Positions 1-64,000 of a DNA stretch of 64,000 nt are shown piece by piece. The stretch comes from Sipunculus nudus (lineage: Eukaryota > Annelida > Sipuncula > Golfingiida > Sipunculidae): assembly GCA_026874595.1 (NCBI GenBank), contig CM049312.1:65440929-65504928 (forward strand), given 5' to 3'. A program made the position numbers and the translations under genes. Numbering within the stretch: the stretch's first letter is position 1; every line of letters starts with the position of its first letter. A model generated the notes under the pieces. That model was given only the letters and a program-made list of their open reading frames with translations, ran no database searches and was not told the origin of the DNA.

Positions 1-35
1 AATAAATACGATAAGATTAATATATATGAACTCAC

Positions 36-70
36 CCTTTTTCTTCTTGTCTACTCTGGAGAAGCCGAAG
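36..70 (-). other. First exon of a CAP-EGF paralogue leaving the window
   Basis: Homologous to exon 0 of the intact gene (shared GCAGACCTTCGGCTT) and ending at donor GGTGAGT. The ATG seen in the other copy is replaced here (AAAGG instead of AATGG), so this copy would have to start in its next exon. Confidence 0.6.
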
Positions 71-96
71 GTCTGCTGATATCCAAAGCAGACTCC

Positions 97-104
97 CTTA
101 TATA
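97..104 (-). promoter_or_regulatory. TATA box of a second CAP-EGF gene copy
   Basis: TATATAAG on the reverse strand about 60 nt upstream of a GTGAGT donor, in the same arrangement as the intact gene's promoter. The gene it drives would extend leftward beyond the window. Confidence 0.6.
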
Positions 105-544
105 CCATAAACTAAGAATGAACAATGCCTACGTATTTTACATATTATCCCTTATAGTAATCAGTTATTTCCGTCACATAAAAGCTACACTTGATAATAA
201 TGATTGGCGCATAATCTAGAAATGTGATTAATACCTAGAAAAAAAAAACTGGTTCGACTGTTAAAGATTATGAATAACCCGGCGTTGAATGGTCAAGTGT
301 TTCCCTATCTTTGTAGGGGAAGAATTTTCCAGGTAGATTCATTATGACATAGTTGTGTATTTGGATCTTAATGCAATTCATAATCACTTGCCCTTTCGCT
401 GATCCAGGTAAACTAGCATGAATTTGCATAAAAGCAACGTTTAATATAAGAATTAATGGATCGACTTGGAAACCTTGGGGCTACTCATTTATTTGGTCAG
501 ATTGACCTGTGGTCACGCATACGTAATTTCGCCTGATTTCCAAA

Positions 545-1380
545 TAGCGGGTTTCGTTTCATTTGGTTTTAGAAAAGGGCACAAACACAAACACACATGT
601 ATATATAATGTCCTTATGTTTTTAAGACGTTTCTCTCAATGCTCTCAATATGTATAGTACACGTGCACCATGTCATTCATTGCAGAATTATAGCTCCCTA
701 TATACCCTTATTATTATTATTCACACTTTTATGTTGTACTTTTTATACATTTACGTGTGAGAATTTATGAATATGATAAGTACCTTGTTTTATACGTTTT
801 ACCTGACACCAAAAATAATCCCTAAAGCTGAAGGATACCAGGATTTAGAAAAAGGAAGATTTCATCCAAGGAAGACTAATGATAAAACTTAATGTCCCGA
901 GACTGAATAGAGAGGGTCCAGGCAGCAAATATTTGTCTGAAAGACGGAAGAAGCTTGTGGAGGGTAAAAACGGGGGTCCAGACGCTACTCTTGGTCCGCT
1001 TTGGGTTACCGAATTAACCTTGATTTATGGTGGAGAAAACTGTATCCGTGAAGGTCCAGTTTGTTTGATCTTAATTAGAACTTTGCCTTGAACTTACTTA
1101 TAAGTTAAAATGTAGGATTTTACCCACCTTTACATTTTCAATCACTGTTTGGTTGTTTTATATAGCAACAATGCCTGCTTTTAACAAGCAATGTCCTCAA
1201 AAGTGTAAATCATCATCGGGTGGCCCATTGTTCGGTTCCACCTGGAAAATGACACTGTCAATAAAAAAATTAGAGTGGCATTCACTCACACTTTTTTCTT
1301 CGATCTATGGCTAATTGATCTAACATGGATACCTGCTATCAACGGGCAGTATCCTTAAAAGTGAAAGCAATCAAATCTGG
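545..1380. other. Intergenic, no feature recognised
   Basis: AT-rich. GGTCCAG-type words recur between 915 and 1060, but no gene, splice-bounded exon or known repeat could be supported. Confidence 0.5.
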
Positions 1381-1383
1381 CTC

Positions 1384-1650
1384 ACTAAAAGGCTGCATTT
1401 GAAGGCACAGTAGCAGCCCCGGACCGGGTATCATGAATTGAATCTCAGCCGAGGCAGTGAGATTTGTCGATCCAACAGGAGCGGTACATCGAGCCTGGTT
1501 GATTTATCGGGTAGGAATCACTGTCACGAATTCAGAAACAGGAATAGATCTCTGCAGGTGTATATAGTACATAGCTAAGCAAAAATAAAATAAAATGGAA
1601 GGGGTTACTTCAACCAAAAAAAAATTAATAAATAAAGCAGCCAAGGACTG
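1384..1650 (+). mobile_element. tRNA-derived SINE, degraded copy
   Basis: Shares the box-B-like GAATCTCAGCCGAGGC, the central ACAGGAGCGGTACA and GAGCCTGGTTG words, and the terminal AAAATGGAAGGGGTTA with the complete copy at 25505-25907. The first tRNA half is poorly preserved. Confidence 0.65.
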
Positions 1651-2229
1651 GCCCATCCGCATGTTTTCCTCAAAACAATTCCTTGCCGTCAGATGTTTAA
1701 TTTGGTATAACAATATAAGATGTCATAAAATAAGGTTTTTTTCTTGGTCACAAACACTCTTTGTTTGTCATCGGTGACGTCATTGGTTTCACGCAAAATA
1801 GATGAACAGGACTTCAATTCAATTAAAAACACTATAAATTAGCTGTCTGGTTTAGCTTTGTTTTCAGTATTTAATTCATATTTGTGATAGCAGATTTGAT
1901 TATAATTGTCATTTTAAGAGTTATCATATTATAATTCTTTTCATCCAAATTGTTTTTGTTAACATATTATTAATCCAAATGTAATATTTTTGGTGATTAC
2001 AAAACCATATGGCGACACATGATGGAGTTTTCTCTTGAAGTTAATGCGAAACAAACAAAACTTATAAAAAATATAAATATTGAACTATAGGTAAACAAAA
2101 AAGATCGAGATGGAAAAATTTGATCGTTGAAGGAAAGCATCACGAATATGAACATACAATATGCCATGGCCTGTCATATATATTCAAGTAATTCATCATA
2201 TACTCTTTAAAATAATAAGTATTTTTATA

Positions 2230-2660
2230 TATGCAACTCAAATATAGCAACTCAGCTAGAAAATATGGTCCGAGATGACCAAAATAAGTTCCGGTCCTCA
2301 AATTAACAAACACAATAATTTTGTCTGAGCATGACGAACACTCAACACAAAAGAGGTACTCACCTGAACCAAAACAAATTCAGTATGAGTGAGATAATTT
2401 AAGTACAACATAGAATATATGTTCTCAGTTTAACAACGGCAAAGTATATATGAGGAATATAAAATATAAGATAGGTACTTAGATGAATAATAAACTTAAT
2501 CCAATATGCAAGATAAATGCTTAAAACAATATAGGTACTAAACCGAACCAAAAAATAAATATAATCTGAGCAAGACAAATATAAGATAAAATATAGGTAT
2601 TCAGCTGAACAAAGAAAACGAACACATGTTATCTGTAAACTAATCAACACTAGCAGCACA
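2230..2660. repeat. Degenerate tandem repeat of about 60 bp
   Basis: Units start with variants of AGGTACTCAGCTGAACCAAA near 2355, 2473, 2533 and 2595, followed by AT-rich sequence and GAGCAAGAC-like words. An 86-codon reverse frame here is a by-product of the repeat. Confidence 0.55.
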
Positions 2661-2939
2661 CAAAATAAAATACAGGAACATCAATAGAGTGGGTCGTTAG
2701 GCTAGGTTTTACTTTACTGTGATTTCTGACATAGACATGTATGTCTACTTATGCATTTTACATTTTTACATAAGTCTTGTAATATTTTCCGTTATAATTT
2801 ATTTAAATAGATCTATTCTATAAGGGGATTTTTATTACTTTATTTAGTATTTGTTAGACATCACAAAGCTTTCAGCGACGCGCAGTAAGCTCTGTGTTAC
2901 TATCCTACCTGTCTGGGGCTGACTTTTTAACATATTTGG

Positions 2940-3180
2940 CGGAAGGTATTCGTTAATCCCCGTTCATTAGTGTGTTTCTGTGTTTGTTTGCAGCTTAAAT
3001 GAGGCAATCATTATCAGAATCTCATGAAATTGTCAGAACATAACTGGAATCGACAAATAAAAAGGAATTTGGTATGGATCCGTCACACATTCCGGACTCA
3101 GGGACGTCATCAACGAATATGCTAAAATGTAAATTTTCTTATGCACGAAGGAACCTGGGAATATAGGCCGAATCATCTTA
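2940..3180 (+). repeat. Interspersed repeat R1, copy 1
   Basis: Has the R1 landmarks: TATTCGTTAATCCCCGTTC, AGAATCTCATGAAATT, GGATCCGTCACACATTCCGG and CTTATGCACGAAGGAAC, as in 33413-33680. R1 is a name used only here. Confidence 0.65.
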
Positions 3181-3184
3181 TCAG

Positions 3185-3300
3185 TTCTTTCATGAGATTC
3201 CGTCCATGACTGCGTGAGTTCTGTTATGAACAAACCACAAACACATACCCAAGCACATACACGAACGGGATGATTGCATACCTTCCTGACTGAATCAATG
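3185..3300 (-). repeat. Interspersed repeat R1, inverted 5' fragment
   Basis: Reverse complement of the R1 5' half (CATGAGATTCCGTCCATGAC, then ACACGAACGGGATGATTGC), directly adjoining copy 1 head to head. Confidence 0.55.
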
Positions 3301-3389
3301 ATAATCTGAAGAAACAAGGAGGTATAGATCTTTTTTTCAAGTTCATCAGCATACCTCACGGAGGAGATACGTATAGAAAATCAGAATAT

Positions 3390-6300
3390 GGTTGTCACAG
3401 AGATAATTAAAGAGGCAACTATGCTTTTCAAGCTTATAACTCAAGATGATTACGAGCTTTACAGGGAAAAGCCTCTGTCCCAGAGAACAGGGATTATGGG
3501 GCATGACATATACATTATTTGTGTAACATGTTTAATCAGAAAATATATTCTAAAACACACTTTCATGAAATTACAATGCTATGATGTGGTGCTGTCTCCT
3601 TAAAATTTTAGTGTAGTGAATTGATGATTCATAGTTAATGATTGTGATAAATATTTTAGGGCCAAATCTCGAACAATTCGTTAATCTTGAATACCAGACT
3701 TTTCTCAATAGGTCCTCAAGTATTCTTCCGATAGAATCGATTGATTGTCATGACAATTTTGTTTCGTGCCTATTTAATGAAATATTTTGCATATTTGAAT
3801 GAATAAGCAAAAATAATATATTCTAAAAATATATTTAACTCTAGTTTTAAGTGGGCACAGCGAAGCAACATATTCAATTTGTTTCAAATGTAAAATTACT
3901 TTTTTATTAAAAGCCTTTTTAAAGCTGTAGATTGCAGAGAAATTATGCAAATAAGGCAAATTCATAAGTTTATCGAAAAAAATCTGCATACCTTTTTTTA
4001 AAGGAACATCCTAACAAAGCAAATACTGATCCTATTGATGACTTAATCTTAATATTTATTATGTTCATCAGTTCATAAGAATATATATACATTCGCATTA
4101 TTTAGCTAACTAATTTATATATGTAGATATGAATATATGTTAGAAAAATTAATATGAAAAAAAATTATGCCTCTTAGTAGCATTAAGTTCAATGTTTGCC
4201 TGACTGCTAAGTCAGCGAGTGGTGATTGATATTCACCTTAAATTATAATACATATTAATTATCTAATTTGCATATATATTGAGTAACGGGTCAAATCATG
4301 ATTATTTAATCCTTTATGCCAATTTAGCGTACAGTCTCTGTATCCTTTTGTTTCTGATGTTGAGGCACTCATATTTACCTGTTAAGAAGCAGAACTGTAC
4401 GTTTTGAATAAATTATGTTCCATTATGAAGATATTCTATCGTCAAATCTATAGTCGTTAATTAACGGGCATAAGGAGTACAGTTCAGATTGCCAAATATG
4501 TTCTGGTGTATCGTTGAAAGTAGATGAAAATTGCATCCCAATCATATGTAAGGACATTTAAGGTTTTGTCTTCAGGCATGTTAAAGGTGCATGGTCCATT
4601 TGCAAAAATAAAAGATTTAACAAGTGTGAAATAAAATTAAAAGCTAATTTTCTACACTTATATATTCCACAAGTGTATACCCTTTCCGTTGCCTTCAAAG
4701 CAGTTTTATTTGCTTGACTCTGTAGGTCTTCATAAAGAACTATCACTCTTTCGACACTCACACAAATGTTTAATGTTGAGTTACTATTACTTCCTCCTTT
4801 CGAAGCGATATCTTAGTCAGGAATCGGTAAATAGTTTATAGCTTTGCACTCTTCAGAAGCTTTCGTTGTAAACTGTAATTTGTTAAATTTAACAGTCTCT
4901 CTTGTTGAAAAATAAGCGATATTTGATTCCCTCATCAGAGAATCGATATTATACTTTCTAAAGATAGTCAGTAAAACAACCAGTATTTAATTTGTTAGGG
5001 TATTCCTTTAAAAAATGCAAATTTTAACAATAAACTTAATTTGCCTAATTTGCATATACTATATGCAAATTTATTCCCTAAAAATGTTACATAGACTAAT
5101 GTTATATCTTATACAATTTGAATAATTTGTTCCAAAAATTGTTCACTATGACCAGGTAAAGCCGAAAGATGAGTAAAATTCTTTTTTCTTACATTTCAAT
5201 AATTTATTTCAAACATGCAATCTCATTATCTCATTCAATATGTAAGATACAAAAATATCCGAAGCAGAAATCGATTCCACGGTAAAAATTAGCCTAGACC
5301 CTTTTAAAAAAAGTATGGTAGTGACGATTATTGAATTTTTTGCGATTCGTCTTTTTATATTGTTGCATATTAACATATAGGAATGTGCAAATGTATAAAT
5401 TTTCATATAAACTGATTAACAGATTGCAAAGTAATGCAAAGTTAGTAATAGGAGCAGATATTTTTAGTCTGTTCTTATAAAAAAGAATGCTTAATTTAAC
5501 AATAAACCTTAGCCTATTTTGGCTAGTTTGCATATTTTACCTGCAATATACGGATCAAAACCCATATTTCATATTTTATTGAAGATTATCAAATTCTTCT
5601 GGTTTCTCACTGTCTATTTAAGTAGTTATGTAAGTAATGGATTCACACAGTGCTTTAATTCGTACCTCGTTCCACTCCCATAAAATGTAGACAAATACGA
5701 TCCCTTCATTGTTTTTATTATATTACAAATTAACGCATTTATAAAAATACCTTATCCGGAAATAGTAGAAGTAAAGTATTTGTATAGGGATAAGTGTTCA
5801 TATGCGTTCTGTAATGATATAGCTGTTGCTATGGGTGATAGACCAAAAGTAAAGAAGGTGGAAGGATTAGGTGCAGTGTAACAACATGGGGCAGGTCGTC
5901 TTATCAGTTTGAAGTAACAGTATGAACGTGTTTCTAGACAATCAAATATAAATTAAATATATACTAAGGCTTGCGCAGCTTCATTTGCTCTCACCATTAG
6001 CATCTAGTCACCATTTAACTACTGCAAGTGCGGTTTTAAAAACCCCCGGTTACATTTTTTTAGTTTGTCAAATGGAACTTGGGATCTTGGGAACCTCACT
6101 TTTCAGAAATTGCCTGGAATCCAATACATTTTACCGAAGAAGTCTTCAAAACTTCTGCAACTTTTAGTGTGTATGTCAATGTCATTAGCAGACTCAAAAT
6201 ACGAAGGATTTAAAAATTTGTTAGAGAACGAAATGAACACCTAAAACCTGAAAACTGGGAGCGATAATTTAATAATTTTATCAGCTCGTTGACTGGACGT

Positions 6301-6560
6301 TAGTGCCTTTACTCAAGATCATTACATATATGAATCCCCTCCTTAAGCAAAAACCACTTTTAATCACAATATTGAACTTGTATTTAAATTCCTTGTGTCA
6401 GTATAAAATTTGTGTAAAACGACTTTTACTTTGCTTTATAAGTATTTAAATTAGACAGTGTATAAGAAACATCTATATAACAGCTAAAGGTGATTTTTTT
6501 TTCATATATAGTATCTGCTTTCTTAATAAATTGCAAACAAAAAGAAATAATAAATAAGGA
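3390..6560. other. AT-rich intergenic, no gene seen
   Basis: Lies between the 3' end of the intact gene and the next copy's promoter. The words TTTAACAATAAAC and TAATTTGCATAT recur near 4265, 5026 and 5496, hinting at an old repeat. No exon could be supported. Confidence 0.5.
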
Positions 6561-6569
6561 TAATTAAGC

Positions 6570-6642
6570 AATTGTTCGAGTTGAAACCTTTATTCGCTGA
6601 AACAAATCGATTTCTCCACCTCAACGTCTACTCAGTCTTCAC
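6570..6642 (-). terminator. Last 3' UTR exon with poly(A) signal
   Basis: A reverse-strand acceptor (AAATTTACAG) precedes a short segment carrying AATAAA at 6589-6594. No long frame follows, so this fits a non-coding final exon. The cleavage site would be about 15-25 nt beyond the signal. Confidence 0.6.
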
Positions 6643-7200
6643 CTGTAAATTTAAAAGAGATGTATAATTGAAAATAAACTATAATTTCCTCCTGGTTGAA
6701 ATTTACAGATATGATCATAAAATCAGTTTAAATAACGCCGGGAATTTATAGAAGAAAATCAGCGAAGAACAGGCATCTGGTAGTGGTAGTAGGATTATAA
6801 ATCACTTATTGCATCAAGAATGAATATACTTTATTTCTAAATATAAATATATCACTGTCGTGATGGTCATATTACGTTGTATATAAATAAAATAATTTAC
6901 TAAGCAACAAACACTGGTTCTATTACACATGGAATGTCATAGAAATAGTTACTGGCACAAAGTGTGTTTCCTAGCATTTTTTGGATTTGGGGATACTAAT
7001 AGAAAGGTAAAAAATTTCTGGTATTTAGCCAAACAGCCTAGTTCAACGACCTCGAAGCTAAACAAATTTAAAACTGGGACTTAGACAATTTGGAACTGAA
7101 AGAAAATCATAATGTTCTTTATAAAAGTCTTCTCTTAGCTTAATACTACTGCCATTGATGTTTCTTAGGGACAGTAACTCTCCTCTGACGATAACTCACC

Positions 7201-7337
7201 CGTGAGGAGAAGGGCAATTTGTTTTCTTTGTTCTATGCATTTTGATTAGCCGCAGGCGCAGGAAGTCGGGTCAAATGACTGCCCGCCGCTGCACTCTGGG
7301 ATTTCGCTGACTCCAGGACAGTTCTTCAAGTAATTAG
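7201..7337 (-). CDS. Exon 15: C-terminal cysteine-rich tail, stop codon and 3' UTR
   Basis: Acceptor TTTTTCCTCAG; encodes about 30 residues with four cysteines (KNCPGVSEIPEC ... TSCACG) and TAA at 7246-7248. The exon runs 45 nt past the stop to a GTGAGT donor at 7195-7200, implying an intron in the 3' UTR whose acceptor is the TTTACAG at 6643. Confidence 0.82.
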
Positions 7338-10300
7338 CTGAGGAAAAAGACCACATGTGTCAATCATGTGATCACACGTCAAATTAGAATATAGTTACCA
7401 AAATAATGAAGTAAAATATACAAAAAGAAGGAATAATTGTATACAACAACGCATGGAATAAATAAAGTAAGCAATTTATCTACTGCCCTATTTATAGTCG
7501 GTAGTTACATTTGTGATCATATTTGTCATTCTTCTGTTCCTCAACATGTCTTGTCCTGTTACAATATTTTGTATTATATTATTTCATATTTTCTCAATTA
7601 CCTATCCTCTTTAAGGCCGAACAGGAATCTTGAACTCATTCTTAAAACAATACCCTCTGTTCCTCTTCTAAAAATATCTTAAAGAAGATTAAACAATTAC
7701 GTTTTGCAATTTTATTGAGGCACCTGTCCTGTGCCACGTTATTAAACTTTGAAGACTGAATTCAATCAAGTATAGGAATATGTACTCTGTATACCCGTTT
7801 TTTTTTTTTGAGGTGGTAAAGTGACAATGTTTATCTGCCACGGGATTCTCTTAGCGCAGTTTATTATATTAATGGGTGTTATTAAGTGCAAGTTGCTAAT
7901 AATATAGAATTAACGTTATACAATAAGTGTTTCTTTTCTGATGAATACCTTTACATTCGTTGTTACAGTTGTACCAGCACTTGAATGCGAACCGGCCGTT
8001 GGAACACTTGTAGGAAGGACTTTGGTTGGTTCGATCCCAGCTTGAACATGGCCACTGCGTTGGAAGTTTGCTGATAGAACAGTCGGCTAAATAAAACAAA
8101 AATATGTCAGAAGAGTTTATTAACAATTAGAAAAAAGGTATTAATTAATATTTTGTTAATTCTTCTTTTGTTTATTTAAAATGTACTTTTGATGTGGTAT
8201 GGTACAAATATACATGACTCTTTCAAACAGAAATGTTCTAAACGCCCCATGACTCGGCTGTAAAATATATTAGTTCACTTACCTTGTACAGTTCACCATT
8301 TAGAAAACTTCACTCCCTGTATTTTTATTTAAAGTTCATTTGGTAGATATTTTGTTCCAAAGAAACCAAATTTACCTATATGATATGAAGGGTTTTATTA
8401 TTAAACGCTTAAACCATGAATTTCGCTAAAGACACAAGTTCATTATATTTACATGCAAAATCAAACACCGAGGGAAACAATATGTCCAAATAAAAATTTA
8501 ATATGCAAAATGGAGCAGTTCTTTCTTATTTTGTTTAAACATGTTAGTATTGAGTTTGGAATAAATTAACAAATCTCATTTTACCCAAAAAGAGGCAGTT
8601 CGATCAACAGGGTCAGATATTAACGTCCTTTGTTAACCCTAAAATTATCATTTTTTTTAAACGGAGGTACTTTTAGGTCGTATACTTTCCAATCGAATTG
8701 TAAAAAGGTGAATATGGTCATATAATGAATTCTCAACTAAAACGTGATAATTAATTACAAAAACTACACACGTCCGAGGAGGCTCTGGAGTTAATCTGGC
8801 AGTCCGTGCAGATAGACCTCAGCGCACACGACTGTGACTGACAGCTGTGTAGCCAATGAAGCGCTTACAGTCGAAGTAAGAGCTTTCACGGACTTATCTC
8901 TGTAAATTGGCCTTGGCCTAATGACACTAATTAGTGAGAACACAAATACCATAACCCTACCGTCTCCAGGATCCAGTGTCTATCGCATTAGAATCTTATC
9001 GTGTCAGCCTCAAACTATATACATCTCGAAAATTAAAACTTTAATACCAGCTTCGATTCGTACAACATAAGATTTCTATAGTATACAAGAAAGTTCACGT
9101 CAAATCGTTATTGGCCATCGAAAAAAATCACGAATGAGCGACAGAAACGATGTGAGATACTGGATCAGTTTCAATCGTTGTAACCATTTCTTTTCTGTAT
9201 CCGTGGATTCCATAACTTCAAAAAAATCTCTTTATCCCCTTATTCAATAAAATAATACATCAGTTTAACAAAACAGAGGAACTGTGTTTCGGCAGTTACT
9301 AATGACTCGATCTTTCATTATATGACATAAAACATTTCAAGCTGCGTCACGCCATTGAAATTCTTCAGGAAAGCAGCTATGATATACGTAAGGAATCAAA
9401 ATCAAGAATAAAATACAGTATAGATACCCACATGCGGGAAATACAAAACAGCATCTGTACAATCATGTCAACAAAAGTTCAACAGCAAATTAAGTATACC
9501 AATCAGTTTAATCACACGTTTTCACACAGGATAAAGTTTATGTTTTATGTTTGTTTTACTTTTTTCAGCAATACATTATCTGATCGAATTATTCAGATGA
9601 AAATCAATTTGAAATGTATTTATATGCTTTGGACCCGAGTGGTAGAAAATGATACAATGCATTCAATGTGTTGAATGTAGATTGTTAATGAATTTTGTCT
9701 CTTCTCAATTTATCCAGTACAGACAAGAATCTGTAGCGCACGACCCATTTATAATATGCAGTGTATGAAGGAAGAGTAGTGAATTGAACCAATTATATTG
9801 ATATATTTATCATATTACACTTTCAAATTGAGCAGTTTTATGTTTAAATATTTAAGGCTTAGATTTTTTTTCAATCGTCTAACTGGAATTGACTTCATAA
9901 ATGAACCGTAAATGTACGTCTGAATTCCTTTACAATCAGCGTCACAGTTGTACCAGCATTGTCTTGAGAACCAGTCGTTTGAACACTTGTATGGCGAACT
10001 TTTGCTATTGTCACGTTCCCATTTAGAGCACGGCCATGTGTATAAATAATATTTGGAAATTGCTTTATGAGGGAAATTGAGAACTTAACGTAAAGCATGC
10101 CTCAGAGCAGGTTTTACTGATTCTCCTTCGGATGATTCTTTTAAATCTTAATGTATTTCTGTTTATATGTCACTATCGTCAATATAAAAGGCGCAGACCT
10201 TATCTTGTTTATATTAAGATTTCTTTTTGAGAAATAAAAATCCAAATATTGAAATTCATGGGGATACAAGAATGTATTCATGGTATACTGTTACTCGCAC

Positions 10301-13300
10301 CTCCTGTCAGGAGAATTTGACTAAGACATAATGATCTTAGTGTTCTTTTTAAATACTCACGCGTGTCACAAAGTTCGCCCAGCCAGCCGTAGTGGCATTC
10401 ACACTGACAGGTGTCTTGATTGATGTTTCCATTTGCGCAAATCGGAATCTCGGTCACACCGTTGCATTTCCTCAGGTAACATCTTTAAAATATATAGTAA
10501 CACAATTAACAGTAAATTAAACTAGCAATATCCGGACTTCTTAATTTCAACGTCTTCACGCCTATTAAACATTATGCAATTGTATCTAATGTTATAATTG
10601 CATAGTCATATCTATATACAACTGTATTTATATTCTTATTGATAATATTTTATGACTTAATAAAACATACAAAATATGAGTCGTGGACTTATTAGAAATA
10701 TAGAACTATATTTGAAATCATGTAATTGCTATAAACATTGACCTTTACAGTCCGGGTAGCATCGGGCTGAGCACACTTTCCTGTACCTAAAGTTGGAACA
10801 ATTGTACGAGGTACCCTCCTCAAGTTTTGTGCACGGCCATACATTTGGATCACCAACCGTACAGTCCCCTGGAACATATACATATTGTTATATCACTAGC
10901 AGCGGAACCATTTTACCTTTCCATAAGTCAGAGTTTTGAGCATTTGTAGGGAGATTTCGATTCCACCCAGACATCTTTATACTGGTGCTTCAATAAAACT
11001 GCACCAATATTTAAAATGAACGACCATATAACACAAAGACTCCTATTCACCTTCATTTCTGTTGAATGTATGTGATATTCTAGCATACTCCACCCACAGA
11101 ATAATCAACTTTATGTGATACCTGTTGAAAAACAACTAAAATGCCTGCATGAAGGATGTATGAGCTATAACTTGTTGTTAAACGCAGTACATATGCCAAG
11201 GTTGACAAACAAATAACTTTTTATTGTCGGATACGACGGTGACAACCGCAAAAGTTTTTGAAAGATACAAGATCAATGCCAAATGATTACTGAAATGCCT
11301 CTCACTATTATCCCATAAATGAAAAATCATGAATGCTGTTCAACCATACTGAACGAATTATTATGAAAACTTCTGTAAAAGGGCTAACTTAATGTTAAAG
11401 TGATGATAGGTCTTTTGAGCGAAACTGAGGAGAGGTGAGGATGGAAGAGTTGAGAAAACACTCACTTGTACAGGTATCCCCTCGCCAGTGGCCTGCGCAG
11501 TCACAACTACATGTCTGGGCATTCCAAACACCACCGTTTTCACACGTCTTTTGAGAACATTCTGCGGAAAGATATGTTTGATCTAATCCAGTTATAAAGA
11601 TTGCAAGAGGGCTCGGTGTCGCTATACCAGTAATATATATGATTACAGTATTGCGTTTTGCGGAATCGTTTTCATTTAACAATACTTCAACATTTTGCAC
11701 ATAGCAGTGATTAAGTGTAATGATAATTAGGGGTGTTTTTACTAATCTAGATATCTAACTTGATTTGTATCATTAAAAGGCTAAAAGGCCATATTTTTCA
11801 AGTAGTTATAATCCAGTCGGCTTGCTAGCGAAGGCCTGTAACAGGCCATTTATCGGGGGTCGAATTTAGTTCGATTGACGTGCTCCATTGACTCGAGATA
11901 TGATTTGCAATTCGGTTCCATATATCACAATATATTACAATAGGAAAATAGTAGGTATTCTCAGATCTAAAATTGACTTAACATATATAAGTATGTGTGT
12001 ACATATATTATTTATACATATATATTCAATAACTAATTTGTTATGAATGTTTCAATTACATAAAAATCAGATTTAAGTAATTACTAATTTAAAAAGATTG
12101 ATAAAGAAGAAGTTCAGGAATTTGGAATGCGATGTTACAAGGGAAAAAGTTGAATTTATATCTTATCCATATATTCTTTATTATTATTTAATCCATACGT
12201 TTTACAACGATATATTTTTCTCATACTTACGGTCACACAGTTTGCCTTCCCAGCCTCCAGTGCAAACACATCCACAAACAGTACTGGTTGCATTGAAAGA
12301 CCCATGGACACACTTCCCATGATCTCTGCACGCTACATAGATTTATAACGATTTATTATTATTTAATATTATATATATATATATAATATTGATATTTTTT
12401 AATAATCAGTGTTAAGTTTTTTGTTTGTAATTATAAATGTATAAATTATATTTACAACTATATGTATTAAAATGATTTTGATAAAACCGATGTAGTCATT
12501 TTTGAAGTTGATTTATTTTTTTTTCAGCGTATCCTTTTACAAATTCAATTTGTACATCTGAATTTGCAGCTATTTACTCATTTACACACGATGTCCCCTC
12601 GTTTCAGAAGAAATAATATTTGATGTAAATAATTTGGAAACTTTAAACTGATATCATGTTGCCGAAGAGATCAAGAGATAGGGATTTCTTGAAGCTTATT
12701 TGCTCAGATGTTTTTTCCGGTAGAAATGTCTTTATCAATGACGGCAGAGGAAATAAGCCAGAGATTAGTCATGAATTGTTTTTATTACTTTTATAGATAT
12801 ATGCATCAGTATATAAAATGTATATATATATATGTATATATAAGTGCGCATCCGCCATATCTCGGTGCAAAGAAAAACACTCTCCTCTACAAATATATAC
12901 CTATCCAGGTTTCCCGATGTTCGATCATTTGTGACGGAATCAGGGTTACAATTTCACTTTAAAAAAAAGGCTACATTTCGTACGTACCATTAGTGAAAAG
13001 CATTATCAATGAAAGAAAAACATGACAGTTGCAGATCAGTTTTTTTTACGGAAAGTTGGGTGAAAGGCTTTAGCTTTTTTTTCGGCCAAAACGCTGATTA
13101 CGTAGAGTTAGAAAATGTGGTAAAAATGCCACATCTCGCAAAGACTGATTTTATCGGCATCATCACCACCCTGAGGATAAAAAAAACTGATGGGTTCGGG
13201 GGCTTTAAAATAAAACGTGTTATGCCAGATAAGTCGGAATTATGGTTCTGTAATAATTTAGACTATACTGCTACCTTTATTGCAGCTCTCTTGAGTGCAA

Positions 13301-16300
13301 CAAGTGCGTGTGATTTGTCATCGATTCAATCCAACTATTAAATTTTATAAAACTTATGCATCGAAAATAACATTCCATTGATTTTGAGTTTCGTTATTTT
13401 AATATATCTAATCTAAAAAAGAAGAAAATATACACTTCATTTGTTTAAAGTCGTAATGATACCGAATCTCGTTTCTCTTAGTTAAATTTGAATTTGGTAT
13501 AAAATACAGAATGATATGCAATGCTTTAAGCAGAATAAGAAGTATAATGAGAGCAAACTCAAGGAGATTTGGATAAAAGATGCTGTGACTAATAAAATTT
13601 ATTATACAACTTAAATGCAAAAACTTACTGCATTTGTTGCAATATGCCGCACATTCCGTCCTGGCTTTAACTGGATGGTTGCAAGAATCAGCATTACAAC
13701 TACTCCCAAAGTTCTGACATTCCCCTTGAAAGTATATGTATTTCTTATTAGAATAAGCATTAAGGATAAATTCTAACAACAATACAAACAAATTCCACAC
13801 TTTATGATAAGACCTGCTGAATGAAGAAATGGCTTTTGTCAAGTAAAAACAAAACACCCAAAGTACATTATGTAAGGATCTATATGTTTTTCATGAAATA
13901 CAATAAGGGACTAATTTCTTAAGCTATTGAAAGAAACAGAGCAATAAATGTTGTCTTCTCATTATCAATTTATGTCATTGACCTATTTATAATTATTATT
14001 CGTATGAGTTTCTCATGTATTTCATTAATACATACGGTCACACAGATGTCCAGTGTGATACTGGTCACAGTCACACTGACAGGTACTTTTGTCCGTTTTT
14101 CCGTTCACACATTGGCCCTCAAGTCCACAAACTGTTACAAATATTTATGTATCATTATAAAGATGCAAAGTTGCTAGCAATATTTATCCTGATAGGTATG
14201 GTTTTCCTTAAAATGTAGAAAAAAAGCCGAAGCTCATTATTTAAATTTTGCATATTCAGGTATTTTTTTGTAGAGGAACAAGTAACAAAATTATATATCA
14301 GATATAATAATAATCGGTGTAGTATTTACCGGTTACACTGGTAATAAATGGAGACATGAATGAACTTACAAACTGTTTTTTATTTACCTGAACATAACAA
14401 ATGATGGGAGACCGTATGTATAATTATACTTGCCGCAGTCGTTTCCCTGTGTACCTGCCGGGCAGGTGTCAACTGAAATTGTGAAATAATAATGTATTTG
14501 CCATACAAGTAAAATATAGGAATACAATTGCATGCAATTATACATCAGACAGTTAATTCAACGTAATCGTGATTTTAAATATGAAGCTCATACTAGTATT
14601 CCTTAAAAAATATACTCCCAACTTTATGTTATTGCATATATTTCAATGCCAACCTCAAATCTTACCCAGAGAACGTCTTAAATCTATTATTGGTTAATAA
14701 TGTAGACATTTTTAATTAGTTATAATACGCCCCAGTTTTCGTTCGAGCATTCTTTTTAGGTATTTTGTTTCACATGTGAGACAGTGCAACCATTTTTAAC
14801 CCAAGGGTTGCAGGAGCTAATCCTATAATTAATTGAATATTTTTTTTAAAACTGGTATCGCGAAAATGAAACCATGCGGATAATGGCCCTCGGACGGATT
14901 CTATATTTCATTTTTTTATGTTACAACCATCACATATGTAACAGTGGCTGGTTTCAGTTTGGTTTTCCCCTTTAAACAAATATGCTAAAAACGTAAAAAT
15001 GTAGAACTATTATTGCATGCAGTTTAAAAAAAAAATAAAGAGTTAATCATGAAACTTACCATCTTGATTTTCTCAGGTAAAATCTAGTAACTACATTTAT
15101 CGCCTCATGTATTCTCTAGAAATGAATGCAAGCATTTCCTTCTTCGTGCTCTGTATGCTATTGAAGTGTTTCCACACAGTTTACAAAAAACATTTGGCTC
15201 CTTATCTTTTGTTAAGGATGGCTAATATAGCAAATAGTTTTGTTGGCATGCAAACAGTGAGCACAAACATGTTTGCAAGTATAGGGGATAAAAATGCTTA
15301 AACGGTTATGGAACAAATCCTTTTTCTCATGTCGAATTAACAACATGATTATAATCAAATTAAATAAGTTTATATAATCAGCGTGTAGTTAGGCTTCGCT
15401 GTTTGAAAACTGAACTACCGCCTCGAGTCCTTGGATTAATATCAGGTTTTGAACCAGGAATCGATAATAAAATATGCCAATATTACCCGTTAAACCAGGA
15501 AAACCATTTGGTTTTGTTTTTGTCATTTATATCACAACAACTTAAAGGCAGAGATTCATATATTGCTTAATTTCTTGAATAAAAAAATGGTTATAATAAT
15601 TATTACAACTCAAAAGTTTTTGATAAATATAAATAATGTATGTTCATTTTTACATGTATCTGTTAATATGCGCATGGCTTTACATGTTCCTGGCTTTCTG
15701 ATTCGTGTCAGGCGCAAGCCAAGTGCCTAGCTATGGAAGCCGCATTTGTTGAACTCTGGCTCACCCCAAGATACTATGAGGTTGTTTTTTTTTTTTGTAG
15801 TCTTAAAGGTTCGAGTTTCCTTTTTTGGAATGTTCCAGACTAGAAGCTCCTGGATTTCGGTGGAAAAAGCTATAAATAAGGCCTGTGTTTGGAGCCGGGA
15901 GAACAAGAAATACCATCGGGTCCTGAAGGATGTGACTTCCCGTCAGTCTTTGGACCTGCTCCGATAAATTCATAGTTACAGATATTCTAAGGACTTTATA
16001 TGCACTTTATACAGATTTTATATAGATTGTCTTCAGTTTTCCTTTGGAATTTCATTTTTTTTCACTTTTGAATTACAACAAATGTTCACGTAGCTTATTT
16101 GTCATATCTTAATTGCTGTAAAATTGTATAGTGTTCGTGTATTGAAATGTTAGAATTGTTCTCAGAATAAATTATAATAATTTGTTAATGAAAAAAAACC
16201 TGACTTCTTTATTCCCCTAGACGTTTCACGCTGCCTAGTGTAGCGGAATTTTGTTTTTTTTTCACCGTAACAAGGGTTTGTGCTCGTCATTATATCGTGA

Positions 16301-17924
16301 TCTGATTAGGTTCTTTAACACAATAATTTATATTTGTTTATGAATTATTATTACCCGTAGACTTTTAAATATTTTGGAATATTACAAATGTGTTATCTTG
16401 ACATTACGATATAATAATATGTATCATAGTGCAGGGTTGGCCGTTTAATATTGAATCGAATATGTCTCGTGTTAACTCGTATCAGCATCTCATAACATTT
16501 ATTTACTCAAGATCTAGGAAAGACGTCTATGTTCACCACTGTTCCCTGATTGTCATAGCTTCGCCTCCCGCCATTTCTTACGTCCAAAATCTTTATAAAA
16601 ATTCCGTTTTTTTTTTATATTTCCTTGGTTGCCATTTTTTTCAATTCATTCTTATTCCTTACTAAGGAAAATTTTCTATTGAGACCAGTTTCATGTAGAA
16701 TTTTATAAAAGATGCCAAATATTATCTTTTGTAACAGATTGTGGATTTTACAAATATTATCAATAATATGGTTTTTAACTTAGCTTTTGATTATACATAC
16801 TATCAAGATAATTGAGGATATTATTATTAATCGGACATTTGTCCTTATAAAGTCTCCAGAACATCATGATATACAGAGTAGCGTATGTATTAAGTTTTCA
16901 AAAATAAATCAATATACCAGCCACGCATGCAATGGCTGTATGTGAAGTTGCTGCAATCCAGACCATGTTTCTTTTCTATTTCATTGTGTAAAGAGGCTGC
17001 GTTCAGGACTTACCACACAGTCCTTTGTAACACCATCCGGTACCAGAGCGGCATCCCGTACACGGGGAACCTATTTCATACAGACGACTGGTGCCGTTAG
17101 CCAGAAGGTATTTCTTCTCTACAAAGTCACCGAGCTTTGAGGATGACGGCCTGCATGAATAAATAATTATAGAACCAAAATTGCAGATCCATATTCAAAG
17201 GGGGGGGGATGAGTCCAGATAACCAAAATGAAAGTATTCAGGAACTCATGGTCTTGTGTGAACGAAAAAGTTCATATTATATGATGACCGTTTGTTCAAC
17301 CAAGATTTCTGATGCTCATCTAAAAAAAATGGAGAGGGGGGGTTTCATTAAATAGGATAAAAACAAAAGGAAAAATTTATAGAAATATATTTAATTTCAT
17401 AACTTGTGGTCTGATCGCCAATTTAACATATTTACTAGTAACATTCCATTCCAGTCTAATGTAAAGAAAAAGTCCTGAATTTATTTCCGCCCATTGAAGA
17501 AAATCAAATACAATTTATATTTTTGTGCCATCTTCTTATTTAAGAAGTATTTAAGTTGTTATGAATACATAATCGTGTTATATAGCAAAGGAAGGAAAAA
17601 GACTTATAAAATTATACTTACATTATTTTGTAATTACAGACCAGAGCTGAAGCTGTTCCATTGCAGTTGACAAATCCACACCCAACTACCAGATTAAAGG
17701 CACCGTCTTGCTGTTAAGAAAGGCAGTATGAAAGCTATATTCGACTATGGGGTTGTGAAAGCTGGTTGATGTGTCGTTTTAACAATGCCGAAAGAACGAA
17801 TTTCGATACGTTTATCCATAGCTCTGACACATCTCAATTTAATAGACATATAGCTCCAATAATCTAGTGAACTTTTTCATTAAACGGTTGTTCAACTAAA
17901 AGCATTATACAGCAGGTAGAGGTC

Positions 17925-17989
<65 letters not shown>

Positions 17990-18204
17990 GGTAGTGTTAC
18001 CCTCCGATGTAAAGTGCTCTATGGCCTACAAGCTAGGCCAGAGCGGTATAACTCTGAAGAAAAACAACACTGTTAATTCACAACAGACTGTTTCACGGGA
18101 TGCGACCCGATCATCAGGTGAATGTGAACCACATTCACCTGATGATCGGGTCGCATCCCGTGAAACAGTCTGTTGTGAATTAACAGTGTTGTTTTTCTTC
18201 AGAG

Positions 18205-18253
<49 letters not shown>

Positions 18254-18394
18254 GTAGAGTTACCCTCCATTGTAAAGTTCTCTATGGCCTTCAGACTAGG
18301 CCAGAGCGATATGACGCTGGAGAAGAGCAACACTGTTTCACCTGATGATCGGGTAAAACAGACTGTTGAGAATTTACGGTGTTTTTTTATAGCG

Positions 18395-18450
<56 letters not shown>

Positions 18451-19817
18451 TAAATCTACATAACAATTACATCGCTAGCCTCCGGTTGAGCTATGATGAA
18501 ATAGCCATTTCATACACACATCAATATTTACGAATAAAGTATATCTCAGGGGCATAAAAACGATTTTCATGAAGTACAAATATTCTCACTTAGACAGTCG
18601 ATCTAAAAAATCGCATAAGCTGACAACTTATGTCTATATTTTCCCATATCTAGCTCTACCACTGAAAGGCTTCCAGAGGTTAAATGCCGCTGATGCAATT
18701 AGCCTGGACCAGAGAAGAATGTTTATATGAGGCCTTTATGTACTCAACTGAAATAAACTTTTGTCGGGTAGGTTATATCAATATGGTAGTTGGACATTGT
18801 TTAGACTACATGTATAATAATTGTAAGCTTGTACTCCGTGAAAAAATTACTTACTATTGTGTAATGTGCAGTGTCGGTCCTATTGCCCGTCACAGCCTTT
18901 GCGGTCCAATAATTATACCCTGGACTGTTGCACTCTTTCCAGAAATCATATATACATTGCCTTAACGAGAAATTATATTATCGGGTTGAATTTATGTTGA
19001 TTCTAATTGAATCATCACAAGGTTTATATATGGCCCTTTAAACAATTTCCACATATATATTATGCGAAAATCATATATCCAGTTAGATCACTTGAAGAAG
19101 CAAAATAGGACAACAGTTTTGCAGTTGGATTTTGAAAATGTGGATATACAAATATCATGGACAGAACGTTTTGATATATTCGTATTGGCCAGTCATTTGG
19201 ATAGGCAGTGTAATATAGCGTGTATATCACAGAAAACCGTGAACGAATATATGGAGTCGATTTAGAAAAAATAAGGTCGGAAAAACAATTGTTTATAAGC
19301 GTTTAAGGAACAACATAAATATTCGGACACAGTAGACTCCAATTAGATATTTAATTTTGCAACTAGGCGTTACTTGAACCCTTTAATACAACTATACATA
19401 GGTCCTTCTACAACTGAGATTTTGAGTTTAATTGAACTTACTAAGTTTCCTCAATGGGGTTATGTAACAAATAGATACCTAAGCTTTCCTTCAGTTGGGG
19501 GCCAACCAAACCAGTGCATGTTTTGCCCGGCACTGCCGATATATCCACCGTGATCCCCAGGGCAGGTCCGGGCCAACTCCATTGCTTTCTTCTCAATATC
19601 CATGCTCCAGTACTTTAAAACAGAAAAATATTTATATAGTAAGGAAATCTATTTGCAACTTTTCGTGATCAACCAGGTATATATCAGTTTTGTTTCCTTC
19701 GTGGATATCGTACGTTATAAATTGGAGCTATCAAATGTTCCGTGCTAAATACCAAGTTAACATTCTGTACCTTACGTTATGGAGAACTTCATTGAATTAA
19801 CTTGCATTTACTTTCTA

Positions 19818-19861
<44 letters not shown>

Positions 19862-20621
19862 TATAATACATATATTTATATATAATATTTATATATATTA
19901 TATTAATATATATAATATTTATATAATATAATATATATAATATATTTATATAAATTTATATAATATATATAATATAGTCAGGTGTGTGTTAAACTACACT
20001 ACTAATATATATGAAATCTATAATATATATATATATATAATATATATACATTAATTTGTAATTTGTGGTAGGTACAAAAATCATATATTTTAAATTTTTA
20101 ATCCTAAATGAGTTAAAATATTTTTATTAAATGGCACATGTATTCAGAAGTGTGTGCCTGGTAGAGACCTCACGGAATCTAGGTGTTGAAAAACGTTTAC
20201 CTCATTTCTGCTACAGGTGAATATACCATTCACGAATGAAGCTTTCACAACTAGGTAATCGGACCTGTTTTTTTTTAGGTTTAATCACACAAAAAAAAGT
20301 AATTTTTACACACGTTATTTAACAATGCAATATTTAGATCATGCATGAAATTGCGCTTTTGTAAGGGACCGTAATTGATTTGTGGAAGACATTTTGGTAA
20401 AGTAATAAATTAAACGAATATTCTAACCAGTTCTCTAAATAATAGTCGTCATAGTCCTTGGGACATATTCTGACAAAAGTTTAGGTATGGGGGCTGACAG
20501 CTATGGTTGTCAGTGTATAGGTAGGAGTTGCTTTGTAGCACTAACTTGGACGCATGCTTAACAGGCAATGATCCAGCCAGGCAAATTAAATATTCGTTCA
20601 CAGGCTTCAGTTGGCAGTGAA

Positions 20622-20675
<54 letters not shown>

Positions 20676-21245
20676 CACTATGGATATTCTAATAAATTCC
20701 TAAAAAATTTCAAATAAATGAGAAATAAAAAAAATTAAGCTTTTAAAATAATATATTTTTTCGTAAAAAGTGTGATAACGGTCATTCCATTGAAACAATA
20801 TCTTAAGAAGAATTTGCATATACAAATATACAGGATGTAATTAGTGCTATGTTCTTGACAAAGCACATATAGGAATGAGGATGATTTTGAAATAATCTTT
20901 CATTTTTCTAAAATTAAGTTTAGTATGCATGGCTAAAGAGATAAATAGAGAACATTGGGAGAGGAATGGGTAAAATTTCAAATTTAATATTTAAATATGA
21001 ATCTGAGTCTTCAAGGTTCAACGACAAAATACGTCCACGTAAAGAAAAAGAATTACTTCTTTTTTTACTAACCATATAGTTAATATTTGAAGGCGGTCCG
21101 TGATGAACTGCTCGCCTGAGTTTGTTGATCTCATCCAGCATGACGTCCCGCATCTCCTGAGCGGTCATCCCACCGTCTACATCTTGAAGAATACCCTGAG
21201 CTGCCACCATGGTAACAGCGCAGGCAAAGGCCAAAATAAGCATTC
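7246..21245 (-). CDS. Secreted CAP-EGF-ShK-like multidomain protein (spliced gene, 13 coding exons)
   Basis: Assembled by hand from exons with AG/GT boundaries and matching phases: 21245-21073, 19612-19479, 18960-18855, 17710-17622, 17150-17014, 14472-14434, 14131-14036, 13724-13629, 12332-12231, 11561-11466, 10868-10743, 8086-7949, 7337-7246. The joined frame is open for 473 codons plus TAA. Order: signal peptide (1-15), CAP domain (about 25-166), CRISP-like cysteine segment (167-225), EGF-like (226-257), ShK-like (258-289), two EGF-like (290-355), two six-cysteine WPC modules (356-443), cysteine-rich tail. The product should be secreted and disulphide-rich; CAP proteins occur in venoms, reproductive tissue and immunity, so the role here is unknown. 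Upstream exon 0 may add two residues. Decayed module exons lie at 10361-10470 and 9928-10065. Splicing is inferred, without transcript data. Confidence 0.88.
7949..8086 (-). CDS. Exon 14: WPC six-cysteine module, copy 2
   Basis: 138-nt phase 1-1 exon, acceptor TTATTTAG, donor GTATTC. Encodes DCSISKLPTQWPCSSWDR then YKCSNGRFAFKCWYNCNNEC, sharing WPC, CSN and the terminal cysteine triplet with exon 11. Confidence 0.8.
9928..10065 (-). pseudogene. Decayed WPC exon (exon 13)
   Basis: Reverse-strand match to exon 14 over TWPCSKWERDN ... YKCSN.WFS..CWYNCDADCKG. The first cysteine and the acceptor region are lost, and the donor position reads GA where exon 14 has GT. It looks like an exon duplicate decaying in place. 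Confidence 0.7.
10361..10470 (-). pseudogene. Decayed EGF-like exon (exon 12)
   Basis: The reverse strand encodes a good EGF-like repeat (NGNINQDTCQCECHYGWLGE) with donor GTGAGT in phase 1. The candidate acceptors (AG at 10483-10484 or 10471-10472) enter in phase 2, so inclusion after the phase-1 exons 10 or 11 would shift the frame. Probably skipped or non-functional; a sequencing indel would be another explanation. Confidence 0.6.
10743..10868 (-). CDS. Exon 11: WPC six-cysteine module, copy 1
   Basis: 126-nt phase 1-1 exon after acceptor GTTCCAG. Encodes DC....NVWPCTKLEEGTSYNC ... VCSARCYPDCKG: six cysteines with an invariant WPC, a Y.CSN stretch and terminal C-x3-C-x3-C-K-G. I do not recognise this module. 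The donor GTCAAT is weak. Confidence 0.75.
11466..11561 (-). CDS. Exon 10: EGF-like module
   Basis: 96-nt phase 1-1 exon, acceptor TTCCGCAG, donor GTGAGT. Encodes CSQKTCENGGVWNAQTCSCD then CAGHWRGDTC, the clearest EGF-like repeat in the gene. A closely similar, still open exon is at 61920-62015 on the plus strand. Confidence 0.92.
12231..12332 (-). CDS. Exon 9: EGF-like module
   Basis: 102-nt phase 1-1 exon, acceptor ATGTAG, donor GTAAGT. Encodes CRDHGKC ... CGCVCTGGWEGKLC, an EGF-like repeat with a C.C.C core and a potential N-glycosylation site (NATS). Its relative lies at 61598-61698 on the other strand. Confidence 0.88.
13629..13724 (-). CDS. Exon 8: ShK-like six-cysteine module
   Basis: 96-nt phase 1-1 exon with six cysteines ending ECAAYCNKC, i.e. 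C-x3-C-x2-C, the terminal pattern of ShK-type modules. ShK-like domains occur alongside CAP or protease domains in many secreted animal proteins; no activity is implied. Donor GTAAGT, acceptor TTTCAAG. Confidence 0.72.
14036..14131 (-). CDS. Exon 7: EGF-like module
   Basis: 96-nt phase 1-1 exon. Cysteines follow the C...C...C.C.C......G..C spacing of the short EGF-like repeats that accompany CAP domains in invertebrates (CQCDCDQYHTGHLC). Acceptor GTAACAG, donor GTATGT. Confidence 0.88.
14434..14472 (-). CDS. Exon 6: 13-codon linker exon with GC-AG intron
   Basis: Acceptor ATTTCAG; encodes VDTCPAGTQGNDC. Reading continues into exon 7 only if the donor is GCAAGT, a GC-AG intron; a downstream GTATAA donor would put exon 7 out of frame. 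The paralogous exon at 38376-38414 is also 39 nt and has GTGAGT at the same place, which supports this boundary. Confidence 0.8.
15746..16198 (+). mobile_element. 3' end of a retroposed transcript or LINE inside intron 5
   Basis: A plus-strand frame ends ...KYHRVLKDVTSRQSLDLLR-stop at 15967, followed by a 3' UTR-like tail with AATAAA at 16166-16171 and a run of eight A at 16190-16198. It lies antisense in intron 5, which is 2.5 kb here but about 0.7 kb in the pseudogene copy. Whether it is a LINE C-terminus or a retrocopied gene is not clear; no RT motif is visible. Confidence 0.5.
17014..17150 (-). CDS. Exon 5: CRISP-like cysteine segment
   Basis: Encodes the segment after the CAP core: GDFVEKKYLLANGTS, then a cysteine cluster SPCTGCRSGTGWCYKGLC, similar in position and Cys pattern to the hinge after the CAP domain in many secreted CAP proteins. 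One potential N-glycosylation site (NGT). Ends in phase 1, setting the phase of all following modules. Confidence 0.85.
17622..17710 (-). CDS. Exon 4: CAP domain, GCG...CNY signature
   Basis: Starts at AACAG/CAA in phase 0 and encodes QDGAFNLVVGCGFVNC then ALVCNYK, matching CAP signature 2 (GCG..C ... VCNY). Ends in phase 2 at GTAAGT. The Trp that normally follows HYTQ.V is absent, so the loop between the two signatures is altered. Confidence 0.9.
17927..17986. repeat. (TA)n microsatellite
   Basis: About 30 TA units immediately left of the hammerhead palindrome. Similar arrays lie at 18207-18250 and 18397-18448. Confidence 0.98.
18076..18123 (-). ncRNA. Type I hammerhead ribozyme motif, opposite strand
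   Basis: Exact reverse complement of the motif at 18133-18180, in the left palindrome arm. Predicted cleavage between 18082 and 18081 on the minus strand. Confidence 0.76.
18133..18180 (+). ncRNA. Type I hammerhead ribozyme motif
   Basis: ATTCAC, then CTGATGA (18139-18145), helix II CGGG/CCCG around TCGCAT, GAAA (18162-18165), helix III ACA-GTC-TGT, H17 = T at 18174, then GTGAAT, which pairs with ATTCAC to form helix I. Cleavage predicted between 18174 and 18175. The 10.1/11.1 pair is T-T rather than G-C, which may weaken activity. Confidence 0.78.
18250..18395 (+). mobile_element. Degenerate hammerhead-bearing element
   Basis: Shares the outer segment (TTACCCTCC ... CTAGGCCAGAGCG) and keeps TTTCACCTGATGATCGGGT followed by AAAACAGACTGTTGAGAAT. 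The second strand of helix II is missing, so the fold cannot form. Flanked by (TA)n. Confidence 0.75.
18855..18960 (-). CDS. Exon 3: CAP domain, W..E and HYT signatures
   Basis: Contains FWKEC (the W..E helix) and HYTI, corresponding to the GHYTQ signature 1 of CAP proteins. The His and Glu of the usual CAP cavity are present while Gln of HYTQ is Ile. Enters phase 2 after TTAAG, exits phase 0 at a GTAAGT donor. Confidence 0.9.
19479..19612 (-). CDS. Exon 2: CAP domain
   Basis: Encodes YWSMDIEKKAMELARTC followed by a segment ending near AGQNMHWF. The MxW, LA..A..C and G(E/Q)N elements are typical of the CAP fold; Gln replaces the usual Glu of the GEN motif. Enters in phase 0 and exits in phase 2 at donor GTATCT. 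Confidence 0.9.
19819..20052. repeat. TA-rich microsatellite cluster in intron 1
   Basis: (TA)n at 19819-19856, then TATAATATTTATA-type derivatives to about 20050. A further (TA)n lies at 20631-20672. Confidence 0.9.
21073..21245 (-). CDS. Exon 1: signal peptide and start of CAP domain
   Basis: The acceptor is a T-rich tract ending CCAG at 21246; two bases (GA) precede ATG at 21243. Residues 1-15 form a hydrophobic signal peptide (MLILAFACAVTMVAA), cleaved probably before Q16. An acidic linker leads into the first CAP helix, with the motif DEINKLRR matching the HN.xR region of the family. The exon ends in phase 0 at donor GTTAGT. If joined to exon 0 (which ends ATGG) the frame reads ATG GGA ATG, so translation could begin two codons earlier. 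Confidence 0.9.
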
Positions 21246-21527
21246 CTGGAAAAACGGAAAATGATTAAACATTTGATTTTAAACAAGAAAAGGATATCAT
21301 CACATAAAATGTCGTTGAATTCAAGGGTGTCAGATCCGCGGCTCATACCTAAAGGTTAATTATTTACATAAGCAAAAATGAAGCATTCCTGAAAAAAAAA
21401 CGGAAAGTGATTAAACATTTGATTTTAAACTAGAAAATGATATCATCACATAAAATGTCATTAATTCAAGGGTGTCAGATCCGCGGCTCATACCTAAAGG
21501 TTTATTATTTACATAAGCAAAAATGAT
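21238..21527. repeat. Tandem duplication of the exon 1 acceptor region
   Basis: Units 21238-21380 and 21381-21527 are nearly identical (AAGCATTCCTG, GATTTTAAAC, GGGTGTCAGATCCGCGGCTC and ACATAAGCAAAAATG recur). The upstream copy repeats the T-tract, AG and GAATG of exon 1 on the reverse strand but not the coding sequence. Confidence 0.92.
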
Positions 21528-23524
21528 TATAATAATTTTATAATGGAGCAGACTTTGGAACCTCAGTGATCTGTTGTACTTGTCATTTTTTTTCATTATA
21601 GATATATGTTATATAATATAGATTTAATGAACGTGTACGTTCATCACTGAGGCAAATATTTACACAGTCATTGAAGACACCCATTATCGTGCATCCTTTT
21701 GATCAAAGCCAGTATCTTAGGAAATATTATGATTATAGCATTCATCATCAGCATCAGAAGCAGCGGTTTGCGATTTATGCGATTAATTACTTTAAAAATA
21801 TATCATATTTGAATTCGATACAATTTCAAAACATTGAAATTAGACCTAAGATAAAAATAATCGTTAGCACCATGATAGGCATTGTGATTTTGCATGTATA
21901 TCACGGAGAACTAAGGACATTCTTTTATATGTTGACAGAATGGTTCGGGATATTCAGTACACAATAAAATCAAAAGAAGTTATCAATTATCTCAATTGCC
22001 ATCATCGACAAATCAACTCTGAAATGTTAAACTGGTGATACTATTGACAAGAATGGGTATAAAAGCCATAAAATTTCGATAACTGAATTTCAGGCGGACA
22101 GGCATTTAGTGACAGTTTCTAAAATTTCGAGCAGCGGCTGAATTAAAAGATTACTCATAAAAATCCGAAAACGTATAAAATGCCCCATTCAATACAAAAT
22201 AAGTACTTGATCATAACAGTACCATGCGTATAACTTAACAATAATGATGACGTAATAAAAATACAAAAAAACTATAATATAATTAATGTTAACTCTATAA
22301 ATAATAAAAATAATTGATTTACCGATTGTTGATTTAAAATGTCGTAGGCACCACCACAAGGTCTACATTACTTGGGTTATAAAAGCAAAATATGATCTAA
22401 TGGAAAGTACTATAAATGCTATTCAAATGCTGTTTTAAAGAGAAGCGTGACGCCGTATTATGTAGGACAGCATAATAAAGACTAAATAAATAAACCCATT
22501 ATCATCAATTGTATGACTTAACATCTCAGTAAGCATAATTAGTAATTTAACAATAAGCACAATTTTATATATAATGAATGGCATCGTTGAAAAAAAGTAG
22601 ATGCTGTGAAATAGAAACATGAACAACCATCATTGACTAAGTTAACCTACATGTATAGGACTACATACAAATAAAACCTGGCAAACAAGTATCATGTTTT
22701 CATAAATTATGGTATAGCATTTCAAGAAACCCTCTTAGCAATGAACCCCTGGACCTCGATTGCATCTATAGACAAGGGTGAAAATATGCAATAACGGCTG
22801 CTTTTTTTTAGGTTTCTTCCACATATATAATATATGATAATTGTAGAGGTATTAGTTGCATGTAAAATCTATCGCGGAGCGATTCAAAATGAACGGATTC
22901 TATTGTCATGGTAATGGAATGTTGAATAAATACACTTGTTATTATGGTTAATTTTTAAATCAAAGGGAATAAACTAAATAAAATAATTATAGCTCTTTCA
23001 TGTTCTTATTCAATTCTAAGGGAATTGGAAAATAGTCAGTTTCAGCCATTAAATATTAGTCCAAAATAGTTCAGGAAACACCAATGTTCGTGTTTTTAAG
23101 CTCAAGCATGTGTCACGGCCTCAGGCACAGTCTGTATATAATACAGATAATGGAGTCACACATGGACACTGCAAGGCGCTTATAAACATCAAAAGCTCGG
23201 CATGCGGAATCAGCGTTGAGAGATTTCCTATGTACCATCACGGCAACATAGCCTTTTCATATGTGTCGCCCTGGGATACTGTATGGAAATTTAAAATCGC
23301 TATACATGTAGCGATTCGTTTGCCTGATAAGAATTCCATCTGACGGATGCGGCAGAAGGAATCCAACCTTATTTATTTAGTCAGTCCCGATTTTATCCGC
23401 ATTCCGCATGCCACATTGCGCACACATGGAATCTTAATTCACAGAAATGTTTGTGTTCATGTTAGCTATTTAGTAAGATAAATACATAAAATAATTTATA
23501 TAAGATCAATATATATGAACTCAC

Positions 23525-23556
23525 CCATTTTCTTCTGGTTCACTCTGAAAAAGCCG
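23525..23556 (-). other. Exon 0 of the intact CAP-EGF gene
   Basis: The reverse strand has a strong donor (ATGG/GTGAGT) about 60 nt downstream of a TATA box. The exon ends with an ATG in frame with exon 1. The 5' end is an estimate, about 30 nt after the TATA box. A homologous exon lies at 36-70. Confidence 0.6.
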
Positions 23557-23583
23557 AAGGTCTGCCGATATCTGTAGCAGGCT

Positions 23584-23591
23584 CTCTTATA
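23584..23591 (-). promoter_or_regulatory. TATA box of the intact CAP-EGF gene
   Basis: TATAAGAG on the reverse strand, placed like TATATAAG at 97-104 within a conserved 540-bp block. Position relative to the exon 0 donor suits a core promoter. Confidence 0.6.
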
Positions 23592-24237
23592 GAGCATAAA
23601 CCCAGGTTGGCCACCGTCCACGTATTTTACATATCAGGGTATTTTACATATCAGCCCTTATAGTAATTATTCATGTTCATCACATCTAAGCTGCACTCAT
23701 TAATAATGATTGGCGAATTATCTAGAAATACCATTGATTTCTGAATAGAGTAAATGGTTCCGTCAGTAAAGGATTAAGAATACACGGGCCGTTGAATTAT
23801 GCTATTTCCATTTTTTTCGACGAAGATACATAGGGACTTAACGTGTGTCTGAATCTTTATGCAATTCATATTCAGTCGCTCTTGCGCTGACCCATGTACA
23901 CTTGCATAACTTTGTATAAAGTCCACGTTTAACATAAGAATTGATGAATGGACTTGAAAACCTGTGGGCTTCTCATTTATAATTGTCAGACTGAAGTGTG
24001 GTCACGCATCGGAATTGCTGCTGGTACGTGCCACCAACAGCAGTTCAGAGACGACATATGTTCCCCTCCTGTTAAGTTCTACAGCATCATTATTCTTACC
24101 GGCATCAACATTGCCTGTAATGATTTGCAGGCGGGAAAAATAACAGGAAAATGGTTACTCGGCTCATTGTATGTTAGCTTGGTGGTTATCTGGGTTACAT
24201 TTTATTTATATTACCATGAAACAAAAACGGGGCCTTG

Positions 24238-24602
24238 ACATTATTAATAATGAGTGGCGCATTATCTAGAAATACGATAAATACCTGAATAGAATAAATG
24301 TTTACGGCAGTAAAAGATTAAAAATAAACCGGCCGTTGAATTGTCCATTTTTTGTGAGGAAAGATTTTCTTTCCGATGTAGATTCATAGTGACTTAGTTG
24401 TGTGTTTGAATCTTTATGCAATTAATATTCAGCCGCCCTTGCGCTGACCCATGTACACTTGCATAAATTTGTATAAATCAACCTTTAACAAACGTTATTA
24501 TAGCAATAATGAAAGGAAGCGCTCACTCGGTTCCTTGTAAGTTAGCTTTGTGGTTCTCTGGGTTACATTTTATCTATATTACAATGAAACAATAATGGGG
24601 CC
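24238..24602. repeat. Promoter upstream block, partial tandem copy
   Basis: Repeats 23696-24237 with an internal deletion: AATGATTGGCG / AATGAGTGGCG, GCGCTGACCCATGTACACTT and GGGTTACATTTTAT are shared. Extends the upstream region of the intact gene. Confidence 0.8.
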
Positions 24603-25020
24603 CCTAGACAGTCGAGTGGTAAAACGCTCGGCTCTCTCCCCTTGAGACTTGGGTTCGATCCCTGGCTTGGCCATGAGAGTATGTTAGAGTTGCCCATTCA
24701 AACAAAGAGAGGACAACTCATCCTCTTTGTTTCCAATGTTTAGAAAGATTTTAGCACAAACAGAAGTTACAGAAAGGTACATAGCAAATGATAAAGGTGT
24801 TATATCTAAACATATTATGAAATGGGGTCAACTAAAAGGTACATGTGATGAAGACCATTAATATGAATGTTTGTAAAGACCGACTTTATTATCTTGTGGC
24901 GTCCTGTACAATTATGTGAACTGTCTTTATTGTTTTTAAAAGATAATTGTAAAGATTAAGTTATAAATAAATTTGCCAATGATGAAGCATGAATATAGGT
25001 TAATCCATATAATCTGAGGC
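24603..25020 (+). mobile_element. tRNA-derived SINE, second family
   Basis: 24608-24675 resembles a tRNA: an A-box-like GTCGAGTGGTAAAACGCTCGG and a B-box GGGTTCGATCCC. The body continues to an AT-rich end near 25020. The acceptor stem does not pair well, so it is not called a functional tRNA. Confidence 0.55.
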
Positions 25021-25024
25021 AAAA

Positions 25025-25230
25025 AAAAGAGTTGCCCGTTCTATGTCTATGAAATTCTCCGCGTCCTTGAGTTCCTCGATCCCCAAAGACTACCAAACGT
25101 CACCGTCCGAGACATGCAGAGAGCCTTGCATTAGTGAGTATAACTGGTTTTTAACTATTCATATCTGGTTTATACCTAGTTGTACAATCCATGTGAAATA
25201 AATAACGTTTATCTAAAATAAAGGTGAATT
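25025..25230 (+). repeat. Interspersed repeat ending in an AATCCATG motif
   Basis: ACGTCACCGTCCGAGACATG ... CCTTGCATTAGTGAG ... TTGTACAATCCATGTGAAA has weaker relatives near 44705-44790 and 56745-56810. Origin unknown. Confidence 0.45.
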
Positions 25231-25504
25231 AGAATTAAAATTAGAAAAAAAAACTCAGAATCCTTTTAAGCATTTTGTATAGAATTTTTAATCCTCCATT
25301 GGGGCTCCTCTTGTATTTTATTACTTGACCCTGATTAATTGTACCACTACAACTTTTCTTGATACTCCTTATAAATCCTTCACCTTAACATTTAGAAGTA
25401 AAGATTGTCCATAAGAAATCCCCGAGTTTCCAGTTGAATAAACCTTACCGCTGACGCGCAAAGGATTTAAAGCAATAACTTCCTGCGATAAACCTATTTT
25501 ATTT

Positions 25505-25907
25505 ATTTATTTATAATTTTTTTTAAGATTTATTTTTGGTGGAGATAATCGCCTCCATTTTTAATGCTTGCTTAACTAAGTCAATACAACCGCAGAATTT
25601 CCATTCCGGTTTCGGACTCTGTGACAGGGGCTTGCACACAATGCTCTGGCGTCAACCAGGCTTGGTTATTCACTCCTGCGGGTCCTGGGTGTGTCTCATC
25701 CCCATTGCTGGGTCATAACACCGAGGAACCCCCGAAAGGCGCACTCGTTTGTGAGTGAAACCCGACTGTTGGCTACAGTCTCCCCATTGGGCCTGCAGAG
25801 CACCCACCCTGGGTAGGGGTCGACCGTGAAAAATCTCACCGGCTCGGCTGAGATTCGAACTCCCGGCTTTGAGCCCTGTGCTCTACCCCTGAGCCACAGA
25901 AGCCGGT
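25505..25907 (-). mobile_element. tRNA-derived SINE, complete copy with target-site duplication
   Basis: Reverse strand begins ACCGGCTTCTGTGGC with box A TGGCTCAGGGGTAGAGC and box B GAGTTCGAATCTC, then a roughly 300-bp body and an A/T-rich TAAA tail. The flanking AACCTATTTTATTT occurs at 25491-25504 and 25908-25921, a perfect 14-bp target-site duplication, so the insertion is fairly young. Confidence 0.9.
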
Positions 25908-26569
25908 AACCTATTTTATTTTGACAAACCCCCTTTAAAAGACTTTAACATATACTTTCTCTAAATGCCACGAGAGGGAATTAGCGCCACCCACATGTAC
26001 GGAGTTTTTCGGATATAACCGGATGTCACCAACTGTGATATCACGTGATTTTTTTATGCACAAGCATTGAACCGAGTACCATGTGTTTTTAAAGCAAGCT
26101 AAATTGACATTTGATGAAAAAAGGTTCTTCGTCTCGGTCCGATATAACTAGTGTAAGTGCAGGCAGTTAATTATATTTTTAGTTCTCTGTATGTTAATAC
26201 CATGTATGATGTTGTGATAGACTAGATTTAACAACACAATGTGGTAATACAGTATGAGAAGCTGGCATTCGTGCAACAGATGCAAGACTGCGATGGGTCA
26301 GTAGGGACCTTAGAGGCAGCGTTCCATTTTGAAAGGGGCATCCTTCTTTTTGTTTTCTGCAAATTTTAACCATATCTTACAGACAGTTGACCAGTATAAC
26401 TTGGCTGAATGTGAACAATCATTGGTGTAAGTACAAATTTGTAGAATAATGGCGAGTTGAAGACCAAGGAATGCTTTAAGTAGGCGCCTTGCCAGATGCA
26501 GCCCATTTTATTATTGCTTAACACTTATCGACCGATTTTAGGTTTTAGATTTGTAACATGACATAATGT

Positions 26570-27010
26570 TGTACAAAAGGTTTTTGATAAATTAAAAAGG
26601 TTTCTAAAAGGTGCATCATACCCCACCTTGTGTTGTTAAAGTAGTCTATCACAATATCAAACATGTTGTCTATCACGGAATTCATAGAACTAAAAAACTG
26701 CCTCCACTTTCGCTGCTAATTTCGATCGGAGACAGAGAATCTTTCTTCGTCCACTGACAATGAATATTGCTTCAGAAGAGTTTTATTCGTTAAATAGGTT
26801 TCTAAATTTATTTCTAAGGAATTTAAGATTCTGGTAAAAGGTGTAAAAAGGGTTTTTGATAAATTAAAAGGTTTCCAACAGATTTCTAATAATTCTATAA
26901 GAGTTTCTAGAGGGTTTACATAAACTTTTAAAAGGGTTTTTTTAAGGAAAAACCTGCAAAGGTTTGATAGAAAAAAGGTTTTAAAGGAAAAACTTTGAAG
27001 GATTTTTATT
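26570..27010. other. Region rich in AAAGGTTT words
   Basis: AAAAGG(G)TTTTTGATAAATTAAA occurs at about 26575 and 26848, with many shorter AAGGTTT/AGGGTTT words between and after. It looks like a degenerate repeat; no coding frame. Confidence 0.4.
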
Positions 27011-27211
27011 TTCGCTATTTTGAAACGTTAAAAACGCTTGTTAACCACTTTTCAAACCCTTAGTTCTAACAGTGTTTTTAGCACCGTTGAATCATATTAC
27101 ACTTGAGCACTCATTATCCTTAAAATCTGATTATTTCTCACTTTTAGCGGCCATATAAATCTCTTTATATCAAAAGAATATCTATATTCCTTACACTTAA
27201 AAGCTTTATTT

Positions 27212-27213
<2 letters not shown>

Positions 27214-27294
<81 letters not shown>

Positions 27295-27350
27295 GTTTAT
27301 ATATATATATATATATTAAGCGTAGCATTTCATTATAAAAGAAACATTAA

Positions 27351-27386
<36 letters not shown>
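27214..27386. repeat. (TA)n microsatellite cluster
   Basis: Long TA runs at 27214-27319 and 27354-27386, interrupted by unique sequence and TATG variants. Confidence 0.95.
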
Positions 27387-27389
<3 letters not shown>

Positions 27390-27911
27390 TATATATATAT
27401 GTGTGCATGTGTTTGGGGGAGTAAACAGGTAGATATATGAATATACATGTACTCTGGGTATATATATATATATTCAATTGTTCTGGCTGAACAGATGACA
27501 TCCAATTAATACTGCTTTGCTTTGATAACTATTTTACCCTTTAATTCATCCACTCTCCTCTTCGTGTTCACGGTAGCATTCACAAAGAATCCTGGGTATT
27601 TTTCATACACATATTTATTGTGTTTAATATTTTAAGACACATAAAGCGGACTATATTTATGAATAAATCAGTTTTTTTCTGTACCTCGGAATATCCGAAG
27701 GCAATACAAAGTTCTTTGTTTCACGTGTGAGTTATGTATAAATACGCATCCAATCAGTTACGTCAAATTATCTTCAGTAATTGGAGGGTATTCGAAGTAG
27801 GGCAATTTTTTTTGTAAACATAGGCCTAAGGTTGCCTTTTTTTCGAGAGGGATACAATTATCGCGAAAATAAAACCTTCATGAATAAGACGATCCGAGGG
27901 CTTAGGCAAGT

Positions 27912-27916
27912 CTAAA

Positions 27917-27947
<31 letters not shown>

Positions 27948-29000
27948 TTTTATTTTTTATAGCGTAAAATCCGCTGAAGTGCTCTAAAAACTTTACAACA
28001 CACAAACTGAAAGGATTAAAAATTGCATTAAAGTAGTTTGTGTACACATATCATTAAAAGCAGCAGTTAAAACACAAGAGCGAAATATCGTAGTAAATGT
28101 GCTGAATGATTATAGTGAAAGTATAATTAGCTACCAAAATATTGCAAAAAAAATAGGTTTTAAGTTTCTTTTTAAATGTGTCAAGATTAGAAGTTTGACG
28201 TAGGTCCCGTGGGAGAGAGTTCCACAAAGTCGGTCCTGCAACACAAAAAGCTCTATTAGCCAACAAGGTGGACCTTGTATATGGAACACACATTAATTCT
28301 TGGTTTAATGATCTCAGACGTCGCGCAGGTATGGAAGGCTGGATTAAATCTTGGAGGTATTTTGGAGCAATACCATGTTTTGCCTTGAACACCAACATAG
28401 CAACTTTAAATTTTATCCGTTGACACAGAGGGAGCCAATGACGGGCTTGCAAGACAGGTGTCATATGCTCATATCCTTTACTGCCACACAGGATTCGAGC
28501 ACAGTTTTTAACTCTCTTGAGCCTCTGTATGAGGGAAACTGGATATCCTAAATGAAGTGCATTACCATAATCAAGCTTACTGGTCACAAATGCATGGATT
28601 AAACGCTCTAGTGATGGCTTATCTAAGTAAGTTTTGATTTTGTTAATGTTGTAGAAGTGCAGGTAAGTACTCTTGCAAACGGTATAAACATGATGCTCCA
28701 TACTGGAGTATGAATCAAAATACACACCAAGGCTTCTAACATACTGAGATGGCTGGACTACTTGCCCACCGACGGACAGATTAGGCCACACAATTTCAGT
28801 GTTGCGAGGTTTTATCAGAATCACTTCTGTTTTATCATCATTCATTTTGAGTTGCTTGTTTGCCATCCACTTCCGAACGAGCTCAGTTGTATATTCCATA
28901 TATGAGATATTTGCACAGATTTCTGAAGGTCGAAAAGTGAGATAAAGCATTAAATCATCAGCATAAAAGAAAAAGATTACTCGAACAAATGATGAACAGC
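27912..29000 (-). mobile_element. 5'-truncated CR1/L2-like LINE: C-terminal reverse transcriptase fragment
   Basis: A reverse-strand open frame (29076-28054, 340 codons) contains FFYADDLMLY, the RT catalytic motif, then NDDKTEVILI and the thumb/C-terminal pattern YVRSLGVYFDS, LDYGNALHLG, ARHWLPLCQRIKFKV, WNSLPRDLR of CR1/L2-type non-LTR elements. Upstream RT motifs and the endonuclease are missing, so it is a dead 5'-truncated copy. The frame is still open, suggesting a moderately recent insertion. The 3' end runs into (ATT)n on the reverse strand at 27912-27946, typical of LINE 3' ends in this clade. The exact left end of homology near 29000 is uncertain. Confidence 0.9.
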
Positions 29001-29329
29001 ATTTCAAATTATCTGCCAGTATTATCAAATAATGTATTATTAAATATAATTCATTCATATAAAATGGATATGCCATAGGAAGATTATGGCATTGGGAATT
29101 TTATTGTCTGTGATACACATATATCAAATCATTATAATTCGTTAAAACTATATTAAGTATATTTAAAAAATAAGGTATGTTACTAGTGCAGGGTAATTCT
29201 AAACCGGGTTAAAATATATAATATTTCACAGTTAAATTGAACCAAAATCCCTTATTTTGATTATTAACATATTTTATGTTCAGTATATAAATATTGTTCT
29301 CTGAATACCAGTGGCGATTCACCATCCCC

Positions 29330-29400
29330 TTGCTAAAAGTGTGTGTGTTTGTGTGTGTGGGGGGGGGGGGCAGTGGCGTCAATTTTTCTCCAAGGGTGTG
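29330..29400. repeat. GT/G-tract with AGTGGCGTCAA junction
   Basis: GTGTGTGTGTGG runs into twelve G then CAGTGGCGTCAATTTT. Related G/C tracts with GACGCCC words recur at 30064-30200. Confidence 0.5.
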
Positions 29401-29409
29401 GGATGACTT

Positions 29410-29475
<66 letters not shown>

Positions 29476-29501
29476 TTTCAACGTCTCTGAGTGACATAAT
29501 C

Positions 29502-29559
<58 letters not shown>

Positions 29560-29583
29560 CTCTGAAGAAAAACAACACTGTTA

Positions 29584-29631
29584 ATTCACAACAGACTGTT
29601 TCACGGGATGCGACCCGATCATCAGGTGAAT
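29584..29631 (-). ncRNA. Type I hammerhead ribozyme motif, opposite strand
   Basis: Exact reverse complement of 29662-29709 in the left arm; CTGATGA at 29625-29619, GAAA at 29602-29599 on the minus strand. Confidence 0.76.
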
Positions 29632-29661
29632 GTGGTTAGAATGAAGCTTCATTCTAACCAC

Positions 29662-29709
29662 ATTCACCTGATGATCGGGTCGCATCCCGTGAAACAGTCT
29701 GTTGTGAAT
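29662..29709 (+). ncRNA. Type I hammerhead ribozyme motif
   Basis: Same 48-nt core as at 18133: CTGATGA at 29668-29674, GAAA at 29691-29694, predicted cleavage between 29703 and 29704, helix I ATTCAC/GTGAAT. Confidence 0.78.
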
Positions 29710-29795
29710 TAACAGTGTTGTTTTTCTTCAGAGTTATACCGCTCTGGCCTAGCTTGTAGGCCATAGAGCACTTTACATCGGAGGGTAACACTACC

Positions 29796-29858
<63 letters not shown>

Positions 29859-29899
29859 GATATATAATTATATAAATATATATTTTGATACTTGATCAT

Positions 29900-30215
29900 A
29901 TTTCAAATAATTATAATGTTTTAGAAAAAAAAGTTATTTTGTGAATTCTAAGCAAGGTTATATAACATACAGCTATAACAATTTTTAGTAAATAGATCCA
30001 AAGTATTTAATTCTATTATTAATACATTTCATTTGCAATATTATATCATTATTCTCTGAAAAGTGGGGGGGGGGGATGATTACATTGACCATCCCCCCCT
30101 TGCCAACAAGTGGGGGGTATATATACCCCCATCCCCCCTATATTGACGCCCCTGGTGGGGGGGGGGGGGGGTATTTCCGTTTTCCCCGTATTGACGCCCT
30201 TACACACAGTAGTTA
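29900..30215. repeat. Interspersed repeat with G/C homopolymers
   Basis: GGATGATTACATTGACC, GGGTATATATACCC and TATTGACGCCC have counterparts at 37255-37350 (GGATGATACATTGACC, GGGATATATACCC), with similar AT-rich sequence before both. Possibly a small non-autonomous element. Confidence 0.5.
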
Positions 30216-30837
30216 TATTTATATATTTGGGGTTGGGGTAATTTGTGTTTTTTGTGAATATGTTTTGTTTGTGTAGATCTGTTTTATAAAGTTAATCATA
30301 GGAAAAACATATAGAAGAGTGTTTTATTTGTAGGGAAGACCTTTTCAGTGAATATAATTTTCTATGTACCCATCACTTTCTTCTCCCCATCACCTTCTTT
30401 TTATGGATGACACTGGCATCTCCATACCCCGGGTACTTTGCATCCCTGCCCTTATCCTACTTAGCATTTTCTGACACAGCGAACACCAAGTTGCTGTTAA
30501 TAGATTGTTCCTTATTTCCATACTGAGATTTTATGGTATGTTTCCATGCTAAGCTTTGACACAATTTATTGATTAACACATTAAATGTACAGTTACATGA
30601 TACCAACAGCCAGGATGCGGGTTATCCGCTAAAAGTTAGCAATCATGTAGAGATTGACCATGTCTGAATATACACGAAACTTGAAATGCATGCTTAAAAG
30701 TGTTTATTCAAATTTAGCGATGATATTATTCGATTATTATGTACATTTGATCTCAAATTGAAAAATGTCACCTGTTAGATGGTGTATGTTTTATTTGGAT
30801 ATGTGCATATACTTTAACACGTTTAAATATTATGTAT

Positions 30838-30889
<52 letters not shown>

Positions 30890-33400
30890 GGCTCATATAT
30901 ATAAATATTTATATAAATATATAAATATATATTACTGTATATTGCAAGTATTTATAAACAATAATATGTGTAAAGATTTTGTATATTAAGTACATATAAA
31001 CACCAAGGGTGCATGGATGTGATTTTGTAACTATCTTATTGCTATCTTGACATTTGACACTACTTGAATGGTTGAATCAGTTTGTTATGTTAATTAAATT
31101 ATTAATTTCTCAGGAAATGCTATTACGTCTTAGGACGGCAAGCAGGTGCAGTGACAATTAAAACTTAAACTTGTAAATCTGAAAATGATATATCCTTTGC
31201 CGCTCAGTGAGCCTATATATTTGCTTCATACAGGTAACCATGCACGCCTTTATACATGGTTTTGAGTAAAATTAAAAACCCCATAATGGATCAAAAGTTT
31301 CATAAAGGTTTGAAGGAGACTATATCAGCTTATGAATATTATCAATTTGGAACATGTGATTATGTAAATTAAATAATCAATATGTGGTAATGCTTTTGTG
31401 TGGTGCAGCATGTGATAAAACCTAGTAAAATGGTCAAAATACTTCACTGAAAATGCATATTTTATGTTTTATTTATTTTTTTTTCAAAATTTTACAAACC
31501 GTGATGTGCAACTCACTACGCTTGTAGAATGCTACCTCCACCTAAAAACACCCAAAATCCTACGATATATATGTGTGTGTGTGTGTGTGTGCGCGCCCCC
31601 CCCCCCCCCCCGAATATGTTTGCCATCAGAAGTCATACAAATTTAACTCCTGATTTTTACAAGGCCGCGGTATACACCCGAGTGCCGAGATGATATTGAG
31701 CACAAGTTGTTAACGATGCTTACGGCTAGAAAGCCTCTTTAAGGTTCCATGACAAGCTGGAGATTTTGAGATCCCCGAGCTGGAGATACCCGAACCAAAA
31801 CCCAAATTTCCGTGAAACTTCAAAAAAGTTGGGCTATGGTCGCTCCCCAAACAGTCCTATTATAAAACGATCGTGGAAGTTCCATGATTTTATATATATA
31901 TATATATACAGAGAAAATACAGAGGCCGAAGTTTGCTGTCAGACAAGAGGTGAAATCATCTTGACTGTAGCTTTCTGCAGAGTTGCGGAATATATATCGA
32001 AATACGCGAAAAAATGTTGATTTGTACATACTTACACTTCATAATTAAAGTTTATCATTTTCAAGGAACGAATATGGATGACATCAAACTTAAAGAATTA
32101 TAAAAACCCGTTTTTCACCAACGTTACAGAAACATGTAAGGCTTATTTTGAGTTATTTAATTCTCAAAAAAAGTATATGTATATGCTCATATTGCATACA
32201 GACAAGGTATGTGTGAGATTAAATGTGCGTTAAATGTTATAAATAGGAAGAGCACATGAGAAGGTATCACTTAATATATCTGAGCTAACTGGCATGTGAT
32301 TTAAAATCTTGCATTTATTCAAACATAATCGGATGTGACATCACTTTAAAAAAAACATTGCAAAAGTATAAAATACAGTAATTTACTGTTAATCTAAGTA
32401 CAAACATTAAACAATACTGTAGAATGCAGCAAAAGAATGCACTTTTGTTCAGTGTAATAAACTGTTCATTTACAGGAATTTACACATTATAAACATTGTA
32501 AATTACAGTATAAGAACTGCTAAAATACTTCACTTTTTACGGTGTGTCTTTCTGGCAGCAAATTACTATAAACTCCGATATTTTATCTTAAACGCTTCTA
32601 TATTTCGTTTTATATTTCGTCAGGGGCTTAGTGGAACCATGTACGTCATACATAAACTATAAATGTATTATAGTGTCAATATATAATATAGAACGTTTCT
32701 GCTTCAAGGTTGCTCAGAACACGAAACAAGTCCCATGTCAAGATTTTTTTTAATTTAAAAAGTGAAGAATATGATATATGTTTGAAACAAATGTTAAAAA
32801 AAGCGAAGTAAAACATTTAGACACAAAACTATCATATTATCAGAGATGCGTTGTGGAAACGCGTGGATTTTGGTGGAAATCACCTGGCTATAGATCCTTG
32901 AGAATATATATTAATTTAGAATTATGTAATGTGTCACATTTACATTGATGTCAAATGGAAACCTGATACAATCATGATTTTACAGCTTTTGTATGCCATG
33001 CATTCGACTTAATTAAACACTTTTAAGATACAATTGGTAATTATTAAAATTGTTTCATTCTCAATGTGCACTATTAAAACCGTTGTTTTTTTATTAATAG
33101 AGTTGAGATTCTCCGATGTTTTGACCAGAACGTCCCGGACTCTTCCAATCATCTTTCTACTTTCTAGATCCCAAGTTCCTAAAAAACGTACTACTAAATT
33201 TGACCAAGAAAAACAATCACTTCCTTTATACCAGAATGTCAACACTATATCATCATGTATGATTACATGTATCATTGTGTTCAAGATATTCTCATGCTTA
33301 AGGTCTTGGGCGTACCTGCTAGTAAATTTGACAGACTAACCTCATCTGCATTGGTGTAAAACAGAAAGGATTCTATCACACCTGGCTAAGGTAGACTTTA
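30216..33400. other. Repeat-rich intergenic, no gene
   Basis: Holds (TA)n at 30840-30882, a (TG)n-(C)17 tract at 31567-31611, and 32350-32560 where ACAGTAATTTACTGT-type words recur in both orientations, perhaps a MITE remnant. Overlapping frames of 91 and 101 codons on opposite strands at 33009-33339 match nothing recognised. Confidence 0.5.
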
Positions 33401-33412
33401 TAACATACTAGG

Positions 33413-33680
33413 AGGGCATGCGTTCATCCCCGTTCGTGTGTGTGTGTGTGTGTCTGTGAGAGGGTGTGTGTGTGTGTGTGTCTGTGTGTGTGTGGGCGGA
33501 GGGTGGTGTCACTTTACTCGCGCAGTCATGACCAGAATTTTATGAAATTTTCAGAGCATTTCCGGAATGGGTCAACAAAGAATTAGATATAAGTGTGGAT
33601 CCAGCACATAAACCGGATTCAGGAATGTAGTCAAGGCATATTCACAAATGTAAATCCACTTATGCACGAATGAACATATG
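33413..33680 (+). repeat. Interspersed repeat R1, uninterrupted copy
   Basis: ATGCGTTCATCCCCGTTCG, a GT-rich tract, TTCCGGAATGGGTCAACAAA, GTGGATCCAGCACATAAACC and CTTATGCACGAATGAAC. Serves as the empty-site reference for the element inserted in R1 at 55144. Confidence 0.75.
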
Positions 33681-35380
33681 CAGGAAAACAATGAGTGCTA
33701 ACAAATGTGGATACAAGTCTAACTTATACTATAACCTTATCTTCTTATTAATCTAAACTACTTTTTATTTGTTATTTTTGCAAAAACTCGCTCATGTTAA
33801 TAAAGAGTACGAGAACATTATATAGCCCCAATCCGGATATCAATATTGTCTAAATATTTTCAATTATCAGCACTGTTTAATTTGAACATCCAAGATAATT
33901 TTATAGGCTAACATTCATTTCAGCCATTGAAGCAAACGATACCCTAAATTTTATTTTAATGAGATTGAACCGGTATTGAGGTAAATATGAAGAAACTAGA
34001 AAGTGGAAAACTGTTATCTTGAAATCGTATGAAAGAACATGTTTTCTGCCCCCCCCCCCCCCTAAAAAAATACTTTGTCTCCATTATCATTTGTCCCAAT
34101 CATACTTTGTCCCTATTAGTAAAAAGTTATTTGGACATGTCCCCCTGTCCCCAACCCTACGAGGCCCATCATTACTGATGTTATAGTTGACATCAGTAGT
34201 CAGAATACATATTGTTACCATTAAAGTAATTGTATATATTATTTTTTAACTTGTGTTCACAGTCGGGAACGTCTTTCCATTTGTAATCTATCACATTACC
34301 TCTACTTGATTCAATTGTTAGCGTAATTGTCGAGGTGCTTTATTCCGGTCAAAGACTAATATGAATTACGTTATCAAGATCAGCCGGTCCAAGCCATGGA
34401 GAAAAATGAAAGAAACGCGGAAGAAATGTGATTTATTCATGGATTCTTATTGCCGTCAATATACAAAACTGTCATTTCATGACATGATAAGAACTAATTA
34501 TTTTCCCGACCAAATAAAAAATATCGAAGGGATAAAGGGAGTGCAATTGTGAAGGTACAATATTAATTTATATTACAACTAGCAAAAATGTGAAGTCAGT
34601 TCTGACTTTGAACATAAATAAATATTGAATTTGAAAAAAAAAATAAAATGTTCACATTGTTCAATATATGTTTTTACCTTGGATAAAAACACCTTTTTAA
34701 ATAACTTGCACTTGTGCTACTTTGTATCAAATATAATACTTTATGAATTATTGATTTGATTTACTTTTACAAACTGAAAAAAATGACACAAAATAACTTT
34801 TTCAATAATGAACATACATATTTTCTGTCGTAAACCAGTAGTATCAGAAACGAATGGCAGAAATAACTGCAGTTTGAAAACAGTATGGAACGAGTGTTTT
34901 ATGAGAGAATTCATACATGTTGGATTAAGAGTTAAGTAGCTCCTAATTCAGTATGAAAATTAGAAAGCATTCCCAGACTGCATGCCTCCGCCAACGATCT
35001 GGATCCCTTGATCCGGATTGCGAACAAGATTCTTATCTTTTTTAATGGCAGGATAAGTATCTGATAAAGCCGTGTGAAAAGCGTGTCATAGTTGACTAAA
35101 AGGTTGCATCATAAGCCAGCTCTGCCCGCCAAAATAAATTGTGTTTGTTTGTTCGCGCCCATTTCGCTGTTTTAACACTCGTTTACAGGAGTAAGAAAAC
35201 GGTTTCAAGGCGAAAATATGGCGGATACAGATTTATTTTTTTAAGGGAAGAAGCTATTTTTAGCGTTATTTCAACGTGCTTTATAGGTGATTTGGCCCCG
35301 ATAATTTTTAAAGAACTGCGAGCACACATTTAGATGAGAAAAACAAGTTTGCCTGTCTGGCTATGATAAAGAATTATGGC
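33681..35380. other. Intergenic, no gene seen
   Basis: Contains a poly-C tract at 34050 and short frames only. No splice-bounded exon or known repeat could be supported. Confidence 0.45.
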
Positions 35381-35384
35381 CTGC

Positions 35385-35870
35385 TCCAGGTGGGTATGCG
35401 GTCGTCCCTGTGCGTGCGGGTTGTATGTGCATGTTCACAATATAACTCATTCATAATTCAACATTTTTTTTATATTTGTCGCTAGACAAATTAAATAAGG
35501 CGTTGTTCTGAGCCTAGACAGAAGGACAGACGTTAATTAAAAGCTTCAGGTCCAGCCCACACTGGTGGCTTTTCAAATCCATCATGTAAATTCCTAAATT
35601 TTCATTTTAACAACTCCCAAAGCCATTGCAGCAGCTGACACGGCCATTTCATTTGCATAACTCTATAGTACACCGCACATCTATGATTAATATGATGAAT
35701 CAATGTCTACCAACAGGGATTTTCTGGAAATGAGCCAGTGAAGAATCGATTAGATTTAGGTGTGGATATTGCTCATGATCCGCAACATCAGGATGGAATA
35801 GTTAAGGAATAATCACACACGTACAGTCATTAATGAATAATTAAACCTGGACATTTGGGCAGATCTAGAA
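35385..35870 (+). repeat. Interspersed repeat R1, interrupted copy
   Basis: R1 5' half (GGTATGCGGTCGTCCCTGTG ... ATTCATAATTC) is separated from the 3' half (GAAATGAGCCAGTGAAGAAT ... GATCCGCAACATCAGGATG) by about 250 bp of other sequence. Confidence 0.6.
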
Positions 35871-36054
35871 CAGGTGATGCAAAAAAAGTTTGGGGAGCGT
35901 ACTATATACAACTCGGACCCCATATTGGCCTGCATTCCTCAGACTGAAGTTTTTTTGTATAAAGAAAAATAACTGAAATGTTCCTATGGTGTTCTCTGAA
36001 CGTGTAAAAACATATCAGGTGCTGAATTAAGTAACACTATTAGTCAATACTCAC

Positions 36055-36117
36055 AGCACTGGTTGCAATATGCTGTACATTAAGACCTAAAACTACTCCT
36101 AAAATTCGGACATTCCC
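36055..36117 (-). pseudogene. Pseudogene exon 8 (ShK-like, deleted)
   Basis: GGGAATGTC and the terminal TATTGCAAC...TGC are kept, but 33 bases of the middle are missing compared with 13629-13724 and a TAA interrupts. Confidence 0.82.
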
Positions 36118-36387
36118 CTTGAGAGTAAAGATGTTTCCTATATGAATAAAGATAAATTGAAGTACAAATTCATACAAGGATATATGCATATTCCATACTA
36201 AATGAAGAAAAAGGATTTAGTCTGTTGAATAATTTATTAATGTTATTTTTATTAGTATTTATTCGAATATTTAAAACATATGTTATCAATATGTAATCAA
36301 AGTTACATTATTATTGCTCCTTTTCATGGTAGAGCACTTCCACTGTGATGTAATGAACTTCTACATATATTAAATTGATTACATATA

Positions 36388-36436
<49 letters not shown>

Positions 36437-36500
36437 ATATATAATAATTTAATTTCGTGAAATGAGTATTTGGATAGTTCGCTGACGTTTGCTGTTTGCT

Positions 36501-36596
36501 GTTTGCACAGATGTCCAGTGTAATTCTGGTCACATTTACACTGATAGGTGGTGCTTTCCGTGTTCCCTTTCACACACTGGCACTCAACTCCACAAA
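36501..36596 (-). pseudogene. Pseudogene exon 7 (EGF-like)
   Basis: Open EGF-like frame with CKCDQNYTGHLC. The donor position is occupied by a duplicated CAGCAAA, so no GT is present. Confidence 0.85.
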
Positions 36597-38375
36597 CTGT
36601 AAAAATTATAAAAATACTTAAAAGTCAGAAATATCCCCAAAAAACATATTATTCCTTTTTAATTTGTGATGAAATGTATATAAATTTAAAATTTAAACGG
36701 TCCTGCTGCATTTACGAACTCACATAAACATGCTAAATGGTAAACCTGTAGTAAAACCTCATTTGTAAGTTTTCAAATAAATTAAAGGAGCAAGTCGAAA
36801 TAAACGATGCTGTGTTTTCAAGTGGATATGTAAATATTTTTAAAGCAAAAATGATAAATTGGGAATCTATGAATTGATACAAATCCTAGTCCCCCAGTTA
36901 ATGATCCTGAATGCAAATTTTGTTTATCAATGGCGTGCTTTTCTAAATTTAATTTCTTTGATTATGTTTAGACACTGAACACAGCCACCGTTATGAGTCA
37001 GGAATGGGCGCATAGCGAGCATCAAGTTAAGGTTTTTATTACCTATTTGTTTCCAGATTCTGTCTCACAAACTTCTTTCTGGACGGAAACCTCGGGCAGG
37101 CGAAGGTAATTCTGTTCCACTCAATAAGGTATTATGTCTCCAGTTTATGTTAATTTCTATACTAGGATTAGATAACTATTATTTCATAGTAAACTCAGAA
37201 ATAGAGCCTGGTATATCTTTCTCATAATTTATATATTTCATTTCCAATATATTATTATCTGAATATCAGAGGGATGATACATTGACCGTTCTGTCCTTGC
37301 AATAAAGTAGGGGATATATACCCTCTGCTTTATTACAAGGATGCGTCACTTTCTCTTTACCTACATTTCTTCTACATACTAACATGGTTATATCACTTAT
37401 TTTTATTATCATTACTATTATTATTATTATTATTTCATTATTATTATTATTATTATTTTCATTATGAGAGAGAGAGAGTGAGCAACAGACAAAATTGGGA
37501 ATCGACCCAGATCAAGATCTGCAGTTAAATTTTATCAAACCTAAAGCAGATGCTCATCGGACCATGACTTTTTTTAATATTATTTACAATTTCTTTCAAA
37601 AGTACTTGTGGGGGGATTATATGGACAAACAAAACTAAACTAGACGACAAGAGGTCGAGCGCTTTCTGATCGAGTACTCGGTGTCAAGGTTCAAGTGAGA
37701 CTTGACCCATATTGATGGAATGAAAAAGCTTCGGGTATCTAACGGTATATTTCTCCGGTTAAATTTCAATCAGAATTACTGCACTTTTATCATTATTTTT
37801 GTAAAAATCCAAGATTCCAACAAACAAAGCAAGACAACAGCATAGCCTTTAATGAGCATGGCACTGTGCATTGTCATCGTGTGCAGTGGTCTTGGACAAA
37901 GTCTGGAGTGTTTCGTGTTTTGTTACTTAAACTTGAATGCAAGAGTGAGAGTTCAACAGGAACCTCAATGTAAAAGATAAAGTATAAATTTTACTATTGG
38001 CATCATGGATACAGCAAAATATTGATTTTGTAAACTGATTAATGGACCCCAAGCCCGCATGCTCGAAATTAAGTGGTGTTTAAATATAAGTTAGAACTTG
38101 TTTAGTTAAACAAGCTTCGAGCATACGACCCCTGTTTAATTTAACAGTCCCCTAATTTAACAAGCCACTAATAAAAACAAGCTTCGAGGATACAAGTATC
38201 GATTAGTTAACCGTCTGCAAAACAGTCAATTTAAACACCTTGCTTATGTTAAACAGCTTTCGAGCATACGGCCCAAGTGTTAGCCATATCTGGCAGGTGG
38301 CGCTGTTGAGATGTTAAAGGTATTTTACTTAATCCAACTCCATACTCCTGTCAGAGGTAAACAATTTGTACTCAC

Positions 38376-38414
38376 TGTAGTCCTTTCCCACCGAATTAGA
38401 CGGGCATGACTCAA
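38376..38414 (-). pseudogene. Pseudogene exon 6 (linker)
   Basis: 39 nt between TTCAG and GTGAGT; encodes VESCPSNSVGKDY. The GT donor here corresponds to the GC donor of the intact gene. Confidence 0.8.
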
Positions 38415-39156
38415 CTGAAGTACTGAAGCAAAAGTTTTAAACAAAAGGAGTCTTTCCCACTCATCTACTAAAGTAGATAAAATCGTATATCTAGTTTAAA
38501 CTCTGACGTAATTATTTTTTACGTAATATGACATTTTGACATAAGAGGTCAAATCCTATATACTGTCAAATTTAGATAAACATTAAAATATCTCCCGTAT
38601 AAGAAAGGCTTTAAACAAGAGCATAATCGAAATCATGAGTTTCCTTGTGATGCTGTTTCAATCTTACCAGCAACTATGAAGTTCAATTTAAGCAAACAAT
38701 AATATCACAGAGAGAGGCCGAGTACCAATGGTTTTCAGGGGCTTGTTGGACTTAGACCTAAAAGGCTGAACCCCTGTTAGGTTTTATTTGATTCTTTCGG
38801 CTGGCCCTACAATTGGGAAGTGTGGAAAACCTTTTCTTTTTTGATCGTGGCACGTCAAACATTTGGGTGTGAAACTTTATGACCCCGACCACAGTTTCCA
38901 TGTCCGTGGAAAAAAAAAAGAAAACAGAGGATGGGGGGGGGGGGGAGGCAAGTATTTTAACATCATATCTTTTTAAGTGTGCACGAGGGAACACATGCGA
39001 AGTCCCCGAGTTGGGAATTTACTCAGCTTTATTGAATCTACAGGGACAGGATCCCACATATAAAGTCTGGTATACTTAATACTTTTTTACAAATATGTCA
39101 TTCAGAAAGGCCCACGTGACATCTCTTGTCCATTGTTTCGTGAGGTTCTGACTTAC

Positions 39157-39291
39157 AACACAATCTTTGTAACACCATCCTTTACCAGAGCGGCATCCCG
39201 ATACGAGGATTCTATTTCATTTTGACAACTGGTACCGTTAGCCAGAAGATATTTTTTTCTCTACAAAGCCACCGAGCTTGAAGGACGAGTG
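39157..39291 (-). pseudogene. Pseudogene exon 5 (CRISP-like segment)
   Basis: Aligns along its whole length with 17014-17150. A seventh A in the GAGAAAAAAA run shifts the frame into TAA within a few codons. Splice sites look usable. Confidence 0.88.
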
Positions 39292-39599
39292 CTGTGTGAG
39301 AAATGTTGGCAACTAATCATTGATTCAAAAATTCAGACCCATATCTAAAGAGAGGGTGTGTCCAGACAGGCCGTTATATTCAGTCTTCCTTTTTGTTTCA
39401 TTTTTACTCCGGATCTCAGAAACATGATAATCAGAAAGACACATTAGTTACTTACTTTCAAGGATTAGAATTAACACCCAGTTTAAGTCTTGAGCCCCAT
39501 TTTTACATATTATAAAAATAGATGTACATATTGTTGAAATTTTGAGTAAGGAAATCGTGGACAGTGCTGATTTTTTAGTTGTTCTGTCTCTTTTACAAA

Positions 39600-39622
39600 T
39601 ATTATTTTCATTATTATTATAA

Positions 39623-39682
<60 letters not shown>

Positions 39683-39690
39683 TTATTCCC
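39600..39690. repeat. (ATT)n microsatellite
   Basis: Long ATT array within pseudogene intron 4; the poly-Asn and poly-Ile frames across it are artefacts. Confidence 0.97.
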
Positions 39691-39812
39691 CAATATATTA
39701 CAGAGACAATTAGAATGTGTAATGAAATAAAAAGACAATTACAAAAGAAAATGATGCTATGCACGCTTATGTGAAATAATGGGGTTGTCCCGGTGACATT
39801 GCGAATACTCAC

Positions 39813-39901
39813 ATGACTTCATAATAGCAGACTAGTTTTGAATCCTGGCCATTGCAATTGACAAAACCACATCCAACTTCAAGGTTAAAGGCACCGTCTT
39901 T
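39813..39901 (-). pseudogene. Pseudogene exon 4 (CAP signature 2)
   Basis: 89 nt as in the intact exon, encoding DGAFNLEVGCGFVNCNG; donor GTGAGT intact. The acceptor reads CAAA instead of CAGC. Confidence 0.85.
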
Positions 39902-40593
39902 TTGTAAGGAGAGAATAATAAAGAAAAATAAAAAACTGACGTGCTCCTTAATTGTTAGGACCGGCTATATGGATCGATACTTCGAAGGAGAAGGATGTGT
40001 ATGATCATTGATGATTCTGATAGGGGTGAGAGTGTAAAAAAATAGTGTAATCTTCTTAAACTGGATCAAGCGATTTTTTTCATTTTTATGTATTTTATTT
40101 AAAGCATTCAAAGACATTATGCATGGCCCTCTAGCTGTTTGTTTAGTTGTAAAATATTTACCTTAATCCCAGTTCGGAAAATTCTCCGTTCAAACTTCAA
40201 GAAAGATATAGATTTTTAGGGATAGAGTTTAGATAGATAGGCCTGTTTCCTGAAAAATGAAGGCGGATACCCAAAGGAGTACTGACATAAGCCACATCCC
40301 CCTTCAGAAATAAGGATACCCGCTCAAGATATCCGAACAACCAGCCCGCCCCCCCCCCCCCCACCCCCCATCCCCTTCTGTAATTTTCTCCAATCCCAGC
40401 TTATATTAAGAATTATATATTTTCATTATACAATAAAAATGAAATTTTGCTAAATTTTAAGCACTACATTATTCAAAGTTGACGATTCAAAAATATGACT
40501 GATGTTTATGGAAATTCAATGAGGCAAATTATTCATGCAGGATCCTTAATTTTCTCAACATGGGATGCATAATGGAATGAGTAAACAGGGTAA

Positions 40594-40712
40594 TTTCAGG
40601 AAGCATCCAGCTTCATTATTAGATGTGATCCATGGCGAAACAGATCCGATCGCGCCCAGGTCGTCGCGGTCCATGAACACCATGGTCCTGTTGATGTAGA
40701 CACTAAGTAGAG
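40594..40712 (-). other. Possible orphan exon or coding relic
   Basis: A locally GC-rich segment whose reverse strand reads VYINRTMVFMDRDDLGA then IGSVSPWITSNNEAGC. It lies upstream of the pseudogene but does not match CAP exons 1-3. No known family recognised. Confidence 0.3.
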
Positions 40713-41214
40713 GAACAGGGATTGAAAATAATCGGATGCCAGATTTAATTGATATTTACATTTGATGTTAATCGAAAGGGTGATCTGTAGAACGCATATA
40801 AACAAGCAAACAGACAGAAGAAAAAACACAAACATATACGAAATTGAGCCAAGTGAACCATATGCCTGCTGTTTCAAAATTTAATTTCTATGGGTAGAAA
40901 CATGATATGAAACACGTTTGAATCACGCCTTTCTTTGTGTTAAGGGTTGTTTAATAAATGCTCTGTACAGCTTCCTATATAAATAGGCATTTAAACAAGC
41001 AAAATAATTAAGAACAGATGATCAGATGAAATGAACCTTGGTCCTGGATAGATTCATCTTTGGTATAGGAATGTGGCTTCACCTGGACTTTTGTTTAATT
41101 ATATTAGGGTTTGGAAACAAACACTAATAAAAAATAACAATTTGTGCCAGGCAAAAAGCTGGTTGGATCATATCCAAGTCATAAATATTATGTCTCATCC
41201 AGACCTTTATTCAA

Positions 41215-41486
41215 ATTTATGTTAATCTATAAGGAAGCGTATTGCTGCCACCTGGTAAAAGAAAAATGAATTATTTATCTCATACGTACGACATACTATC
41301 TCGTACGTACGACATAATAAATCTTACGGATCTAATTCATAGACTAGACAACATGCAAACAGATATATGTATAAGCAATATGTATATGTTAAATAATGTA
41401 TGTTTTCACATTTACTATATATACAACATCTCCACCTCTTTGCAAACCACTGGACCAACGTTGAAACCAACACACACACTCACATA

Positions 41487-41537
<51 letters not shown>

Positions 41538-42715
41538 TATTTAAATGCTAATCGATTCACATTTTTTTGTGTGTCCAGGTTTCTGTAAAATTTCAAGCAA
41601 GCGAAATATACATCAAATCGTTGTCTGACAGTAATACAGAACTCTCATTTTAAGACATGATTAAGTAATGTTAGCAGTATATGATGTTATAATAGTGAGC
41701 CTGTCATTATGTTAATAAGAAACAATTTTCATAATATTAATAAGAAAAAAATATTGCCTTTGCCAAATTGAAACTACCTTTTTTAAATGGAAGGGTTCGG
41801 ACAAGAGGTACAGCCCCCAGAGAGCCTGATTTAAAATAACTGAGAACGGATATTTGTGGGGCCGGTTTCTAATATTCTAAACTGGTCTTTCTTATAACGC
41901 ATCATGTAGTTGATCTATTAAACTATTTAATGCATATACAGCCATTGATATGATTGGTAGGTAGCTGATAGACAACAATCCATTTAATAAGGTACGTATA
42001 ATTTTTATTTTGAACTAAATTATAAAAAAATATTAAAATATCACTCATGGACGTGCGATTAATCTGTGACAGAAAAATACGAAATTCTAAAATAAGTCTT
42101 GACCTCATATGTCAGGCTGAAGTGGTGGTAAAATCTACACCTTAGATTTGTCTCATTTGCGGATTGGTACAAGATCTTGTATATGGTACATGTACGTGTA
42201 ACTCGCCCTTCTGTAAACGGCATGAAGTTCAACTTATTGGATCAAACACTTCGTTTCATAATATATGAATCATGAACCTCTCCTAATGGGCATCTCTGTA
42301 TTACAGAACCTCTATAAGTGTCTGTTAAGTGTTTACATAAGAAGTCCGGGTGACCTGAGGAAAGATCTTGGTCGCGCACATGCGACATCTATATAAAAAA
42401 GAATTGAAACATGAAAGAAGAAACACCTAGAGAAGCTTGAACCCCCTTGAATTGTGGATTTATTGGTCTCGTTTCTAAATTTTATTTCCATTTCAAATTT
42501 GCCATATAAGCATGGGAATCCCCCGCAAGTAACAATAACTAATTGTGTCCCTCGCACATGTCGGGATATTTTATCTGGTCAAACATGAACCTCTGATAGA
42601 CATAACCTGTATTACTAATGACATTAATAGTAACCACCGGCTCAGCAATTCTAACACAGCGCTGATATTATATCCCAAGGCTTTCAGTTTTTTTACAAAC
42701 ACACAGACACACATG

Positions 42716-42781
<66 letters not shown>

Positions 42782-43822
42782 GCGAGAGAGAGAGAGCCGA
42801 TTGTATAGCAGAGAGTTTAAATGAAAAAAAGGACCTATTTACATTTTACAAACCAGGTATTTAGAGTATACATGAAATACAATTTAGTCTCCTTAAACTA
42901 TTACGATATCTTTCAATATTTCGTTCTTCTGCATACAAGTGGAAAAAATCTTGCCCCGGGCGCGATCAATGAGGAAAAACAAACAGCGTTCACGAACCTG
43001 GTGGCCGTAAAAATAAACTTCACAAATCAAGGTTTTTCAAGCTTTTATGGGTGTTTTTTTCTTTCATGTTTCTTCTCTTTTTTATAAATATCGCGTGTGT
43101 TAGACTAAAATCTTGCTTCTGGTCACACGGTTTTGTTATAGTAAACAGATAAAGGTGCACTGTGTTTACTCACACGTAGAACCATAATAACGTATACAAA
43201 ACCAGTAAACAGGAGATATTAAGCCCGTGTATGGGCATGGATTTGCTGAACAACTTTCGTATTCAGCCAAAATGAGTTAATAACATGAGACAACACACAT
43301 ATTATTACAAAAGAATATGAACCTTGAGTGTCAATATAGAGGTGTCAGTAAAACAGAGATGCCCGTAAGGAGAGGTTACTGATTCATATATTATGAAACG
43401 AAGTGCCGTTTACAGTAGGGCGAGTGACACTGTGCATTATGTCATAAATCTAGTTCTTATACAGATCAATTTTGGAATATAAGAAACCTGCTCCACATAG
43501 ATCCATTCTCAATTACTTACAATCAGGCTATTTGTTAGCTGTAGCTCTTGTCCGAACCCTTCCTTCTCAGAAAGGTAGTTTCAATTTGGCAAAGGCAATA
43601 TTTTTTTCTTATTAATATTATAACAGGCTTATCATTTTAACATCATACACTGCTAACAGAATTTAATTACCTTTTTTAAAAATGAAAGTTCTGTATATGT
43701 CTGGCAGACAACGGTTTGATAAATTTCACTTCCTTAAAATATTTCCGAATCCTAGACACAAAAAAACAATGATAAATCGAATAGCATTTAATTTATAGTA
43801 TAAATAAAATAATACATAAATA

Positions 43823-43877
<55 letters not shown>

Positions 43878-44217
43878 CTTTTTAATGGTGTTCCGACGGT
43901 TTGCAAGGTGAAGATGTTGTGTATTTAGGGTACGAACACGCATTATTTAACATATATATATTGCTTATACATATATCTTTTGGATTGTTGTGTATTCTGT
44001 GAATCAGATGCGTAAGATTAATTATGTCGTACGTACGATATAGTATGTCGTACGTACGAGATAGTATGTTGTACGTACGAGATAATATGTCGTACTTACG
44101 AGATACGAGACAATTTATTTTTCTTTTACCAGGTGGCAGCAATACGCTTCTGTACGAGATAAATAATTTATTTTTCTTTTACCAGGTGGCAGCAATACGC
44201 TTCCGTACTTAACATAT
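41215..44217. mobile_element. 3-kb imperfect inverted repeat, possible foldback element
   Basis: Left arm about 41215-42330 and right arm about 43335-44217 are inverted copies, joined by about 1 kb. Shared stretches include GGAAGCGTATTGCTGCCACC at the outer ends, ATATATGTATAAGCAATAT, a (TA)n in each arm, GCCTTTGCCAAATTGAAACT and ACTTCGTTTCATAATATATG. Outer ends carry 21-bp GTCGTACGTACGAGATA-type units, two on the left and four on the right. No transposase frame or clear target duplication. Confidence 0.75.
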
Positions 44218-44796
44218 TTTTGCAATGTTTCGAAATATCTTTTAAGTTTCCTCGAACAGAATACGTCTTTTCTGCATATCCTTTTCATGTTTGTCTTTAT
44301 CTCAGAGGGGTTTGGATTTATACGATCAGTTCATGCTGATCAGTTGAGCGACATAATTCTTTGGGCTTGTTTTTTTTATATTTGCACTATTTTTTTAAGT
44401 AATTGTCAAATGAGATTTCTTCACAGCTTATGTTCAGCCGTCAAATACTTCGCAGTGGATAATAAGGATGAAGTTTGAAAAAAAAATCAAGACAACCCTC
44501 TTTTTATAATGTTTACCAAAAGTTGTAAAATATTTTAATGAATGGTACACTTTTGGCTATAATGTCCATTCATTTTTAACATTTAAAATTATCATAAGGT
44601 GCATGGATTGACCTCGAGTTTACTAAACAGATAGATCTAGGGGGAGCGCACTGTCGATGTATACTCTTTTTTACTTATATCTTAAGGAGAAACTTAATTT
44701 AACCAAACGCCATCACATGAAGCGTGGAAAATGCCTCGCAATAGTGATTACGGTTGGTTGAATAATCCATGTAAGATAAATAAAGTTTATATTTAT

Positions 44797-45132
44797 CATT
44801 ACTTGTAGCTAACAGTTAAATCCTATCCGGGATTTAAGGGGGGCGTAAAATATGATATGAATCTAATAAATCCTGTGTAATGATTCGAATTTTCAAAACA
44901 ATATATACCTCGATTAAAAGGATAAGTATATTACCGGGCCATTAGCAGCCAGGTATCATTACTTGTAGCTAACTGTTAAATCCTGTCCGGGATTAGACTG
45001 GATGAGGCGGGGAGAGGGGAGGGATTCAAATGTGATTCGAATCTAATAAATCCTCTGTTACGATACGAATTTTTTCAGATCAATATATACCTGCACTGAA
45101 AGGGTAAGTATATTACCGGGACATCAGCAGCT
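44797..45132. repeat. Two-unit tandem duplication, about 160 bp per unit
   Basis: ATCATTACTTGTAGCTAAC, AATCTAATAAATCCT and AGTATATTACCGGG recur at a 160-bp spacing. The second unit is slightly longer. Confidence 0.85.
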
Positions 45133-45365
45133 ACTGGCAGAGAGAATGTTGCCGGTTATTTGCACATGAAGTATAAATTTAAGCAGTCATAACACTATAA
45201 ACGTTTCGATAAATCATGAAAATTATTAATAGAACTATTTTCATGATCCGTTCACATAGAAGTAAAGTTTTTTTTCAGTTTATTACTACAATGGGATTTT
45301 CAATTTTGTTATGACAGATATAATTTTATCCAAATAAATAGTCATAATTAATGACATGGATATAA

Positions 45366-45367
<2 letters not shown>

Positions 45368-45400
<33 letters not shown>

Positions 45401-45420
45401 GGATGATAATAATAATAACA
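45368..45420. repeat. (AAT)n microsatellite
   Basis: AATAATAAT array with a short interruption. Confidence 0.95.
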
Positions 45421-46249
45421 GATAAACATTTTTTCTGTAATGCCAAATGTCCGATAACCATATTAAAACTTTCGGCACACTATACACAAAGGAACCTTTC
45501 ATTCCTTTAGCAATCCACTATCGGCAAAATTAAGACCCCAGCCGCCCGCTCCGCACCCTCTCTCTGTCTCTCTGTCTGTCTCTCTCTCTATCATATTTCA
45601 CTTATTAATATTCCGAAAAACAAGGTGGAGCAGTATTTTTACCTTTAGATGTGGCACATCAGTAAGCTCTATGAACTTTGTTGGTTCTGCATTCTGGGGG
45701 GGGGGGGTTAAAGTTATCAAGATAGCACTTATTTAACACTTTATAGATATGTTTTCAATAATGAGCTACAAAGGGACCTTCATGAGTCTTAGTTTGGTAT
45801 ATCATATGTTCATACATCGTTCTTATTCCTAAAAAAAGTGAAAATATTCAGTTCAACATTGGTAACTTGAGACCGCTCTGTGCAAAAACGCCCGCATATT
45901 TCAGCTTGGCATCAGCTGTTTTCATAAATGTAAGATGCCAAATGTATATATTTTTGTGAAGGTGTATAGTTCCATAGATGGATCCCTCTTTTAACAATAT
46001 AATGTGTATTATGAATGGTAATAGGAGAATATTCCACGAATTTTTACTATTTTTATTTTCTATTATCTTTTATCAATTTTCACTTTCAATACATTTTTCC
46101 ATTTAATAATTTCGAATTGCTTCCAGTAACATACACATTTGTAATAATATGTGCATTCTTTCACGCCGTGATTTGAGTTCGCTTGAATACAAAAGTTAAG
46201 CGGCAATACCATTGTGACACGGATTAACTGTCTGAAATTCATATTTTTT

Positions 46250-46995
46250 TTACGTTGGTTTGGTTCTGTGTGTTAGTAAACAAAGGCCACGTCTGTGTTT
46301 ACCATAATAAGATGATCAGAGGTTCAATCTTGCGCATTCGCGACAACTCCCAAACAAGGAGAAGAAAAAATGAAAGAAGAAACACATGCTGGAAACTTGC
46401 AAATTTTAGACATGTGAGATTGCGAGGTGGCCTGCCCTCCGTGTTATATTTTATACCACTGATCGCGCCCGTTGCAAGCTTTTCTTCATTTGTGTACAGG
46501 AGTAAGCAAACGTTTTTAGAACGAAATATTAGGAGATAATATGATATTTTAAAGAGAAACCATATATTGTGTGTATATTTAACAGACCTGGTGTGTGAAA
46601 GGGTCCCTTAAAAGGTTGCCAACTGTACAACACGACCGCCTCTTGACCCAACTAAGTTTGTCGTGTAAACTGTATGTAGAGGTAAGATATTTGCTTTAAG
46701 GGGAAGGAAATTTGACAATATACAATATATAATGGTCGTGAAAACAGTTAGGTGGCATTACATAGAGATGTCACTGTTGTCCGTACCTGTTTGAGAAAGT
46801 CTGGATTGACCGACAAATGCCTGCCAGCAGATGGCGGCCGTGTGATCCCCTGCTCACGAACTCTTTGTTTTCTCGTCACCTGGCTCACAGAGAATTGTAC
46901 TGCTGCGCAATCGAATCCAGTTGTTATCACGTGGACATATGGCAACCTCCTCCATTTGACAAGATTTAATAAGGCATATGAAAAAACCCTGTAGA
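46250..46995. other. Unassigned region with repeat and balanced-composition segment
   Basis: 46318-46395 shares CGACA...AATGAAAGAAGAAACAC with 42360-42430 in the loop of the inverted repeat. 46740-46960 has higher GC and overlapping frames of 80 and 65 codons on opposite strands, neither recognised. Confidence 0.35.
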
Positions 46996-47888
46996 TTATA
47001 ATGGATTTAAGCGTGACTGGCCTGAATAAAAGGACCCGGTTGCATTGTAATTACTGTCAAAATTCATGAGAGCCTCGACGATTTTCTAAACGATACCTGT
47101 GCTAAGACGCTCCATTTATTCTAGATAACTAAATAATGTTTTGCCCATCTAAGTTTCCAGACATATCGAGAGCTTTACTTGTTAAAACATTTGGGAAATT
47201 CCACATCTGAGGAAGAGGGAACGTTCATGATGCTTATATCTTTCACATTGTGTTTATGTAATTTTCAGGTTCGTTTTTCCTTAAATTATGATATATAATA
47301 TACTTTCATAATAAAAAAGATAATTTAAGTTGTTTTACCTTGTGCCTATGTTTATTTTCTTTCCTTGTCTTACTCTAAATTAAGCGAAATAATATGCTTT
47401 AATAAAAAAAAGACCTTTGAAGTCGAAGTCAAGCAATTTTGGAACAAACGTGTAAAGCCGCTAATGTGCTACTTCCAAATTTGGCGAACGTCATTTTAAC
47501 CAGTTCAAACTAGATTTAAACGACACTAGATAATACGATCCCTCTTTAGGCAGGTTCATGTGTCACCGCAAAAATAACCATTGGACCATATAAATTCACA
47601 AATTTCAATACTCATTACGTACATAGACTGGGATTTTTTGCTCGCTTTTCTTGTCAGAAATAATGCAACAAAAACATATTCTGCATAATTTAACTCAAAT
47701 GACGTAGATTTTTAAAGGATAATACCATATTTTTTCATGCTTACTGACTTCCGTGACCGGCCTTTATATATTATATATAAATTATATATTGTATTAATGT
47801 TTACTATATGTTAATTTTATGTTTATATAAAGCTTGTATCAATTAATAGTTAAGGGATATATTTAATTCACTGTGATCCGCGTATTAA

Positions 47889-48557
47889 GCCACGGTCACA
47901 ACCGGGTTACGGTCGCCGTAAGGCGAGTGTTATGGCCTATCCCGTGTGGTTGACGCACGGCAACCGTACGTATTTCAAAGGCCGCAAGGACTCCACAACG
48001 ACCGTAAAGCCCCGGTCACAACCCACCCTGCGTGTTTTTAGTCCGTACGTTTTAAGGGGGGCTACAGCCGCCACGTTTTTCTAAAAATGTGGGGAGGGAG
48101 TGGCAAGAGAAGGAAGGGAGTACGTTAACGCACGTCACTCGCACGGTTGCGTAAGGCGTAACTACGTGGCCCGTGAGCGGTTGCGTGCACGTGGTGAGTT
48201 GTACGTGCAAACAACGTGCTTGTAACGGACGATCTCCGTGCGATTGCCACGTTACCGTGCGGAGGCCGTACTTACACGTGCTGCTCACGTATGGTTTCCT
48301 TACTCACTCGCATGTTGTAAGTGCGTGCAAGTGCGATGATCTTAAGTTTTTCCGTCCGATGTCTAGGATTTTTCCATAGCTCGACCGCCGCTCGGAATTA
48401 GCGAAAGTTCCTCGTGCACAAAAAGTGCTACGGCGTGTCTGCGTGGTCCCAAATCCGTACCGAGGCGACACTCACCACGTACGGATCCCCAAATTTTGCC
48501 CACGTTTTTGCTAATAGACAGCACGCACTTGCAAGTACGGCGGGTTAGGATCACGGC
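47889..48557. mobile_element. GC-rich non-autonomous element flanked by TTAA
   Basis: Ends GCCACGGTCACAACCGGG and, reversed, GCCGTGATCCTAACCCGCC form imperfect terminal inverted repeats directly flanked by TTAA at 47885-47888 and 48558-48561. The inside is GC-rich with many CGTACG/CACGTA words. A second internal end-like sequence CCCCGGTCACAACCC starts at 48010, suggesting nesting. No transposase. TTAA targets are used by piggyBac and Kolobok elements. Confidence 0.6.
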
Positions 48558-48561
48558 TTAA

Positions 48562-48930
48562 CTGACATTAGCGCAAGCGCTTAAGTTGATGCGGCGGCTG
48601 TGCGGCAGGCAACCATCTACGGGCTCCGTACGGGCACCGAACAGTAAACGAACGGATGTCGTAGGATGCCCGTACGATTTTTAATGCCTACTCGGCTACC
48701 CGAGAGTCGCACGGTGTACCTGCGGCTGTCGTAGGGGGTCTTTGCGGCTTCCGCAAGGTTAGCTTGCGGGGTCCGCAGTGTTAGCTTACTTTACCGTGCG
48801 AAGGCCGTTAGAATGAGGAAGACACCTTGTCGATCCCGCACGTCGGCCGCATAAGTATTCCTGCGGTTTCAACCGAACGTTGATCAACGGTGTGCGGTGA
48901 CAGCAGGGAATATGATCGCGGAAATTTGTG
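48562..48930. other. GC-rich continuation beyond the TTAA element
   Basis: The same CGTACG- and GCGGC-rich composition continues to about 48.93 kb. It may be another element of the same family or a CpG-rich segment; no ends or exons could be defined. Confidence 0.4.
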
Positions 48931-48934
48931 AGTC

Positions 48935-50280
48935 TGCGGCTGTATCGGAATAATTTACGATCATTACAGATATATTAGAGATATATTAGACAGTTGGGGA
49001 AGAAGGAAAGCAAATGACTCTGTTTCCCTTAATTTCATGGGAAGAAAATGCAGAAATATTATATTTACAACATCTAAAAGGAGGTGGGTTTGCATAAACA
49101 GTGGAAATGAGTGCTGATCATCCGAGCACCGTTTACCCTAAAACCATTGATCCGATTGTTTTAAACGATGCCCCTCTGTACTCCCTTTCTCAGAAGCAAG
49201 ACCCATACAATGTACATTCCTTGTAGTAAAAGTCTTGGGAAAATTGTTTCAGTCATCATATACTTATGTGATATTCAAGTTGTACGTGATCCTAGTAATG
49301 TTGCATTCTCCTTGTAAACCTGAACTCCTAGAAAGAAAGTTTCCATGGGTTTATTGTTTGATATAATATATCCCCCTGAAATAAGTCAAATTCTCTCACC
49401 CCCCCCCCCCCCCACACACACACACTTATGACACTCAGAATATCATAATTTAACTCACTCCACACATTATGAATTATGTTTATTTCATTATATATAAATC
49501 ATTGTGCTACATTTTCAGCACTCTATGTTTTTCAAACTGTAGAAATATATTTAGACATCAAAAGCAGGGGATAGCATCTATTCCAAATCGATGAGGCCGT
49601 TGACACATGCAATAATCTACATTTTGTCAGGAAAACTTGTGGTACGATCATCACCCAAAACGTCAGGAGGATCTCGTCCTCTAACTCTAAATAAGTCACC
49701 CCCCTTACACAAGGCCAATGTTATCAATAGATCTATCATTTCTATGTAAGATATTTTGCTCAGTGTGCTTATTTCTTAGTTATCTTATTCATTTTATCAT
49801 TATCATAATTATTAAATTTAAGTACAGAAACTGTGCACTATTATATTTATATTAATCTCTACCGTACGTTTCTCGGATCTTTTCAGACCTGACATCGAGC
49901 CATCGGCAGTCTTATTCCAGTAAGGGTTTCACCTTGGTCTATATTAATTACTCTTTGTGTATGGAACTTACAAGCTGATGCAGACACTAAATTTAGGATC
50001 AGCTGTCATGCTGATAATGTTTGAAAGGTTGTGCTTAATCAAGGGAGGGGGAACATAAAAGATATGAATTCAAGTAAATTTGCATGGAAAACAATTATAA
50101 TGAACAATGCAGGTTTGACTTCGTGCTTCGATATTTGTTTTCATTTTGAGTCCCGTATTCTTTTATTATAATATCGTACCCCCCCCCCCCCGCCCCCCAT
50201 GAATTTCTGCTACAATCAATCGTTTTCTTTCCCGGCTTAGAAATAACATATTCTAAGACAATGGATAATCGTCTTCCTTT
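48935..50280. other. Intergenic, no gene seen
   Basis: AT-rich with poly-C tracts at about 49400 and 50180. No splice-bounded exon found. Confidence 0.45.
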
Positions 50281-50284
50281 GTCT

Positions 50285-50700
50285 AGGGGAAGAGCTCGGG
50301 GTTAAAACCCGGGAGGTCGTGCGTTGGAATTTCAGCCGAGGCGGTGATAGTTTACAAGGTCGGCCCCCATCCAGGGTGAGCGTCTGTTGGCTTTATGGGA
50401 AGCCTGTGCTCATCAGTCTTGCTTCACTCAAAACGAGTGCGCCTTTCGGGGGTTCATCGGTGTTATGACCCAGCAATTGGGATGCCACACAGTCATAGCC
50501 AGCAGGAATGGTACACCGAGCCTGATGGAAGCCAGGAATAACCCACGTAAGCCCCTGTCACCTAGTCAGCAACCGGAATTGAAATCTGCAGATTTACACA
50601 ATACTCAGTGATGCAGGAATTAAAAATGGAGGCGGTTATCTCCGCAAAAATAAAAAAAAAATCAAATAAATAAAAAAAAAGATAAATAAAAAAAGAGTAA
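50285..50700 (+). mobile_element. tRNA-derived SINE, near full-length copy
   Basis: Same family as 25505-25907: box-B-like region with TTTCAGCCGAGGCGGTGA, ATCCAGGGTGAGCG, GAGTGCGCCTTTCGGGGGTT, GGTGTTATGACCCAGCAAT and AAAAATGGAGGCGGTTATCT, then an A-rich tail. The frame at 50387-50611 is a SINE artefact. Confidence 0.85.
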
Positions 50701-52034
50701 TCCTAAACCAGCCATGAAGAATGGATTGTTTTATCTATTCAAAAATGCTGCACTAATAAATAATCCACCCATGCTCGCTCTTAACAATTCACCTACCTCC
50801 TCAGTGTATCCGGTGTACCAACAGGTTTAATCTTTGGCTAGCGTATGGTAAAATGTGAGGGTGGGACCAGTCTACCGGAATGCCAAATAGCTTATTTTTT
50901 GCATAGTGTGCCATATTTTCATTATGACACATTTTGGACAAAGGGCGGCCCCTGTACAAAAGACTACTAATTGCAATAAATAACCAGAGAGTATAAGTCA
51001 AAATTAATAAACAATAGACTTGCTCTACCAGTCGAGCGACATCTTTTAGAGACAAGTAACACTGTGTGTCATTGTAATGCATGGTCTTATCTAAAATGGT
51101 AAAAAAAAATATTTAAAACACATCTTGAAAAACATGATTCAAATCTGAAGAAGAGATGCTCATTTAAATAGTAGTCACACACAGCTACGATTATATGTTC
51201 CATTGTCCTGTCGGTCAGTAAACTTAAAAGGTTAAATTTGTAACATCTGAAGAGGCCTGGAGCCAGCCTATTACATTAAATATACTGCATTCATTAAAAT
51301 TCCATATGGAACGTTTATTTTAAAACAGGTAAACAGTGTTTGCTTATAATTACAATACCGCGGATATTACACCAAACAATAGATTCATGGGTGTGGCAAA
51401 TTATAAAAGATATTTAAAAGGAAATATATTGTACCCAAAAAACGAGCATATGATCACTTTAATTGAAATGGCATTGCCAGATGTCAATTACATTCGGTAT
51501 ATATTATATCAGCATATCTGACATACCATATGTCACCTGATGAACAAAGTCTTGCGAGAACGCATTTTCAGTCTTAGCGTAGTCCTCAGGTAGCACAAAT
51601 TTTTAATAATTCATAGAGACAATCATTTTCCCCGAGTTATTACAAAGGAGTGCTTTAAAAACTATATTTGCATCAAGGAATCAAATGATTTCTTACTCAA
51701 TGCATTTTTTTCCAATTTAAATGCAAAAACCTTCTTTAAATGAGTAAATCTTTGATTTTCTGTGTCGGACCATATATTGACCATATCTTGAAGATGATGC
51801 AAGGATGTTTCATTCCCTAATTTTGGGCGTTCAATAACGCTTTAATTGAAATATGACTTGTAAAACCTAAGAAGACGATATTTATTCTGAATACCAACAC
51901 GTTATTATTTACAATATTACAGCTTCTAATATAATCTTGTAACGGGTAACATTGAAAAGGTAACAAGGTTTTTGAGCAGTGTGATTGGCTACGTGAAGAC
52001 AGCATCCAAATATTTATATAATGAAATAGGGAGC

Positions 52035-52175
52035 CTTTTCGTTATAACACTGGGTTGGGGTCGACCGTGAAAAAATCCCATGCCTTCTCTACTGATACCG
52101 GTACTCGAACTCACGATCTGTGCTCCGGTGCCCGAGGCCTGTGCGCTGCCTGGACCACAGAAACCAGTAAAATGC
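52035..52175 (-). mobile_element. tRNA-derived SINE, 5' fragment
   Basis: Reverse strand ACTGGTTTCTGTGGTCCAGG ... GAGTTCGAGTACCGG ... GGTCGACCCCAACCCA is the tRNA head and first part of the body of the same SINE family. Confidence 0.75.
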
Positions 52176-52685
52176 AACGACTTTGTAAAAAGTGCCTCAT
52201 AATGTCCTGCTTACATTGCATGTTTAAAAAAGTGTCTAATATGTTAGGGGGAGACCCCCTGCCATACCCTCCCTATGTACTTTTCATTCACATTAACAAA
52301 AACAAATATTTATAATTTTTATATGCCTAATAATAATAAGAATAATAATAATAATAAAAAAATTTTAATAATAATAATTATATATATGTTAAATTTACAA
52401 CATAAATGAAATGCATAATTTAAGGACTTAGTTTTCATAATACAGATCAACCTCCAACCCAGTATTACCAGTGTATATGCTAACACAAACACATGATGCG
52501 TTAAATCCGTTTATATTTACTAAAAAGTATAGCACTTAATCCCATTAAATGCATACAATTTATATTGAAGACATGAAATATAGGACTTGTATATAGCACA
52601 CGATTTTTCCGTAACTCATAGTATCGTATTCGACGACATAACAAAATGTATATTTATAGGTATGTATGTGTGTACGTACCAAATC

Positions 52686-54387
52686 GTCATCCTGAATGTG
52701 ATCCCAACATTGTCATCCTGAATGTGATCCCAACATTGTCATCCTGAATGTGATCCCGAAATTGCCATCCTGAATGTGATCCCAATATTGTCATCCTGAA
52801 TGTGGTCCCAATATTGTCATCCTGAATGTGATCCCAAAATTTTCATCCTGAATGTGATCCCAAAATTGTCATCCTGAATTTAATCCCAAAATTGTCATCC
52901 GAATGTGATCCCAAAACTGTCATCCTAAATGTGATCCCAAAATTGTCATCCTGAATTTGATCCCAAAATTGTCATCCGAATGTGATCCCAAAACTGTCAT
53001 CCTGAATGTGATCCCAAAATTGTCATCCTGAATGTAATCCCAAAATTGTCATCCTGAATGTGATCCCAAAATTGTCATCCTGAATGTGATCCCAAAATTG
53101 TCATCCGAATGTGATCCCAAAACTGTCATCCTGAATGTGATCCCAAAATTGTCATCCTGAATTTGATCCCAAAATTGTCATCCGAATGTGATCCCAAAAC
53201 TGTCATCCTGAATGTGATCCCAAAATTGTCATCCTGAATGTAATCCCAAAATTGTCATCCTGAATGTGATCCCAAAATTGTCATCCTGAATGTGATCCCA
53301 AAATTGTCATCCGAATGTGATCCCAAAACTGTCATCCTGAATGTGATAACAAAATTGTCATCCTGAATGTAATCCCAAAATTGTCATACTGAATGTGATC
53401 CCAAAATTGTCATCCTGAATGTAATCCCAAAATTGTCATCCTGAATGTGATCCCAAAATTGTCATCCTGAATTTGATCCCAAAATTGTCATCCAAATGTG
53501 ATCCCAAAACTGTCATCCTGAATGTGATCCCAAAATTGTCATCCTGAATGTAATCCCAAAATTGTCATCCTGAATGTGATCCCAAAATTGTCATCCTGAA
53601 TGTGATCCCAAAATTGTCATCCGAATGTGATCCCAAAACTGTCATCCTGAATGTGATCCCAAAATTGTCATCCTGAATTTGATCCCAAAATTGTCATCCG
53701 AATGTGATCCCAAAACTGTCATCCTGAATGTGATCCCAAAATTGTCATCCTGAATGTAATCCCAAAATTGTCATCCTGAATGTGATCCCAAAATTGTCAT
53801 CCTGAATGTGATCCCAAAATTGTCATCCGAATGTGATCCCAAAACTGTCATCCTGAATGTGATAACAAAATTGTCATCCTGAATGTAATCCCAAAATTGT
53901 CATACTGAATGTGATCCCAAAATTGTCATCCTGAATGTAATCCCAAAATTGTCATCCTGAATGTGATCCCAAAATTGTCATCCTGAATTTGATCCCAAAA
54001 TTGTCATCCAAATGTGATCCCAAAACTGTCATCCTGAATGTGATCCCAAAATTGTCATCCTGAATGTAATCCCAAAATTGTCATCCTGAATGTGATCCCA
54101 AAATTGTCATCCTGAATGTAATCCCAAAATTGTCATCCTGAATGTGATCCCAAAATTGTCATCCTGAATTTGATCCCAAAATTGTCATCCGAATGTGATC
54201 CCAAAACTGTCATCCTGAATGTGATCCCAAAATTGTCATCCTGAATGTAATCCCAAAATTGTCATCCTGAATGTGATCCCAAAATTGTCATCCTGAATGT
54301 GATCCCAAAATTGTCATCCTGAATGTATTCCCAAAATTGTCTTCCTGAATGTGATCCCAAAACTGTCATCCTGAACGTGATCCCAAG
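52686..54387. repeat. 26-bp minisatellite, about 66 units, with higher-order structure
   Basis: Consensus GTCATCCTGAATGTGATCCC + AAAATT. Variants: TTTGATCC, TGTAATCC, and a 25-bp CCGAATG form ending AAACT. Variants follow a set order, and a 20-unit block recurs with a 516-bp period (GATAAC variant at 53345 and 53861). Not coding: the unit is not a multiple of three. Confidence 0.97.
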
Positions 54388-55017
54388 CATAGCAACGTAT
54401 GTGCGAACGTGAATGTATGTTACCTGTCAACATTTAAAACGTTTTTTGATGCATATATTGAAGGTTACCGCTAAGGCCAAAAAGGGCAAGGCTTAGTCAA
54501 ATGGAACAGCTGGGGACATCAGCAATGCGTGAGAACTCGTGATTACGTATAGGAAACAGTCAAGGATTAGTAATCGCAGTTTATGGTAAGGTAACACTCA
54601 TGCAGACTCTAATGATTTCTCTATGATAATACATCAGCGACACTACAAAGGGATGGGAGGTGCATGCGGGTTTCAAAGCGAAAAATAAGAACTAATAATT
54701 TATGTTTGAAAATGAAAATATTCTAAACTAAAAATGTATAATAAATAATGATCAGTTATGAAAATTCTTGTTTCAAATTTAACTGAACCGAACTGGTTTT
54801 CACGATAAACGGAATGAATTTATAACTAGGATAAGGGCGAAAATGTTAATTACCCGGATAACGTGTCAGACAGATTCATGCTAATTTATTCAAATTACCA
54901 GTGGCCATGTTCTCTAAAGGTGATTTATATAGAATTCGGCAGCAAACACCTGCAGATCTCAGACTTCATGAGACCAGATCACACAAAAAACAGGCGAGTC
55001 GTGTTAATACTTTATTG

Positions 55018-55143
55018 CCTCCGCCACAAAGGTATGCGTTCACCCTCGTTCGTGTGTGTTTATGTTTGTATGTGTTCACAACATGACTCGGGCAATTATG
55101 AATGGAATCTCATGAAATGTTCAGGGCATTTCGGGAATGGGCC
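55018..55143 (+). repeat. Interspersed repeat R1, 5' half (split)
   Basis: CCTCCGCCACAAAGGTATGC ... TTCACAACATGACTCGGGCA ... GCATTTCGGGAATGGGCC; interrupted at 55144 and resumed at 57659. Confidence 0.8.
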
Positions 55144-55566
55144 TGTTACGACCCATAATGTAAAAACCGGTCTATATTGTAATAACGGCCCATAATGTAA
55201 TACAAACGACCCATAATGTAATAATGACCCATAATGTAATAAAAAACTTGTAATAACCATACCCTGCCCATATTGTAATAAAATCCCAAGTGGGTAAAAC
55301 GGCCCATATTGTAATAAAATCGCAGGTGGGTAAAACGGCCAATAATTTTATAATTCAAATATCATGCAAATTAACTTAGACAATTCAAATATCGACTTAT
55401 CATGACACGAATGTGTAAGTGAACATACAAGTATGAAAAACCACTGGATAATATAATTACTATCTGTTTAAAACGGTGACCAAGCTAATATGAGCGAAAT
55501 ATGGCCATGGTTCATGTTAATCCTCTAGTTCAGTGTTTTAATAGGATGATAAAGTATTTAAACAAG

Positions 55567-55581
55567 AATATATATATTATA

Positions 55582-55621
<40 letters not shown>
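55567..55621. repeat. (TA)n microsatellite
   Basis: Imperfect TA array inside the 2.5-kb element; another long one spans 56540-56600. Confidence 0.95.
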
Positions 55622-55624
<3 letters not shown>

Positions 55625-55894
55625 CTTTAATGGACCCAGCGCTTAATAAATCCTAGAAATATATATATAAAATATATATAAAATATTAACAGATAAAATA
55701 TACAAAACTCTCATTATCGATACATTTTAAAATATTGAAACTTTAAATTTCAGTGCGTTTTGCTCAATGTATCATAGAGACTATATTATATGATCTCTCA
55801 GAACCTCCCGAGATTTAGAAATTAAAAATATAGGTACTGCTGCAATTTTTTAGTGCCCATAAATGCATTGGTTAAGATGTCTTAGGTCAATATG

Positions 55895-56035
55895 TATAAC
55901 ACGTCGCATAGACGAGTACCAGTATCACCAGAGGAGCCGTGAGAGTGTTCACGGTCGACCCCAACCAGGGCCTGGTACTCTGCAGTAGTTCTGCAGCTGT
56001 TCATAAATACCCTTATCCTCAACTAATGAATTTGT
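55895..56035 (+). mobile_element. SINE fragment inside the 2.5-kb element
   Basis: GTTCACGGTCGACCCCAACC and the surrounding region match the SINE body after box B. Confidence 0.55.
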
Positions 56036-56164
56036 AAGTAATAAACTGCAGTTAAAAAATAAAAATCTAATTGCTAATTAATAAAAATAAATATGAAAAA
56101 TGAAAATTAATCACGGAAATTAGGAAATTACACACACACACACACATATATATATACTTGGTAT

Positions 56165-56425
56165 TAGATTAAAGTGAAATTCCGAAGGGACTGCGAGTAC
56201 TGGATGCGACCGGGGCCATGCCGAGGAGCGATGAGATTTTTCATGGTCGGACCCCATCCAGGGTGAGCGCTCCGCATAATGGGAAGGCTGTGCCCAACAG
56301 CCGTGTATCACATTCATATCACAAACGAATGCAAAATTTGGCGAGATCCTCCATGTTATGACTCAGTAATGGGGATGATTACACACCCCGGACCTGCAGG
56401 TGAGGTAGTTACCTGACACCAGGAT
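56165..56425 (+). mobile_element. SINE fragment inside the 2.5-kb element
   Basis: GATGAGATTTTTCATGGTCG, CATCCAGGGTGAGCG, GTTATGACTCAGTAATGGGG match the SINE body; the tRNA head is degraded. Confidence 0.7.
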
Positions 56426-56535
56426 ATTATATAAATGACACAAAGCGTGTGCCTTGTCACGTATTCCAAACCGAGATAGATTTATACAGATGTACAAACA
56501 GGTTAATATTAGTTAAAAAAGCGATTAATTCCACA

Positions 56536-56600
<65 letters not shown>

Positions 56601-57658
56601 TTTATTCCTTTAAACTTTGAACCATCCTACAGAGAAGGTTGAACTCAGTAGTATAAGAAAAAAACATTTGTTTTTAATTTGGCAGGGTGACAGTATTTTG
56701 TCTACCTAAAGGATCAACGAACAACTATAAAGACCTATAAGAATACCGAACGCCACCATCTGAGCCTCCCAGTAATTATTACAACTGTTTGTACAATCCA
56801 TGAAAAACCAGATGTTTGCAATCGCCGAGCGATCGCAAGGGAAGCCTCCTTCAGCCTTCTGCACCCTACCCACCACCCTAGCCCCACCCCCACCCCCACC
56901 CCACCCCTAACGGTCTATATATACATATATATATTGGCCGTTTTTACAATAATTGACGGTTAATAGATTATGGGTCGTTATTACGACTCATATTGTTATA
57001 ACGTCCAATATTGTAAAAATGGTCAATATTGCATTAGAAATTGCCTATTTTGTTGTAAAAACGGCCAATATTATAATAATGGCCAATACCGTAATAATAA
57101 ATGAGTAACAAAGTAATAACTTATGCTCACCTTTACTGTAAGCAGCATGGTCGGGGCTTAAATAAGCAAAAAGGCCAATATTGTGAAAAAAATGCAGTTT
57201 AGAAGATAATGATTAAATTCATGTCAAATTTACGTAGACAGCATAAATGTTGACTGTTTCACTGGATTTCCATTATGACTGCATCTCTTATACAAAATGA
57301 GGAACCAAAATGGCTGTAATTTTAGGTGTTCTCAAACGACATATCGCCTGTTAGATTTGGGATTCATTCTTGAGCTTAAACATATGTTATTACAATATGG
57401 GCCGTTTTTCCCACTCCCCGTTTTATTACAATATGGGCAGGGTATGATTATTACAATATGGGTTGTTTTTATTACAATATGGGCCGTTATTACAATAAGG
57501 GCCGTTTTTTATTACATTATGGGCCGTTATTACAGTATGGGCCAGTTTTATTACAATATGGGCAGTGTACGATTATTACATTATGGGTCGTTTTTATTAC
57601 AATATGGGCCGTTATTACATTATGGGCCGGTTATTACATTATGGGTTGTAACAGGGCC

Positions 57659-57785
57659 AATAAAGAATCGGTTAGATTTTGAGGTCCATCCGGCACATGA
57701 TCCGGATGCAGGAACACTATCAAGAATATTCGCAAATATATTTTCACTTATGCACGAAAGAACTTGGAATATGGACTGAATAAAC
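57659..57785 (+). repeat. Interspersed repeat R1, 3' half (split)
   Basis: Resumes with AATAAAGAATCGGTTAGATT, then GATCCGGATGCAGG and CTTATGCACGAAAGAACTTG, directly continuing the half ending at 55143. Confidence 0.8.
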
Positions 57786-58757
57786 GAATGTAAACACGGG
57801 TTATGGAGCATCCCGCAATAGGGACCCCCCCCCCCCCCCCCCAACATGACGGAGCTTGCTTACCTTAGAATGCACATTTCTAGTCATCACATCATCTAAT
57901 TTGAGATTTTGGGCGTGGTCCAAAAAAAGCCTGATTCTGTTCCAACTTTGCTTATAAATGTCTCCTTGCCACCAACCTCTTTGCAGATAGATTCTCGTTT
58001 GGGCGATGTTCACTCAGCAAATTCGTGTCTCATTCCGAGTCATTATGGAACCCAGACAGGTTTAGTTCTCCCAGTTTCTCAAAACTGCCAATTCGGGCTG
58101 CCATGTTGCGTAAGGAACTAACACCGGATGTCATAGGTGGATTGACGAAATAATGGATATACCTCTCGTTGTAAAAATGCAGCTTCCTCTCATATTATTC
58201 AGTGTGTTTCTGCACAGGGTTACATATTATGTGGCAACTAGGAGATATCTTTAACTATAATTGACTATGGCTTTTGCCATAGATACATATATCCTTCAGA
58301 CTATGGACTTAATCTGCATAGGGTTATCACATTTGTATATTTTTCTGTGACCACTGACAATAATTGTTGGATTTTTACATACCGCATTAAGTCGACGGGC
58401 CTAATACTTTGGCTTGAGACCAACAGAATATTCCATAATGAATGAGCAAAATTCATGGGCCTTGTTCGGGGTAGACCTTGAAGAGTTATTTTTCAAATAA
58501 CCAAAAATACTGAGCATACCATGTCAACCGGTTCGGCGAGTCAGGATTTGATGAATCCCTGTTCGTGTGTACTGTGTACCTATGGTTGCGTATGGATGTG
58601 TGTTTGACAATTTATTGTTTAAAAGGTGCAGGTCCAAAGGGCAAAGTATTTGATATTCTAGTGATTTGTTTGACTGAATCGAAACTTTACTTTGAGTGCA
58701 CGCATAAAACATTATGAATATGGGGCTGTACCTAATACGCTTAAATAATTTTTTCAG

Positions 58758-58931
58758 GTATGCTTTTGTTGATTGAATGTCAGCGCGGTCACCATGGTCA
58801 CGGCCCAGGATTATCTTCAAGATGTGGACGGTGGGATGACCGCTCAGCAGATGCGAGACGTGATGCTGGATGAGATCAACAAACTCAGGCGAGAGGTTAA
58901 CCACGGACCGCCTTCAAATATGAACCATATG
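58758..58931 (+). pseudogene. Pseudogene exon 1 (signal peptide/CAP start), frameshifted
   Basis: Acceptor TTTTTTCAG, then ATGCTTTTG; 174 nt against 173 in the intact exon. After the frameshift the frame agrees again from AQ to DVMLDEINKLRREVNHGPPS. Donor GTGAAT. Confidence 0.85.
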
Positions 58932-59442
58932 GTGAATTATAAAGCATGATTTTTTTTTTGAGGGGGGGGGGGGGGGGATAAAGTGAAGCGTGTTGGTTAC
59001 GTCTGCCGGGCCTCAGGACCTAAGTTTTAGTCCTGCTAGGACTGAATTTCAAGTAGCTGCTTAAGAATTGCTTAAATATCTGAACGATATGGATGTATAT
59101 ACATATATATGTGTATTTTTATATCATATATGTATACAACCGAAATGTTCACTGTACCCAGGACCCTATTAAAAATCAGCCTACTATGCTGAATGTGCAT
59201 CCTGGTAAAAATATATTTGTATTAAATAATCAAACCATAAAACAACAAAAAACCTCTTTCTCCTGTTATGTTCCAGTATCGCACGTGTACCCCGACTTAT
59301 CCTTTTGTCCCCCCCCCCCCCCCCCCCCCCCAGGACAATAGGATCAGTGTCAGTCATTTACTTGCTCTCCCCAATACGCAAAAAGCATAATCTTGTAATG
59401 TCTCGGCTTTTCAAACCACGCCGTTAGCTTTATTTTAACAAC

Positions 59443-59490
59443 ATTCACCTGATGATCGGGTCGCATCCCGTGAAACAGTCTGTCGTGAAT
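59443..59490 (+). ncRNA. Type I hammerhead ribozyme motif, solitary copy
   Basis: ATTCAC, CTGATGA (59449-59455), same helix II, GAAA (59472-59475), helix III ACA-GTC-TGT, H17 = C at 59484, GTGAAT. Unlike the palindromic copies it has the most common cleavage triplet ending (GTC) and no inverted partner or TA arrays. Confidence 0.75.
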
Positions 59491-59499
59491 TTAAAGTGG

Positions 59500-59937
59500 G
59501 AGGGTGGGAGAGGCCAAGTAAGCACACAGACCAAAGTTCCCTAAATACACAGTTCCAATCACACTTACTACACCAGTCGACGACGATTGACATTAAGGGA
59601 TTCTGTCCTTTATTTTGACAAGAAAGATAGATGTCTCTGGTGCTTCAACAGTAAAAAAAAACCTAAGTTAACCCGTGATGTTCCTCCCGGAGTTTATTGT
59701 TTGTATTTTATTCTATTTGACAAATATGTGATACTAGCCCGTTGGTTCCGAGTCCTGCACATGACCTAATTCTGCACTTCGCATGCAAAACTATTGAACG
59801 GCTCTCCCTTTTCCATTTTGGTGTAGGGTGTTCATTAGACTGGTACCCAGCTCTATTATGGCCCTCAGCCAAGCATAGAGACGGGCCTACAACGCCATCT
59901 TGGGTACTCCCAGCAGACTGGTTCCAACTGCAGTATG

Positions 59938-59974
<37 letters not shown>

Positions 59975-61590
59975 ATGAATCGCCATGCTGGTTCATTGTT
60001 TATAGATGGAAATGGTATACACAGAAAAGTCGGTTCATATATTCACATTTCATAAATTGTTATTAAGCGATGGAGAGTAACAATCTCTTCGCAGTTTTGA
60101 TACACATTCGTAGTTGCCGATAGATCGCACTGAGATAACCCCTTCGAAAAATAATTTCAAATATAATTTTAAATAAGGAAAATGCCCCCCTTAGGATACA
60201 TTTTGTATGTTTTTGGTTAGATTTCTGTTACATATAAAATGGCCAGGTACCCCCTGCTATTAGAGACCTAGCTGGAGGGGATCCCTTGCGCATACCAAGG
60301 AGACTTCAGTTTTTCAAGTCTGCTTGAAACACTTTTGGTGTTTTATGACAGACGCTACCGGTTTACAGCGGTAGCGTCACCTGGCGTCTGTTGGGGAAAC
60401 TTATTTCAAAATGCCCTGTTGCTGTCCATCATTGTCCGAAAGGACGCAAAGCCGTTTCGAGACAGATGCATATACTTAAAATTCCTAGCGATATTATAGT
60501 TATAAAACCAGACCATGAGAAATGTAACACCTTATTTAAAATATTAATTCTTTTAAGAATAAAAGCCAACTACTGGTATTGTTCCAAGATTGAACGGTAG
60601 AAGGTGTTATATGCAAATCAAGCCAATACTGCATACAATACTAATTAAACTATTTTATAGTTAGATTGGTAAATGAACCAAATTTAATGCATATGATAGT
60701 TGGGCCATCTGGCGCTCTGAACGTGTATCAAGAAGGTTGGTTTCTATCGTGATTTTGTCTCCAATGAAGCTTAATCTTAAATATTTCGAGATGGCAGAAA
60801 GCGTAAGAACCCAGGGTCTTAAGGGCAAAGGACATCCTCATTTCTTTATCCACCATTGTGTTTCATTTTGATTTTTTTCAGTGGTTTGCCTGCAATAATA
60901 TTAAGTATACTGATTAAGAATATCGCTGAATCAGCTGATTATAACCCTTCAATCCGAGATGGAAGCCGACTGATATCCCTTTGTTCATTCTTTAGGGTTT
61001 TACGTCGTGACATTCATATTTAACGTCATATTGTAAATTGACCGATTGTTACCCTAAAAGCCCAGATGGACGCCGGATTTGGACTCAGAAAAGCTTCCCT
61101 TAGCTTAGAATTAAAGGCTAACATTTATCGAGTTTGTCGAATGACGAGAAGCACGTTTCTTTCTTTGAATTGTCTAATATGACTCTTATTTTGATAAAGA
61201 AGTGAGGATGCTCTTTTTCAAAAGTGTGCGCGGAAACAAATAGAAGCCGATTCCACTGAGAAACGAATCCTTGATTTTTTTGGAAGGGGGCCATCTGGGA
61301 TGTTTAGTTTAAAATATGAAATCTTCGATACCAAAACTCCAGAAGCCATGCACTGAAGGCCAAACAATTGACAATATATATATATATTTTTTTTTATTTC
61401 GGGTTACACTCAATAATTTTTTTATACTTAACCTAATGAAGACCAATCAAATGAGAAAACAAACCTTCCTTTTCTACTCTAACGGAATTGTTCGAGATGA
61501 CCAAACTATAAGTTATTTTATGAAATGGATGATTAACAATATGAAGGGAGAATTACAGTTTTGGAGATATATTTATAAAACATTTAAATC
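59500..61590. other. Intergenic, no gene seen
   Basis: Contains (TA)n-(TG)n at 59936-59975 and a hairpin GACGCTACCG/CGGTAGCGTC at 60351-60378. No exon between the third copy's exons 1 and 9 was found. Confidence 0.45.
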
Positions 61591-61597
61591 ACTTCAG

Positions 61598-61698
61598 CTT
61601 GCAGGGACCACAGAATGTGTGTTCATGGGACATTTGACGCAACCAGTACCATATGCGGGGTGTGTGCACTGGGGAATGGCAAGGCAAGCTCTGTGACC
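61598..61698 (+). pseudogene. Pseudogene exon 9 (EGF-like), frameshifted
   Basis: Acceptor ACTTCAG; 101 nt against 102. GCAACCAGTAC and CACTGG...GGCAAGGCAAGCTCTGTG align with exon 9. The donor reads ATAAGT. Confidence 0.82.
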
Positions 61699-61919
61699 AT
61701 AAGTATGAGAAAAAATATTGTGTACATGGTGTTTAGAGGAAGAATATAGATTTAAATAAAATGTTAAAATGTCAATTAATAATTTCATTATAATCTTATA
61801 TATGGAACATCAATTTCCGTTTCTATTCTAATTGAACAGAGAGAGAGAGAGAGAGAGGTTTAGACGATGTTGACGAACCGGTGCCTTTAATCGATCTAAA
61901 AAAAATTATTTCTTTCTAG

Positions 61920-62015
61920 AATGTTTGGGAAAGACCTGTGAAAAAGGCGGTGTATGGAACACCCAGACATGTAGTTGTGACTGTACTGGTCAGTGGGCGG
62001 GAGACACTTGTACAC
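61920..62015 (+). pseudogene. EGF-like exon 10 of the third copy, still open
   Basis: 96-nt phase 1-1 exon, acceptor TTTCTTTCTAG, donor GTGAGT, encoding CLGKTCEKGGVWNTQTCSCD then CTGQWAGDTC. By itself intact; called pseudogene because its neighbours are broken. Confidence 0.85.
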
Positions 62016-63011
62016 GTGAGTGGTTACTCAGATCAACTATTCTTTAACTTGACACAATTTAACAGGGCCTGAGATAAATTCAGCCCGATATTCATATGGT
62101 GAAACTTTCTACAACATCCGTCCTTCCTGTCAAATATTGGTCATTGTGCATGGGCGAGGTTCCCCAATCCCTGAGATTTTAGTTTTTAATGTAGTAAGAA
62201 GAGGGCGGTAATTGATACCTTCTTCATGAAATTTATACTCTGCCATTTTAAAGCTCAAATGGTATGATTTTTTATTTCCTATCACACCATTACCAGTGCA
62301 CCTAGTATGCTGCCACACCGTTAGTCAGCATTAGTGCCATCATGTTTTGTTCGGGAAATTACAACACCACTTCCCAGAAGCTAGACTGGTCCTCCGCACA
62401 GTAATACGCGGGATAAAAATTACTGGTAAACCAAACGTCCGTCATTTTGGATCTAAAATTGTGCGGTAAGAAGCAGTTCGTTTTACAACGTAAGCCTCAG
62501 ACTACACACCACTCAATGTCTACGTAATCAGCGTTATTAGTGTTACATTGCCCCGTGCCAGAACGTAACTCTTTAAAGTTGGCCTGTTTAAAGTAAATTT
62601 AACCAAATTCTGGCTCGCATTCCCTCGAGTAAGCGAGAATCCCAGTAGGGTATTCTATTGCCCATGCGACGATTTCTTCTCTGGCCCTACTAAATTCTTC
62701 GATATGTCTCTGGTAAAAAATGTCAGTAACTGTTTAAAGGTATGTAACATGCAGTGTTTAATTACATTGAAAAAAATGCTTTATGTAAATGTGTAATATT
62801 CGACCAGTTTAAATCTTCTGCTGTAAATTGGGTATTACTTTGACTCTAATCAGAAAATCAAATGTATATTCTCATACAGAAAGTCCGCTTATTTACCAAA
62901 GTGCGGTCGACATTTATTATCTAATTATCATTTAATCCATGACTTATACTATCCTCACTCAACACCAGAGGTCGCTACCGCTACGCTCCACTGACACATG
63001 ATCGTTGAATC

Positions 63012-63553
63012 ATTCGGAAGTCCTCGGCAAAATCCGTTGGCTTCTAGCCTCGGATGTACGTATGGCCCAACGATATACCACCGATTTTGGAGAGGTTCGC
63101 CGGAAATCCCCCGGGTTGCCATTTCTACTGACTCGTTCAAGAAAATATCACAGTTTCCACAAAGAATAGATTGATTTGCCATAATAATAGGTATTACATG
63201 CGCTTGATATGTAGCTAAACATCAACTGTTACCAGGTTCCGACAGTAATTTAACTATAAAATTCAGTTTATAACTTCATGGCGTGAACTGTATCCCCGAG
63301 CGGTCCAGATCAGTATATACATGGGATTTTCCCCTCTGTTTCTTGGACCAGTGTTGTCTTATAGCTTTAAAGGTAGAATATGTGAGGATTGGCAGAATCT
63401 GTACAAAAAATACATTGTTTTGTTCTTGCAAAGCGCACAACAGATGTGCGGTTGACCTGCCATGGCCTTGACCATCGCGGAATACTTTCCGTGGCGGCCC
63501 CCTATGTACATCCGAGGCTAAAAGCCAACGGATTCGGCCGAGGAGTTCCGAAT
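63012..63553. mobile_element. Inverted-repeat pair, possible non-autonomous element
   Basis: 63012-63063 (ATTCGGAAGTCCTCGGC ... AGCCTCGGATGTACG) and 63501-63553 are inverted copies about 50 bp long with a 440-bp interior. Outer ends and target duplication could not be fixed. Confidence 0.6.
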
Positions 63554-64000
63554 GCGTAGAGTATGCATTCGGAGGAGTGACATCTGGTGAATGGTTGCTG
63601 AACTGCTCATATTTGATCATTCGCCGTTTCCTAAGCATAATTTGTATCTTGCTTTCTGTTCGTGAAGGTTTCAAGGTTTCAATATTCGCGAAATTGAACT
63701 TATCGCGAAAAAAAACCTTCTAGATTAAGACGCCGCATCTTCATAGGATCGTCATCTATAATACAGCCTCATTGCCATGATATGTATATATCCACGCAAC
63801 CAAGCCTGAATGTGTTAAAGTCGAAAGGCAAAAGGTAGGTATTAATAATACATATATATATATATTTATAAACTTTTAAATCAAAGATAAACATTTTAAA
63901 TACTATTAGATCTCTCACATTATCTGCCTATATGCAACTGACTCCATTGTAACGAAACTTTGCAATTAACTGTGATGTCTCAATTTACTTCTGCATTGGG

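Follow-up and report, generated by a model that had tools for sequence, protein, structure and literature searches.

Penelope-like elements (PLEs), in which hammerheads were reportedly described by Cervera and De la Pena in 2014, provide the closest known counterparts of the locus presented here. In the accessible part of a 2024 in vitro study, the protein of an Anolis PLE, predicted to be a dimer, is described as cutting and extending both DNA strands; the element has two internal start sites, and the stretch between them constitutes the tail (PMC11167929). According to the same portions of that report, the ribozyme of the element cuts only with the protein and is dispensable for insertion in vitro, the start site is the same for both strands, and starts occur without homology to the cut DNA, the later steps being left open (PMC11167929). 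For the PLEs of Adineta vaga, the available sections of a 2013 paper propose self-priming on an antisense template and state that experiments are needed to separate the insertion models (PMC3846280). In these two reports, as far as their accessible text goes, head-to-head inverted pLTRs and optional tails are already published for PLEs (PMC11167929; PMC3846280). Type I hammerheads with a very short helix III also occur in the retrozymes of plants and animals, which the available excerpt describes as non-autonomous and as spreading via small circular RNAs (PMC7229834).

The palindrome considered here lies in a 64,000-nt stretch of Sipunculus nudus DNA, hereafter the window, which is part of C7 of a 1.43-Gb genome. 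It consists of two inverted arms of 80 nt each (18047-18126 and 18130-18209) that are 100% complementary and separated by a 3-nt spacer. A preliminary description of the locus had noted two perfect 80-bp arms flanked by TA arrays, and inverted-repeat and Tandem Repeats Finder analyses bear this out. On the left, the insertion is bordered by a (TA)n array at 17928-17986 (29.5 copies, 100%); on the right, another one (18206-18250) separates it from an older, decayed pair. The informative feature, absent from that description, is that the outer ends of the palindrome are unlike. Alignment to a tandem unit of the element (L033) reveals that the left side exceeds the palindrome by 62 nt (17985-18046), which the right arm lacks. 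In the element coordinates used below, zero is the C of CTGATGA in an L033 unit. The minus-strand arm (18047-18126), 100% identical to L033 and a perfect inverted copy of the plus arm, covers element -9 to +70 and is continued on the same strand by the tail, +71 to +132. This first window pair is therefore composed of a minus arm spanning -9 to +132 and of a plus arm (18127-18209, also 100% identical to L033) spanning -12 to +70. The plus arm stops at start site +70, the short end, where GAGTTATA is followed by the TA repeat, and the tail stops at start site +132, where CTACCTTCTA is followed by the TA repeat. Computed folding of the tail region yields two hairpins.

Other copies are present in the window. 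The older pair has a tail arm on the minus strand (18252-18337; element 43 to 128, 85% identity by alignment) and a short arm on the plus strand (18337-18399; element -5 to 70, 74%), in which alignment and reading of the letters show helix II mostly lost. A second intact pair, matching the element at 100%, is made of a short arm on the minus strand (29555-29648; element -23 to 70) and a tail arm on the plus strand (29645-29800; element -23 to 132). To the left of this second pair, on the minus strand at 28054-29100, a 348-aa frame gives a weak match to RVT_1 (23.8 bits, under the cutoff of 29.6) and looks like a decayed LINE-type reverse transcriptase. A diverged relative, aligned at 74% over 435 columns, is found on the plus strand at 59094-59498. 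The window also contains a minisatellite at 52681-54386, whose 26-bp unit is repeated 66 times with 92% matches, as well as a 2.5-kb element-like block at 55138-57659, the ends of which are inverted arrays of a GGCCCATAATGTAATAA-type unit, with arms of 88 and 73 nt that are 91% and 89% complementary. This block is perhaps a DNA transposon with repeated ends.

On direct reading, each of the two 80-nt arms carries CTGATGA, helix II, GAAA, a helix III that is very short and a 6-bp helix I, ATTCAC/GTGAAT. The motif, AUUCAC-CUGAUGA-UCGGGUCGCAUCCCGU-GAAA-CAGUCUG-UU/GUGAAU, has a 6-bp helix I, a helix II whose base is a U.U mismatch and a helix III that has 3 bp at most and is closed by a 3-nt loop. 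The predicted cleavage site is located 3' of GUU, that is at 18174/18175 on the plus strand (element +35/+36), where the motif spans 18133-18180; the letters of the minus-strand motif (18076-18123) are identical, with predicted cleavage at 18082/18081. A U.U mismatch at the base of helix II is also reported for one axolotl motif in the available part of a retrozyme study (PMC7229834). When positions 18128-18190 were searched alone, the Rfam model RF00163 (Hammerhead_1) aligned to 18133-18180 with 23.8 bits and an E-value of 2.6e-4, a score below the curated gathering cutoff of 34. Direct reading and this alignment agree with the complete type I core previously proposed for both arms. The suggested Rfam check gave a divided answer: a single arm taken alone matches RF00163, but with a score under the cutoff, and the window yields zero Rfam matches at gathering thresholds. 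In a search of 17800-18600 up to E 10, the hammerhead was absent and the top matches were to microRNA-type hairpin models. The hairpin-type and AT-rich Rfam models proposed for the palindrome region all scored below their own cutoffs and were set aside. Because its score is under the cutoff, the feature is referred to here as a hammerhead motif and not as a proven ribozyme. In all three stretches folded with ViennaRNA, the lowest-energy structure differs from the hammerhead fold; transcripts of the palindrome, from either strand, could adopt a long hairpin as an alternative fold.

Exact copies of the 36-nt core number 1,519 (802 + 717) genome-wide, against 0 for the reversed control, which argues that it is not due to chance. 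In the diverged relative at 59094-59498, the core is intact except for a GTT to GTC change at the cleavage site, where GTC is permitted in hammerheads. Its conservation in a copy of 74% identity hints at selection, in a single copy and on a core that may also be part of a promoter (see below). Contrary to this retention, helix II is largely lost in the decayed pair at 18252-18399.

The core belongs to a larger coding element. On C1, among the 96 core matches listed, 7 of the 8 same-strand neighbours closer than 10 kb are spaced by 2.87-2.93 kb; neighbours within that distance are head to head in 9 cases and tail to tail in 0. The corresponding tandem units of about 2.9 kb carry a protein of about 710 aa (703-713 aa in the best copies), the frame being split in two in one L033 copy. 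Its motifs FDIVDFYPSI and YRDDGL are those of a reverse transcriptase. Searches of the ORF sequence against Pfam, NCBIfam and the PDB left it unrecognised. Among 8,000 scored candidates, 3,546 relatives were retained at E <= 0.001, the best named one being a protein of Solemya velum (45% identity). A GIY-YIG-type end of the protein is suggested by the motif HYIGCTEGDFKTRYNNH, conserved in the alignment; PF01541 (GIY-YIG) was detected at 1e-5 in 1 of 15 aligned relatives, the ORF itself giving no match. An AlphaFold model of the ORF (mean pLDDT 72.3, pTM 0.43) retrieved reverse transcriptases among solved structures, including the telomerase reverse transcriptase 3du5 (rank 12) and 6usr (rank 25), all with low TM-scores and together with viral RNA polymerases. 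Maps of five loci (L031-L035) display tandem or partial-tandem units bounded by pLTRs. In one of them (L032:9052-9645), a 197-aa frame was seen to be a tandem repeat of VTFNESHGKNLGYICPVPVISL. The insertions sit in TA repeats, where a target site duplication is indistinguishable from the repeat.

From these sequence features, we assign the element to the PLEs, among which it represents a new family, and regard the arms as fragments of its pLTR. The earlier suggestion that a hammerhead with a very short helix III could belong to a PLE is thus supported, and the full-length genomic copies with reverse transcriptase and GIY-YIG-type frames that it called for are present as tandem 2.9-kb units. 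The retrozyme reading was not retained. Retrozymes are short non-coding tandem repeats without a reverse transcriptase of their own, the units here being 2.9 kb long and coding, and palindromic pairs are a recurrent insertion product. The motif resides in the pLTR of an element bearing a reverse transcriptase, unlike the non-autonomous retrozymes as described in the accessible part of their study (PMC7229834).

Like Anolis PAc, of the Poseidon type, and Adineta vaga Pen, the Sipunculus element possesses a single ORF with reverse transcriptase and a putative GIY-YIG-type end, tandem units, pLTRs, head-to-head inverted pLTRs with an optional tail on one of them, and AT-rich targets (PMC11167929; PMC3846280). 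The hammerhead in the pLTR is shared with Anolis PAc (PMC11167929). Several differences emerge from the available portions of the two studies. TA arrays are the target at nearly all ends read here, the tail measures 62 nt instead of 30-40 nt, start site +70 is able to pair with the target, and the ribozyme and tail lie upstream of the ORF, whereas they overlap the ORF start in the compared PLEs (PMC11167929; PMC3846280). As for the targets, it was observed that the insertions at L007, L016 and L035 are in TA arrays adjoining a common sequence beginning TTGTTACGGAA, shown at length in L016 and L035. Perhaps this sequence represents a further repeat family, which has TA ends and is used as a target.

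The difference between the outer ends of the palindrome is not peculiar to this locus. Of 63 head-to-head pairs, 61 combine an arm that ends at +70 with one that ends near +132, the remaining two being unclear, and double-short or double-tailed pairs number 0 among the 63. Thirty-five pairs were read letter by letter and 28 were assigned by match ranges; the 61 clean ones (33 + 28) are distinct; all three pairs of the window are among them, as is one in L034. The two excluded pairs do not fit a two-start model cleanly. The tail arm of L020 ends at +124, and this end is not in TA. In the L034/L043 pair, the other outer end is found in the ORF beside a CT repeat, and this pair (L043:6592) is unexplained by the simple model. 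The latter does not explain either a multi-unit array at L035:8153, the 5' end of which is at element +68..70 within TA-rich DNA. Since inverted pLTR pairs recur at dozens of sites, the head-to-head insertion envisaged in the preliminary description is confirmed and its other proposal, a replication intermediate, is not supported: such pairs are a recurrent insertion product. Overall, the type I motif, the PLE and the head-to-head insertion remain from that first reading; the replication intermediate and the retrozyme do not.

The end rule was derived from four samples, each genome search scoring 40 of 818 to 1,934 candidates. Sample (a) comprised the 42 places listed at 100% identity, which correspond to 26 insertions, every one of them read. 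Exactly one +70 end in TA was found in 26/26. Fifteen of the 26 are single copies, with tails in 0/15, and 11 are head-to-head pairs, 9 of which have one short and one tail end; all 9 clean pairs fit the rule. From the best 40 places of sample (b), which also contained C2:7315683 and the first pair of the window, 20 further pairs were read. One short and one tail end were present in 20/20, with the tail on the left in 9 and on the right in 11. Query (c) was a synthetic palindrome with both tails, for which double-tailed pairs would rank best, and one tail only was recovered in 40/40. Query (d) was likewise synthetic, a palindrome flanked left and right by TA, for which double-short pairs would rank best; TA matched on one side only in 40/40. 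Queries (c) and (d) recovered nearly identical sets (union 41), and samples (b) to (d) are biased to short pairs with near-equal arms. All the evidence for the rule comes from finished insertions in one genome. Considering the ends themselves, 24 of the 32 tail ends read go from CTTCTA straight into TA and 5 start 1-3 nt further downstream. Part of the template is repeated at 3/32 tail ends (L057, L059, L067), as if the reverse transcriptase had slipped back at the start. Short ends are uniform save for a few differences inside the repeat (L056, L060, L067).

An artefact of assembly or amplification may be imagined, inasmuch as perfect inverted repeats adjoining simple repeats can arise artificially. 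The systematic difference of the outer ends, the decayed pair at 18252-18399 and the occurrence of pairs at dozens of sites make this explanation negligible. In another scenario, the mobile unit would be the ready-made palindrome, for instance a MITE or a transcribed hairpin that is copied whole. A uniform short structure at many sites is what this would produce, but the junctions are variable: by our own count, 25 short junctions comprise 14 distinct kinds, which indicates that pairs form anew. Arm lengths, moreover, range from the tail alone to several kb, and these ends are commonly seen in single copies too (15/26 insertions). Mobility of a preformed palindrome is thus very improbable.

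The two arms of a pair are closely related. Within pairs, 2 mismatches were counted in 6317 positions, 6 in 1778, 2 in 652, 1 in 349 and 0 in 257, plus a few gaps. Between insertions, mismatches are mostly more frequent (for example 28/5101 and 13/1777), short stretches sometimes being equally close (1 in 257). Near-identical arms imply one RNA, one source locus, or the copying of one arm from the other. The last possibility corresponds to the self-priming proposed for Adineta vaga, in which the first arm, once made, bends back at its end and is used as its own template, so that a head-to-head palindrome arises. The near identity of paired arms and their equal length in many pairs are in keeping with it, and L037 and L046 have a tail arm that exceeds the short arm in length, as this model needs. 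A copied arm should, however, share its outer end with its template, yet the ends are unlike in 61/61 clean pairs. Furthermore, three pairs have arms that each hold sequence missing from the partner, which argues that neither was copied from the other and strains the model already: the short arm extends to -778 and the tail arm to -575 in L047; the short arm extends to -575 in L039, where the tail arm is just +63..+133; and the short arm extends to -179 in L024, where the tail arm runs from about +81. Judging from these sequences, the end rule speaks against simple self-priming in the Sipunculus PLE family, and we consider this route distinctly improbable.

It may also be hypothesized that two separate RNAs from one source locus are used, one per DNA end and one per start site. 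The unlike ends, unequal arms and common source are explained equally well in this way, near-identical arms being also expected from two transcripts of one locus. Nevertheless, both DNA ends could then use the preferred +70 site, and double-short pairs number 0 among the best 40 places. In L039 and L024, the tail arm halts near the start of the other arm, as expected if the later polymerase ran up against the earlier one on a single RNA. In some other pairs, both arms end at nearly the same unusual place (-191/-187 in L008, -399/-401 in L031/L032), as if both had reached one RNA end, which is again expected from one RNA. For these reasons the use of two RNAs appears unlikely. A trailing-arm rule, by which the arm falling short of -17 would always be the tail arm, was considered and rejected: by our count, among 20 pairs, the tail arm extends further in 10, the short arm in 8, and both are equal in 2, which leaves no such rule.

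Thus, we favour, with a probability of roughly 0.6, the view that the palindrome is one PLE insertion in a (TA)n array, where both DNA ends were primed on one RNA, at +70 and then at +132. Starting from the pairs as they are documented in the sequences (two arms with unlike ends, TA on both sides, a common source and independent junctions), we infer a double-strand break, priming at +70 and then +132 on the same RNA, and joining of the cDNAs. In such a mechanism, the PLE endonuclease would cut both strands inside the TA array. The first DNA end would prime reverse transcription at +70, where the RNA sequence UUAUA would pair with the TA repeats, and this RNA would be primed a second time by the other DNA end, at start site +132. 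The two cDNAs would be extended to the 5' end of the RNA, or would halt earlier, before their ends are joined. Without the second priming, a single short-ended copy would result. The potential of the RNA to pair with TA repeats is 4-5 nt at +70 and about 2 at +132; +70 may be used first owing to this stronger pairing.

In L1 twin priming, two DNA ends prime one RNA and inverted segments result, the second site not being fixed. The mechanism envisaged here is alike in its two DNA ends on one RNA and its inverted segments. It differs in that the second priming would occur at a fixed start site, 62 nt from the first. Two observations made with the Anolis PLE, as given in the accessible part of the study, count against it. 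Starts occur there without homology to the cut DNA, whereas we invoke pairing between UUAUA and TA, and the start site does not differ between strands, whereas the Sipunculus pairs use +70 and +132 (PMC11167929).

The 5' boundary of the RNA can be approached from the short copies. Among 9 short single copies, 5 start exactly at -17, the others at -13, -13, -10 and -44. In the 20 pairs of sample (b), arms extend past -17 in 0/40, in a ranking that favoured such pairs. The A at -17 belongs to TCATTC, which fits the initiator consensus TCAKTY. At +28..+32 from this A, GGTCG fits the DPE consensus RGWYV and lies inside helix II. In the plus arm of the palindrome, a motif scan with the L033 units places this DPE-like sequence at 18149-18153 on the plus strand, the initiator being cut off. 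Together, the 5/9 single copies starting at -17 and the initiator and DPE motifs make short copies look like runs from +70 to the transcript cap. From these data, the RNA of the element would begin at about -17, just 5' of the ribozyme. Against this start count the ends of the second window pair, which reach -23, upstream of -17, and the two antisense matches of the combined initiator and DPE motif in the same 5,735 nt of L033 units that contain 1 sense match. In shuffled window sequence, the combined motif is found about 2 times per 64 kb and strand.

Arms reaching -17 would derive from RNA uncut by the hammerhead, as the short copies probably do, and cleavage would then be unnecessary for the paired product. 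The putative hammerhead cleavage may rather limit or end this product.

The one-short-one-tail rule looks new. It was not found in the literature searched, which covered few subscription papers, and it is possibly in print. Here, a simple rule on the ends holds for many natural insertion products in one type of target; it separates PLE insertion models and yields direct bench predictions for an insertion mechanism that is still unsettled. If the RNA does begin at -17, a promoter sharing bases with the ribozyme, with its initiator at -17 and its DPE-like sequence in helix II, would determine how long the short copies are. More broadly, the chances are evenly balanced that insertion by this PLE, and perhaps by PLEs generally, takes place on one RNA as a paired reaction with a fixed order, at +70 and then, optionally, at +132. 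Such a reaction would jointly explain the inverted head-to-head pLTRs, the tail on just one of them and the solo pLTRs.
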